The translations under genes were made by a program, and so were the position numbers. Below are positions 1-64,000 of a stretch of DNA of 64,000 bases, one piece after another (position 1 is the stretch's first letter; the number at the start of each line of letters is the position of its first letter). The stretch comes from Tachypleus tridentatus (Eukaryota; Arthropoda; Merostomata; Xiphosura; Limulidae): NCBI RefSeq assembly GCF_004210375.1, contig NW_027467782.1, forward strand, positions 31,785,276-31,849,275, written 5' to 3'. The notes below the pieces were generated by a model, which saw nothing but the letters and a program-made list of their open reading frames with translations, did not search any database and was not told the DNA's origin.

Positions 1-289
1 CTCCGTTTCACATCACACGCAGAATACAAGAAGAATGTTAAATAATCTTCGAACCAGCTCTCCCAGACTCATCTAATCCTTCTCTTCAGAAGAGAGGTCA
101 CAATAAGGCTATCATGACAGGCTGTTTTCATGAGAAAAAAGGGTCAGAAACAAAATGAATGACAAGAGTACGTTCAAATACTAATAATAAAACATAATAT
201 TAAATAACTTAACATTGTGTTCGATGTTATAAATATAATTTTTATTACTTAACAATAGTATAAACAACACTCTAAATACCAAGAAAAGT

Positions 290-521
290 TCACTAGCCGT
301 CCCTAATATAGCATTAGTTTAGTTACTAGATGGAAGGCAGCTAGTCATCACCGCCTAACGTCACTTCTTAGGTTACTCTTTTATCAACGAATGGCGGGAT
401 TGAACGTTACATTGTACCACCTCCACAGCTGAAAGGATGAGCATGTTTGATGTGAGGGGGATTCTAACCCACGACCCTCAGTTGCGAGTTGATTGTCGTA
501 ATCACCTGACCATGCCGGGAT
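290..521 (-). mobile_element. tRNA-headed SINE (family 1, subtype B), 3'-truncated
   Basis: The reverse complement begins with a degraded GCCCGGCATGG head. It carries a tRNA-like B-box region (GGTCGTGGG then TTAGAATCC), the 'AACATGCTCATCC' linker and the 'AGTCATCACC' body seen in the better copies at 13312 and 29396. It stops inside the 3' part, before the terminal hairpin. It differs from better copies at many positions, so it is an old insertion. Confidence 0.8.
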
Positions 522-1164
522 AACCTAAAAAAAGGCAGAGACTCTCTCCTAGAACAAGCGTCTATAGCGTACAGTCATTAGTTTCGTATAAACAAGTAAC
601 ACGTTTTGTTTAGGCTTGGAATGTCAATTCGGTAATAAACTGTGTGTACTTTCAATTAGAAACAGCCACGTTTAAGGCTGAATTGAGAAATAAACAAGTT
701 ATTAATTAACGACAAAAATAGCCAATTTTTATTTCCATGCTGTTGGTTATACCTAACTGTTTGTAAAACACATTTAAATCTAAAGTCCTAAACACTGCTA
801 GCATTACTGTGCATGAACATTTTCATGGAAATTTCGAGAATGTTTCTTTGAACATTTGAATCTGGAACTATCCGGTACAGAGAAGTATCTGGAACCACGT
901 GAAACGAAGGAGAACCGAGAACGGACCGTTCAGTATAGAAGAGCTTCTGGAACGTTTTTTTACAGGTTTGGATAGCGTGGAACAGAGCAGTATCTAGAAC
1001 AATGAAGTAAAGAAGGAAAGCTCTGGCCGCACAGGTAAGAGGGGGAATGGAACTGTTCAGTCTGACAGAAGATGAACTTACAAATGAAGTAAAATGTCTT
1101 CCCAACAAATTGCTGCTACAGCATAATGACCTCTGAATCAAGTGATTAGTACTGTTATTCTCTG

Positions 1165-1370
1165 TAGGGTAATAACACCCTGATATCCAGTGGTGTAACT
1201 CAATACAGGACAGTATTCCTTAATACCTAATGGTGCCACTCAGTATAGAGTAATTCATACCTGGTGGTGGTGCTACTCAGTTTAGGATAACACATCCTAA
1301 TACCTAAAGGTGCCACTCAATATATAGTAATCAATACGTAGTGGTGCCACTTAGTACAGACCAATACCCC
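1165..1370. repeat. Decayed tandem repeat, about 45-55 bp unit
   Basis: Four to five imperfect units share 'ATACCTAATGGTGCCACT' followed by 'CAGTATAGAGTAAT'-like text. The unit length drifts, so the array is old. No reading frame runs through it. Confidence 0.6.
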
Positions 1371-1424
1371 AATCTGTATCTTTTGTTAACCAATAAAAAT
1401 ACTTGCTGAGGTAGCACAAAAGGG

Positions 1425-1515
1425 CATAATAATGGGATTGTTTTGTGTGTTATAATGGGATTGTTTTGTGTGTTATAATGGGGTTGTTGTTTTGTGTGTT
1501 ATAGTGGGGTTGTTT
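1425..1515. repeat. Short tandem repeat, about 23-26 bp unit
   Basis: About four units of 'ATAATGGGATTGTTTTGTGT' occur side by side, the later ones with G-rich substitutions and a 3-bp insertion (GTTGTTGTTTTG). Confidence 0.75.
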
Positions 1516-2064
1516 TGGTATGACTTGATATAAACAGATGTAAAGCTGACTTGAGCAGACGTAAAAATACTTTTACAGGTACAACTGATTTAAACAGATG
1601 TAAAGATACTCGTACAGGTGTAAAGGTACTTGTTTAGTTCCTAATAAGAATTATACAAGAAAGAAGTAGTGAGACCTAAGAAAACGCCAGTGGGACCTAA
1701 CCTCGTGTAACGATACTTGTACAGGGCTTATATGGGATATCGAAAAAGTCTCCTTATATATAGAATGTTGCAGTAATGATTTTAGAAGTACTAATGAAAC
1801 TCGTAGAGGTGCCTTTTGTGTTTTAAAGTATGCCGATACTCATGAACGAAACAAAGTACTTGATATGAAGTGAATACAATAGCTACGCATGTTGTATTAC
1901 ATGATTTAAAGTTTCTCTATATCTTCCATTTGTTTTTTAAAGTGCAACTCTAGAATAAAAGAGCTGTTATAAATAAATAAAAAAATTTAAATTGACCTAA
2001 AATTTACAAAATATATATGTGTATTACTTTATAATTATGTAAACAAAGATTATAATAAATTTAT
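1516..2064. other. No recognisable gene
   Basis: AT-rich sequence. The first 130 bases contain loosely repeated 'AAACAGATGTAAAG' and 'ACTTGTACAGGTGTAAAG' phrases. I see nothing else. Confidence 0.5.
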
Positions 2065-2397
2065 TCTGTTATCTGTCTGCACCTCCGTCTGTTTAATTGT
2101 CTATTTGTCAGTGCATACGCCTGTTTAATTGTTTATCTATCAGTACATCTGTTTAGTTAATTGTCTGTTTCTACATCCATCTGTTTAATTTTCTATCTGC
2201 GCATCTCTGTTTCATTGTGTAGCTGTACATAATCTGTTTAATTGTCTATTTGTTTCTACATCCGTTTCTTTAATTGTCTATCTATCTGTATGTCCGTGTA
2301 GTTAATCGCCTGTCTGTAATTCCGTCTGTTTAATTGTCTATCTAGCTGTCTGTTTGTCTATCTATCTAGATATTTGTCTGTCTGTCTATCTACGCGT
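2065..2397. repeat. Decayed minisatellite with CTGTTTAATTGTCTAT core
   Basis: The phrase 'CTGTTTAATTGTCTAT' or a near variant recurs about every 35-45 bases, interleaved with 'CAGTACATC' or 'CTACATCC' spacers. It ends in a CTGT/CTAT simple-repeat stretch near 2340-2395. There is no coding potential. Confidence 0.7.
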
Positions 2398-2887
2398 ATG
2401 TTAAAGAGTTGACATATAGTTATCATTACAGTCTGTCAAAACAAGAAACACCCAACTTGACGAATTTTTCTAGATTAAAATGAAACTTGTCTCATTATAA
2501 AATACTACATGATGTTTTTGTAAGGTTTAATGAGACACTGCTAATGGTGAAAGTTTCCCACTTCAGAACCAACAAGAATAAATGTTCTACTTTAATGATG
2601 AAACTGTTTTTCTTTTGGTGAAATTCAAAACCATCGAGGGGAACCTTTCTGTCTTTATATATGTATATAATGAGATGTGTGTATTCATATATCTTTGTCT
2701 AAAATCATTTAAGAAAAAAACTTATCACAGATGCATGAAAATGTGTCTAGCCTAGTTTGCCTTTTTTAAAAATGGGACCTCAACCTACGTTACTAATATT
2801 TTATTTGGAGATAAGAAGTTAACTGTTTCACAATCAAACTCCTGACTACACTTAAGTTTCATTTAAAAAATAATCTGTAAAAGTGTT

Positions 2888-2945
2888 GGATGTTTGTACG
2901 GTTGGTATGGGTATTAAAACTATTAAAACTTTAATTCCCATACAC
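2888..2945. repeat. Short fragment resembling PLE terminal repeat
   Basis: 'GGTTGGTATGGGTATTAAAA' closely resembles a phrase at 36467-36488, which lies in an insert that also contains PLE-terminus-like text. The match is only about 40-50 bases, so the family assignment is tentative. Confidence 0.25.
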
Positions 2946-3433
2946 TGCGAGTTGTGGGCATGAAAACAACGTTGTTATGACGCATCATTGCAGAGATTTA
3001 TCATTTCTTTTAAACCGAATTAATAGCAAAATAATAACAATGGGTTATAGATTAGCAAAGGTTATCTGCTGCCATCTACCGGCAAATATGCAAATTTCCC
3101 GTGTTCACAACTTCATTCAGCTGTCTGTCACGTCACCCTAAGGATGAAGGTCGTTGTTTACGACATTGGTAACTACATTGACCATTTTCGTGTTCATTGA
3201 TTCGAATTCTCCTTGGTGTATTTAGTAAATCCCCAAACTAATATTGCTATAATACCAATGTAATTCATTTTTTACAAATAATAGTACGCTAAGGAACTTT
3301 ATGATGCGTTTATGTTCAAATAAATTGTTAATGTTATTGATTATTAAATAAATATAATTGTTACTGTACTTCATTCTGAGTTCTGTGACTTCAGTATCAG
3401 TTTGTAATATTTTTAGAAGTGTTCCTACTTTTT

Positions 3434-3697
3434 AATAGGGCCCGGCATGGCCAGGTTGTGGAGACACTCGACTCGTAATTCGAGGGGAGCGATTTCAAAT
3501 CCCCTTCACACCAAACATGCTCGCCTTTTCAGACATGGGGCGTTATAATGTGACGGTTTATTCCACTATTCGTTGGTGAAAGAGTTGGTGGTGGGTGGTG
3601 ATGACTAGTTGACTTCCATTTAGTCTTACACTGCTAAATTAGGAACGGTTAGCGCAGATAGCTTTCATGTGGCTTTGCGCGAAATTAAAAAAAAAAA
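3434..3697 (+). mobile_element. tRNA-headed SINE (family 1, subtype B)
   Basis: Nearly full length. It has the head GCCCGGCATGGCCAGG, an anticodon-like loop CTCGTAA, a B-box-like segment, the linker 'AAACATGCTCGCC', the body 'GGTGATGACTAG', and a 3' end TGGCTTTGCGCGAAATT followed by an A-run. A 9-bp repeat CTACTTTTT at 3425-3433 and 3698-3706 is a plausible imperfect TSD. Confidence 0.88.
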
Positions 3698-3966
3698 CTA
3701 CTTTTTGATTTATACCTCAAATTGATGTGATAGAAAAGTTTGTAGTCTGAAGAATAAAACCATACATGCGATAATACATATTTGCTATTAAAAACTAACT
3801 TAGAATAAACCTGAATCTAGTTTTAAACTATTCGAGCTAAACGCTTCATAACTCGTACATTCTATGAAACTTATTACTTCTTACGAAGGTTGGTAACATT
3901 ATTCTGTCTTTCATTATTTTCTTCTCTTATAATAGCTTTTACACTCAGCGATATAATATTTACAAA

Positions 3967-4037
3967 TCAGGGTTCGATTCCCTTGGTGGACTCAGCAGAT
4001 AGCCCGATGTGGCTTTGCTATAAGGTAACACACACAC
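3967..4037 (+). mobile_element. SINE family 2, 5'-truncated, with 12-bp TSD
   Basis: This is a second SINE family: a tRNA-like 'GGGTTCGATTCCC' B-box followed by 'GACTCAGCAGATAGCCCGAT', then GTGGCTTTGCTATAAG and a CA-rich tail. It is flanked by a perfect direct repeat AATATTTACAAA at 3955-3966 and 4038-4049. The tRNA head upstream of the B-box is missing. Confidence 0.85.
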
Positions 4038-4389
4038 AATATTTACAAAAGAGCGAACAAGAAGTAAATATTATATTAAATGTAACATCAGAAAAATAAG
4101 GAAAAGATTAAAATATGATCGTGGAAACAAGAATCTGCATAATTTTATTCATATTTTAAACAACTATAGACGAAAATAAGTTAAGTATCTGGTTAATATT
4201 AAATCATAATTAGAAATTAATAAAAGTGCCTTAGGCATCGGTTCACTTTACTTACCGTGATGTTATGGTTTTGAAATAGTTCTCTTTCGCTGTTTTTATA
4301 TATAGATGTGGTATAAATATTTAAATACGCCAGCTTATAACCCTATGAAATATGTTTCGTAGATAAATTGGTTAGCTAGCTCAACTTAG

Positions 4390-4608
4390 ACAAGGACATG
4401 GCCAGGTGACTAAGGCACTCGACTCGTATTCCGAGGGTCGCAGGTTTGAGTCCCCATCACATCTAACATGCTCGCCCTTTTCAGCCGTGGGGTGTTATAT
4501 TGTGACGGTCAATCTCACTATTCGTTAGTAAAAGAGTAACCCAAGAGTTGGCAGTGGGTGGTAATGACTAGCTAGCCTCCTTTTCTACTCTTACACTACT
4601 AAATTGGG
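4390..4608 (+). mobile_element. tRNA-headed SINE (family 1), 3'-truncated
   Basis: The head ACATGGCCAGG, the CTCGTAT anticodon-like loop, GGTCGCAGG, the linker and the 'ACACTACTAAATTGG' body can be read, but the 3' hairpin is missing. A 3'-only copy lies about 380 bases downstream. The two overlap in content by about 70 bases, so they are not simply one SINE split by an insertion. Confidence 0.8.
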
Positions 4609-4985
4609 AAGTATCATTTCTTTCTGTGTAAATGTTACATGCGCACTCTATATATGCCGGAAGTTCCTTAGGCCTGCAATTTCCAACATTAACCATAAAA
4701 ACCACAAAAGATACTTCAACCCCTACATGAAAAGTATGATGATGAATTGTTGTTTTTTTGATACACTGATCACATATGTTTACAAAATGGAACTATTTTC
4801 CATACAGTGAATGTTATGTAGCTGTAGTAAATTTAAGTAAGACAGTGGTAAGAAATATTACAAACAAAGTCTGGTGTTATACCACTGTAAGTTTTGTTGA
4901 TGATAACATATACTCACCGTTTCAAGTAAAATTTGAGTTTACCACAAAAACTTTGTTTTATTTAAACAAACACATACATAATAAG

Positions 4986-5106
4986 TAGTGGGTGGTGATG
5001 ACTAGTTGCCTCTCCTCTTAGTCTTACACTGCTAAATTAAGTGGACGGCCAGCACACATAAGCCCTCGAGCAGCTTCGTAAGGAATTCAAAAAAAAACAA
5101 ACAAAC
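4986..5106 (+). mobile_element. SINE family 1, 5'-truncated 3' half
   Basis: It starts at GTGGGTGGTGATGACTAG and runs through TACACTGCTAAATTA, the hairpin AGCCCTCGAGCAGCTTCG and an A-rich AAACAAACAAAC tail. Confidence 0.8.
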
Positions 5107-5825
5107 AATCTAGCTGAGTATCCACGAGCGCAAATGACGTCGGATTCTAAACATTTATATTAGATACACACAAAATAGGCCCTCCATCTTTGTGCAAATT
5201 GTATTAAATAGGCTATGTTGATATTGAATTATAACAAATACGTTTGTTTTGGAAATACTTTGATATAATAAAATGTATTCATTGGGCATTTAATGCCCTG
5301 AGGTTTTCTGGTGCTTGACTCTCAAACTGAAACGCTATGTCAATCAATCAAAACATGCTATCAGCTTTGGTTTAGAAGCAAAATTATGGTCAACTCCTGT
5401 CATTAGTCGGTAGGTAGCCTGTGAGTTGACCATAAGCATAAAACAGTTTGTTTTAACATTTGTAATTTTTACATTTGTTGAAAGACAAAAGTTCAATAGT
5501 TTATTTATTATTCCAGCATTACCTCAAGAGGAGAAATCCAATAAATGTTTATATATACTGTAAAAGTTCATTTGTTAATATTTTGTAAGTACTATAACAA
5601 ATGTTATGAAAATATTAAAACTGTACAGTGCTTATCAAACAAAAAATAAATAATACATACTCGGCGATGGATTAATCCAAAAGAAAGAGAGAAACTTTTA
5701 GGCTAATTTTAGGTCTAATTTACCCTTCAAGCAAATAATATTATTAACTTTTGAAACACACAAACTACCCCACAGTGTTTACGTTTTATCGAACTTTTCT
5801 CACATAACGTTAAGGTTAAGGAAAT
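5107..5825. other. No recognisable feature
   Basis: AT-rich unique-looking sequence with no long ORF, splice-site pair or repeat that I could recognise. Confidence 0.5.
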
Positions 5826-5950
5826 GTGGGTTTTCATTTAGCAAAACCACTTGCGGCTATCTGTTAATTCTACCAAGTTGAATCGAACCCATGATTGTAG
5901 CGTTAAAATCTGTAGACTTATCTCTGTACCTTGAAGCGAGAGACTGATGG
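5826..5950 (-). mobile_element. SINE family 2, degraded
   Basis: On the reverse strand a decayed B-box (GGGTTCGATTC) is followed by a CAGATAGCC-like element and GGTTTTGCTAAA, in the same order as in the copies at 17476 and 62006. Confidence 0.55.
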
Positions 5951-8900
5951 TTAAGCTAATACTCGCTGATTGAATGCTGTTCTTGGTGGAAGAAGCTTTG
6001 CATTTTATAAATCTAACAACATATATTTATGGCATATACGCGTTTTCAAAACGTTTTCATTATAATGTATTATTGTCATAATACATTAGTATTAGGTCTA
6101 AGGTAGATTTGCATACTACACTATTTATCATGTCTCTTAAGGTTTGTAATATTATTATACACTATTCTTCAAACCCTAAGGTTCTAGGTTTTAAAAAAAT
6201 GTAGTTAATAACATAGGTAGGCTTCCTGTGCCAATGTTTCATGATAAGAATAACTGAAGAAACATTTTGTTTTGACCAACGTCCCCAAGAAATATAGAAT
6301 TTGACTCTAAACCGTCAGAAGAAGCTTATCCCCCGTCTTACGTTTTATGTAAGTCATTATCTGTTGTTGAATATAGTTATGTTGAAATTGAATATTTTCA
6401 TTTTATCATCATTCAAGCAGTTCTTATAAGACGAGATTGTTGGAAACCTTCGTTCAATGTCGACAACAACACCAACCTTGAGCAAATCTCCTGGTGATGT
6501 ACAAGTATTTATACCCTGTTTTGAATATATTTACTATTATATTCTCTACCATAAATTCTTGGTGACATTTAATTAAACATTTGAATGTACCAAGCTAACA
6601 AGAATAAATTTTGGATATTGAAATTTTATTTAATATTGCCTTGAGTGATAGAAAATTATTTTTAATCTTAGTTGTTTAAATACCCCTTAAACGAAGGGCT
6701 TTATTTTAAAATCATGGTAACAATCTATATATCCGATCATCTTTCTCAGTTTCGAGAATCCACGGCTGGAAACGTAGAGAGTTGCAAGTGAAAAATGACG
6801 TATAAAATTGACCCAGTCTTAGGTCCATAAAAACGAGAAAATTACCAACATTTCCTCAAAGCACGTGACCGAATGGAGAGGCTATACGTTCTACAGGTAA
6901 GTGACACATATTGAATGAAAATGTGTATTGACAGCAAAGTTCACACCTTTCATCATTCTATTGCCGTTAATATGTTTAAGATTTGATATAAGTCGCAAAC
7001 CTATGTTCTTGTAATATATGCTGGGTGAAAGTTATGCGGTAATGATAAGGTACTATAAGCCCATGCACTGCATGCCAAATAAGGTATGATTTCACCAAGA
7101 CAACACATTCAGCCCATAAGTTTAAATGAATACTGAGGCCCTTACAAACATGTATTCACAAATTGAAATTAATTTGCAGACATCTGCCGTGAACTTCTGT
7201 ATTAATGAACTGTTAAAATGAACTCTCGAAAGTCGTTATCTGTAGATGTTTGATAAATATTGAAAGAAAGATAAAGTGGAAAAGGGATAATTTGTGTATT
7301 AGAAAATGCGCTGCATAGAATGAAAGGACTTATGAATGACACCACTCAGGAGTTGGTGAAGAGGCAGTATTCAGAGATCCATCCTGTGCAACTACCATAG
7401 GTTGTGTAATTACGTTTATATATAAGAAATGATATATATTTATTTCACGCCCCAACAACCAGAAACAGCTCTAGTAGGAAAATTGTACCAATTCATTAAA
7501 ATAATGTGGAAAATAAATATCATTTGTATTTCAAACATTAAAACTTCATATTAATAATCAACATCTTTTTAATTTATTCCATTTTGTACATCTAAAATGA
7601 AGGTTATGAATTTTATTTTAGTTTTTAAAGTACAGTTCCAACGCAATTAGTAATGGTTGTGAATATATTTATTAATATGAGTGTTACATGGCACCCTTAG
7701 CTACAAAGCAGGAAAAAGCACAATAATTTAAAATAAAATTGAAACAATTTGCCTTTCTAACCTGAGTAAAACGCATTTTTATTGATTTTAGCCAATCGTT
7801 CTTCCCAATCTCTGGGTTGTCATGATGTATACCATTACAATTACTTCACCCTTCCAAATGCCATAGTTTACTGATGAAAACGCGTCATGTAAGTTTTCAA
7901 TTATTTCTAACCGTTTGGCCCAATAGAGGTTTATTTGAAAAGGATATGATTTTAGGTATAAACTGAGAAGTACAAGCTCAACTGATGATACGATATTAGA
8001 AGAAAAGATGTTTGTGAACAATTTCTGTAGCAACTATAGAACTTTTTTTAATTTTGAAAAAGAATGATTTATCATTTTGTATGTTATTTGAATTACGAGG
8101 GCTGAATTATGATAAGAGAATACATATTATTTTATGGAACAAGATAATGTATGGTTAGATAAGTCATTTCACTTTCGAACAAACGAAGTTACATTTCGCC
8201 ATCAAGGCCTTTTCCTCTTAAAACCCTGTATGTCCTGAATGGCACAGTGCACAGTAAACGTGTACTGTTTTTTTCGAATCAAAACAAAAACAAAATGTGT
8301 AGTTTGAAAATATACAATAATCGAACGTTTTAAAACGATTTGGAATAATAAAATCAGTATTTTAAATCTACAAACAACAACAAGCATATTTAAGTTAATT
8401 ACAGTGAATGTTTTGAAAATTTCATAGTTAAGAATTCATGTTAATATCACATATATACGTTGGTATGTACAAGGTAGAAGGTTTGCTTAAGCTAAATATC
8501 AGAAAGTAATTATTTACAATGACAACTATTATATTTAATAGTTTTATAGAATTCAATAAACCAATACAAGTACGTCTAATAGACACACACCAGGGTCTTG
8601 AAGAAGTATTTAAATAATTTAAGTAGTTAATTCTCCTTATCACAATCCACAAAAGATTATCTACAACTTTAACGAGGGGAGGAAATTAACGCTCAGTGAC
8701 TCTTTCTGTCTCTTTTAGATATACATAAACAGTTTTATACATCTAATGTCTTTTGTCCATAATATTAAGAAGCGGAACCTCTCATGCCCAGTGTTTTGTT
8801 GTTGCACTATAATCCTATGCAAAGTTAGGAAAACATCTGAGATTTACATTTATATATATATAAATTATGAGGTATCACCACAATAATTAAATTAATAAAT

Positions 8901-9830
8901 GTTAATTTCTCTGGTAACTTGATAATTTCATGATTCGTGTTTGGAATAGTTTTGAAGTTTAACTGCTTCTGTGGATATCATGCTAATATTATTGATAAAG
9001 GAATGTAGTGGTACATATAAGTGCACACGAACCTTTTACAGAAACAGGTGTGATATGCATATGTCAATAACTATTACCCAGATTGCTATACCTAAACTTC
9101 AAGGTACCTTTCGCCTCAAAGTAATTAAGACTTTGAGCAAACGTCTTAATCTTATGATGTCACCAAAGAAAAACTGAAATGATCATGACGACCCAAGCAT
9201 AAAGTCGAAACGATGCATGATGAGTCTTTATATATATATATATAACGTTGTATTCTTTATATAATAACTATTATGTATTTAATGGAAAAACTGTAAATGT
9301 TTGTCGATTATGGAAGATTACGATGAGAAGGTTATGTTACATTATATATATTAATTTAGTTATATCAGGCATTTTACTTGAACCCAAGGCAGCAACTGCT
9401 TACTTGTAAAATTTAAGGTATATTTTTACCGGCTAATTCCTTCTAGAGAATTGTAAAATACAAATCATTTTGTTTTTACCTTCTTTATTAAGAAGTATTA
9501 ATAAGATTTGTTTGTTTTGTGTTTACTCCTCCACTTAATTTAATATCGATAATTTCTTCTGTGTAAACTTTTCTTAAACCTCATTCGAATTATTGTTCTT
9601 TTCGAATTTCCGTGACGTTGTAAAGATTGAAACAAGCCTTTATTAGTTAACGAGAAACTCATAAGGAACATTTTGAAACGAAACAATAATATATATGAAA
9701 ACATAATGTAACGTAGACAGAGCAACAAGAAATTAACCAATGCCACAGTTTACATCGCCTGATGATGATAATGTTTTTATTAACGGTCTTTGAGAAGTAC
9801 TTGGTGTTGCTAACACAGTTGTAACTGTTT
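5951..9830. other. Long stretch without recognised genes
   Basis: About 3.9 kb of AT-rich DNA. The only simple repeats are short AT runs near 8850 and 9230. ORFs are short with no family resemblance. A donor-like CAGGTAAGT at 6894-6902 has no convincing partner acceptor. Confidence 0.5.
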
Positions 9831-9879
9831 CATTATTTCCAAGCACAAAGAATACATAACGGAAAATCATATTAAGGAC

Positions 9880-10890
9880 AAATTAATCGAACAAGGTTGC
9901 ACCTTTAAAACGCCCGATTGTGTGTGGAAACGTATTAATGGTATCTATACAGGTAAGTACGCATTCAGTTACCAACAGGTGTATCATCTCTACGGTAGCA
10001 CAGACAGATCAGGGTAGAATTTGCAAATTATTATTTCGTTCTGGTCGACGGAAAATAACCAGGCGGTCAGAAACTATTGTTTCTCTTCACCACCGTAGGT
10101 TATCAAATGAAGGCTTATAGATCCAGTTAAAAGGCTGCATTCTATCAGATAAAACACAAATGATCAGGTAAAAGTGTCTTAATAGATGTATGGCCGATGA
10201 TCATTTGTACAGCAGGTGTCCTAAACGTAAATATCAGAAATGTGGAGAGATCAGACATTTTCGCGAGATTGCACTAACGATAATAATCAACTTACTAATA
10301 TCGAAAACGAAAAGCTTCCTGAATTCACCGACACCCCATCGCGTCCTGAGGAAGCATGGACTCCGCCTGTTTTAATCACCTCAAGTTACCAACGTACAAT
10401 CGTATGTTGAGAACACGAGACAAGAAAACCGTTGGAGAGTGTTCCCGCCACTGTTACAGAATCAGAAGATAATGTTATGAACTACGCGAATGCAACAAGA
10501 AAAAGGCTATCAACTGAGGAAAATGCCCACAAGAAAATACAAAATAAAACAGGTTTGTCTCAAGAATAGCTGGAAACATAATCAGAAAGATATTACTAAC
10601 ACAATGTAATTTTCCAGTTAAAATTATGCACTGTTAATGTTAACGGGTTATCTGATATGTTTAAGCTAGAAAACGTTTTAACCTTCTTAAAAAAGAGAAA
10701 ATATGATATTATTTGTTTTACAGGAAACATTTTGGTATGATGCTTTTTTTGATCAAGTTAACTCACATTGGGGAGGGATATTATCTCGACCATACGTGAA
10801 TTACATAGAAAGGTGTTGCATTTTTTATTCGCAGAGGTTTAGATATTAGTGTATCATATTAGTGGAGTAGGTCGTAAGATAGTTTTATCT
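9880..10890 (+). pseudogene. LINE remnant with ORF1 zinc knuckle and start of an endonuclease ORF (L1/Tx1-like)
   Basis: Two decayed coding pieces lie in the order expected of a non-LTR retrotransposon. At 10185-10275 a nucleic-acid-binding segment reads like CCHC knuckles (DDHLYSRCPKRKYQKCGEIRHF) as in ORF1 proteins of L1/Tx1-type LINEs. At 10615-10800 the text LKLCTVNVNGLSDMFK, then LTFLKKRKYDIICF and, one frame over, QETFWYDAFF matches the start of an apurinic-like endonuclease domain (NVNGL...DIICLQET pattern). A frameshift at about 10722 and stops show it is dead. The rest of ORF2 is absent; a SINE and the gap follow at once. The clade call is inference from motif style; the LINE call is firmer. 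Confidence 0.55.
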
Positions 10891-10900
10891 TTTACTTATA

Positions 10901-11078
10901 GGCCCGGCATGGCCAAGCGTTAAGGCGCAAGCAGTCGTAATCTGAGGGTCGCGGGTTGCATCCGGTCGCGCCAATATGCTCGCCCTTTCAACCGTGGGGG
11001 CGTTATAATGTGACCACTATCCCACTACTGTTGCAAAGAGTAGCCCAAGAGTTGGCGGTGGGTGGTGAGGGCTGCCTT
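10901..11078 (+). mobile_element. SINE family 1 (subtype A), cut by assembly gap
   Basis: It reads GGCCCGGCATGGCCAAGCG, GTCGTAATCTGAGGGTCGCG, then the linker and GTTGGCGGTGGGTGGTGA up to the first N. Its 3' end is in the gap. The head has a deletion (CAAGCAGTCG) that may be a sequencing error near the gap. Confidence 0.88.
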
Positions 11079-11578
11079 NNNNNNNNNNNNNNNNNNNNNN
11101 NNNNNNNNNNNNNNNNNNNNNNNNNNNNNNNNNNNNNNNNNNNNNNNNNNNNNNNNNNNNNNNNNNNNNNNNNNNNNNNNNNNNNNNNNNNNNNNNNNNN
11201 NNNNNNNNNNNNNNNNNNNNNNNNNNNNNNNNNNNNNNNNNNNNNNNNNNNNNNNNNNNNNNNNNNNNNNNNNNNNNNNNNNNNNNNNNNNNNNNNNNNN
11301 NNNNNNNNNNNNNNNNNNNNNNNNNNNNNNNNNNNNNNNNNNNNNNNNNNNNNNNNNNNNNNNNNNNNNNNNNNNNNNNNNNNNNNNNNNNNNNNNNNNN
11401 NNNNNNNNNNNNNNNNNNNNNNNNNNNNNNNNNNNNNNNNNNNNNNNNNNNNNNNNNNNNNNNNNNNNNNNNNNNNNNNNNNNNNNNNNNNNNNNNNNNN
11501 NNNNNNNNNNNNNNNNNNNNNNNNNNNNNNNNNNNNNNNNNNNNNNNNNNNNNNNNNNNNNNNNNNNNNNNNNNNNNN
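11079..11578. other. Assembly gap (500 N)
   Basis: Exactly 500 unknown bases, a conventional placeholder size, so the real distance is not known. Long translated frames spanning it are artefacts. Confidence 0.99.
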
Positions 11579-12009
11579 TACACAAGATGTACATCAAATT
11601 ATGGAAATGAGTAAATATTTTGTATTTGAGTAGGTATGCGAATTAGATTTCAATCAGATGTTGGCAAGTATATAATTATTCTAAAATTTAGATCCAAAGT
11701 GCTGGGCAACAGGATCTAACAAGCTGCCAAACTATAGCAAAGACTAGCTTAAGAATCTGATCATTTACCACACTGAATGTTTATTTTCCAGTACGTCTGG
11801 TGGTCATGATTCAGAGGAGAGAGGCCAACATTCAAGTGAGCCACCCAAGCAGACTGTGATGCAAGAATATGAACACATTAAAAAAAAATGTATCAAAACC
11901 TGTCCCTGCAAATAAAAGTTTATTTTTTCCCATGTTAAAGAAACTTCTTGGTGAAGAGTTTCACCATATTCTCCACTTAGGCAAATTAGTCCTAACAGCA
12001 CTCTTTCTG
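11579..12009. other. No recognisable feature
   Basis: Nothing recognised between the gap and the possible exon remnant downstream. Confidence 0.45.
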
Positions 12010-12260
12010 TCTATAAATACAGCAGTATGTTAAAAGGGATTTTTCAGTTATGAAGAGAATCAAAAGTGACAACAAGACAAGGCCGATGGGATACACACTG
12101 TCAGTCCTGATGGTCATTTTTATTGATGGCCTCTGGTAAGCCAGTTTGATCTTCACCCTGCAATAGACCTCTATGTAAAAGGCAGGAAAACCCAACAGGA
12201 GACCAAAAACAAATCTTCACAACCACCATAAGCAATAAACCAAACCAAGGTTTGAAAACA
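12010..12260 (-). pseudogene. Possible decayed membrane-protein exon (PAP2/lipid phosphate phosphatase-like?)
   Basis: On the minus strand an open stretch reads GFPAFYIEVY, then AYQRPSIKMTIRTDSVYPIG and LVLLSLLILFITE. A hydrophobic segment in another frame (LLLMVVVKICFW) sits just upstream. The order transmembrane helix, short loop, a 'SI...DSV' segment, second helix and acidic E recalls the N-terminal exon of lipid phosphate phosphatases, but the usual CDD before SI is not visible. A frameshift near 12195 and no obvious splice sites suggest a pseudogene or coincidence. This is inference only. Confidence 0.25.
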
Positions 12261-12739
12261 ATATGAAAAGTCACACAAAATTCATAAATATATTGTACAT
12301 AAGATGAAATGTGAAAGAAAAGATTTTGTAATGCAGAAAGAAAAATTTCTTCAACCAATGACTGTTTTAACGATCTAACAATTATTGTCCATAATTCGCA
12401 AATAATGAGTGAGATGTATCTCTAGTCCCATGGTTTTCTCAGTTTTTATTGTATTGAAATTACTTATCTCTAGCATTACTGCCACATATTTCTTAATGTG
12501 GATCAATAACTTCATTAATATACACCTTCTAAGTTCTGAGATGGCAGTGAGTATATGAAAATTTCAAATTGTGGTGTTTTTGAAGTGATGCTACAAAGAA
12601 TGAGACAAAACCACGACCTTGCCTGTAAAAGTTCTTGTGCAATTATTCTTTGTAGGCAGGCAACCAAGCAAGTGGCTAGATTTGGGAGAGCAACATAAGA
12701 CATTTGGAAATATTTTCCACATTTATACTCTTATAAACT

Positions 12740-13308
12740 GTATGACAGTGGAAAACAAGGTGTTCTGCTGCATACCATATATTCCTGACATTTGGCTAAA
12801 ACTAGTGAGAAAATATGGCATTCCAGTTAATACCAAATTTATTCAAAAACCAGGCAGAACACTGAGGTCTATACTGTGTAAAAACTGCACTGACAAACAA
12901 GTAGAAAAATGGAAATCAGATTCAAAGAACATAAAAGTCTCCTTTACACGTTTTGAACACTGCAAGTCAAATAAACACAACATAACCATAGAAAACACCC
13001 AAATACTAAATAAAGAAACAAACACAAACAAACGCAAAATTAAAGAAGCCTTATTTATTCAACAAATTAAGCCCAAATTAAACAAATACAAAGGAACACC
13101 TTTATACCTATATCAAGAATAATATAATAAATAATAAAATAAATATTATAAAATTATATATTGAAACACCTAGCACGCCCTCTACATTCCGACACTCAGT
13201 TACATAACCCCCTTCAAACATATGGTCAGCTTCCGGTCAGTTACCTCTTTCTTTGTGAACCTGACGATGACCGAAGAAGGTAGAAACGTTGTTCGCTCCT
13301 CTATTTAA
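12740..13308 (+). pseudogene. Penelope-like element, 3' part (RT C-terminus, GIY-YIG remnant, 3'UTR)
   Basis: The open frame to 13122 contains CIPYIPDIWLKLVRKYGIPV and FIQKPGRTLRSIL, the linker typical of Penelope-like reverse transcriptases just before their GIY-YIG endonuclease. Next, in a shifted frame, come QTSRKMEIRFKEHK and then, back in frame, FEHCKSNKHNITIENTQILN and IKPKLNKYKGTPLYLY, the last part of a GIY-YIG domain. The N-terminal GIY half is deleted between about 12890 and 12895. The 3'UTR from 13123 matches the segment at 28600-28740, and a hammerhead-like core lies at its end. The copy is 5'-truncated and frameshifted, and it ends where a SINE begins. A related copy at 28590 supports the assignment. 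Confidence 0.78.
13255..13296 (+). ncRNA. Candidate hammerhead ribozyme (minimal, PLE type)
   Basis: Conserved core boxes are in order: CTGACGA at 13261-13267, a stem II hairpin at 13268-13282 (ACC/GGT pairs plus an outer T-A pair with one bulged base), GAAA at 13283-13286, then CGTT. GTGAAC (13255-13260) and GTTCGC (13291-13296) can form a six-pair stem I with one G-U. Stem III is reduced to the palindrome ACGT, as known for PLE hammerheads thought to act as dimers. Predicted cleavage is after 13290. One extra U sits between A9 and stem II. PLEs are known to carry hammerheads near their ends; activity of this copy is unproven. Confidence 0.55.
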
Positions 13309-13311
13309 AAA

Positions 13312-13588
13312 GGCCCGGCATGGCCAAGCGCGTTAAGGCGTGCGACTCATAATCCGAGGGTCGCGGGTTCACGCTCACGTCGCGCCAAACATGCTCGCCC
13401 TCCCAGCCGTGGGGACGTAAAAATTGTGTGGTCAATCCCACTATTCGTTGGTAAAAGAATACCCCAAGAGTTGGCGGTGGGTGGTGATGACTAGCTGCCT
13501 TCCCTCTAGTCTTACACTGCTAAATTAGGGACGGCTAGCACAGATAGCCCTCGAGTAGCTTTGTGCGAAATTCCAAAAAACAAACAAA
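13312..13588 (+). mobile_element. SINE family 1 (subtype A), full length
   Basis: One of the best copies. Head GGCCCGGCATGGCCAAGCG at 13312; anticodon-like loop in CGACTCATAATCCGAGGGTC; B-box-like GGTTCACGC; linker AAACATGCTCGCCCTCCCAG; body TAGTCTTACACTGCTAAATT; 3' hairpin AGCACAGATAGCCCTCGAGT, then AGCTTTGTGCGAAATTCC and an A-rich CAAACAAAC tail. CTCTATTTAAAA before it and CTCTACGTAAAA after it look like an imperfect TSD. It inserted next to the hammerhead-bearing end of a PLE. Confidence 0.93.
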
Positions 13589-13599
13589 CCTCTACGTAA

Positions 13600-14045
13600 A
13601 ATATTTTCTCAACCCGAACAAGCCGTTTTTACATGTATATTTTTCTCTACAAGTGGGTTTTCTCGACATCACTGAAAAATGAAACGTTACCTAGTTGTAT
13701 ACAATCTTTTCCGAACATGTTGATAATAATGATATTGTTTCAATTTACATGTAATATTATTCATAACTCTGTAAAAAAAAAACTGTTTAATTGATATATG
13801 CAATAAGGTGAAATCATAATTTGAAACTGTTTTAAGCTCATGAATACAAAAAACAACAACAAAAGAAGTAGTAAAACCATCAGTAAAAAGTGGTTGACAT
13901 TTTTATCTTGTTCTCCAACTAGAAAAATAAAACAACTCGATATGATTATACATGTCCCTGTGTCAGTATTGGTAATACATACTTTCAACTGTTTCTAGGA
14001 ATACCAGTTCATATGATAATACACGTACAAACTGTATTGTTTTTT
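13600..14045. other. No recognisable feature
   Basis: AT-rich sequence with no supported gene. Confidence 0.5.
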
Positions 14046-14053
14046 AGCATGGC

Positions 14054-14425
14054 TTGTTTGTTTGTTTTTGGAATTTCGCACAAAGCTACTCGAGGGCTAT
14101 CTGTGCTAGCCATCCCTAATATAGCAGTGTAAGATTAGACGGAAGGCAGCTAGTCATCACTACCCACCACCAACTCTTGAACTACTCTTTTACCAACGAA
14201 TAGTGGGATTGACTGTAACATTATAACGCTCCCACGGTTAGGAGGGTGAGCATGTTTGGCGCGACGCGGGCACGAACCCGCGACCCTCGGATTACGAGTC
14301 GCACGCCTTACGCGCTTGGCCACGCCGGGCCTGAAAGGGAAGGCATGTTTGTTGTACTTGGGATTCGAACCCACGACCCTCGGATTACGACTCCATTACT
14401 GTAACCACCTGGCCATGCCGGGCTC
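14054..14425 (-). mobile_element. Double-headed SINE (family 1) with 8-bp TSD
   Basis: On the minus strand a subtype-B tRNA-like head (14332-14424: GCCCGGCATGGCCAGGTGG, B-box GGTTCGAATCCC) is followed directly by a complete subtype-A SINE (14054-14331). AGCATGGC flanks the whole unit at 14046-14053 and 14426-14433. A single pair of direct repeats around both parts suggests that the dimer inserted as one molecule. Confidence 0.85.
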
Positions 14426-14533
14426 AGCATGGCCTATCCTCCGACTATTTGCAGAAAAACAAGTCGATATGAAAATAGATGTTAACGGTGCCAGTTTTAG
14501 TCTGTTATGCTCTCCGATTGTTTATAAAAAATA

Positions 14534-15220
14534 AGTCTTAAACATGTGCCTAATTAGTTTTGAAATTCCCTGTTGTTTTATTATTTATCATTGACAATAC
14601 TAGTGACTTCAAGTTGTTGTCATTTATTGTTTACATCGTTTTAACACGCAGCCGTCATTAGTTTGACAGAAAGTTTGGGTAGTTCTAATAAGTATAATAC
14701 TCTGAAAACGTGTTTGTTTTCATAATGAGCTCAGTACCGTCAAATACTTTTCTCACGTCAAGTATTTTCTGCTTATTATTTGTGCCCTCGAAATTTGTGC
14801 TCTTTGTAATTTCGAAAACTGGGGTCAAGATATAGTATTTTGTAATTTGAAACCAAGTAATAACTTAGTTTACTCACTTTTAGCTTATTTATCAAGCAGA
14901 ATAAAATAACCATCATTTTAAGTGTAAAAGTAAACACAACTTTACTGTTGTAAAATTGAGGCCATTGCTGTAACAATAATGGCTTATAGGTTTAAAACTG
15001 ATCACATTTTACATGTAATTCGTTGTCTTAACATATTTGAAGGAAAGTAGTTTTAACAAATCTATTGTCCTTAAACATCAAAATTTATTTAACATTTTCA
15101 AATGTTAGAAATTTCAAACTACTTTTAAAATTATGGAATTTAAACAACTTATTTATTCCCAATAATTTATATGTACCAAATTAATAAGAACAAATAATTC
15201 TATTTGCTTTTAGAACTTAC
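14534..15220. other. Probable intron of the Sidestep-like gene
   Basis: Downstream (minus strand) of the 15221-15331 exon. I found no further Ig exon here; the next one should resume after ...TCISGT with the WW-type half of the second Ig domain. Confidence 0.45.
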
Positions 15221-15331
15221 CAGTACCAGAGATACAAGTGAGAAACAGTCTGGAACCTTCGTTATACGGCCCAATTTTCCCGTATACAGGTGTATTGGTA
15301 TTACCGAGAATAGTAACATCCTTTGACGCAA
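15221..15331 (-). CDS. Sidestep-like Ig receptor, exon encoding start of Ig domain 2 (partial gene)
   Basis: The 111-bp exon lies between an acceptor (ATTATGCAG before 15331) and a donor (GTAAGT after 15221). It reads ASKDVTILGNTNTPVYGKIG, then PYNEGSRLFLTCISGT. The motif GPYNEGS..LTC is characteristic of the second Ig domain of arthropod Sidestep and its relatives, where a split follows 'LTC.SG'. It enters and leaves in phase 1, and the single G left by the upstream exon plus TT gives a valine, so it joins that exon in frame. This is a cell-surface adhesion/guidance receptor type. The remaining exons are outside the window or not recognisable. Confidence 0.75.
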
Positions 15332-15425
15332 CTGCATAATAAGATGTTTCTCATACAGATTAAACTTTCACTGAAATCCATCAAACGTTAATAAAAGTTT
15401 TAATTTCTAATGATATTTTAAACGT

Positions 15426-15682
15426 TTGTTTGATTTCGAATTTCGCGCAAAGCTACTCGAGGGCTATCTGTGCAAGCTGTTCCTAATTTAGAAGTGTAAG
15501 ACTAAAGGGAAGGCAGCAAACTCTTAAACTACTCTTTTACCAACGAATAGTGGGATTGATCGTCACATTATAACGCCCTCGCGGCTGAAAGGGCGAGCAT
15601 GTTCGGTGCGACCAGAATTCGAACCCGTGACAATCGGTTTACGAGTCGAACGCCTTAACGCGCTTGGCCATGCCGGGCCAAA
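15426..15682 (-). mobile_element. SINE family 1 in an intron, perfect 17-bp TSD
   Basis: Flanked by AATGATATTTTAAACGT at 15409-15425 and 15683-15699. The minus strand reads from a GGCCCGGCATGGCCAAGCG head to the hairpin and a GAAATTCG end. About 20 bases around the 'GGTGATGACTAGC' body are deleted. The perfect TSD suggests a fairly recent insertion between the two receptor exons. Confidence 0.93.
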
Positions 15683-16573
15683 AATGATATTTTAAACGTG
15701 AAAATAGTCAAAGTTATAAGGTTAAGAAAAGGTAGTACGAGAAATATGAGCTATCGTTTAATTGTGGCAAAATATTTCTGATAAAAACAACAGCATATAG
15801 TCATATCAGTTATAACTTTACACCTTCACGAACTGATTGCGTCTTGATAATAAATTATATCAAGGTTTGGATTGGGGACGGAAAAGGTTTAATGACAATA
15901 AGATTTGTTTGTAAAGACTTAACAAGAATTTCATGGAAATTCTGACACTTCTAAAGTAGAGAAAATAATTAGTTTATTTCATCTTCCTTAACACAGCAAC
16001 AAAAACGCCTTCAAACGTATAACTGGCCCCTTGGGTGGATGGGAGAATTGTAATGAAACTAGGTAACGTGATAAAACTAAAACCGTTTATTTTGTATTTT
16101 TGCCGAAGGTCTAACGAACACCGGTTCTAAAGAAGGCCAAAACAAATTTGCTGAAACAGTAGTGATTAATAGAGTATATATATATATACGAACCTAATTT
16201 TAATTTATTGGTTCTTTTCTTTTAGAGCTATGACACTCACATATTTAAAGCAAGATATTGATGTACTTATAAAAGAATGTTGGATTCATTGCTTAAGTTG
16301 TAAGTCTGATAAGCAGTTCTAAATAGAAAACTTTTTCCTAGTCTTCAAATACGAGCTACGAATACACAAGAGTGAATGCGGTATAAAGGAAAAGTTATGT
16401 CTTTCTTTACTTAACATATTTTCTACAAAATTCTACATATTTAGTAAACCTAGCAATTCTACAAAATCTATATTTTCATGTTACGTAACATTTCCTCCAC
16501 AGAGCTCTTTGTTTTATTCGATTTCAAATGAAGTGTTCGTATAATTCCCTGCAGTATTAAACTATACACTTAC

Positions 16574-16906
16574 CAATAACATCCAGCGTCATAAAGTCGT
16601 TCAGGGTTCGTCCGTACCGAAAATCAACCCTGCAACTATAATCTCCTTCATCATCTTTCTCTACACGGTTGATGATTAATACAGACTGTTGTTCGCTCAC
16701 GTTGAAGTAGGCCCTTTGTCCAAGTAACTCACCAGTGAAATATTTGGCGTTCTTCAAGGGCCCTCTTCTGGAATCCATACTTATAATAGGAGCATTGATT
16801 CCTCTCTTGTACCATAGCACCAGAGATACGGAGTCGTCTTCTGAAGGAAGACTGATATTACAAGATATATGAGCAGATTCACCCAAGACGGCTTGGTACA
16901 TAGGAG
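16574..16906 (-). CDS. Sidestep-like Ig receptor, exon for the first (V-type) Ig domain (partial gene)
   Basis: A 333-bp exon with an acceptor (TTTTTGCAG before 16906) and a strong donor (GTAAGT after 16574). It enters and leaves in phase 1, the symmetric phase typical of Ig-domain exons. The translation holds the full V-set signature: ESAHISC (first Cys), SLVLWYKRG (core Trp), LGQRAYFNVSE, and DDEGDYSCRVDF (second Cys in the D.G.Y.C motif), ending TLDVIG. The 'LVLWYK...API.S.D.R' and 'YSCRVDFRY' wording fits Drosophila Sidestep and its paralogues better than nephrin-type proteins. No stops or frameshifts are present. Such proteins are single-pass neuronal surface ligands; the signal peptide and membrane segment are not in view. 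Confidence 0.82.
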
Positions 16907-17399
16907 CTGCAAAAACTGATGAAATTTAACAGTATTAACTTCGGGCGTTAATATGTGTACGAGGACATTAGGCGTGCTCGCAGCAGCAGTCAGCTAGACA
17001 GTTCTTAAGTAAGCTGCATCATATGAGGAAGGAAAAAAGTTGCTCATTGCGAACCGTCGATAAAATTTTTAATTTTCGTCCAGATAGAAAACTCAGTATT
17101 GTTAACAAGTTTGTATTTTTTTCTAATTATTTGTACCAAACGTTATTATAAGTTGTGTTGTTCTTTGTACATTAAAATATATTTGTGTTAAGAAAGAAAA
17201 CTGTGAACCTTGTTGACAAATAATATTAATTTGATACATATCGACATTCAATTTACTTCCAAATGTGAATTTAGATTCCAGGCTACTTGATATCGTAATA
17301 TCTGGCATAATAAATAGGAAACTCGACTGGGATAAATTTGTATTATTTTGTCGAATATTGTAATTAAGTTCTTTAATAAAATTCTATCTTTATTATCTT
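16907..17399. other. Probable upstream intron of the Sidestep-like gene
   Basis: No further exon, repeat or regulatory motif recognised on either strand. Confidence 0.4.
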
Positions 17400-18160
17400 A
17401 CACACAAACATAACATTCCACTTCTATAAAATTCTAGAGAGTGACAATCATTATTATATTATTAACAAGCGTAATGCCACCCCCTAGTACAGCGATATGT
17501 CTTCGGATTTACAACGCAAAATCACGGATTCGATTCCCCGCGGTGGGCTCAGCAGATAGCCCGCGTGGCTTTGCTATAAGAAAACACACACAAGCGTAAT
17601 ATTTTCGACCTGTACATTTTTATGGTGTAGTGAAACAATAATTATTATTTTATCGACAGACGTTTCATAATTCTTCAGAAAACTGGGTGATGTAATAATC
17701 TGTATTATATTATTTTATTCTTTTACAACATGCAACTGGATGCCAAACGTTATTCTCTTTGATAAGTGCATTATTGTTCTATATAATTTTATGATGTTAA
17801 CAACCTTTGTCATATTTTCCTTTTGTACAGTTGTAAGGTATGACGTTGTTTATTATCTTATCGTCAAAATTAACATTGTTCTTTGGAATAATTGTACGGT
17901 ATAACAATCATTATTATGTTATTAGAAAGTGTAACATTGTCGTATAATTGTATGGTGGTATAATCCTTATTATCTTATTGAGAAGTGAAACATTAACCTT
18001 ATATATATATATATATATAATTGCATGGTGCAATAATATTAACTTATCATGTAAAACAATCTGTTATATTCTTGACAACTGAAACATTGTCCTTCTATAA
18101 AATCGCATTGTGTAATGATCTTTATTATTTCATCGAAAAGTGCAATTACGTCCTCATGTT
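17400..18160. repeat. Decayed tandem repeat, about 60-bp unit
   Basis: Imperfect units share 'GTGTAACATTGTCCTTCTAT', then AATTGTATGGTGTAATAATC and ATTATTATCTTATCGA. The best-preserved units start near 17872, 17931, 17989 and 18083. A family 2 SINE sits inside the array. Confidence 0.7.
17476..17589 (+). mobile_element. SINE family 2, near full length, 11-bp TSD
   Basis: It reads from a tRNA-like head (GTACAGCGATATGTCTTCGG, ATTTACAACG, B-box GGATTCGATTCCCC) through GGGCTCAGCAGATAGCCCG and GTGGCTTTGCTATAAG to a CA-rich tail. ACAAGCGTAAT repeats perfectly at 17465-17475 and 17590-17600. Confidence 0.9.
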
Positions 18161-18379
18161 CAAAAGAAGGTGTAACAAATTTTAGTTTATTATCGAGAAT
18201 TATAACTATGGCTTTTATTTATTGTATTTTCGAGGTTGAATATTATTTACTGATCTTTTGATCTAATGAAAAGCTGCTAGAATTTCATTGTCCTTTGAGT
18301 GCCGTCACATCATCTTGGGGATATATAAATGTATTTACCTCAACAAAGGCTGTCAAAGGGTCCATAATGATCACGTTCA

Positions 18380-20200
18380 CGGCAGCTGAACAGCTGAACC
18401 ACTGGAGGGAAGGAAAGTAAAAACAATAGTGGAGGAAATGGATTATAAATTTAAAGAGGTCATCGTTGTGAGCGATTCCTTGTCAAAGCATATGGCGTAA
18501 ATAGTGAGAAAAAAAAAAAGAGTTAGATTTTGGTACCTTGAGACATAGGAAAAAGACACAACTGACAGAGCAAGGGATGTAATGAAAGGGACTGGTCACA
18601 ATGCTGTGTTGTTATGAACATAGGGGCTAATGATATAGGGAATGATAAGTCTGAGGAGTTAATTAATAACGAAAAGAGGTTGATAAAACATTTAAAGATA
18701 AAGGCATTAAATGATAGTATTAGGGATACTTCTAAGAGTTAATTGTGCAAATGAAATTTTGAGTAGATCACCAGGGCTTAATGCCAGGTTGAAATTAATA
18801 TGCAAGGATGAGCAGGTTCGCTGGTTGAGCTTGTGGGATCAGTACAGTGAGAGAAGAGTACTTTATGGAATGGATGTTTATACTTAAGTTGGAAAGGATC
18901 TAGCATATATGCAAGGGCTAGTAACTCAGAAGTAAAGGAAGTTTTAAAAGAGGACTAGATACTGGTTAGGGCAAAGATAAATTAAATGAAACAAAATTGA
19001 AATTTACAGAAAAGTTTAGCACAGGAAATCAGTATAAAGACAGTTATAATAATAGGCTTAACTGTTACTAGTATAATGCTAGAGCTATAAGAAATAAAAA
19101 AATGATTTAGGGAACTGGTATGAATATACATTTTGATATCATGGGAATAATTGAAATACGGTTAAATGTAGATGATTTTGATCATAAAATGTTTTGAAAT
19201 ACATGGTTATATGTTATTTAATAAAGATAGAATAGTAAAAAAGGGGTGGAGTGGCTCCATGTATAAAGTATGATTTACCTCCTGATAAAGTTGAAAATAT
19301 CGATGATAATAGCAAGGAGACCGAATTCAATTTGGTTTTGTTACTGAATTAAAGGAAAACGTTCTTAGTATGAATTTGTTACAAACCATTAAATGAAACT
19401 AACGAATTTAGTGAGCAACTTTACAGTGAGATTAAAATTTAATCTACTATTGAAACCATAACTATGGGTCACTTTAATTTCAGGCATATTTATTGGGAAA
19501 TGCTAGAGTCAAACCATGATTCTAGCATTTTATGGAAACTGTACAAGAACCTACAAGAAATAATGCTCTTTTAAATTTATTGTTAGCTTGTGAAAGAGAG
19601 CTTTCACCTCTCTTCACTGAGAGGGTGAAAATTTGGGAATACATAGGTGCTGCATATGGAAATCAGGAATAGTGATATTTTTATTCCAAATTTCAAAAAA
19701 GCAAAATTTAAAGGAATGCATCAAGAACTGTCTATTGAAAACTGAGTTATTTGTAGACACTGAGGAAATATGGAAAATGTTTAAAGAAAAAGTTTTCAAA
19801 ATTCAAAATCAATATATTCGTACATTAAGAGACAGTAAGGTGCATTAAAAACCAAACTGGCTCACGAAGGTGAGGCATCTTTAGGTATTTGGATGCTTCA
19901 TAAGTAACTGTAATAGTCAACAGAAAATTGTGAAGTATAAAAAAACATATTCAAGGCAATGATGTTTATAGAATAACGACAGCTCAAGGAAACATGTCGA
20001 GAAACTTGTTGCCATCTGCTTGATTTATTGCTTCTTTTTGAAGAACTGACGCTATAAAGGACAAGAGGAGTTATTTAAAACAGAGATTCAGAGAAAGTCA
20101 CTGAAAAACATCCGCTTTTTGTTTATATTGGTACAGATAGACACTGTCAAGATTAAAGTGGGCTATTTAAGCTTTAAACTAAAGATGGCAGACTATCCAC
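18380..20200 (+). mobile_element. CR1-clade LINE 1, 5' part (ORF1 esterase and ORF2 endonuclease)
   Basis: First section of a roughly 3.3-kb CR1-like non-LTR retrotransposon that continues at 21060, 24302 and 24800 after insertions. It is on the plus strand and dead: stops and frameshifts occur throughout. ORF1 and ORF2 traces are described separately. The endonuclease region shows ARAIRNK, FDIMGII and TMGHFNF (the GDFN box with D changed to H), then LLNLLLACERE, as expected of CR1 ORF2. The 3' end of this section (19850-20200) reads as the linker between endonuclease and RT. Confidence 0.85.
18430..18960 (+). pseudogene. CR1 ORF1 with SGNH esterase domain, decayed
   Basis: Three catalytic blocks of the SGNH/GDSL hydrolase fold found in CR1 ORF1 proteins can be read in order. 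IVVSDSL at 18463 corresponds to block I (VVGDSIV, with G changed to S). VVMNIGANDIGNDKSEELIN at 18610 corresponds to block III (GxND). A third segment around 18800-18900 (DQYSERRVLYGMDVYT, then KGSSIYARASNSEVK after a stop) corresponds to the D..H block with the His lost. The domain's role in retrotransposition is not settled. Stops and a poly-A indel at 18505 break the frame. Confidence 0.7.
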
Positions 20201-20204
20201 TGTA

Positions 20205-20940
20205 TGTTTGAGTAGAAGTGAATTGACGCAATCGAGGTTAAGCAAACTTGGACGTTGAAACCAATAAAATCCTTGCATAGCGGGACGACGTGACAGTATG
20301 TGCTATGATGATCGACTAACCTATGTAACTCACAAGTTCTGGAGTTCATAAACAAGAAGAAACCCTATCCGCTTGACGTCGCGTTAGTATAAGTTATTAT
20401 TACGAACTGAGCTGAAGAAATCACAAAGAGGAAGTCAGCTGACACCATGGTAATATGAATAGGCCGACAATCCTCCCCCCACTCAGCTGATATAAAAGGT
20501 CCTAGTACAGACACCAAAATATTCAAAATCTAGCACGCAATCCGACATGACTGAGATCATCATCTAGAGAGCTCAGATCTCGTCTTCTTCAAAAGAAGAA
20601 GGAAAAGAAGTCAAGAAGGAATCGAGGAACAACTATAGAAAAATGTCTCTTACAAAAAGTAAAAAACCAGGCCATTTCACGCCCAAGCTCTTTCTAAGTA
20701 ATTCTAATGCTATTATTCCGTATCATCAGCCACCATGATAATAAAAGTAAAAGAATTATCTGTGATAAATATAATAAAAAAAACTGTATGTGTATGGGTA
20801 AATACTAAGTGTTTGAAGGCTTAGATAAAAGTATTATTGGAAGTCTTAGTCTCGTATCTCTTTGTTTTAACTATAAACCCTCAAGTTAGTGCCTGTGTGC
20901 TCTATTCGTCCACTACATCCTCACTTCAAATAAAATTTCA
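20205..20940 (+). mobile_element. Candidate solo LTR inside CR1 LINE 1
   Basis: A block of about 0.8 kb is foreign to the LINE, lying between its linker and RT. It starts TGTTTGAG and ends ATTTCA (TG...CA), with TGTA on both sides (20201-20204, 20941-20944). It has a TATAAAAGG box near 20490, a downstream start-like region, and AATAAA signals near its end. No internal gag/pol is present. The four-base repeat could be chance, and the right edge of the foreign block may lie as far as 21058. I cannot name the superfamily. Confidence 0.35.
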
Positions 20941-21059
20941 TGTAACACGAGGTAGTAGTAGTCGAACTCCAATGGCTACAACGAAAGAATCCATTCAGTC
21001 TGCCTGCATGTCAGTCCGTGACCATGTTACAAATGGTATAAGAGATAAAATTAAATAAA

Positions 21060-21826
21060 TACATCAAAAATTTAAGAAATATGAATTAATTGGAATGATA
21101 GATTCCAAGATAATTGGAACAATTATAAGTTGAACAAGATAATTGCATAAATTTTGAGCTTACTAAAATAAAATTGAGAAGTTTAATGAATAATAAAACG
21201 CATGGGCCAAATAATATTTCCTTGAGGGTTTTGAAGGAGGTGAAGGAGTGGATAGGTGAGCCACTTGCCATAATTTTTGTAAGTTCTTGAATAATTGACA
21301 AATATCAACAGATTGAAAATTACCTAATGCCACTCCTATCTTTAAGGGAGATAATAGATGTTTTCCCAGTAATTATAGGCCTATTAGCCTTATATCAGTT
21401 GTGGGAAAAGTTTTAGAAAGTCTGATAAAAATACTTTATAAAGTAATTTAATAAAGTTTAAACTTTTATTGGATAGTCAACATGTTTTCACAAAGGGAAA
21501 ATCTTGTTTTACAAATCTTTTGACATTTTTTGACAAATCTTTTGCTTTGAAAATGCTACTGCGTATGTTGATACATATAAAGGCGTAGATTTGGTGTATA
21601 TGGATTATGATAAATCATTTGACAACGTGCCACATAAAAGGCTGTAAAGAAACTTATCTCTATCGCTGTGAGACATAAGTTAACTAACTGGAAATTTAGC
21701 TTGATGGAAGAAAACAGAGTTGTTATAAATGGTGTTCAGTCAAACAAGATTAACGTGATAAGTGGTGTGCCTCGAGGCTCATCCTGAGGAATTTTTCTCT
21801 TTTTGATTAACGCTAATGATATAGAC
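21060..21826 (+). pseudogene. CR1 LINE 1 reverse transcriptase, N-terminal part
   Basis: Decayed RT text in the expected order: KLRSLMNNKTHGPNNISLRV (KAPGPDG box), LKE..EPLAIIF, a YRPI-like segment near 21375, SQHVFTKGKSCFTNLL (QHGFRKGRSC box), VYMDYDKSFDNVPHKRL (D.SKAFD.VPH, first catalytic Asp) and VISGVPRGS. The hAT transposon interrupts it exactly at the NDID segment (21819-21826). Several indels and stops are present. Confidence 0.85.
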
Positions 21827-24301
21827 CAGGAGTTCCAAATCGGTGGGTGTGCTACGTTAGTTCAATGTCATTAGGTGATATTATGGGTGTATGTATGCGT
21901 GCCTGTGAGTGAATGTGAATGTGCATGTGTCTGCAACTGTATGTATGTGTGTACTAGTGAGTAGCGATTATGTGAGTGCACGAGCATGTACGTATGCTTG
22001 TGTGTCTGTTTAGCTGTGATTAAGTGTGTGTGTGCTCGCTGTCGACACGTGAGTCACATGTCCGTTGCTGATTGGTGGATGACGAATCGCGCGACTAACC
22101 ACGCTCTCTTCCCTCCCAATACTTATCCCATCATTACTCTACCTGCACCCCCCACAAGTAGTCAGTGTAAGATCTACAGTTGCCAAAGCATTCATTATTC
22201 AACATTTTTATTTTATTTTAACAAGGAGATAAGTAAGCAGTAGAGGTGAGTTGTGTCCATGGCTAAACGGCGCAGATACTCAGAATCGTACCTCAACATT
22301 GGCTTCATCACTGTGCTCGCCAACGACGGCATCGAGAAACCACAGTGTGTTTTGTGCCATGCTGTCCTGAGTGCAGAGTCAATGAAACCATCAAAACTCA
22401 AGCGTCATCTCGAGACGAAACATCCAGAACACGCAAAGAAGGATTTGGATTTCTTCAAACGGCATGAACGGTGTCTTAAAGGCCAAAGAATCGATAGAAG
22501 TGGGTCGTTTCAGCAGCAGAGTGCAGCCGTAGTGGAAGCTTCATATGAGATTGCATTCGAAATTGCTGAACAAAAAAAGCCTCACACGATTGGAGAAACA
22601 CTTCTTAAACCCTGCATGATGAAAGCAGTAAATCTTATTCTTGGAAAATCCAGTGCAAAGAAGATGCAGCAAGTATCCCTGTCAAATAATACTATACAGA
22701 GGCGCATTTCTAAAATGTCTATGGATGTGAAGGAACAGGTTTTGACTGAAATCAAGGGTTCCCCTTTGTTCTCCTTTCAGCTCGACGAGTCAACAGATGT
22801 AAGTTCATGTTCTCAGTTGCTTGTCTTCGTGAGATACATTAATTTAGGTGACATCAAAGACGAATTCTTATTCTGCAGTGCACTTGAAACCACAACAAAA
22901 GCTGATAATGTCATGGAAAAAGTTAACTTTTTTTCAAGACGAAGATCTTCAATGGGAAAACGTGTGTGGGGTTTGTACGGATGGGGCACCGGCTATGCTG
23001 GAATCGAAATCAGGATTCCAGTCGAGACTGAAGAAGCTAGCACCTCAAGGAAAGTGCATCCACTGCATGATTCACCGATATGCTCTCGCCAGTAAGACTC
23101 TCCCTGCCTCTCTGCAGGAAGTGCTTGAATCTGTAATCAAAATTGTAAATTATGTGAAGACTCAAGCACTCAACACTCACCTATTCAAAGAACTATGCAA
23201 AGACATGAATGCTGACCACGAAGTCCTTCTCTTCTACACAGCAGTACGTTGGTTGTCGAAAGAAAACGTTATTAATCGTGTCTTTGAAATGAAAGATGAA
23301 ATAAAGCTGTTCCTGGAGACTCAAGAAAGGAAAGATCTTGTAGCTCACTTCAAAGATGAAGCATGGAATAAAAGGGTTGCGTACCTAGCCGACATTTTGA
23401 CCAGCTGAACAAGCTCAATTTGAAGCTTCAAGGAAGGGAAACACATGTTCTCCTTTTTCAAGATAGTCTTCGGGCCTTTGTTTCCAAACTGCAGAACTGG
23501 CATCGGAAAACCAATCTTGGAAGCATCGCTATGTTTGAAAAACTTTGTGGAGTGACGGATGAGTCTCAGATCCAACTGGATCAGTTCCTCAAGGATAAGA
23601 TTACCGAACATCTTCAGTCTCTAGAAAGGAAGTCGAGCGTTACTTCCCTGTGCTATCACAGGAACAGGAGGCCCTGGTAAGGAACCCATTTTGTACTGAA
23701 CTTAATGTATCCAGCATCCCAGATGATATCCAAGATGAATTTCTGGATCTAAGGAACGACTCTTCAGCTCGTGATCTCTTCAAGAGATCACGTGACTCAG
23801 TTCTGGTGCGCTATGTATCAGTCATACTCCAAAGTCAGCATGATAGCTTTACGTGTCCTTGTTCCATTTGCTTCTACCTACTTGTGTGAGGCAGGATTTT
23901 CTACTCTTGTCAATATAAAAACAAAGAATAGGAACAGATTGGATGTTGGAGATGACATAAGACTGGCTCTAACAAACGCTCGGCCACGAATTTCAAAGCT
24001 TGCTGCTGAAATGCAATATCAGGCATCTCACTAGCTGGGTTGGATAGCTGTTCAAACCTATGTTCATATTATTTTAAGAAATATATGTTCTTTTTGTGAA
24101 TTCAGGTTGGACCAGTGTGATTTAGTTTGCTAATAAATAATTACAGAATTACTAAATATTTTTTAGATGTTTCTTTCCCTCTCCTTCACAGAAAATAAAA
24201 GAAAAATTAAGCTGCTGATAATAAGCCCTAAGTAGGGGGTCACATGGGTTTCAAACTTTTAGGTAAGGGGTCACGAGTGCCAAAAGGTTGGGAACCTACT
24301 G
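21827..24301 (+). mobile_element. hAT DNA transposon, complete with TIRs and 8-bp TSD
   Basis: The element is 2475 bp. Left end CAGGAGTTCCAAAT and right end (reverse complement) CAGTAGGTTCCCAACC match the hAT terminal pattern CAG.GGTTCCCAA. Target duplications ATATAGAC (21819-21826) and ATATAGGC (24302-24309) differ at one base, and the LINE reading frame resumes cleanly across them. Inside is one transposase pseudogene (22253-24034). A GT-rich low-complexity leader runs from about 21880 to 22045, and a non-coding right arm contains GGGGTCACGAGTGCC, a usual subterminal phrase of this group. Confidence 0.93.
22253..24034 (+). pseudogene. hAT transposase of the ZBED5/SCAND3/FAM200 type, frameshifted
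   Basis: Begins MAKRRRYSESYLNIGFI; a BED-type zinc finger follows (CVLCHAVLSAESMKPSKLKR, then HLETKH). Next come the linker (LLKPCMMKAVNLILG), the start of the RNase-H-like catalytic fold (SPLFSFQLDESTDVSSCSQL, first Asp), CTDGAPAML (second Asp region), CIHCMIHRYALA and TAVRWLSKENV. The C-terminal dimerisation segment YLCEAGFSTLVNIKTKNRN closes it. The frame changes four times: at a T-run at 22928-22934, near 23398, near 23627 and near 23785. The catalytic motifs are intact but the protein cannot be made from this copy. The family is that of ZBED5-like domesticated proteins; here the TIRs and TSD show an ordinary transposon. Confidence 0.92.
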
Positions 24302-24469
24302 ATATAGGCGAAGGAATAATCAATAAATTATTTAAATTTGCTGTTGATAAAGATTATTTGGTGTTCCTAGCTACGAAGAGGACGCTGCTGCTTTACAAAA
24401 GGATTTAGACAAGTTATTGAGTTGGATAAACAAATGGCAGACAGATTTTAAGTATTATAAGTATAAGGT
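24302..24469 (+). pseudogene. CR1 LINE 1 reverse transcriptase, middle part
   Basis: Continues the RT after the hAT: DIGEGIINKLFKFAVDKD, where FADD/YADD-type text has become FAVD, then a DLDKLLSWINKWQTDF equivalent (KDL..L..W...WQM.FN). It is interrupted by a SINE within the next box. Confidence 0.8.
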
Positions 24470-24799
24470 GGCCTGGCATGGCTTAGCGCGTAAGGCGTGC
24501 GACTCGTAATCCGAGGGTCGCGGGTTCGCGCCCGCGTCGCGCCAAAACATGCTCGCCTCCCAGTCGTGGGGGCGTTATAATGTTACGGTCTATCCCACTA
24601 TTCGTTGGTAAAAGAGTAGCCCAAGAGTTGGCGGTGGGTGGTGATGACTAGCTGCCTTCCCTCTAGTCTTACACTGCTAACTTAGGGACGGCTCGGTGCA
24701 GTGGGCTTACAACCTTCTCACTCAAATACTTGTTGAAAAATCCGCAAGCGATTGCGCCCTATGTTCCAAGATGGAATCTAATGGTGATAACTAACTAAC
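24470..24799 (+). mobile_element. SINE family 1 (subtype A) with an exchanged 3' tail, 14-bp TSD
   Basis: The 5' 230 bases are a good family 1 copy (GTAAGGCGTGCGACTCGTAA, GGTTCGCGCC, AAACATGCTCGCC, GCTAACTTAGGGACGGCT). The usual hairpin and AAACAAAC end are replaced by about 100 bases of different sequence ending GGTGATAACTAACTAAC. TATAAGTATAAGGT at 24456-24469 and 24800-24813 is a perfect TSD around the entire unit, so the chimera moved as one element. Confidence 0.88.
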
Positions 24800-25015
24800 T
24801 ATAAGTATAAGGTATTGTACGTGTGTTATCATAACTTGAATTATGAGTATAATTTGGATGGGAATAACCTTAACAGTATCATGAAAGAAAATAGACCTTG
24901 GTTTAACCCATCCAAGCTGTTTCAAGTATTCAGACAAATGGGAATTTACGTTCTATCTATAGAAATACCAAATATAAGCCTAAAGAGGTTATAATTTCAT
25001 TGCACTGGATTATTA
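24800..25015 (+). pseudogene. CR1 LINE 1 reverse transcriptase, C-terminal remnant
   Basis: Resumes after the SINE with KVLYVCYHNLNYEYNLDG-like text (KCKVLHIG..N..Y.M.G pattern) and loosely the following thumb region (EVIISLH). It is heavily decayed and truncated before the end of the LINE. Confidence 0.6.
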
Positions 25016-25052
25016 GAAAAAGTTAACACTTTGAGCTATTCTTTACCTAACT

Positions 25053-25150
25053 AATCGTCACATTTTAACTCCCCCACGGCTGAATGAGCGAGCATGTTTG
25101 GAGTGACGGGGGATTTGAACCTGCGACGCTCAAATTAGGAGTCAAGCACT
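25053..25150 (-). mobile_element. SINE family 1 head fragment
   Basis: The minus strand carries the decayed head (CTTGACTCCTAATTTGAGCG), B-box (GGTTCAAATCCCC) and linker (AAACATGCTCGCTC), then stops. Confidence 0.65.
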
Positions 25151-25404
25151 TTAAATATTTTGATATAACGACTTTTTATCTTTATTAATATTAGAAAGTT
25201 TATATCGTGCAATCTCTGCAATAAATATGGAAATTCACCAACAGGAAAAAATGAGTAATTTGTTGTGTTTAGTCAAACGCTTAGGCAAATAACATTTTAT
25301 TTTAAAATATTTATGAGCGGTTGTATTACGTTTGTTTTTCTGAAGCTACATGAAAAACTACATTGTTTTTTATTTTTGTCAAAGTATGCGTTTATATTTG
25401 TATT

Positions 25405-25655
25405 GGTGAAATTTACGCAAAACTATTTGAAAGCTCTCTGCTTCAGCCCTTCCTAACTTAATATTCATATACTACATAGAAAGTAAAGAGTAAACACCCC
25501 TTAAAACGTAGACTATCTTTTTTACCACTAAAATGTGGATTGATTTTCATATTACAAAATTCCAACATGGGAAAGAGTGAGCTTATTCTGTAACAGAATT
25601 CAAACAAAGACCCTCAGACTGCGAATCGAGCGCCTTAAGAACCAGGTCATCTGTC
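25405..25655 (-). mobile_element. SINE family 1, very decayed
   Basis: Order and spacing of the family 1 landmarks remain on the minus strand (GACCTGGTTCTTAAGGCGC, GATTCGCAGTCTGAGGGTC, GTAAAAAAGATAG, hairpin remnant, GCGTAAATTTC), but identity is low. Confidence 0.55.
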
Positions 25656-25659
25656 TCCA

Positions 25660-26150
25660 ATTAAATACCAAAACATTTTAACCATAACTTTACTGCTTAC
25701 AGAGATATGACTTATTTTACGTATGCAAATTTACTGTGTTCTTTCTTTTGTCGTTTTCAAGCGTGCAGATTTTTTATTGGCATATTTGAAAACTACATCA
25801 AAACAAATTTCATATTTTATCTTTAAATGTTAGACTTAACTGTGGAAGATGCTATTAACCCAAAAGTACAGTTTCAGTATGTTAATGTTTAAATAGTTTA
25901 TTTCAAGTTGTTGTGCTTAATTTTACAGTTCAGTTTAATAAATTGAAAAACATTATAATCTGTCAAGAAATGGGGTCTGAACCAGGTACACAGTTAAACA
26001 TTTCATATTCACCTAATACTTAACACTTTTCACATGTCTGGAGTCAGCTATAGATTTTAAGAAAAGAAACTATTTCTGGGACATGACAAGTTTACTGCTG
26101 TCTTAGTACACACTGCCTTGGGGTTTTTCTTTTGGTTCGTAATTGTCATT
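25660..26150. other. No recognisable feature
   Basis: AT-rich DNA between a SINE remnant and a TIR element; nothing supported. Confidence 0.45.
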
Positions 26151-26401
26151 ACAGAATTGAATCGGTGAATTTAAAAGGGGCCTAAGTCGACAATTTTTCA
26201 AAAGTTAGATATTTTATGTTTAATGATCTTCAAGAGACAAGCTATCTGATTGTGTGCATAAAGGTCCCAAGTTCACAATAATGTATTGACCATTAAGAGC
26301 ATTTAAAATGTATTGAGTGCAAGAGGGGCCCAACTCGGGACTTGGGCCTCTCTTGCATGGATTTAGCTTAATGTCGTAGGTGGCAGCACTGGTAATCCAG
26401 G

Positions 26402-26891
26402 ATGGCAGCGCCCATGCAGCATGAGTTTGATTCAGGTTATGAAGAGATTAGGCCGAAAAGAAAGCGTAATGAACAAGAATGGGTAAGAAACAAGCTAAAA
26501 GGATTACGTGCTGAAAGCAAAGAATGATATGCTTGATTTCAAATCCCACCTTGGTCAGTTTTATAAAACGTCAGTCAGAAAGGATGGAGAAAAGCACACA
26601 GTCAGCAAATACAAGGTGTTCAGATTCAGTGCAGATTTCAGAAATTACATAGAGGTTTCCGAAAATATGCCTTCTCAGGTCACAACCAGATTCCGCCTTC
26701 TAAAGCCCTCGGTCAGGGTTGTCACATACCCAGAGGAGCCACTCTGCAGTGGGCAACTTGGTGTACAGGCAGCAAAAGTAAAGGATGTTCAAATATTGGC
26801 AAAATATCTTTCACCAGAGGCTCAGCAGTTCTTCAATAAATTAACAGTTTGTGATACTATGGGTGAAGAAGAGTTTGACTTTGAAGATTAA
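26402..26891 (+). pseudogene. Unrecognised ORF of the TIR element, one frameshift
   Basis: Translation starts MAAPMQHEFDSGYEEIRPKR, followed by KRNEQEWVRNKLKGLRAESK, and stops at 26525. An overlapping frame carries on from about 26500 to 26891 for 127 residues: DFKSHLGQFYKTSVRKDGEK, FRNYIEVSENMPSQVTTRF, then LSPEAQQFFNKLTVCDT and an acidic end EEEFDFED. The two frames overlap, so a single indel near 26505-26520 probably separates them. The basic KRKRN..EW start recalls uncharacterised arthropod transposon proteins, but I do not recognise the family and see no DDE or zinc-finger motif. It may be a fragment of a longer transposase. Confidence 0.5.
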
Positions 26892-27257
26892 ATACCATTG
26901 GAATGATGCACCTCATTAATAACCTGTCCCATTTCAGAATGAAAAACTCATTTTACTGGAAGTTATGTATCAGAACAATAGTTTGGATATAAACTGATCT
27001 CAAGCAGTGTTAAAAATATGACAGAATAAGAAATAAAGATATCCTCAGATGAGAAATATGTGGTATGTCCATTATTTTCAGATTTTACTATTGTTTAATT
27101 CAAGAAGGACCCAAGTCCAGAGACTTTAGTTTGCCAACCCTCTGAAATTAAAAGAGTGAAGTGCTTCATATTATAGCATTTGTAAGCTATGAACTGGTGC
27201 TATCTCTGGGTAAAGTATGAATCATTTGGCATAGCCTCCCTTTAAGATATGCAAATA

Positions 27258-27724
27258 CCGTATTTTCCGCCTAATAAGCCAAATTTCTGGCCCTAAATTT
27301 TGGACCTGATTTTTGGGGTCGGCTTATTGGCCGATCACTCCTTTCGGAAATGTCTTCTTCTTAGGAAATGTTTTTCTTTTGAAAATTACCATAGGCGGTA
27401 ATTTTGTCCCATCAACAAAGCACGTTAAGACTACAGTGAAACGTTGTTTCTGGAATTTCATTGGTTACCTAATTACAGTGAGTGGAACCAATAACGAATG
27501 ACATATTGATTCCATCTCTGTCTCAATACGACATGTTCTGCTTTACTACAGAACGCCAATGATCACACACAACATGCATGCTGACGCTGAAACGAGACTA
27601 AGAAATCATTTTGAAGAAACTTGTCACTTCTTAAAAATGGCTTCAGCTTATTGGGCGGTAATAAGCAAAAACCCTCATTTTCAGAGCTGAAAATTGGCCT
27701 CGGCTTATTAACCAGAAAATACGG
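27258..27724. mobile_element. MITE with CCGTATTTTCCG termini and TA target (Tc1/mariner or pogo type)
   Basis: Left CCGTATTTTCCGCCTAATAA and right (reverse complement) CCGTATTTTCTGGTTAATAA form long TIRs, with TA on both sides (27256-27257, 27725-27726). Further inner inverted text (GGCTTATTGG...) extends the pairing. The 467-bp interior has no transposase. It is nested in the 33-bp-TIR element. Confidence 0.85.
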
Positions 27725-27786
27725 TAAGTTGATTTCTTGCAAAACATTTCTTGGATTTGGGCCTCTTTTGAATTCACCGATTCAAT

Positions 27787-28589
27787 AACATAGTTTAGTT
27801 TGCTATATACAAGCTATGCAACAAATCCGGTGGTGTATATATATCTGTATTTTTATGTAAACGCCACTGAATAAAGTGTATGTGCTTGTCCTCTGGTTAG
27901 TAAAAATATTTTCTTTTCTTCACTATCAAGCTATATCCGCTCTTTTCATTTAATCTAATTAAGTTAGAAACTCAGTTTATCTCTGTGTAACATTTCTCTA
28001 GATAATATGATTACCATTCGTGTCTGTCAGGTTTTCAGAGAGTACCTGACCTTTATATAACCTGTCTGTTGTGGTGCAGTTATAGTTAAAAAACTGGAAG
28101 TAAGTACAGGTCACAAACAAAGAAATCAAGTCGTATTCAAGGTATTCTAATAACTTTCTATCAAAAGTCATAAAGATACAAGTTGGTTACACTTTTATGT
28201 TCTTTCTACTCTTTTCAAATATATGATTCAATCCTTTTACACTTCTGGATTCTATTGACTTCACATAAAAATATGTAAGGATTTGTACATTCTATCAAAC
28301 AAAATGTATTTTTTTATGCTTGCAATAAAACACACGAGTAGCTCCTACCGTTGGAAGAGAATTTCACGTGTTTTCATGTATGCAGTTTTAACATACTGGA
28401 TTAGATGCGAGTAATATAAAAAACTGTTAGCGGTATCCTATTAATATATATGGAGGATATATTAATTAAGTCACTGAAAAAAAGGCTTGAATTTTACCGT
28501 TTCTATTCGTCACAGATAGATTTCTTACACAAGTTCGACTTTTGTCATGAGAACATAGATTGTCATAATATTACAATCTTAAATTCAAC
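27787..28589. other. No recognisable feature
   Basis: AT-rich sequence between two mobile elements; no ORF or repeat recognised. Confidence 0.45.
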
Positions 28590-30035
28590 AACAACTCAAG
28601 CCCAAAATAAACCAATACAAAGGAACACTTTTATACCTATATTAATAAATATAATCAAACATCTAAGTACGCCCTCTACATTCCTACACTCAGTTACACA
28701 ACCCCCTTCAAACATGTGGTCAGCTATCGGTCAGTTACCTCTTTCATTCTTTCATAAACCAAATCAACACTAAAAACAACAGGGACAAAACTATCTGCCA
28801 CAACAAAAACAAGAGAAAGTAAGATGTAAACAACAGAAAATACACCAACACGACAAACCGTTGACTAACCTCATAATTAACAAAAACTACCGACAGTTAA
28901 ATACAGACGAGATACATCTACTTAACAAAGGACTGAACTTCGCAATAGCACCTAGGTACATTCCAACGTTAGAAATTAAAACATGTTTAGAAGACCTATC
29001 CAGGAGACTTGTGATACTTTCCACAGAAAACAACCAGCAGAAAAAAGACAACTTCGACAATTTTACTGACATCCAACAGCCAAACTTCCCAGAAAAAATT
29101 TATATTTTCCAGAAACATCTAAAAACAACATCTTAAACGATTTTTTCAAAGAATTTTCTTACAAAACCATCTACATAATTTCACAAAACAGAAAGTTAAA
29201 AAACAATCCTACAAAAAGAGACATTAATTCCATTAAAACCTAAAACAAGGCAAAAATATTAAAATTTTAAAAGCAGATAAAGAAAGCGCTATAATCATAA
29301 TGAACACAAATGAATACATCCAAAAAATGAAGAACATTCTGTCAGACACAAACAAATTTAAACCAATAAAACAAATCCAACAGACACACGAAACGCTTGT
29401 TTGTTTGTTTTTTGGAATTTCGCACAAAGCAACTCGAGGGCTATCTGTGCTAGCCGACCCTAATTTAGCAGTGTAAGACTAGAGGGAAGGCAGCTAGTCA
29501 TCACCACCCACCGCCAACTCTTGGGCTACTCTTTTACCAACGAATAGTGGGATTGCCCGTAACATTATAACGCTTCCACGGCTGGAAGGGTGAGCATGTT
29601 TTGGCGCAACTCGGGCGCGAACCCGCGACCCTCAGATTACGAAGCGCACGCCTTAACGCGCTAGGCCATGCCAGACCCCACACGAAACGCAACTAAACAA
29701 AATACTACTAAAAATAAAAAAAAAAACCAACAAAATTTCAAAAACACTTTATTCTTACCTACGTAAGACCGACTCACACACACCACAAATATACGACATC
29801 CCCAAACCTCATAAACCAGATTGTCCATTATGCCCACATATGAATCGTTTAATTACAATCTTGGTAAATACATAGCTTGAGAATTCTCCAAATATGTAAA
29901 AAACTACACTGACAAACAAGCAGAAAAATGGAGAACAGATTAAAAGAACATAAAAAGTCACCTTCACACGTTTTCGAACACTGCAAAGCAAATAAACACA
30001 ACATAACCATAGAAAAGACCCAAATACTAAATATA
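28590..30035 (+). pseudogene. Penelope-like element with internal deletion, split by a SINE
   Basis: Starts with a terminal segment (28590-28745) that closely matches the 3' end of the PLE at 13070-13250. An N-terminal ORF part follows, from 28861: NLIINKNYRQLNTDEIHLLN, then KGLNFAIAPRYIP (the PLE 'LL.KGLNFA..P' box). A shifted frame gives LKADKESAIIIMNTNEYIQK (the 'KADKG..VVM' box). After the SINE the RT start YSYLRKTDSHTPQIYDIPKP HKP (29750-29825) is visible. The RT core is deleted, and the sequence jumps to the GIY-YIG remnant (QTSRKMENRLKEHKKSPS, VFEHCKANKHNITIEKTQIL) at 29905-30030. A 3'-type segment upstream of the ORF is the tandem/pseudo-LTR layout known for PLEs. The hammerhead core is absent at the place where it would be expected, near 28745. 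Confidence 0.82.
29396..29678 (-). mobile_element. SINE family 1 (subtype A), full length, perfect 11-bp TSD
   Basis: CACACGAAACG repeats at 29385-29395 and 29679-29689. The minus strand has a TCTGGCATGGCCTAGCGCG head, an intact body, the hairpin AGCACAGATAGCCCTCGAGT and a GAAATTCC end with AAACAAACAAAC. It inserted into the RT N-terminal region of the PLE. Confidence 0.95.
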
Positions 30036-31249
30036 TATTTAAATTTAACGTTTAGAAATTGCATTTAATTAAAGTAACATCATGTATTTAGTTAATAACG
30101 TGAAAAAACCAAGAAACTCGAAAGCAATGATTAAAAACAGAATCAATTGCACAATAGTATGAGTCGTAAGTAATAATAACATATATATTTTACAGTATTA
30201 TGTGTCAAAGTATATGCGTGTGTCCGCTGTTATATGGAAAGCTGCCGGTCAGATTGTCACCAGGCATATATATACTCTTTGAAGTTCCTGGGGTAAGGAA
30301 AATCGGTTTTTGACCCAACTTCAGTACCATCCCCTGAGTTCTTATATCTTCCCTGTATGTTTAAAGGTTTAGTCAGATTGTGTGTGTGTGTGTGTGTGTG
30401 AAAACGAAAAATGGAATTCGTGGTCAAAATGATAGACAAGTAGATATATAAATAAGTGTGTTTATAGGTAACAAGGTACATAAAAAGAAACAACAGGTTT
30501 TCTTGACAGTGGTATTTTAGTTGAAATGAATCACATTTGTGGAATTATGGTGTATTAACATTTTTAAACTTCAAACATATGTATATGTGTGTTGTGTTTT
30601 TCAATTTCTGACGCGAAGTAATCAGTAACTTCTATTGTACTTAAGTTACTTGGTTCACAACACAATCGCCAACTCATTGTCCCTAAAGACGTTCCAACAC
30701 ATTGTAGGTTTGTGGTATTCTTAAGTCCACCCACACAAACTTGAGAACAGACAACTACACATGAAATGCTATATTTATTTTTCATCTTTCACATTTCCGT
30801 GAGACAAATGTATAAATTAGATGTCTTCAGGGGATTTCATTATTTCACTTTAATATTCACCGAATGTTAGTCTGAATTCCAGGATGTGTTGTTGAGATAG
30901 AGATATTCTTATACACTTTATCCTTTGTTCTCTCTCAGCAACCAATAAGTAACTTGCTAGTAAGGCTGTTCTATTCTAAAACATCTCACAAGAGAATAGA
31001 TGGTGTAACAAAGTGTGAAGGAAATACCGTCAACAACTCGTTTCTTCACAAGTGGGTGAGCATTGTCTACGAGAAATTAAAACTTTCCTTCAATGTCTTC
31101 TCTAATGACAATAAGTTCGTAAAGATTTTAGTCATAACAGGGCCACTGGGTAAGCATTGTCTATCGATGGTAGAATAAAACGTGTCTCATTTATTTTCAA
31201 TGCATTCTCCATTAAGTACAAACCGAATATAAACGAACTCATGTACTTA
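30036..31249. other. No supported gene; one GT microsatellite
   Basis: A (GT)n run lies at 30379-30400. A short Cys-rich minus-strand frame at 30564-30785 has no recognised family. Nothing else seen. Confidence 0.45.
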
Positions 31250-31355
31250 ACTTTTGTAGCTTATACACTACGCAACTGTAACTGTTTTAACCTATACACT
31301 AAACTGTTTTTACTTATGTACCAAACTGTTCCAACTTATAAACTAAACTGTTGTA
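31250..31355. repeat. Small decayed tandem repeat
   Basis: About four copies of 'AAACTGTTTTAACCTATACA'-like text, 22-27 bases apart. Confidence 0.55.
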
Positions 31356-31359
31356 TACT

Positions 31360-31984
31360 TGGTAGCGACTGATGAAAAAGAAAAGATACATCAATATACT
31401 TGTATAAAATGAGGAATCTTTTCAGAACAAGAAACTGTTCCAATATAAATACGATAACAGTAATTAATTTATATTTATGACTTATATTTCTTAATATTAA
31501 TTTCATTTTTTGTTATTTATCTTTCACTGTTTTCCAGTTTTATGTAGATAGCTCGAAATCGTTTGTTTTTCGAAGATCATTTTACTTTTAATAAACTGCA
31601 TAATATTTTTCGAATTTTACCTATTTTTTTCCTTGCACAGACTATTTTTATTTGTATTACATGACCTATTATTTATGGAATTATTTTTATGTAAGTTCAA
31701 GTGTTGCTAACGCTCAGTAGTGAGGAGAACTTAAATCAGGAAGAAGAGACACGAGCTAAACTGGGAAAAGAAGATAAAATGAAATAATTATCATTTTAAT
31801 TATTTAAATATTTCTTTTGCTGTCTTTAACAGTTAAAACCAGATCAGACTCTCGGACCTGAAAATATCTACCTCAGCAGCTTGACTAACCATAGTTACAC
31901 TGTGTGGTGATAGGCATGCTAACATTCAACGTGCGTCGTGCGATACTAGCCGGTTTTAGAATCTTTCAAGAAATATTTTTTTTT
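31360..31984. other. No recognisable feature
   Basis: AT-rich DNA; a T-run at 31977-31987 precedes a SINE. Confidence 0.45.
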
Positions 31985-31994
31985 TTTACATGAG

Positions 31995-32269
31995 CTTGTT
32001 GGTTTGTTTGTTTGTTTGTTTTAATTTCGCGCAAAGCTAAATGAGGGCTATCTGTGCTAGCCGTCCATAATTTAGCAGTGTAAGACCAGAGTCATCATCA
32101 CCCACCGCAAAGTTTTGGGCTACTCTTTTACCAACGAATAGTGGGATTTACCGTCACTTTATAACGCCCCACGGCTGAAATGGCAAGCATGTTTGGTGTG
32201 ACCGGGATTCAAACCCGCGACCCTCAGAGTACGAGTCGAACGCCTTAATCCACCTGACCATTCCGGGGC
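31995..32269 (-). mobile_element. SINE family 1 (subtype B), 10-bp TSD
   Basis: TTTACATGAG repeats at 31985-31994 and 32270-32279. The minus strand reads from a GCCCCGGAATGGTCAGGTGG head to the hairpin and GCGCGAAATT end with an AAACAAAC tail. Confidence 0.93.
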
Positions 32270-32553
32270 TTTACATGAGATAAAATCCACCTAGTGGTAG
32301 AACCTACATATTTCTCCATTTATAACATTTACTACTGAATGTGAACAATAGTTGAAGGATCAGGCAGTAATTTTTAGGTGAGCATGCAACAACTTTTAGG
32401 TGACAGATAAAAACATTTTCCAGTTATGTTTCGCCTTATTTGAACTCTGAGTTGCAACAACGGTTATATCAACAATTGTATTGTAATCTGTGATGCATGC
32501 AGTTTTCATTCGTAAATTTTTAAGTGAACAAGAAACGAACACCTTTATATATA

Positions 32554-33650
32554 CGCTGCTGGCCAAAATCTTAAGCTCAATGAACATAAAGAAAAATATG
32601 CAATTTTCATTGATAGATTCAACCATTTATTTGAGTAGAGCTTTGAAAGATGAAAATAAGAAAAGGGAAAATAAAAATAAAAAACTTTTTCAGCAATTAA
32701 TATACAAAATGTGAACACTATGAAATTACCCTAAATACTAGCTGGTCTAAAGTTTAAAGCAATACTGAAACGAAGCGTTAATCGGTAAACACGTAACGAA
32801 ATTTAGATATTTGTGTTCAAGCATTAGTGTTGTCAACATCTCCCACTGACACCTCCTGTGTTACATTGGGTAAAAACATGGCAAAGGTTAAAACGTTGAC
32901 AGTGTTTGAACGTGGCAGAATTGTCGAGCTGCAAAAGCAGGTCTCTCTCAACGTACCATCACTGGTGAGATTGGGCATAGTAAAAATGCTGCAAATTTCT
33001 CAAAAGACCCTGAGGGATACGGAACGAGAATTTCAAGTGTTCGGCCCAAGAAAATTTCGCTGGCGTTGAGCAGGAGGATTCGACGGGTTGTCAGGCAAGA
33101 AACTAGCTGATCATCGAACCAGAGTAAGGCCCTTACACACGCAGAATGTAGCTCAAGAACAATAAGTGTTTTTTTTTTTTATAGCAAAGCCACCTCGGGC
33201 TATTTGCTGAAACCACCGAGGGAAATCGAACCCCTGATTTTAGCGTTGTCAATAACAATAAGACGGCATCTACAAGAGAAAGGCTTTAAAAACCATAAAC
33301 GTCTTAAAAGGCCACGCCTCCTTCTACACCACGAAACAGCTTGGTTAAACTTTGCTGAGAATCACCAAATATGAGACGTGGAAAAGTGGAAGAAGATTTT
33401 GTTCTATGATAAGAAAAAATTTAACCTTGATGGTCCAGATGGCTTCCAACGTTACTGGCACGATAAGGACATGCCACCGGAGACATTTTCTACACGACAC
33501 AGTGGAGGAGGTTCCATCATGATCTGGGATTGTTTCTCCTTCCATGGAACAGTGGAGCTTCAAGTTATTCAGGGCGTCAAACAGCAGCTGGCTACATTGG
33601 CATATTGGAGAGAGCATCCTTATTGACTGAAGGTCTCACTTGTGTGGAAA
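32554..33650 (+). pseudogene. Tc1/mariner-type transposon with decayed transposase, right end lost
   Basis: The left end 'ACGCTGCTGGCCAAAATCTT' preceded by TA fits Tc3-type TIRs. Transposase text: MAKVKTLTVFERGRIVELQK (helix-turn-helix start), then a gap with stops, KRPRLLLHH-like text, and from 33378 [20 protein letters not shown] (catalytic block with E/D changed to K/D), [40 protein letters not shown] and VIQG. The final DDE segment and right TIR are missing; a SINE head begins there. A family 2 SINE interrupts it at 33167. Confidence 0.85.
33167..33253 (-). mobile_element. SINE family 2 inside the Tc1-like element, 9-bp TSD
   Basis: AACAATAAG repeats at 33158-33166 and 33254-33262. The minus strand has the B-box GGGGTTCGATTTCCC, TTTCAGCAAATAGCCCGAGG and TGGCTTTGCTATAAA. 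Confidence 0.88.
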
Positions 33651-33654
33651 TGAC

Positions 33655-33722
33655 TGGCTCGCGCGAACCCGCGACCCTCGGATTACGAGTCGCGCGTATT
33701 ACGCGCTTGGCCATGTCGGGCC
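33655..33722 (-). mobile_element. SINE family 1 head only
   Basis: The minus strand reads GGCCCGACATGGCCAAGCGC, CGACTCGTAATCCGAGGGTC, GCGGGTTCGCGCGA and then breaks off at the truncated end of the Tc1-like element. Losing the 3' part is unusual for retroposition and suggests a later deletion. Confidence 0.8.
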
Positions 33723-33724
33723 AA

Positions 33725-34350
33725 TAAAAAATTATATTTTGGTAATTATTTTATGAGTTTCATATGCTCTCAGCTCCTCGGAAAGTTAAATCTCACTCAA
33801 CTTTTTGTACAATGGGTTTTATAATAGTTTTAATTCTCTAAGTATAATTCTCATACATAAAAACACACAAATGTAAATAAAATATTTAATTTAAAATAAT
33901 TTAAGTGTAAAAGAATGTTAACTTTTTAATTGATAGGTGTCCAAGTTTTTATTTGTGTGGCGGCAAGGTTGTATGAAAAGTGTGAATATAAATATTAAAT
34001 ATTTAAAATGTATTTAAAGTAATTATTGAAAAACAAAAGTATACATTTTATGACCATTGTATTTATGCTTCGGTTTAGCAGAAGAAAAGTTAAATCTTCT
34101 GTGTTACGGTGTTTCTTTCATTTTTTAAACAATCAGCAGGAATTGCCACTATATCATGTTAATTTAAGCCTGAAAACTAATGACAATTTGGAGCGTGACT
34201 GACTGAGTAAGTTAATTTGGGGTCTACACTTTATTATAGTTACTTTATAGAACGAAGTTTTATAGTTGAAGAAGAATAACATTAACAGATCCATGCACTT
34301 AAGAAAAGGCATGTTAGCAAGTACTATTAACTCGACTGTGGTGGTAAATT
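33725..34350. other. No recognisable feature
   Basis: AT-rich sequence, nothing supported. Confidence 0.45.
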
Positions 34351-34355
34351 AAAAC

Positions 34356-34532
34356 CAGTGTTTAACCTTTTTCACTGACCCGTTTGAGAATCTAATTTGA
34401 AAGCTATGAATCCCCTCCCCAGAAAAAATCACATAAATACATACACAGAAAATAATGGAGGAATAAAATAAATATTTTTGCCCCCCAGTTTACTGACTCC
34501 TTGAAGCCCTTTCATGGACCACCAGTTAACTG
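34356..34532. mobile_element. Possible hAT-type MITE
   Basis: Starts CAGTGTTTAACCTTTTTCAC and ends GGACCACCAGTTAACTG; CAGT...ACTG with inner text about 'GACCC' and 'GGACC' recalls short hAT derivatives. A convincing 8-bp TSD is not visible. Confidence 0.3.
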
Positions 34533-35179
34533 TTATGAACCTTCGATTTAAACAATGGTAGAGGCTGTGATATTAGTAAAATAGGAAACATAATTGACAG
34601 AAAACATATATAAGAGGTATAAAATATTAATGTTTTAACATCTAAAAATAGTTGTCACTACTGTAGTGTTGGAAGTGTTAGAAATAAAATTGATGGATTC
34701 AAAGCAGTTGTGGAAACTGAGGATTTTGATATTATGGGTATCACTGGGATTTGGTTGGATTTGAACAATTTTTATCACATTTTTCTTTTGAAATACCAGG
34801 TTATGGATTATTTAGTAGAGATAGAGTATTGGAAAAGGGGAGGAATAACTATAAGGAAGGAGTGAATTTCACCTTGTTGAGTTAGAACATATTAAGAAAA
34901 TAGCACTGGGTTTGAGTGTTTGTGGATTTAAAGGAAAGCCTTTTAACTATAATTTGTTATAGACCACTAATTCAGAATATGGAATTTTATGAGAAATTAT
35001 TTAATGAAACAGAATGATAGCTGAAAAAGATATTACTATGGGATATTTTAATTTCAAGGATATTAATTGGAAATACTTTTCAGTTTGACAGTGAGGGGAT
35101 AGGTTTTTGAAAATTGTTCAGAACACTACAAGAGAGTGTTAAAGCACTTATATATTAACAGATGTTTCAATATAGAATA

Positions 35180-35363
35180 CAGGAGATAAATATGAATGAC
35201 AATTATAAACAATGTTGAAAGTGATGTCCGTTGTCATTAATACAGGTCTGGATCCTTCTTATTTTGTTTCTAAACACTGCTATCAGTAGCTGGCTTAAAA
35301 TGGACTGAATGAATGCTGTTATTGCTGCTTTCAAAGCTGCACAGTGACTTTCTGAACACCCTG
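35180..35363 (-). mobile_element. Mariner-type deletion derivative with TA target
   Basis: Right end (reverse complement) CAGGGTGTTCAGAAAGTCAC and left end CAGGAGATAAA are both flanked by TA (35178-35179, 35364-35365). The minus strand retains a transposase C-terminus: AALKAAITAFIQSILSQLLI, then IRRIQTCINDNGHHFQH and a stop. Removing it restores the LINE frame around LDLILVSD. Confidence 0.7.
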
Positions 35364-36444
35364 TATTAGATTTAATATTAGTATCTGATGTGAACATGAT
35401 AAAAGTTGAGTTTGGTGAGTGCTTAAGTACAAGTGACCATTGCATTATTAGGTTGGGGTTTTACTTCATGTAGAATTTAAGAAAAGAGTACCCCAATTAC
35501 AAATATCAGAAAAATCCATTTTGGTAGAAAGAGACATGATCTGGCTTCTGTAGTTCATGAAGAGTTGGGAGATCTTGAATATGTGTGGGAAGCATTTAGG
35601 AAAAAAAAAAATATGCTTACAGAACATGCATATTCACAACAGAAAACAATAGGGCAATGAATCAGAATAAACCAGTGTGGTTTAGTAAAGGTTTAAGAGG
35701 TTGTGTGAGGGATAAACATAATGCATTCATGAAATTTAAAATTACTGAAAATAGTAAGAACTTACAGGACTAAGAAATCAAGAGAGTTGGTTAAAAAGAA
35801 AATTAAAAGGGCAAGTAATACATGTGAATGAGGGTTGGCTCAAACAGTGGATAAGGAATTCTTTAGAAATATGATGGACAAGCAAAACATGAAGATGGGG
35901 ATTGAGCCTCTTAAAAAATTATAGCGAAAGGCTGAACTAAGAAGATTATGAGGTGGTAATCTTATTACATTATATGAGTTCTTCAGTTGTTACAAAGAAA
36001 TATACAGGTATTATGCTTTAGCTAGAACACTTGATGTTTGGGGAATATATTGATGTAAAAGATATTTTAAGTTCTGAAATTGTAAGAAAAAAATTGGGAA
36101 ACCTAAGAATTGATAAAACCTCTGGACCACACAACTTTTATCTGAGAAGTTTAAAGAAACTTAGATATTTTTATGTGTGAATACTAGCTAACATTTGTTT
36201 ATAGGTCATTGAGTCATGGAAGAGTATTAAAAGATTAGAAGTTGGTTAATAGTAGTTCAATATTTAAAGGAGGTGATGAACATTGTCCAGGCAATTATAG
36301 GCCATTTAATCTTACATCAGTAGTTGGAAAGGTTTTTGAAAGGATGATTTAAGATGTATTGCAGAATCACTTAAAGCAGTTTGATATAGTGTCAGAGAGC
36401 CAGCATGGCTTCAGTAAGGGAAAATCTTTAATTATGATAAGAAA

Positions 36445-36600
36445 CCCACTTAAAGTAAAAAATGTATTCTCAAGAAGGTTGATATGGGTGTTGAAACTTT
36501 GATTAAAATAAAGTACAGGTGACCTAAGGACGTTGAAAGGTTGTTTTGTACTTTGGTTAAACAAGACTTTTCCTTTAATTAAAATAATCTTCTGGTCTAA
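36445..36600. mobile_element. Insert resembling a PLE terminal repeat
   Basis: It interrupts the LINE 2 RT after QHGFSKGKS. It contains GGTTGATATGGGTGTTGAAA (compare 2893) and GTGACCTAAGGACGTTGAAA then GGTTGTTTTGTACTTTGG, which looks like a mutated hammerhead/PLE terminus. Boundaries are approximate. Confidence 0.35.
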
Positions 36601-37013
36601 TTTGAGGATGTAACTGAGAGGGTTGATGAAAGAAGAATTTTGAATTTGGTTCACTTGATTTTCAGAAAGCATTTGATAAGGTACCTCGTAAAAGACTTGT
36701 TACAAAAATTAAGTCTGTGGATGTGAGGAAAATGTTATTAAGTTGGATAGAAAACTATCATGAGTGTAGAAAGCACAGAATAGTAATAAGTAGCTTCAGG
36801 TCTGACTGTGTGATAGTTACAACTGGTGTGCTTCTGGGCTCTGTGTTGGGTCCTCTGCTGTTTATGACTGGTATTAATGATATGGACTCTGGAATGACTA
36901 ATAAAAATTTACAGATAACTTTAAGATTTTTGGGTTGGGTAACTGTACCAAAGATGCTGCAGACTTACAGAAAGATAATTTGATGCATTGAGTCATAGCA
37001 TGACAGATAATGT

Positions 37014-37275
37014 GTCTCCAAATGGCTGATATGAGTATTAGCACTGTTATTGATAAGGAGAGAACAACACTTTGACCTTCCTGAGTCACCTTCAGGTCAA
37101 CAAAGAGAGTTTGCAACTGATTGTTACCGGACACATCTTAGGGACGAGAGTATAAATGGTATGGAATTGTAGGAGGCGTTGCAGTTGGATGTTAGGTTAT
37201 TAATTAGTATAGGAATAAAGGTGTTCCATTCTGAGATGCATTTTATTTCAAGTGGATTTCACATCATCATGAATA
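37014..37275 (-). mobile_element. 5'-truncated PLE end with 11-bp TSD and decayed hammerhead
   Basis: ACAGATAATGT repeats at 37003-37013 and 37276-37286. Read on the minus strand it shares order and wording with the PLE tail at 13080-13296: GGAACACCTTTATTCC near the start, a CCTCCTACAATTCC segment, TAACAATCAGTTGCAAAC, CTTTGTTGACCTGAAGGTGA and GGTCAAAGTGTTGTTC. The last two correspond to the hammerhead core, with CTGANGA kept as CTGAAGG and GAAACG changed to AAAGTG. Confidence 0.6.
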
Positions 37276-37597
37276 ACAGATAATGTTTATTCATAATTAA
37301 GGTGATGCATGTAGATTTTCATAATTCCAATTTAAAAACTGTGGTTGAAGGAAAAGATGTTGTGATCACAAAATCACTTAAGTCATTTAAATAGTGTATT
37401 GTAGCCAGCAGTAAGGCTGATAGGATTTTGGGTAGCATCCATAGTAATATTGAATATAAGACAAGAGATATTGTTTCATTGTATAAATCATTCATATGGC
37501 CTTATTTAGAATACTGTACACACTTTAGGGCTCCATTCCTTAACAAAAATATTTAATTGTTGGAGAAGGTTCAGAGAAATACTGTTAGGATAATATA

Positions 37598-38738
37598 CTC
37601 TTCAGAAAAAAGAAATGCAAAAGGGATATTTTTGTTATTTTAAAGAGAAATATATGTAATAACGTTACAAGCTCAGAGTATGTGATGTAACACGTTAAGG
37701 CACTGATTGTCAGACCAAAATGACAATAAAAGTTTTGCACTTTGAAAACGGAGGAAAACATCGGATTTTTCGCCAAAACGCATGTGTGTCCAATAAATAT
37801 GTTTGAGAGATCTGCATGTTCTGCAAGTGCAACATGTGCAAAATCCCTATAAAAGTGACAGGTTCTCGGTTTCCATAGCTCAGTGTTAGCGACCGACATG
37901 CAATACAGTTACGCCAAGACTGACTGAAGCACAACGCAACAATGCCATTGGTTGCTTGGAAGCAGGCGAATCTCGATCAAATGTTGCCAGAGGTGTGAAT
38001 GTCCACCCAAGCACCATCACAAGGCTATGGAATCGTCACCAACAACATGGATCAACTTGTGACTGTCCACGATCTGGCAGATCTCATGTGACCACGCCTG
38101 CACAAGATCGCAACATCCGGTTACATCGTCTTGGGACAGGACCACCACTGCAACGTCTACTGCCTTAACCATACCAGGGCTGCGTAGGATTTTCGATCAG
38201 ACCGTATGCAACCGTCTATGAGATTCTTAGGCCCCATGTGCATCCCATTATGGTGAACGTCAACGACGTTTTTCAACATGACAACGCCCCTCCTCACACA
38301 GCCTGACTCACCACTGACTTCTTGAGACACCACAACATCGATGTTCTTCCCCGGGCCCTCCAGATCACCAGATTTAAACCCCATCGAACATCTTTGGGAC
38401 GAGTTGGACCGACTTCTGCAATGGCGACAGACTCTACCTCAGCTTGCAGGAGCTTTGCAGGCTGAGTGGACAGCCATTCCACAGGATGTGATTCGTCATC
38501 TCATTGCTTCCATGAGCAGGAGATGCCAAACAGTTATTGATGCTTACGAGGGGGATACTTGTTATTGACGTTGAGTGACGTTAAACTTCACCTAGTGAGC
38601 ATGGACTTTGCCTTTGCAGACTTTGGATGTTCAGCAGTTAATGTGCAAAGTTTCACACATGACATACAAAACTACCCGGAATAAACTTGTTGACAATGTG
38701 TCTCGTATTTTGCCTTTTGTGTTTCTTTTTTTGAAGAG
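37598..38738 (+). mobile_element. Tc1-like transposon with both TIRs, internally deleted
   Basis: TIRs CTCTTCAGAAAAAAGAAATG (left) and CTCTTCAAAAAAAGAAACAC (right, reverse complement), with TA on each side (37596-37597, 38739-38740). The 1141-bp interior holds a Tc1-type transposase pseudogene. LINE 2 resumes immediately after the right TA. Confidence 0.92.
37911..38568 (+). pseudogene. Tc1-like transposase, catalytic middle deleted
   Basis: N-terminal paired-type helix-turn-helix: RLTEAQRNNAIGCLEAGESR, SNVARGVNVHPSTITRLWNR and a GRPR-like hook (DCPRSGRSHVTTPAQDRNIR). The frame shifts near 38140. After IFDQTVCNRL the first catalytic block is missing, about 100-150 residues compared with intact relatives. 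The C-terminal half continues with VFQHDNAPPHTA (second Asp, HDNA.PH), a stop, TTDFLRHHNIDVLPRA and, in another frame, PSRSPDLNPIEHLWDELDRL (third acid, SPDLNPIEHLWDE). DVIRHLIASMSRRCQTVIDA ends it. Confidence 0.9.
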
Positions 38739-39115
38739 TATATATTGGATGTGGATTGTTCTGTGAGGCGAAAATCTCAAAATTTATTTCTCTGGATAGG
38801 AGAAAGGTGAAGGAGATTTGATTAAGGTGTTTAACATTATTAAGGGTGTCAGCAATATAGATCTATCAAAGGTTTTTTGTGTATAACAGTGAAAACAATA
38901 AGGTAAGCAGTCATAAGTTAAAATTTTGGCAGTACTGGAGATGTTTGCAGTTTAAACAGTATTACTTTCCAAGAGGGTGGTTAGTGTTTGGAATGAGCCT
39001 ATGAAAGAAATGATGTAAAAATACATGATTAAATACCATAAATTTATACTGACAGATAAGTTGGAATATGTAAAGAACAGTGGAAAAGTTAGGAAATCCA
39101 AAAATAGTGAATGAG

Positions 39116-40013
39116 ATACATTTGACATATAATGTTAAGTTAGGGTTTGGGTTCTAAACAAATTCTAATGGCAAGGTTTTCATTGAAAAGCTCAACATAA
39201 TCTAGGTTTCAAATGTTCTTTTTTTTTCTTTTTTATGTTTTATAAAGGAAAGATAAGTATTCTCAATTCTGAACAATTTATGGGAAGTTTTGGAATTGAT
39301 TTCAAACATATAGACGTGAATCTCTTGGTATGCAAGTCTCATGTTCAAGAGATTTTGTGTTTTTAAACTCTCACTGTTTTTGACCAAACTACAAGTTATT
39401 ATTTATATGATACACTCTACTAAACTAGGTTATCATCTGTATCATGTATTCTGCCAACTGTAGGCTGTTATCCTTATCATGCATTGACAGAATATTGTAC
39501 CAAGCTCTATGTTTTCAGGTATGTCATATATTTACAAGATATTCTCAGTTATGACTTTTGCTTGAGAAAACATATTTATGCCTATGTTAAGCCACCTGGG
39601 TTTATTCATCATAACAACCCTTTTTATAATAGGTGAAACATGCTTCTCCTAAATTAAGAGCCCTTTGTTTTTTCTGCAAATGTTTGTAGTTTATTGAAGT
39701 TACCTATCAAATACACCAGCCCAACTTAAGTAAAACCTCCCAGTTAAATCATCATATTAAGAGAAACAGAATCATGAAACCTAATTTTTAATAAATTAAC
39801 TTTATCAAATAGATACTTGCAGTGAGTTTATGATTGTACATATAATGTATCTGTGTGGATTTTGTACTGATAATTTGTTTAGCAAAACTAAATCCAACAC
39901 AGTTATAGGTTCAACATCAGATCTTGAGATTTTTTTATTTCTTGTGTATATTCATCATAAACATTGCTGAATATATCTTGTTTAATATCTAGACATATTT
40001 TTTATATTTTTAG
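39116..40013. other. No confident feature
   Basis: AT-rich; two loosely similar blocks around 39400-39500 (TTATC..TATCATG) may be a decayed duplication. It may be intron of the candidate gene to the right. Confidence 0.4.
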
Positions 40014-40108
40014 TTCAAAAGGAGAAGATAGCACAGGTGTGCAGGTTGTAAAATATCGAAAGATGTTGAATAAATTAATAGTAACAATATTTACTGACAT
40101 CAAGAAAG
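40014..40108 (+). CDS. Candidate exon of an unidentified host gene
   Basis: A pyrimidine-rich tract and acceptor (TATTTTTAG before 40014) and a donor (GGTAAGACT after 40108) bound a 95-bp open segment: SKGEDSTGVQVVKYRKMLNK, then LIVTIFTDIKK. It exits in phase 1, matching the candidate exon at 41086. No family recognised. The evidence is splice-site quality, an open frame and non-repeat composition only. Confidence 0.45.
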
Positions 40109-41085
40109 GTAAGACTTTAAAATAACCATACATATATTAATATATAATATTATGTGTTTAAAATGGAATTTTATTGTACAAAGTAACATTTTTTATAATT
40201 AAGTACTTCAATTGGTAGTTGTAGAATAATTCCATGTAAATAGAAACAATATTGACACACCAACATTACTGATTTGTCTTAAAAGCCAGCTGTATTTGGA
40301 GGAAAAATTTCACGAATGTGAATTTAATGTTCTTGATTAGACACATGGTATTTTGCATAAGATATTATAAAGTTGTTCAATTTAATTAATTCATGTAGGA
40401 GTTTAATATAAAATATTGCTTCATTGATGTCAGTACAGAATTGTGGTAGTAAATGTAATGATCATTGTTGTGAGATCTGGTAATTTGTCTAGTCAAGGAA
40501 GAAAGAAGTTTTAACTCATTCTTTTTAAATAAATTTCAAACAATAAAAATAGATTGAATTGTTAAATTGTCTTCAAAGAGCTTTTTGTTCATGAGTATGG
40601 AGATTCAGCATTACAAAGTGGAAATGTTCAGGTACACTCTGGCTGTCACAAGAAGTTGAAAAGTTTCACTGCCATTGCAATTTTCCACACAATTACACCA
40701 CTTCTAGTATATGTACTGTCAGAAAAACACATCTAAGGCAATTATCTCTCTTTATGTGTTTCATAATTTTATTCTAACATTAATATAAGACAGATAAAAT
40801 GTTGCACATCAGACTGTGTCATCTGTTTCAAGTCATTTCTTGTCCAGAATTGTGTTTTAAGCATAAAGTTTTGTATTTTTTATTTGTATAAACAGTTTTT
40901 GAGGGGTAACTGTTTGTTGTAATGCCTTTTGCATGGTATAGTTGGACATAATGAAATTTTAGCTTTTGTTGAAGAACTTGACAGTTGTATACAGTCTGTA
41001 TTAATTTACCTGCTTGTTTGTTTGTCTTATCTTTCAGCCAGTGGTGGAAATTTTTTTTTTTTTTTACAAATTTTCATAATTTCAG

Positions 41086-41171
41086 GTAAAGGTGTCTGTG
41101 GAAACCCAAAGAAAATGGTTTCTGAGCGTGATGATTCTTATAAGTCAGCACCTACTACCATGCAGTGTTGA
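41086..41171 (+). CDS. Candidate terminal coding exon of the same unidentified gene
   Basis: Acceptor ATAATTTCAG; the phase fits the 40014-40108 exon (G+GT gives glycine). Translation KGVCGNPKKMVSERDDSYKS, APTTMQC, then stop at 41169-41171. AATAAA occurs at 41697. An open frame upstream of the acceptor also exists, so the boundary is not certain. Confidence 0.35.
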
Positions 41172-43633
41172 ATGTCATATCAGAAAGATTTTTATTCTTG
41201 TTTCCTGAAGATTTTTCTTCAAGAATGATCCTGATACGACATTTATAGGGATAAGCAATTGCCTGCAATTCACATTTGTTTTGCAGTTGTAGATAAATAG
41301 TTTCTCAAATGTATGTGTATATGTTTATGGAGACCTTTATGAAGTGATTACTTAGTACATAAAGTTGTCACAATTATGTAAAGTTCATATCATCCAACCC
41401 ACTTGAACTATATATATTTTTCCACATTTTTAATATATTTGTTAAAGAAGAATGTACAAGATACTTAGAAGCTGATTAATAGTTGTCTTGATACTTTTCT
41501 ACCCTGAAACAAATTCAAGTATGTATGTTGCTTTTGAAATGTGACAGCTTTTACCACAACTGATGTAATCAGACTTAACTATTCATTTACTATTTTGTTT
41601 TTCATTTCTACTTTTTCTTTCTTCTTAGTGAACAGAATCAACTTTAAGTTTAAAATAATAGTGCTTATAACATTTAGAGGTTTTACTAAACTTTAAAATA
41701 AAAAAGTTATGGTTATAGAACCATCCTAGACTTAACAGTGTACTTTTGTATTTAGAAACATGTTGTATATTCACAATTACAGCCACTTGTGTGTTGATTT
41801 AAAGCTTCTAAAATTGTAAAAAAGGATTTTATTATGCCTATTTTATTAGGTTGTTTTAGCATTTAGTTTCAGTGGTATGAATTCATATGCATCATAATTT
41901 GGCTATTATTAATTACTTTGATTGGATCTGTCAAGATTTTAAAGTATATTCATAAATCTAATTATGTTTTTCAAACTCTGACGTTAGATACAAAACATTT
42001 GAAATGTGTAATACACAATTTAAAACTAGGCTTTTGGATAGTATGACAATTTTGAGATCAGTTACAAGTTAGTTTTGATATAGGTGTGTAGGAACAAATG
42101 TAAGATGTATGTTCAAGTCAGTCTTTTAGCTGAGTTTCAGGGCCAATCAAATCTAAATAATGAAAGATTATGATTAAAATATTGATACTTAACACTTCAG
42201 ATTACGACAGTTTTTGTTTTCAAGAACAGTAGGAAATGTATAGATGTATTGCAATCAGTTGAACTCTCAGTTTTGAATGTCTTTTGAAAATCTTTTTATC
42301 TTGTAAGATGGTGCCCCTGAGAGTACATCATAAATATTTTGTACAGTTTTCGTCTTCAACATAGATGCAGCTCTCGAAGAAACTTACTTGTAGGTGTTTC
42401 GCATTTTATGCAACCTAGTACATTGTTTTGGGACCAACTATTGAGTTCAGAGGACTTCAGTGAAATCCACCATACTTCCAGTGCTTGTTGTTGTATTCTT
42501 TATGATCACTTAACACTGATGTATTTCAATAGTCTTATTACATGTCATTTGATATTTTCCATTTTCTGCTTTCTCACATCAGGTGATACGAGAGTTCTAG
42601 CTTAAAAGTTATGATAGAGGGCATTTCTTATATATATATGTTTAAATTTTTAATACAAATTGAAATTCAGATACATTCTTACCTCTATCAGAGCCTCCTC
42701 CTGTGTGAAAGATTTGTACCACATCCCTTGTACACAGGAAATATCTGTCATACTATTCTTTCCTGGATCTCAATTCTCTCATACATGCTTTCACACTAGA
42801 GCTGAGTGATTACTTGTATTTGATAATTAATCAATCGAGAGCTTCATTAATCAGTTACATTTAAAAACATTTTTGGCAGTAGTGGAACAGAAAAAAATGT
42901 TTTGTTGTGGGATCTGAGAGCCAGATTTTGTGACAATATTTTGATTACTTGAATAGGTAAAATAACTGGAAACAATAATTTTAATTAGATTATTATTTTC
43001 CTGATAACTGATATAATTGAAATTTCTATTAATTGATTGGTGGAATAATAAAACATGGTAATTATTGGAAACAGTAATATTGAATTTCACTTGTTAATCA
43101 GTAGAGGATTATGAGGAAAAGGTCAAGAAACATAAATAGGTCAGTAACTTTGTAGTTCATCAGGAGACTAGTTAAAATGTTTTTGCAGAAGTATTTATTT
43201 AAAGACTATTTTCAAATTATGTTAACTTTATAAGTTCCTTTGTAAGTTGTTTTGTTGAATGTTATTTCTTCATACATCTTGAAAAAATAGTACCTTCTCA
43301 AAATTTTATTATTCTTACTACATAAAAAGTGAGATTTAAAACTGTTAGAAATAGTAGCTCATTGACAGTTTAGTTATATATTAGATTTTTTTTTATTGTG
43401 ATTTCCATCAGGATAAATTTTATGACAACTGCCTATATTACTTCAGTTCTGAAGGGCACATTTTAAATTAATTTGTTTTCAGTCATTCTATTAAAATGTT
43501 TGAAGTTATTTTTATCAGAAGTATTTTAACTATTTTTACACCTCCAGTGTCATAATAAACTATAAATTTCAATTAAGAAGCACATAATATGAAGAACTTA
43601 TTACATGTTTGTGTAATTTTTCAACTTTTACAG
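41172..43633. other. Probable UTR/intron DNA without confident features
   Basis: AT-rich, low in repeats. A possible short exon near 42340-42385 (TTTTGTACAG acceptor) is too weak to list. Confidence 0.4.
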
Positions 43634-43686
43634 CTTGGAAGTTCTAAACCTGTTAAGATTGCTTTGTCAGAATACACTCTGTGTGG
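43634..43686 (+). CDS. Candidate exon (leucine-rich helical segment)
   Basis: Acceptor CTTTTACAG before 43634. Open text LEVLNLLRLLCQNTLCV, then G in phase 1 if the donor is GGTGAAG at 43687. A later donor (43707, GGTAAAC) would extend it by GEAEKTL. The helical Leu pattern looks HEAT/ARM-like. Family unknown. Confidence 0.4.
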
Positions 43687-43776
43687 GTGAAGCAGAAAAA
43701 ACTTTGGTAAACAAATATGTTAATTTTTTTGTATCTCTGTGGATCAGTTGTATATTTTAATTTACAGTTGCCTAAG

Positions 43777-43968
43777 ATCTGGAAAAGCAAGCTCCAGTGT
43801 CTCCAACTCTTTTAACATGTGTTGATAATTGTAGAGAAGAATTTCCTCACATTTTTGTCATGGAAAGACTGAGAAATAAATACCAGGATTGTATGGAAAC
43901 TGATGTTGGAGATATAAACCTGAATGTGACACCTCTTTCTAGTGATAATCAAAGTATTCTAGCTTTAG
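43777..43968 (+). CDS. Candidate exon of an unidentified host gene
   Basis: The 192-bp open segment LEKQAPVSPTLLTCVDNCRE, EFPHIFVMERLRNKYQDCME, TDVGDINLNVTPLSSDNQSI, LAL is bounded by CCTAAG (weak acceptor, with another AG eight bases earlier) and a good donor (GGTAGGT, phase 1). It enters in phase 1, compatible with 43634-43686. Composition is unlike the transposons around it. Confidence 0.5.
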
Positions 43969-44525
43969 GTAGGTTGTTCACTTGGAAAGCACTCTTAAGA
44001 TATGCTTTAGAAATTATTCTTTGAATATGTTGAAGTAACTTAATAGTTTCATTGCAGTTAGTCTCCTGTATATATATCCTGATATTTTCAGTATTAATCG
44101 TATCCATCTCTGAATATCTTATGTTTTTACAAGGATAAATTAATCTCATGTTTTGAAATTTCTGTGATAATTAATCCAAAATTTCATACAAAATAAAATT
44201 TTAAATGACATAATATGGTTTCAAGTTTATTTGTCTAGATAGAATAACTAAAAATAATTCCATATTACTAACCATTAGTTTTGTATTGACCTCCTCCATC
44301 AAATTTGTGATGTTTAATTATATTTGTTAAAATTCCTGCATTCACTAATACAGTTTGTCAGAATATAAGTAACAAACCAGTAAACTTTGTTACTTGTTTT
44401 TAGTTATTAACTGAAATAGTTGAAAAACTCTATTTTTCAAGTTCATTGCACAAAAATGCAAAATTGTCTTTTTTTGCCATTGATTTCTAATAAAGCTTCC
44501 TTTCTTTATATGTAAAGTTTTAAAG

Positions 44526-44564
44526 CTTCACTGCTGCATTATGGACATCTTGAAGCTTTGCAGG
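44526..44564 (+). CDS. Candidate short exon
   Basis: Reads (A)SLLHYGHLEALQ(G) in phase 1 to phase 1, joining in frame to both 43777-43968 and 53180. Donor GGGTTAGT; acceptor TTTTAAAG is weak. Confidence 0.4.
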
Positions 44565-45087
44565 GTTAGTTCCTTAAAATAATAGAAGCTTTTAGTAGTT
44601 TTGTATGAGATAGAAAATGTGTGTGGGCTGCTCTGCATTATTATTTATTTTATTAAAGTAATTTTTTTTGCAGTTTATGTTTTGTATATAAGAACTCATT
44701 CTGTTGTAACTTGAGACAAGCTTTGACCAGAAGCTTTGTACAAAGTGGATTAGGTGAAGGTACAGATAATGATGGAGTTTATTTCTTTTAAACACCATTT
44801 CATAAAGTAGTAAAAGAAGGGAGAGAGAAGTTTTATTTGTTAAATAGAATAAAATACCTTCTATTAACATTTCTATAGAATCTACCTCTGACCTTGCATT
44901 AGTAAAGATTTATAACTCATAAAACTCACACTCATTTGAAACAAATATTTTATCACACTTATAATAGTGATGGGTCCTATTTGAAATATAAATTTTATTT
45001 CTTTGGTCAGTTTATGATTTACAATACAATAACAACCACCACGTAACATAACTATTTACTAGGCTATTACACATGACTTGGTATTTA
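44565..45087. other. Intron-like DNA, no feature
   Basis: Nothing recognised before the LINE begins. Confidence 0.4.
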
Positions 45088-45528
45088 TGCCCCTCAGTGT
45101 GGATTCCTGTGCATGGTGAGGGACCTCTTAGAAAAGGTTCTGTACTTTCAGTTTACCTCTTCTGGGATCTAAACATCCACCTGCGTGTTTGTCGTGTGTG
45201 GTGACCCACGAAGGGGAGGAGAGGATCCTGCTGGTTGAGATGTCAAACTCCAACACACCATTTTGGCCTTGAATTCCTGTAGATGGGCAGTCTTGAAGTG
45301 GCCCCCCAAGATCAATTGGCTAGTCTGTTTGGGCCAGGGTCAACTGAGTGCCAATGTAGGACATCCTCCATGAGTGTAGTGGATATTATGTCTGATACTG
45401 ATGTTCAGGTATAGTGCTCATGAAACCCTGGAGTCACTGCAGTGACCTTACATGGCACTGTAGTGCATCCCCTCATAGGGCCCCATGGTGGGTGGGGTCA
45501 GTGGGCACCTAAATATTCTTTTTTTATT

Positions 45529-46343
45529 ATGGATACCCCTCAAATAAAAAAAATGAACATGCATGACAGCATAGAGAAAAATCCAACTACTGGAAAACGA
45601 CCACATATTGATGATCTGTATGGTCAAACTCACAACTTGGATCTGTCCTGCAATTTTAATTATACATTCTTCTACTGGAAAGCCCTTAGGACAGATGTCT
45701 CCATTTTTTATTCAGAAGGGTTTAGAGGGACTTGCTGACTCTCTTAAATCAGTAAAAAATTTATGGTTTGGGGACATTTTAGTGGAAACAGCTTCATGAC
45801 AACATTTCAAACTCCTTGAAATCGAAGGCCTTTGGAGATATACCCATTGAGGTTACTCCTCATTCTACTTTGAATTCTTCCAGAGGAGTTATAGCTGAGA
45901 GGGATTTAAAGACCATTCCAGAGTCTGAGATCCTCTCAGGTTTCACCAGCCAAGGTGTTACAGCTGCTCATCGAATTTTTACTCATACATACAGGATTAT
46001 GGAGCCGACAGATGTTCTAACATTAACATTTACAACATCACGTCCTCCTACCAAAATGAAGGCAGGATATCTGAATTGTAAGGTACAGCCTTATATCCCT
46101 AACCCTGTTAGATATTTTCATTTTCATCGATTTGGTCATTTGAAAACATCTTGCCATGGTTCCTTGACATGTGCCCTTTGTGCTGGTAAAGACCATGATG
46201 CTTTTGAATGCCAACAAGAACTACATTGTATTAACTGTAATGGTCCACATCCTTCCAATTTCACTTCTTGTCCTAAATGGGTGGAAGAGAAAGAAATACA
46301 ACGTCTGAAGGCAGTTAACAATATTACTTATCCAGAGGCTTAG
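45529..46343 (+). pseudogene. ORF1 (gag-like, CCHC zinc knuckles) of the I-type LINE
   Basis: The start reads MDTPQIKKMNMHDSIEKN; after a frameshift near 45660 it reads SPFFIQKGLEGLADSLKSVK and GDILVETAS. After another near 45797 the best-preserved stretch begins (45816-46343): GDIPIEVTPHSTLNSSRGVI, KMKAGYLNCKVQPYIPNPVR, YFHFHRFGHLKTSCHG (first knuckle, with C..C changed to F..H), CALCAGKDHDAFEC (second) and CINCNGPHPSNFTSCPKW (third), then the conserved EEKEIQRLKAVNNITYPEA. This arrangement is the usual nucleic-acid-binding ORF1 of I and Jockey clade LINEs. Confidence 0.85.
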
Positions 46344-48106
46344 AAATTACTCTTCACAATTCCATCTTGGACTTATGTTGCTGCAGTCCATTCCACTACT
46401 ACAGCAGGAGTCCAGACAGACTTTTCCATGTCTCCTACAGAATCCTTAATAGCACACCTTAATCTAGTACCCTACAAAATCAACAAAGTTAATGAATTAG
46501 TATCTACTTCTATATCTGTCCATTCCACATCTTCCAGTCATTGCCAAACTTCACCTTGTTCAAGTCCAGGTGTTACATTTGGTTTTCCTCTCTTGACACC
46601 CCATAAATTAAAAAACACATGTGTTCATGTCCTCAATCACTGGAACTTGTGTCTACAAACTCTGATCTGCCTACTCGATCCAGAGCAGGATCATTAGAGG
46701 GTGACCGACCAACACCCAGTAAAGAAAAAAGCATGGTAGCAAGCAGAAGGTCTCTGTGGCATATTCTCCTCCAAAATAAATAAAAATGGCCTTGCTAATC
46801 CAATGGAACTGTTGAGGTTTTCCACCAAATGTGAATGACATCAAGGATTTGATTGACTTTTATTATCCCAAATGTCTTTCTTTACAGGAAACATTTTTAA
46901 AACCTACTAATACAGTCACAATTTGACAATACTCCTTTTACCGAAATAACAGGTCATATGTAGGACAAAGACATGAAGTAGCACTGCTGGTTGATCAACA
47001 TGTGTTCACCCGGTCCTTGTTTTGAAGACGCCCTTGTAGGCTGTAGCCATCCATATCTCCTTAGGTCATATTATCACTGTTTGCTTTCTGTAACTTACTC
47101 CTGGAATACATTATCATCCCTCAGACCTTGATGCCTTAATTGAGTTCAGTTGTAGCACACAGAATCCCCTCTACAGTTTCTGTGTTCACTGCTGAATTAT
47201 ATGCCATTTCTCTTGCCCTGAATCATATTGAAACTATACAATACATGAATTGTACAATCTATACTGATTCACTCAGAACATGAGATATATTGAGCAGCAG
47301 CTGCAGAATGCCCTCAATTGTTCACTGAAGTGAACCACAGCAAACGACTTTACCTTCTCTCTCTCTAAAACCGTTTGCATGCACTTTTGCTGTCAATGGG
47401 GTATTCACCCTGATCCTCAACTCCATATAGGTGAAGTTGTGCTGCCTGTGGTCTCTGAGACTAAGTTCTCGGGGCTTATCTTTGACCGTAAGCTGACTTT
47501 TATACTACACATCAAGCAGCTATGGGTCAAATGTACAAGAGCACTGAACATCCTCTGTGTCCTCTCTACCACCACTGGGGAAGCTGATTGACGTTCTATG
47601 CAAAAGATATATCGTGCTCTTATTCGATCGAAACTCAACCAGGGATCACTGGTCTATGGCTCTACCAGACCATCGGCCTTAATGGTGCTAGACTCTATTC
47701 ATCATCAAGGACTTCAGCTCTGCACTGGCGGTTTCTGCACTTCCCCAGTTCAGAGCTTATACATAGTCTCATGAACCTTCTCTGCACCTCTGCCATTTGC
47801 AGTTGTCTTTACTGTATGCTTTGAAACTTCATTCCTTACCAAAGCATCCCACCTGGGGTTGTGTTTTCATTCCTTGATGGGCCATACTTTTTTCAGACCA
47901 AACAGTCTGCCATTGCTCTTTTTGGTCTTCGTATCAAGGTGCAGTTGGATAAATTGGGTCTGTCCTTGGATAACATTGCTGTATCTGCTGGTCAGCCCAT
48001 CCCACCATGGCTTCTTGCAGTCCCCAATTGTGAACTATCTTAAAGTCATCTGAGAAAAGTAGACAAACCTGATTGGAAATACTCTCTGCTATTTGCTCAA
48101 CACCTT

Positions 48107-48946
48107 TTGAACCATCTTTCCATTCCTATTTATACAGATAGTTCGAAATCAGATGACTGTGTGGACTCTGCCATGGTTTGTTGTGGTTTGGTGGTTATGC
48201 ACAGAATCCCCTCTACAGCTCCTGTGTTCACTGCTGAACTGTATGCCATTTCTCTTGCCCTGGATCACATAGAAACTAAGCAGTACTCGAACTGCATGAT
48301 TCATACTGATTCACTTAGTTCTCTGCTGGCCATGGAATTGGTTCACACCCTGTTGTTACCAATATTCAAAACCGACTGGCCCATTTCTCTTTAACATCTA
48401 CTTCTATCCAGTTTTTTTGGATGCCCGGGCCATGATGTTATTTGCAGGAACGAGCTTACCGACACTGCAGCTAAGTCTATCTGCTCTGGCACTCACACCA
48501 CTGTACCTATTTTATACATGGACTAGGGTCCTGTATTCAAGGTTTGGCTCCATGCCAGTTGGCAGTTGACTTGGAGTGAGCAATGCAAAAACAAGCTTTT
48601 CCAAATAAAACTCCATATTGGACTTTGGCCATCTTGTTACCATAAGGATAGGAAGGAGGAAGTTGTTCTAACTAGACTACGCATTGGTCACAATTTTTTA
48701 ACTCATTGATTTCTTTTATCTGGAACTGATTGACCAATGTGTAGTTTGTGTAAAACTCAGATCACAATAAGCCACTTTTTACTTTCTTGTCATCATTATG
48801 ATATACAACAACGGCACTATTTTAAGCATGTTCTGTCCCAAGGTTTGTTAGTAACATTAGACAGTGTTATTGGTAATGGTAACACTGTCCACCTTGGTAA
48901 AGTTTTTAGTTTTTTAAAGGCTATTTATCTTTTTAATGTCATTTAA
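48107..48946 (+). pseudogene. RNase H and C-terminal domain of the I-type LINE ORF2
   Basis: Visible RNase H motifs: PIYTDSSKSDD (first Asp in YTDGSK, G changed to S), VFTAELYAISLALDHIETKQ (catalytic Glu), IHTDSLSSLLAMELVH (third Asp). After a frame change, FFGCPGHDVICRNELTDTAA corresponds to the 'GHVGI.GNE.AD' box. The C-terminal segment RKEEVVLTRLRIGHNFL..H and MCSLCKTQITISHFLLSCHH (C..C...H..H) follows. RNase H is a mark of I-group LINEs, separating them from most Jockey and CR1 elements. Confidence 0.8.
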
Positions 48947-49350
48947 GTTTTTTAATTTATACTTTACACCTTTTTAATGTGGCTCCCTTTTAAAGATCAC
49001 AGTTCATTTAGTTCAATTTGAAATTAGAAACTGACCATAACATTAAGTAACTCGAAACCAGGACTGGAAAGGCCAACTTCAGGTGACTGACGGTGGTTTT
49101 TGTAGTTACCTGTTCGTCTTCCTGGCGAGTCCATTACAATTTGAATTACTGTAGTTTTTCTCTTGATGTTGCAGGTTAGATCTAAACATTGGTTTTATGC
49201 TATTTATTTATTTATTTTTTTAACTTTGTTTTGTTTTACCTTAATTTCCTTTTATGAATTTTACTGAATTTACTTTTACCTTTTACTGGACATTTGGTGC
49301 AGGTAGCCTCTCTGCTTTGTGCCATAAAACACTAAATCAACCAAGCAACC

Positions 49351-50253
49351 ATTCAGCTGTCTATTGGCCCTGACATCATTCCATGTTAGTTACTATCCTA
49401 TTCTTATCAATATGCAAAACAAACTGGCCCATCTCTCCCTATCATCTATCTCTGTGCAGTTTTTTTGGATACCAGCTCATGTTGGTATTCATGGGAATGA
49501 GCTAGCTGACAGTGGCAAAGTCCATCTGCTTTGGCTCTGTCACCACCATACCTGTTCCATACATGGACTATCGTCCAGTTATCAAAACCCAACTGTACAC
49601 CAATTGTCAGTCAACCTGGAGTGAGCAATGAAATAATAAGCTTTTTGAAATCAAGTCTTTTTTTAGCTTTTTGGCCATCCTGTTTCTGTAAAGATCGAAG
49701 GGAGGAAGTTGTTTTCACTAGGCTATGCATAGGTCACAGTTTTATAACTTACCACTTCCTTTTATCTGGTACTGATGCACCAATGTGTGGTCTGTGTGGC
49801 ACTCAGGTCACAGACATACATATTTTATCATCATGCCGTTGTTACAACCAAGAACGATGATGCCATTTCCAACATATTTTTAAGGTAGGTTTGCCCTTGA
49901 CATTAGCCAATGTCATATTTGATACTGACTGCCTCACTCATGTTTTTACATTTTTAAGAACCATTGGCATTTTTAACTTAATTTGAGGTTTTTCTTGGAC
50001 TATATACTGTTTTAGCATGATATCTTTTACACATTTTAATTTTATTCTGACCTGAACCCAGGACTGGAAAGGCCAACTTCAGGTGACTGACAGCAAGTTT
50101 GAACTTCATGCTTCAGTCTTACTGGCAGGTCTTAATTTTACACATTTTATGTATTTTTACCTTAATTTCCATATACCACTGTAGTATTCTACATCTTGTT
50201 TGGCACAGATAGCCTAGTAGCTTCATGCCAATAAACATGAAATACCTACCTAC
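49351..50253 (+). mobile_element. Second, 5'-truncated copy of the same I-type LINE
   Basis: Starts within the RNase H region and shows FFWIPAHVGIHGNELADSGK (49458), the C-terminal zinc segment MCGLCGTQVTDIHILSSCRC (49780), the shared 3'UTR (GGACTGGAAAGGCCAACTTC at 50062) and the end GGCACAGATAGCCTAGTAGC, TTCATGCC, AATAAAC and ACCTACCTAC. It directly abuts the 3' tail of the first copy. The HVGI.GNELAD box is better kept here than in the first copy. Confidence 0.85.
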
Positions 50254-50689
50254 TTTGTATTTATTGGTCAAAATGTAGTATTTATACATGTATACTCAAG
50301 TAGATTAAATGACATCATGTGCTAGGATACGTTGTTTAAAGGACCGACACACTGAGAAAGTGTCTAAATTATTAAAACTGTAAGAAACATATTTTCCAAA
50401 ACATAGTTATCTACTCTCAGATTACAGTTATTAATCAACTGCCATGGTTTCTTCTTTTGCCCATCTTAGCTTTGGTCTGATTTTTCTCATTTGCTCTTGT
50501 CTTTTATACCCTACTTAGTTGTTCTTGGCAAATTGTGTCTTGTGACACTTTCCACCTGCATCAATATGCATTGTATTCTAGTATTGTACATAAGCATCTC
50601 ATTCAGATAATGTTATCAATTTTTCTTAACAGAGTGTGTAATAATAGATTTCTCTGTACTGCAGTCATTGGAAATATTTTGAATGTTCT
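50254..50689. other. No recognisable feature
   Basis: Nothing recognised between the LINE tail and the DIRS fragment. Confidence 0.4.
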
Positions 50690-52150
50690 TCCTTTCATTT
50701 ATTCTGTTGACTTCTCAGGAGGCCACTTTGGGATAAGCTGCTTCTGACTACTTTTCTTTAGTTGATATATTGAGTGTTTTATGTTTTGAGTCTGCATTTT
50801 ACTAGATGCTAAAAGGTCTGGCGGCAAATGCTTTTTTTTTTCTCTTTTTTCTTTTTTACACCCACTGACATTATGGTTCATATAGAGAGGTTTAATCCTC
50901 AATTATATGAAGGAACATCTATACCTTGTTCACCATGGTTATCTGAACTACTTGAATTAGTCTACAAACTGCCAGGTAGAAGCATATTCTAACTGAAAAA
51001 AAACAAAACAAAAAAACTTCTGAGCTTGGAAATGTGGAGTTCTGGATTGGAGTCTGTAGTTAACTTGATTATATTACAACTCTATAGGATTTCTCTTGTC
51101 TGAAATATAATCTCAAATTATTTACCACTCCTCTAAATGTTGTTAGAAAGATTGTCAGGATCACCATGTTCGCAGATGGACAATTTTTAGCATGCACAGT
51201 GGTTCAGTTGTCTACTTCTACATCTACCCATGTTATTGTAGGCATCTTACTATTCCTTGGTCCTGCAAGGGATCATATCTCCACCCCTATTTAAGGATCC
51301 CATCATCAGCCCCTTGGTCCACTGGTGCCCAGAGTAGCTCTGTCTGTATCCAAGGATTCTGCTGCTTGTTTGGAATGCTGCCAGCAGATTTAGTGACTGT
51401 TGTATGACTTTGGGGTCTGTTGGGTTTTCTCTGAGAATGTTTAGATATATGGTCAGCCTTACCATTGATCTATGGGCACTATATGTCCTCGAGTCAGAAT
51501 TAGTCATTCAATTCATATCTTCACCAGCAAGATGCACACAAACTAGTGTTTCTGTCTCCTGCTTATCCTCAAATTTCAGAACTTCATTTTAGGGCTGTCA
51601 GAGTTTGGTTGATCTAGGGGTAGAGAGAGAGGGTTGTACCAGTTCTTCTGGGGTTTCATTCCTGTCAATTTATTCAGCTGAAGAAAACGGGAACTGTTGT
51701 ACATTCATTAATCTTTCTGATCTATATCATTTCTTGGATTATCCAAGGTTTGAAAGTGACTCATTTCTAACTCTGAATTGGCATTTTTTTTACAAGGATT
51801 GTGGATGTCCAAGTTCACAACTTTTAGAAACATCTAAGGCTTTATTATTGGATGAGAGGCATCTCTTCTTGCTTTAACTCCATGTGTTGTCACTCTGAAT
51901 ATTTTTCATCACATATCTTAGTTGTGCTCAGCCTGTGAAACAGGAAGTTTGATTCTTGCTCACCCTTCCTGTCTTATGGTACTGATGGTTCTTTCTCTTT
52001 TGGCATTGTGGGCCTCACTCAAATCCCTCATGCCTTTGGGACAAGGTCATAAGACATACCTTTAATGGCCCTTATGTGACCACTGAATCATGAAGAATGA
52101 TTCACTGGATTCTATAGTTTCCTTATTCAGGATCATTCTCTTCAGTCTCA
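50690..52150 (+). mobile_element. DIRS-like retrotransposon fragment A (5' region and start of RT)
   Basis: 51605-51770 reads EREGCTSSSGVSFLSIYSAE, ENGNCCTFINLSDLYHFLDY and PRFESDSF, which follows the DIRS RT opening pattern (FHS.L..VPKK.GG.RP.INLS.LN.FL..P.F.M). The flanking sequence matches the fragment at 62430-64000 in the same order (CACTTTGG..A..AGCTGCTTCTGA, then TCAGAGTTTGG.TG.TCT.GGGGTAG). The RT core does not follow. Confidence 0.6.
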
Positions 52151-53179
52151 AGGGGTAGTTAGATAAGAAAAAAATGCAAAGCTATGGGTTCATCTGCCAC
52201 CACTTTGCACAGAGAGCTTTCTTTTCCCAATTGCCTAGCTACAGGGATGGAGTACATTAACAAAAGCTTTATGGTAAACATAGTTGCATTAAATCCACTC
52301 TTTTTCCATTGTCTTAATAACAAGTAACCCTCTCCCAAAAAATAAATATAATAAGGCAAAAGTACCTTTGAAAATTGATGTCTGCTTTTGCGTATGATGT
52401 CAGTTTGTTAAGTGAGTGATTTCCTTCTCTAGAATTTATCCTACTACACAAATAAGTCCAACTAGCCTATAATTTCTTTAGTAACTATTTACAGTTTATT
52501 TAAGAATAGGTGTCAAGTTGGCAAACTTCCATTCCACTGTCTGTTGAACTATCAAAAGTTAAAGAGCAGTGCTTGCATATCTGATCTTTTACCTTCTTTT
52601 AAACTGTGGGGAATCTTAGCTGGTTCTGATGTATTATTTGTTTTTTAATCTCTCATGTTTTTTATTTATCATAATGGAGATAACATCTTCATGACTCAAA
52701 TCAGTTTCACTATTTCCCTTATAATTTCATAATTTGGAATATTGTTAATATAATTTGTTGTGAAAACAGAGAAGAAAAAACACTGAAAAGCATAACCACC
52801 TCATAGTATTCTAAATGTCCTTGTCATCCAAAATAATGTCAGATAAGAACTCGTAATATCACTGTGTATTAAAGTTATTTTATGTACTCACATTAGTGGT
52901 TGGTTTGATAAAGAAAAAACCATCCTGAACAACTGCATCTCTTCCATTTCTGTTTTGAATGAAAACAGGCTACAGTTCATTCTTTCTATAAAGAACCACC
53001 TTATTCCTAGTTTAAAAAAGTATTGTTTCTAAATAATTTATAACCTATAATTTCAAAATATATCCTGTTATCAGTACTCTGTAAACTTTACCTTATTCTT
53101 CAATGTAACACATGTATATTTAAACCTGACAAAGCTTTAAGATTTGAATTTGCATTCAGTAATTTTTTTTTTCTTTCAG
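52151..53179. other. Intron-like DNA, no feature
   Basis: AT-rich; leads to the strong acceptor at 53179. Confidence 0.4.
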
Positions 53180-53268
53180 GCTTCACGCAGTGGTTACTTT
53201 CTCAATTGATACGCTTATTAACTTTCCCAGAACTGAGAGAACTTCATAATAGCTGTGTTCAACTATGA
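53180..53268 (+). CDS. Candidate terminal coding exon, unidentified gene
   Basis: A long pyrimidine tract and acceptor (TTTTTTTTTCTTTCAG) precede an open segment: (G)FTQWLLSQLIRLLTFPELRE, LHNSCVQL, stop at 53266-53268. The entry phase fits the 44526-44564 exon, giving LEALQ-G-FTQWLL. AATAAA at 53482 could end the transcript. The helical, Leu-rich text agrees with the earlier exons. I do not recognise the protein. Confidence 0.5.
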
Positions 53269-53484
53269 GCTTCAATTTTAGGAACAGTAAAACTTGGAGA
53301 TCTTGTTTCATTTAATCATTTGTGCCAGTCATTTATTTAGTTAACTGTAGGTAGGTACTGCCTTGGTAAGTTCTAGGTACATTAGTGCTACTTTAACTAT
53401 ATTTTGATTTTATGGTACTTCAGTTTTTTACGAACTGAACAGTTTTATTGTATTTATACATAGCTTTTTAAATGTTACTGTAAT

Positions 53485-53735
53485 AAATGCACAGAACTAA
53501 TTTCAAGATAGTAATATATATTTTAATAGTTAACAGTCTATAATACACACTGAGAAACAAACAATATGAGTTTTCACAGGACTAATGACCAGATGTTAAT
53601 ATATTTTAAAATAAATAATAGTGAGAAACAACTTGAAAAATTTGAGTAAGTACAGAAAAAGTACAGAACTGATGACAAGATAGTAATGTATGATGATAGT
53701 AAAAAGTACAGTAAATACTAAGAAACAAAATTCTA
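53485..53735. repeat. Decayed tandem repeat, about 90-110 bp unit, three copies
   Basis: The phrases ACAGAACTAATTTCAAGATA, ACAGGACTAATGACCAGATG and ACAGAACTGATGACAAGATA each begin a unit; each has a GAGAAACAA or AAGAAACAA motif further on. Confidence 0.6.
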
Positions 53736-53739
53736 GGCA

Positions 53740-54770
53740 GTATTTTATCAGATGTTCATGATAAAAAGAAAATAGTACTTGTCATATTCAAATATTGGAT
53801 GTTGCCAGGATACCAAAGAATAACATATATTACGTTTCGGTATTTGTGAATGAACATACAGTTACTTTTGATATTACAGTGAATTAAAAGTATTTCACAA
53901 AACTGTGTGCACATTTTACTTTCTCCTGAAGGGTCCTAAAGGTATATGCCAGGTTTGGTAACAGTAAAGTACAGTAGTTATTATTTTATTTCCAGATAAC
54001 AACTTGAATTTTTTTAAAGTTTTAATTGATAGTTTTGTATTAATTGAATTTCTAAAGATGTATGAACATAAGAGTTAAACTGTTTGAAGGATGTACAAAG
54101 TATCTTCCAGTCCATGTTATTGGTGATATTTGGCAATTGAACAAAGAACATCAGCTAAATGTTGCTATAATAAGTTTTAGTGCCATGACTATTTCAGGTA
54201 TTTAAATATTTGTTTTCATCAAGTAATTCTTATACTAGTTGCAGTTTATATAACATAGACTTATTGCAGAATAGATTTTCCATCACTTAGAAGTAATTAT
54301 TCTTGTGGGAAGGATGTTTTTATATTATTGATGTCAAAAATAAACAAAAAATGCAAGTGATGCAAATGTATAAATAAACATTTTTTTAAAAATGAAAACA
54401 GACAACCTGTTAATAATGCTATAATTTGTTTCTAAATATGACTAGAAATAACTATTCAATTTTAATTAAAAAGTTTAGTTTCTATCACTTTGTTTTCCTA
54501 TCAATCCTATTATTAGAAATAAAGATATGTTTTGAAATTTCATGATTTTAACCAGAATGAACTAATCTTTTTCTAAATGTATTAATGCTACCTCTACCAG
54601 ACTATCACTACTCGTTTGGCAGTTTGTGAGTTCAAATGTGATCCTTTGTTTATTGCTACATATTTGACTGTTTTTTTTCACAAAGTAGTTATTTTTCAAC
54701 TTGATTTATTAGTTAATTTAAGTAGCTTTATTTCTGAACACAAGTTTAGTTAAACATTTCTGTGCAGTAC
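53740..54770. other. No recognisable feature
   Basis: AT-rich DNA with no supported feature. Confidence 0.4.
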
Positions 54771-54774
54771 ATTC

Positions 54775-57700
54775 TCAGGTTAACCTTCTCACTTTTTCTG
54801 TTACAACAGCAATTAATATTTTTCTCAGAGCCCCAGGTGTGGGTAACCCCATGACAGATTTATTTGCTTCTATACATTGAAAGAATGAACATTCCGTGGT
54901 CCAACGTTTATCCCCAGATTCTGCCATGACTTCTACTGAAACAGCTGTGCCTGTGCTGTCTAACACATCTTTTATTGTATTTTTCCACCTACAGAGTTTG
55001 CTGACCAGCTTCTTCTCAACCTGGGAAGTCTCCTTGGTCAAATTCAGTCTTCGTGAATTTTATGTCTAAGGTTTTTATTGTCTTATCCTTGTCACCTCTT
55101 AATTTTCCACCTTATATTTCTACATTACATGAACAGTCTTCCTGGCCTATGTTTTTTTCTTCCCTTTCCTGGTATTTCAATTATTGTTTATCTGTTGATC
55201 TCACAGTTACATGAGGTTATGGGTATGTTTTGCCCCCTAAGGTCTTTTGATTATTTCACCTTTTCCTTACATTGTATTGACTGTTTAGTTTTAGATCAAC
55301 AGTTGCAAGATTACTTGTTGCCTATTTGGGGGGCAGCTCCCAAATCACATGTATATCTTCCACATGCTAGATATCTTTTCTTGTTTCTTATGGTATCCTT
55401 CTTAGGTACACACTTCCTTTTAAGGCTCTCCACAGAAATTTTGTTGGGTGTTTCTAGAAATGCCTCTGTTCTTCTCTCATCCAATTTATCCTGTATCTTG
55501 TCCTTGACTCTGGCATTTGTTAAATGTATTCTTTGTTGTTGGGACTTTGTAGGTCATGATACCATGTTGGTTTGGTTCATTTATACTCAACTACTCTCAG
55601 GGTTTTGAATGTTGTTCTGTTTTGGAGATGTAACATATTGATACTGTTTAGGAAGTATTGAGTTTCAGGTGATATCAGTCCACTAATCATCAAGATTATC
55701 TGGTTTCACATGGTGATTCACTTTCCTTGTTAGCTAGTTCATCTTGCATAAAGGTGTACCCACACATGAGAAACATATTCTGCAGTTGGTCTTCTATTAG
55801 GGGGATTTTGTGCTGACAAACTTAACATGGCTTGTATGGGGTGCAAATTTCTCATTTGGCTTTTCAATCACAAGTCTTTGGTCTCTTTGCTTTTTGGATA
55901 TCAGACAGCTTTTAATTAATATCTTGTTTTCAATGCAGAATGGTTTTACTTCCACTGTTTTTACTCTGCTAATGCATTCCTTTTAGCTATGTCTCCCTCC
56001 TTGGCATCATATCATTCTTATTGGGTTGTTCATGTGCTCCAACATTCACTTGATTTACCTCTGTTTGAACCATTTTCTCATGTTCTATGTTTCATCTTTC
56101 CTGTAAAACGTTTCCTTTCCTTAGCCAGTGGACATCAAAGGTGGGATTTGTTTGCAGTTGTTTCACATAAGCTTTATCACCCTACCTATCTTCTCATTTA
56201 TATGGATTGTTCTTTTCTCCCAAAGACCTCAGCAGCTTGGAAGGGCTGTTTTTTTTTTTCTTCTTTTGTTTCCTGTCTTTACCCTAGACCAGATCTGGAT
56301 AGGGTCCTGTGTCCAATCGGGATTCTTTGTTCTTATATAACCCATATTGCTCCATTCTGGGGTACACGTTCATGGCTCTTGGTCCCCTTGTAATCCTCCT
56401 TCTGTCATGATCTTTCACCTTTTATCCTTACCACTTGGATCTGCCTTGTGGTTTGATTGGCCTATTCTTCCTTACCTTCTTCCTTCCAGCCTTTTTTTCC
56501 ATTTGTCCTTTCTTCAAATCTGACACTTCACTCTTTCCCTTGCTTCTCTTCTTCTTTGTCCAGTAGATGAGATTCTACAATCTGGCATGTAGACCATTGC
56601 CTGTATGTTCATTTCTCACTATCTCTATCACATTGTGGCTTCCTTTTTATTGTAGGTTCATATAACACCTTGGTTGTGCTTCAGAATTTGGTGCAACTGT
56701 ATCTGATAAGTTATTAATCATACTTTCATTTTTCAGGAGCCTTTACCTACTTTTTATCACATGGATCCTAACTAGCTAATCTTTAACTAAATCTGCTTTG
56801 TGTAACCATGTTAACTTGCATTTTATCTTTCATGGCTTCACAATGCTTAGCTTTTAGATAGGGTATTTCACAAGATCAATTATAGGTGAATAACCTCGAA
56901 ATTTTGCTTCATAAATTTTCCTATTCTGAACCGTACCACTCATGGACTTCAAAGGGATAGCTGCACATCCCTGTCATATTTTGACTGAATAAATCAGCAA
57001 AGTCTGCTTTCCAAAATAGGGTGTGGTGATCACACATTGCACTGTTACAGGTGATGATGCCCCTCCAGACTCTCCGATGCATTCTCATCTCCCTTTTCTT
57101 GCAGTGGAGTCCTTACCACTTACCAGTCCCATGCCGATGTGGTAATTGATCATGGAGGCACTCTTCTGAATGGGTTTCACACAAAGATAACTATAACCAT
57201 TTAGTGCAGTGTAGAGTGGTAGTGTTTTGTGGATTTTTATGATGTAATATTCTCCATTTTGGAAAGATCATAATATCAGTATGCATTCCACCCCTTTGAC
57301 TGGAAGCCCTCATCCTATCTTCGTGTGGATGTTTGTACTCTTGGGTGTAGAGTGAACCAATCAACATAAGTCCTCACACAGGGTTTTGAATTGTCTCTCT
57401 TTCTTCTTCAGTTTTCTCCACCTGTATTGTGGGTCACAGTGGTAGTTTGTGGGATTGTTCCAGTTCTGTTCTTGGCTACCCCTCATTCTCTCTTCTTATG
57501 GAGATGTTATTGCCATTTAGATGGTCCCATCCTGTTTCATGATTGGGAATGTTGATTGCATGCAAAAGATATCCTTTTGATGCTGGATGTTAAGTTAATG
57601 GACCAATAGCTCAGAGATAGTTATTGTGTCATACCTGGAACCTGAGAAGTGGAGTAGTGTGTAATACGTAAAGTGTTATTCTTATTCTTTTTTCATGCAG

Positions 57701-58330
57701 ATGATAGTTCCATGCAAGGATCTTTTAAATATAGTTGATTTACTGAGTACAGTCTTTTGCACCCTAGACCCAGGTATGCATCATTGTTTATCCACTTTTC
57801 TCATTGTAGGGCAAAGTTACAGTAATATCTTTGCTGGTTAAGATTGATTTTCTGTCACATTCTTTTCCTCTTGGACTTGCTCCTCTCATTTTCTACCCTG
57901 TTATCTTACACATTCCACATGGGAGCAAAGAATATACCTGTTTCAGAAGTGATGTAGTTTCTTTCTTCAGATTTGTTTCTCTCATATGTGGAAGTATCCT
58001 TTGGGTGTTTTAGTGGGTGTGTCTGTTCTTTGCTCACACTGGACCCTCATTCTAACCAATGTGAAATTCTAGCTGATATTGTGAGTGGAGGGAAGTGCCA
58101 TATTGGAAGTTATAATTTTTCCACCTTTCCTTCCCATGCATTTCTGGTGCTTCTGTTTTCTTCCAAACTTAGATGTGATAGTTTGATAGAGGTTCACAAA
58201 GGGAGTCATGTGCATCAAGTGATTGTACTGTGCACAGAAGGCTTGTGGCATGTCTAAAGAAAATGTTTGGACAATAGGGGTCAGTAATGAATTATAACAG
58301 CTTATCTTGTGAGTGGAGGGAAGTATCTAT
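54775..58330 (+). mobile_element. DIRS-like retrotransposon fragment B with tyrosine recombinase
   Basis: Contains the recombinase region at about 55950-56700 (separate entry) and a long pyrimidine-rich 3' region. Near its end GTGAGTGGAGGGAAGT occurs twice (58082 and 58307), with partly inverted surrounding text (GGAAGTTATAATTTTTCC and GGAAAATTATAACTTTTA), as expected of DIRS internal/terminal repeats. RT is not recognisable in this fragment. Confidence 0.65.
55950..56700 (+). pseudogene. DIRS-type tyrosine recombinase, decayed
   Basis: The text follows the DIRS recombinase closely. FLLAMSPSLASYHSYWVVHV, LQHSLDLPLFEPFSHV (PPFEPL pattern) and VKRFLSLASGHQRWDLFAVV (FLLALASG.R.SE.HAL, the first catalytic Arg region) come first. 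They are followed by LPKTSAAW and PRPDLDRVLCPIGILCSYI (LD..LCPVRAL..Y). After stops and frame changes, DEILQSGM and ISHYL appear (WSS..TF..HYL, the region of the nucleophilic Tyr). The recombinase integrates a circular DNA intermediate instead of using an integrase. The protein is not functional here. Confidence 0.75.
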
Positions 58331-60574
58331 CAGAAATAAATTTTCAGTATAGGAAAATTATAACTTTTACTGTTAGTTTTACTCATTCCTTCATGGTTTT
58401 CATACTTTGTAAAGTAAAGTTACATTTTAAAAATAAGTTGATGTGATTAATTTTTATCTTTAGCTTTAAATTTGAGCTGTTTTGAAGAACATCCAAAACT
58501 ACTAGGTTTTTACTTTGGCTAAGTACTTGTTCACCTAATAAATAAAGTTAGATATAATTATTCATTTCTTTTTTTTTTACTACAAAGTGTTTAAGTAACT
58601 GTGTAGTTCAGATACAACACTTAAGGCCCAAAATTATCACAAACTCGCTTATGAAGATAAGCTGAATTATCTGGGGTAACAAGTCAAAAAAGGTGTATTG
58701 TAGTATTATTGCACCAGATAACTGATAAATGAATATTTTTTGTTGTTTCTAAGTGTTAAACAATGTGTATGATACATTTTAATGTACAAAGTTTAGCTTT
58801 ATAAAACAAAAAAAAATTAATTGTATGTTATTGTGCCTGGAGTATGAAGTCGGAGATTCCTCTGTTTTTTTATATTTTTCTTCACTTGATAACATGTTTT
58901 GAGACATAAATTCTAAAGACTATTGTACATGTTAATTCTAACTATACTTCAACAATTGTAACTTGGAGACGTTTTTCATTTGGTATTTTGTTAATATCTG
59001 ACACTTATTTGGTGAAATTAATATAAAATTTAAAAAGAAAAATTCGTACTTTTATTTCTGCACAGCCTCAGAGTTTTTCTTGTAAACAAAACAACTAGAG
59101 TCTTTCTGCCCATTTTAAAGAATACCTGGACTTTTTATAACCTATCTTCTCTGATTTCAGGTGTTTCCTTAAGTTATTCTATGGGCCTTTGTTGAAATCT
59201 TGTGATGGTGTTGCATTAAGCAGTTTGATCATTTAATAATGAAATATAACTTTATAAACTGCGATAAAGGAATTTTGGTGATTATGATTGGGTAGAGCGA
59301 GAATTAGATTGTCATGTAACAGTGGAGTAAATATCTAGATTTATGAGTTTTTGTTGTTCCTTTTTCTTTGTAAATTGTGAAGTTACTTTTGTGTTGAATT
59401 ATAACTGAAAGGTACATAATTTATTGTAAATGAGAAGATACCAAATGTGAGCTTATACAATTCAGAATGGGTACCAAAGAAAACTTTATTACAAGTTTAA
59501 CACACTAACAAATGTACAATGTTTGGAGAAAGTTTTTCTACCACCAGATATAAATGGTTTACCTAAGCAAAGAACAATATAGTCATGTGACTATGTATTG
59601 ATTATAGTTTAATAAAAATATCTTGTTGATGTTTGGTTCTCTGTTTAAAATTATCTGTGGTTTTATTGTGTTGTAAACAAGAATTTTTTATTATGTTTGC
59701 CAAATATTAAAGATAAAATAATTTTTATCTTTAATAAAGATAAAAAGATAATTAAATAATCTTTTAAGTTCAGACAAAGTTACTGTTTAGTTAGTATGGT
59801 AAGCAAATGCAAAATAATTTGAAGACTCTGATTTCTATGATTTTTACTTTTGTGTTTATAGTATTCAGACAATTTACATAAATAAACTAGTTAACTGACT
59901 ATTTAATTATTTTTAAATGCAGTTGTCATATGTCATAAAAATGTTATTAATCCAATCATTGATAGTAATTTATTTAATTAACAGAAGATTGTCATGAGAT
60001 TACGGTATATTTTAAAATAAACTTAATGGCAACTGCTTGATGGTATTTAGTGACTCATTTCAAGTAGAATATGTTAAAATTATCATTAAAAATTACTGCA
60101 AAATATCTATTTAGAAAAAGAATTTTTTTTCAAAACGTACAGTTGGATCAGCTTGAGAAGACATTAGCATGCTAAAATATGAGTAATAATAAAATTACTT
60201 GAATAAAACAAGGTGAATAAAAATAGAAAGATTGGTACTGTGTAATAATAATACAGTGGGTGTTTGTAAATGGGTGGTTATAGTAATCAGTTAATGAGCC
60301 TGTTGATTAATAAGTCAGTGAATTGATGTAGTTGCCCAGTTCTAAGTTAAAGGGGAGGTAGAATAGTTGAAGAATTATATCTGAACTGTGAGTTTGAATG
60401 TAAGAAGGAGCAGCTGAAGGAAGGAGGAAGGAGTGTATGTGTTTTTTGCAATGTGTGTTTGAAGGGAGTTGGAGTGGCAGAAGAAAATGAAAATGCCATA
60501 TTAATGTCTAAGTAGTTTATAAATTATTTAAATTTTTGTTTTTAAGACTTTTACATTGTTTATGAACATTACAG
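58331..60574. other. Intergenic or intron DNA, no feature
   Basis: About 2.2 kb of AT-rich sequence without recognised repeats or exons. Confidence 0.45.
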
Positions 60575-60690
60575 ATTTGGAGAACTTCAAAGAAAACTGT
60601 TACAAAAGTGGATATAACACCAACAGTGTATTTACTACTCAGTCATTTAAGATTTCTGAGGAAGCTTTGAAAGTAAACAATACCATTAAG
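60575..60690 (+). CDS. Candidate exon of an unidentified host gene
   Basis: Acceptor AACATTACAG and donor AAGGTAAAT bound a 116-bp open segment: LENFKENCYKSGYNTNSVFT, TQSFKISEEALKVNNTIK. It enters in phase 1 and leaves in phase 0. Non-repetitive and codon-like, but no family recognised. It may belong to a gene different from the 43-53 kb exons. Confidence 0.45.
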
Positions 60691-60929
60691 GTAAATGCAG
60701 AAATATTTTGTTATAAGACTGAGATTGCATTTCTGTTCAATTTGTATTCAATGTTTTAACTTCAAATGTTGCTTCACATTTTTTTAATGTAAAGAATGAG
60801 TAAAAAACATTGTATTTGATTGGTATGTTCTTGAAAACAAAAGTATTGTATCAATAAATAATAAACTAGAAACAGGTGGACAGACTTTTACTAAGTTTTA
60901 AATGTGAGGTCCTATGTATGGCCAAATAA

Positions 60930-61940
60930 AAGAGGAAGTTACACACTGAGGAGGTAAAGATATAGTGTATATCTAGGAGAGACAAGGGAGGAAGTTGTAC
61001 ATTGTTGGAGTAATGACACAGTGTAGAGGAAGTAAGGAAAGAGGTTGTATATTGTTGGAGTAATGACACAGTGTAGATAAAATAAGGAAAGAGGTTATAT
61101 ATTGTTGGAGTAATGACACAGTGTAGAGAAAATAAGGAAAGAGGTTATATATTGTTGGAGTAATGACAGTGTAGAGGAAGTAAGGAAAGAGGTTATATAT
61201 TGTTGGAGTAATGACACAGTATAGAGAAAGTAAGGAAAGAGGTTATATATTGTTGGAGTAATGACAGTGTAGAGGAAATAAGGAAAAGAGGTTATATATT
61301 GTTGGATAATGACACAGTTAGAGATGAAATAAGGAAAAGAGGTTATATATATTGTTGGAGTAATGACACAGTGTAGAGGAAGTAAGGAAAAGAGGTTATA
61401 TATTGTTAGATAATTATAGTAGGAAAAAAATATAGGTTATATAGTGTAGAAAAGAATGTATATATTGTTGATAAGACACAGAAATAAGCGAAAAGAGGTT
61501 ATATATTGTTAGAGCAAATGACACAGTGTAGAGAGAAAGTAAGGAAAGAGGTTATATATTATATAAGGAAAAGAAGAGTTATATATTGATAAGACACAAG
61601 TGTAGAGGAAAAGAAAAGGTTATATATTGTTGGAGTAATGACACAGTGTAGAGGAAGTAAGGAAAGAGGTTGTATATTGTGGAGTAATGACACAGTGTAG
61701 AGGAAGTAAGGAAAGAGGTTGTATATTGTTGGAGTAATGACACAGTGTAGAGAAAGTAAGGAAAGAGGTTATATATTGTTGGAGTAATGACACAGTGTAG
61801 AGGAAGTAAGGAAAGAGTTTATATATTGTTGGAGTAATGACACAGTGTAGAGAAAGTAAGGGAAGAGGTTGTATATTGTTGGAGTAATGTCACAGTGCAG
61901 AGAAAGTAAGGGAAAGGGTTGTTTATTATTAGAGTAATGG
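60930..61940. repeat. Minisatellite, 50-bp unit, about 20 copies
   Basis: Unit: TAATGACACAGTGTAGAGGA, AGTAAGGAAAGAGGTTATAT, ATTGTTGGAG. Exact 50-base spacing is seen between successive TTGTTGGAG phrases on the left (for example 61001 and 61051). Between about 61290 and 61620 many units carry single-base insertions and deletions, while the units on both sides are regular. Confidence 0.95.
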
Positions 61941-62005
61941 CAATCATTGAATACTCTTTGAGCATTCTTATTGGCATCTTGTTGAATTTTGTAAAACGAA
62001 AAGAT

Positions 62006-62139
62006 GTGTGTGTTGTGTGTGTATTTTCTTATTGCAAAGCCACATTGGGCTATCTGCTGAGTCCACGGAGGGGGATCGAACCCCTGATTTTAGCATTGTA
62101 AATCTGAAGACATACAGCTGTACATTGCGGGGGGCAACA
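62006..62139 (-). mobile_element. SINE family 2, near full length
   Basis: The minus strand reads CCCCGCAATGTACAGCTGTA, TGTCTTCAGATTTACAATGC, B-box GGGGTTCGATCCCCC, GGACTCAGCAGATAGCCCAA, TGTGGCTTTGCAATAAG and a CA-rich tail. AAAAGAT at 61999-62005 and 62140-62146 is a likely short TSD. It is inserted beside the minisatellite. Confidence 0.88.
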
Positions 62140-62237
62140 AAAAGATAAAATAATACTTTTTTTTATGATTTGCAAGCCAATATATGGTACATATTTTTGA
62201 AACAAAGGTATATCACATTTTTTCTGTTTATTTTTAG

Positions 62238-62275
62238 TGAGATGGTTCAGTTTCTTGGTCTCCTGTGGGTAAATG
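62238..62275 (+). CDS. Candidate short exon
   Basis: Acceptor TTTATTTTTAG and a strong donor (ATGGTAAGT) bound EMVQFLGLLWVN, leaving in phase 1. Entry phase does not fit the 60575-60690 exon directly, so another exon would have to lie between them, or one call is wrong. Confidence 0.35.
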
Positions 62276-62429
62276 GTAAGTTTATGGACTTGCAGAGATG
62301 AAGTTTGGGGTGTGATTCAATATCGGGGACATAACAGTTGGTCCAACATCGTTTTGCTCTAACACTAGAAACCTACCTGATAATATGTTGTTCCTGACAT
62401 CAGTAATCAAAACAATCTTTACACGACAT

Positions 62430-64000
62430 CAAAAAGGAAGTCACTTTGGCATCAGCTGCTTCTGAGTTGTTTTATTCAGTTGGTACAGTGAGTGTGATAT
62501 CTTGCATCTATCCCCAGTGCGTTTTAAGCCTGTACTTACTTGATGGCTGTAAGGTCTAGTCATGAGTATTTACTTTTCTCTACATCCATAGGCAGAAAGG
62601 TTTACTGCTTAGTGACGAGGAAGGTGAAATGGGCCTCATCACCACAGTTATTGGAACTACACAATTTTGCGTATGACTAAGTGGGTGGCTATTTTGACTC
62701 AAACACTGCATCTAGTCCTAAAAATGAGGAGTTCAAATATGGTGTTGGTAATTCACATGAACAAGTCATTGTGCCTCGGTGAACTTGTAACTCTTAACAT
62801 CTGGCACCTTATCACCAAGTATTCAAACATCACACCCAGATTCTACTTTCAGTATAACCAATGCAGACTTCATTCTGATGGAGCTGGTGGTTTAAGTGAA
62901 TAGATGGTAGTGGGACAAGGGTACGTGTATGTACTTATAACTTTAACATCTCTAATTTCATTACTGATGAGCTGAAACCAATATTAGCATGTTAACTGGT
63001 TCAATTTATCAGTTTATACATTCATCCTTATTGTTATTGACATCTCAGCTTTTATTGGTGCCTACAGAAGGTTATAGTTCTGCCTCTTTTGAAGCTCCTG
63101 ACCCTTAACATTAGTCCCTTGCTACACTTGTACCCATTGTAGGTTCTCTCTATAACCACAGGTACTACTGATTTGTCAAAATGCTGCTGGTAGTGTCAGG
63201 AATTATTGTATGTCTTTTAGGACTGTGGGTTCTCAGTTCTGAGAATTTCTTCATGTGAGGTAACCTTACCCTTGGAATCCATGAACACTATATATCTTTG
63301 AGTCCAGATTAGTCATGCAGTTCACATTTTCAACACTATTATCTACCAAACCTGTAGGGTTTCTGTCTTCCACAGATCTTCAGATTTTGGAATTTAGATT
63401 TATGGCTATCAGAGTTTGGCTGGTCTGGGGGTAGCAAGAGAGAGAGTCATGCTAGTTCTTCCAACATTATATTCCTATCAGTTATTGGGTCTAAGATATA
63501 GCACATGTGTGTCTGGTCATCAGTCTTTTTTTGTCTGTATCAATACCTAGATTGTACAAGGTTTGTAAGCGATTCATTTCTAAATTTGTTTTTTTTTTTG
63601 TTTACAAGGATTGTGGATATTGGAGTTTGATATAATTGACTTGCATCTACATATTGCCACAGTGGAAGTATACTGCCATTTTTGACTTCTGTTTTATATA
63701 TATATATATATATACACAAAGGCCAACCACTGTAGTTCAGGATTCTTACTTTTTAACTAGCTTTGGGACCACATAGGTTCTTTCAATTCATACAAGCATT
63801 TTCTCATCACACAAGTTCCCTAATCCTGTGTATACCATTCAATTGATGAATGGTTACTGTTAACACCATCTTATCAAATGTCCAACCATCACACCTGGAT
63901 TCTATTTTCAGATCAAACAAAGCAGGCTTCATTTTCAGAGCTGAGACATGAATTGTTGTTCCATCAGTCTGTTTTTTGTTGTTTTTTTTAATATCTTAGA
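62430..64000 (+). mobile_element. DIRS-like retrotransposon fragment C, runs off the window
   Basis: Matches fragment A (50690-51870) block by block: CACTTTGGCATCAGCTGCTT, the 'ATATCTTTGAGTCCAGATTA' and 'TCAGAGTTTGGCTGGTCTGG' blocks, and the RT opening YLDCTRFVSDSFLN. An AT microsatellite lies at 63694-63713. The second half, from 63740, has no counterpart in A. Confidence 0.6.

Follow-up and report, generated by a model that had tools for sequence, protein, structure and literature searches.

Some LINEs share their 3' tails with SINEs. In L2-clade LINEs, the ORF2 protein binds a stem-loop in the tail in a loop-specific manner, and elements deprived of this stem-loop no longer retrotranspose (PMC4176376). 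Table 1 of PMC3747384 lists the pair Gecko/I-74_AAe as well as SalL2, RSg-1, BovB_Pca and LINE1-1_ZM, each with at least two SINEs, and an I-clade LINE seemingly mobilises SINE3-1_TC of Tribolium, according to the relevant part of PMC7245038. Tail sharing, LINEs with multiple SINEs, and I-clade partners are all already on record in these two sources. Here, we analysed a window of 64,000 nucleotides from the horseshoe crab Tachypleus tridentatus, in which the same bulged hairpin is 3'-terminal in LINE and SINE copies alike. The hairpin recurs in two LINE subfamilies, in one locus of a third LINE lineage, and in three SINE families. Very probably it serves a stringent-type RNase-H LINE superfamily as its 3' recognition tail and has been taken over by at least three SINE families.

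LINE and SINE copies and their 3' ends

The window lies on contig C19 (31785276-31849275) of an assembly of 2,167,478,450 bases in 205 contigs, and contains two adjoining LINE copies, A and B, together with copies of the families SINE1 and SINE2 (Table 1). The first-pass annotation had proposed that the LINE and both SINE families share one 3' terminal hairpin, which direct reading and genome counts confirm. Its positions for the two LINE tails are exact, whereas its SINE1 tail is one base off, and its SINE2 tail starts correctly and ends at 17575 rather than at 17577. Its count of two SINE families proved too low, since SINE3 (not to be confused with the SINE3 group of 5S rRNA-type SINEs) brings the number to at least three.

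Table 1. Retroposon copies, terminal hairpins and junction elements in the window
Feature	Positions	Strand	Details
LINE copy A	47277..~49352	+	C-terminal part of ORF2, broken, including the RNase H region; 3' UTR; tail
LINE A junction element	49042..49144	+	three-way-junction RNA, 3' UTR; 34-nt core 49058-49091; model E 4.8e-25
LINE A terminal bulged hairpin	49297..49323	+	GTGCAGGTAGCC..CTGCTTTGTGCC
LINE copy B	49350..50245	+	5'-truncated; L094, L060 and L049 alignments all begin at 49350
LINE B junction element	50042..50145	+	three-way-junction RNA, 3' UTR; 34-nt core 50058-50091; model E 6.7e-24
LINE B terminal bulged hairpin	50202..50229	+	GGCACAGATAGCC..GTAGCTTCATGCC
SINE1 copy	3439..3697	+	hairpin core 3656-3680; 9-nt flanking repeat CTACTTTTT
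SINE1 copy	13312..13590	+	95% to consensus; hairpin 13537-13566
SINE1 copy	14056..14332	-	hairpin core 14078-14102
SINE1 copy	15424..15679	-	hairpin core 15445-15469; 17-nt flanking repeat ACGTTTAAAATATCATT
SINE1 copy	29399..29672	-	hairpin core 29422-29446; 12-nt flanking repeat GCGTTTCGTGTG
SINE1 copy	32006..32272	-	hairpin core 32029-32053
SINE2 copy	3964..4034	+	hairpin core 3997-4020
SINE2 copy, diverged	5825..5929	-	hairpin core 5841-5862
SINE2 copy	17476..17590	+	hairpin 17551-17575; ACAAGCGTAAT on both flanks
SINE2 copy	33174..33253	-	hairpin core 33182-33205
SINE2 copy	62018..62136	-	hairpin core 62032-62055

The start given for LINE A is approximately where collinear similarity to the fetched copies begins; the bases just before it (47160-47276) match LINE sequence in an order that is not collinear, and gag-like frames at 45783-46343, judged by eye, may also be part of this copy. 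The first aligned base of LINE B meets the end of the LINE A tail repeat. Locus L052 likewise has two LINE tails, and with the start of LINE B in view it is possible that LINE tails are a favoured insertion site. Over 376 aligned bases of coding sequence, LINE A and LINE B share 73% identity. Among the fetched copies, the ten best matches of LINE A reach 81-84% identity to it, and the three best of LINE B 85-87%. Judged from these identities, they are two subfamilies. A third lineage with the hairpin is represented by one locus, L076; its protein and that of LINE A share 53-63% identity. Pfam RNase_H scored above cut-off in four of six open frames from LINE copies (best 2.6e-10), so the earlier description of an RNase-H-bearing LINE holds for the superfamily, the window copy by itself staying under the cut-off (E 0.03); the RT-like piece of the window LINE gave no Pfam match. 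Given its RNase H, the LINE is probably of I type. Elsewhere in the window, a reverse-transcriptase fragment (RVT_1, 36630-36983, E 1.8e-08) probably belongs to a different LINE type.

With a loose two-part hairpin pattern, the window returned 17 rows, whereas 20 order-3 Markov simulations averaged 2.5 (range 1 to 4). Sorted by eye, 13 of these are real tails (six SINE1, five SINE2, two LINE), and the remaining four are chance or overlapping matches. The exact core pattern AGATAGCC-N2-12-GCTTTG has 219,129 matches (109,969 + 109,160) across the 2.17 Gb assembly, and its reversed control 36 (17 + 19). With at most three mismatches, the assembly contains 6,501 LINE A, 660 LINE B, 132,640 SINE1, 26,616 SINE2 and 33,458 SINE3 tails, the three SINE families summing to 192,714; the reversed controls gave 0 for every family. 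Among the 100 core matches listed first on contig C1, which were sorted by matched letters and 40 of which had their flanks read, 17 have the LINE-type gap of 5 nt, 14 a gap of 7 nt (12 of them SINE2-like), 64 a gap of 8 nt (SINE1-like and a satellite) and five a gap of 9 nt (SINE3-like). The satellite, a tandem repeat of about 43 bp containing the SINE-tail hairpin (..GGACAGATAGCCCTCATGCAGCTTTGTGTGAAAC..), occurs at C1:204616-205065 (L070-L075) and C1:268806-269390 (L080-L087), and is apparently derived from a retroposon tail. The hairpin patterns had no matches in the viral and prokaryote contig collections, nor did SINE1 in the phage collection, so the comparison is confined to this assembly.

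The hairpin marks the true 3' end of the LINE, as opposed to an end lying elsewhere. Of 30 loci picked solely by an exact 34-nt motif about 100-600 nt upstream, 26 have a LINE A or LINE B tail (25 by the tail pattern, plus L037 with a tail equal to that of L036); of the other four, L044 and L056 have no hairpin, L041 ends partway through it, and L031 has lost part of it to an internal deletion. The LINE hairpin is followed on its 3' side by letters resembling ATAAAACACTAAATC or ATAAACATGAAATA and by a small number of AACC/AATC/TACC units, beyond which the sequence is unrelated from locus to locus. For SINE1, a repeat of at least 8 nt lies across the element in 26 of 46 full-length copies; three of these sit inside the tail repeat, leaving target-site duplications in 23 of 46, against 26 of 449 mismatched-pair controls, in a set that leans young because most copies come from loci chosen as best matches. 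These duplications sit directly after the tail repeat and thus support the SINE1 ends. In addition, a SINE1 copy in L022 with little beyond the tail is flanked, by eye, by TTGAATATT: its hairpin begins a few bases from one TTGAATATT, which recurs 3' of the tail. A SINE2 duplication was seen by eye in one copy (17476-17590). For LINE copies, flanking repeats of at least 9 nt were found in 11 of 34 cases and in 135 of 331 controls, no excess, in a test that is weak because many copies extend 5' past the fetched DNA.

The SINE families, at least three in number, have tRNA-like heads, and a tRNA gene search returned no genes. The central part of SINE1 presumably resembles the Nin-type conserved domain. 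Matches to SINE1 in the window are 76-96% identical to the SINE1 consensus, and because four of the thirteen reach 94-96%, the last SINE1 wave looks younger than LINE copies A and B; this comparison of sequence identities is rough and carries no dates, the LINE values being copy-to-copy and the SINE values copy-to-consensus. The inverted SINE1 pair at 13312-14332 is repeated at several places on C19 (L001-L007, the window being L003), where the query copy is matched at 98-100% identity, and is a recent segmental duplication. A run of 500 N at 11079-11578, an assembly gap or masked stretch, splits a SINE1 copy.

Fold of the hairpin and relations among the tails

Four parts make up the hairpin: a lower stem, an AU bulge on the 5' side, the inner stem AGC/GCT, and the loop. 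The lower stem reads GGCACA/TGTGCC in the LINE, GCACA/TGTGC in SINE1, AGCA/TGCT in SINE2 and AGCACA/TGTGCT in SINE3, and GGTGCA/TGCACC in the LINE copy at L076. The third stem pair of SINE1 is A-T in 36 of 65 copies and G-C in 18, and in the window copy at 3439-3697 G-C replaces A-T (GCGCA/TGCGC). With the C after AGC counted in the loop, the loop has 6 nt in all 31 LINE copies, 9 nt in 62 of 65 SINE1, 8 nt in 11 of 13 SINE2 and 10 nt in 11 of 12 SINE3 copies. The within-family hairpin counts, including that of the third SINE1 pair, leave out 21 loci, namely the segmental copies L001-L007 and the satellite arrays L070-L075 and L080-L087, and conservation of the core among the sampled copies is inflated because its letters belonged to the search pattern. 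The order, spacing and stem potential had been said to agree in the LINE and both window SINE families; for spacing this is only partly so, the loops having mostly 6, 8 and 9 nt. Since loops differ among the families, which all retain the bulge and the inner stem, we infer recognition of the hairpin by its bulge and inner stem, not by its loop.

Compensatory changes point to a stem-loop common to the LINE and SINE tails. In 31 hand-picked aligned sequences, 80.4% of cells are paired, compared with 74.9% after shuffling, and 25 cells show a double change, compared with 11.3; neither value was reached in 500 shuffles, and with one strand slid as a control only 28-50% of cells pair. This set comprises 30 of 36 sampled rows plus LINE B of the window, and of the six rows dropped two are identical to others, one is aberrant, and three (one LINE B, two SINE2) were removed by hand without strong reason. 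Restoring the dropped rows, the identical ones apart, leaves the outcome unchanged, with 80.8% of cells paired against 75.3% and 29 double-change cells against 14.9 over 35 distinct rows (0/500 shuffles for both). Counted by pair instead of by cell, double changes affect five pairs, a number that is ordinary in shuffles (122/500 for 31 rows, 223/500 for 35) because few pairs hold the signal, chiefly 3-34, 5-32 and 6-31 in the 31-row alignment, and the number of pair types is ordinary as well (296/500 and 349/500). RNAalifold recovered part of the lower stem (six pairs, two with double changes) and did not recover the inner stem. No covariation was found within LINE A (p 0.39), LINE B (p 1.0) or SINE2 (p 1.0) by itself; the separate value for SINE3 is unused because that set was mixed with SINE2 copies, which were re-sorted for the loop lengths.

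Folded as single sequences, the SINE tails show no clear gain over shuffles (SINE1, z -0.60; SINE2, z -1.19). Such unremarkable folds, and a common part of only about 25-30 nt, would suit a generic hairpin that arose by chance or convergence, an explanation that we regard as extremely improbable in view of the 219,129 core matches against 36 reversed, the covariation results and the tail shuffles given below. Moreover, the families have the sequence of the bulge and inner stem in common, beyond the needs of folding, and the hairpin is 3'-terminal in every one of them.

The tail consensus of each LINE was compared with that of each SINE family, using 2,000 dinucleotide shuffles per pair. No shuffle reached the scores of LINE B-SINE1 and LINE B-SINE3, and one reached that of LINE A-SINE1; for LINE B-SINE2, LINE A-SINE2 and LINE A-SINE3 the numbers are 10, 12 and 16. 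These results contradict a view of the consensus tails as aligning no better than chance. The tails of SINE1, SINE2 and SINE3 match one another with 0/2,000 shuffles each. SINE1 is therefore strongly linked to the LINE, as is SINE3 via LINE B; by itself SINE2 is linked less strongly, its tail being, by these alignment scores, firmly tied to those of SINE1 and SINE3. Overall, the SINE 3' ends are like the LINE 3' ends, with a modest match for SINE2 and also for the pair LINE A-SINE3. LINE and SINE do not have the same short terminal repeat, which is AACC/AATC in LINE A, TACC in LINE B, AAAC in SINE1 and SINE3, and AC in SINE2. A common terminal repeat is frequent in stringent LINE/SINE pairs, and is not strictly defining. 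Because the repeats differ, the SINEs may have as their exact partner a related LINE outside the sample. In addition, AATTCC follows the hairpin in SINE1 and SINE3 and in neither LINE consensus; the pattern of matches, together with AATTCC and AAAC in SINE1 and SINE3 only, points to a sister-LINE partner or to tail transfer between SINEs.

An unsampled sister lineage within this LINE superfamily would refine our main reading by making LINE A and LINE B cousins of the SINEs' actual partner. The terminal repeats and AATTCC fit such a lineage, and a more divergent hairpin-bearing LINE does exist (L076); however, by eye none with the longer, SINE-type loop appeared at the 40 loci read of the 100 listed, and the match of LINE B to SINE1 and to SINE3 is already one that no shuffle equals. 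We consider this quite possible, if somewhat short of probable. Transfer between SINEs would mean that one SINE alone obtained its tail from a LINE and that the others received it from that SINE through template switching or recombination. The SINE1-SINE3 score of 47 exceeds the LINE B scores of 41 (SINE1) and 36 (SINE3), and the SINE2-SINE3 match (score 44) runs into the heads, but the loops and stems of the three SINE families are not alike, and the enzyme would in any case come from a LINE; we are rather inclined to doubt this route. Under the preferred reading, a LINE recognition tail taken over by SINEs, the ORF2 protein would bind the terminal hairpin and start reverse transcription at the target (target-primed reverse transcription), and SINE RNAs ending in a like hairpin would be carried along and reverse-transcribed from their 3' ends. 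It is by analogy with the described systems that we infer such ORF2 binding and SINE mobilisation.

A three-way-junction RNA element in the LINE 3' UTR

Upstream of the hairpin, LINE A and LINE B have an identical 34-nt core within 3' UTRs that are otherwise barely alignable. The core has 9,659 matches in the whole genome with at most two mismatches, and its reversed control has none. An initial view of this 34-mer as plain conserved sequence gave way to a three-way junction after covariation and folding work. The junction unit measures about 95 nt and occurs in one to three copies per LINE 3' UTR. The model matches in the window are the two copies of Table 1, both of which are in the model that finds them. 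In 36 sources known beforehand to hold the core, the model identified 70 units, with one unit in 11 sources, two in 16 and three in seven, as well as four in L052 and two in the window, each of the latter two containing two LINE copies. Neighbouring cores are 143-170 nt apart in 19 of 31 cases.

The helices are P1 (nine pairs) plus CCAGGA/TCCTGG, P2 (CTGGAA/TTCAG) and P3 (GACTGAC/GTTAGTC). In 45 units hand-picked from 62 distinct ones, 90.8% of cells are paired against 87.5% after shuffling, with 62 double-change cells against 27.9 (0/500 shuffles for both), and versions with a slid strand pair in 24-45%. The rerun on all 70 model matches, 67 of them distinct and in an alignment fitted to the model, gave 92.0% against 88.7% and 86 double-change cells against 37.4 (again 0/500). 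Double changes occur in seven of the nine P1 pairs in the 45 units and in eight of nine in the 67 distinct matches; this signal was not made by the picking of loci, since both P1 strands lie outside the 34-nt picking motif. P2 and P3 are near-invariant, and their support comes from conservation and folding rather than covariation. RNAalifold recovered the core of the three helices (17 pairs). Folded as single sequences, the window copies show only a slight gain over shuffles (z about -1.9), and the minimum-energy structure of neither copy gives the full junction.

In 58 other SINE and hairpin loci, the junction model gave 10 matches, all in six LINE-type loci; of the eight LINE-type loci, L076 and L096 had none (L095 and L032 are one place), and no junction was found in the SINE loci searched with the model. 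Rfam 15 gave no match for the junction, and its 26-nt core had none in the viral contig collection. A tandem junction array was not found described in the literature searched, which is weak evidence of absence as many subscription papers lie outside it. If the SINEs are without the junction, junction RNA cannot be required for SINE mobility. This would allow a 3' UTR with two signals, in which the hairpin, read by stem and bulge, suffices for reverse transcription and the upstream junctions are LINE-only, an arrangement that we put forward tentatively and consider unlikely. Reading of the stem and bulge rather than the loop would let many SINEs copy the hairpin, and candidate functions for a LINE-only junction include nuclear export, translation or cis-preference. 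If this two-signal arrangement were true, the LINE would own a private RNA module by which its RNA is distinguished from the RNAs of its parasites. Kept across LINE subfamilies whose 3' UTRs barely align, the junction is a concrete candidate for a LINE-only RNA function.

Comparison with described LINE/SINE partnerships

The best reading of the horseshoe-crab elements is a stringent LINE/SINE partnership. Its mechanism is known, and there are precedents both for I-clade partners and for several SINEs on one LINE. The first-pass annotation had stressed the pairing of an I-type LINE with several SINEs at once; the pairing is supported, and both features have precedents in Table 1 of PMC3747384. 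The literature searched, including the relevant part of PMC7815833, yielded no account of these SINEs in a horseshoe crab, which is weak evidence of absence as many subscription papers lie outside that literature. The present case adds to the known partnerships an RNase-H-bearing (I-type) LINE with at least three SINE families.

The Gecko SINE of Aedes aegypti, with its I-74_AAe/MosquI-type LINEs, is similar in that a tRNA SINE has its 3' tail in common with an I-clade LINE in a protostome; it differs in being a single SINE family in Table 1 of PMC3747384, and the comparison made here is at the level of that description. SINE3-1_TC of Tribolium also has an I-clade partner, and the relevant part of PMC7245038 places it in the SINE3 group, which is unrelated to the horseshoe-crab SINE3 family. 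RSg-1 with SlmI, HpaI and OS-SINE1, and SalL2 with SmaI and FokI, are examples of one LINE tail with several SINE families, as here (PMC3747384, Table 1). Both are fish LINEs, unlike the present one. To our knowledge, neither is of the RNase-H I type. For the Nin-SINEs of Nematostella, the partners listed in PMC11121367 and PMC3747384 are L2 and CR1 LINEs and not an RNase-H LINE.

UnaL2/UnaSINE and ZfL2 resemble the horseshoe-crab elements in having a 3' stem-loop followed by short terminal repeats, and their stem-loops are recognised by ORF2, as described in the parts of PMC4176376 and PMC3747384 that treat them. In contrast to these systems, the terminal repeats of LINE and SINE differ here. 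The specificity of ZfL2 resides in the loop, whereas here the loops vary in length and sequence, and conservation lies in the bulge and the inner stem. Such differing LINE and SINE loops would contradict the loop-specific rule derived for L2-clade LINEs, and the SINE tails of the assembly are numerous enough for the recognition code to be learned by comparison.
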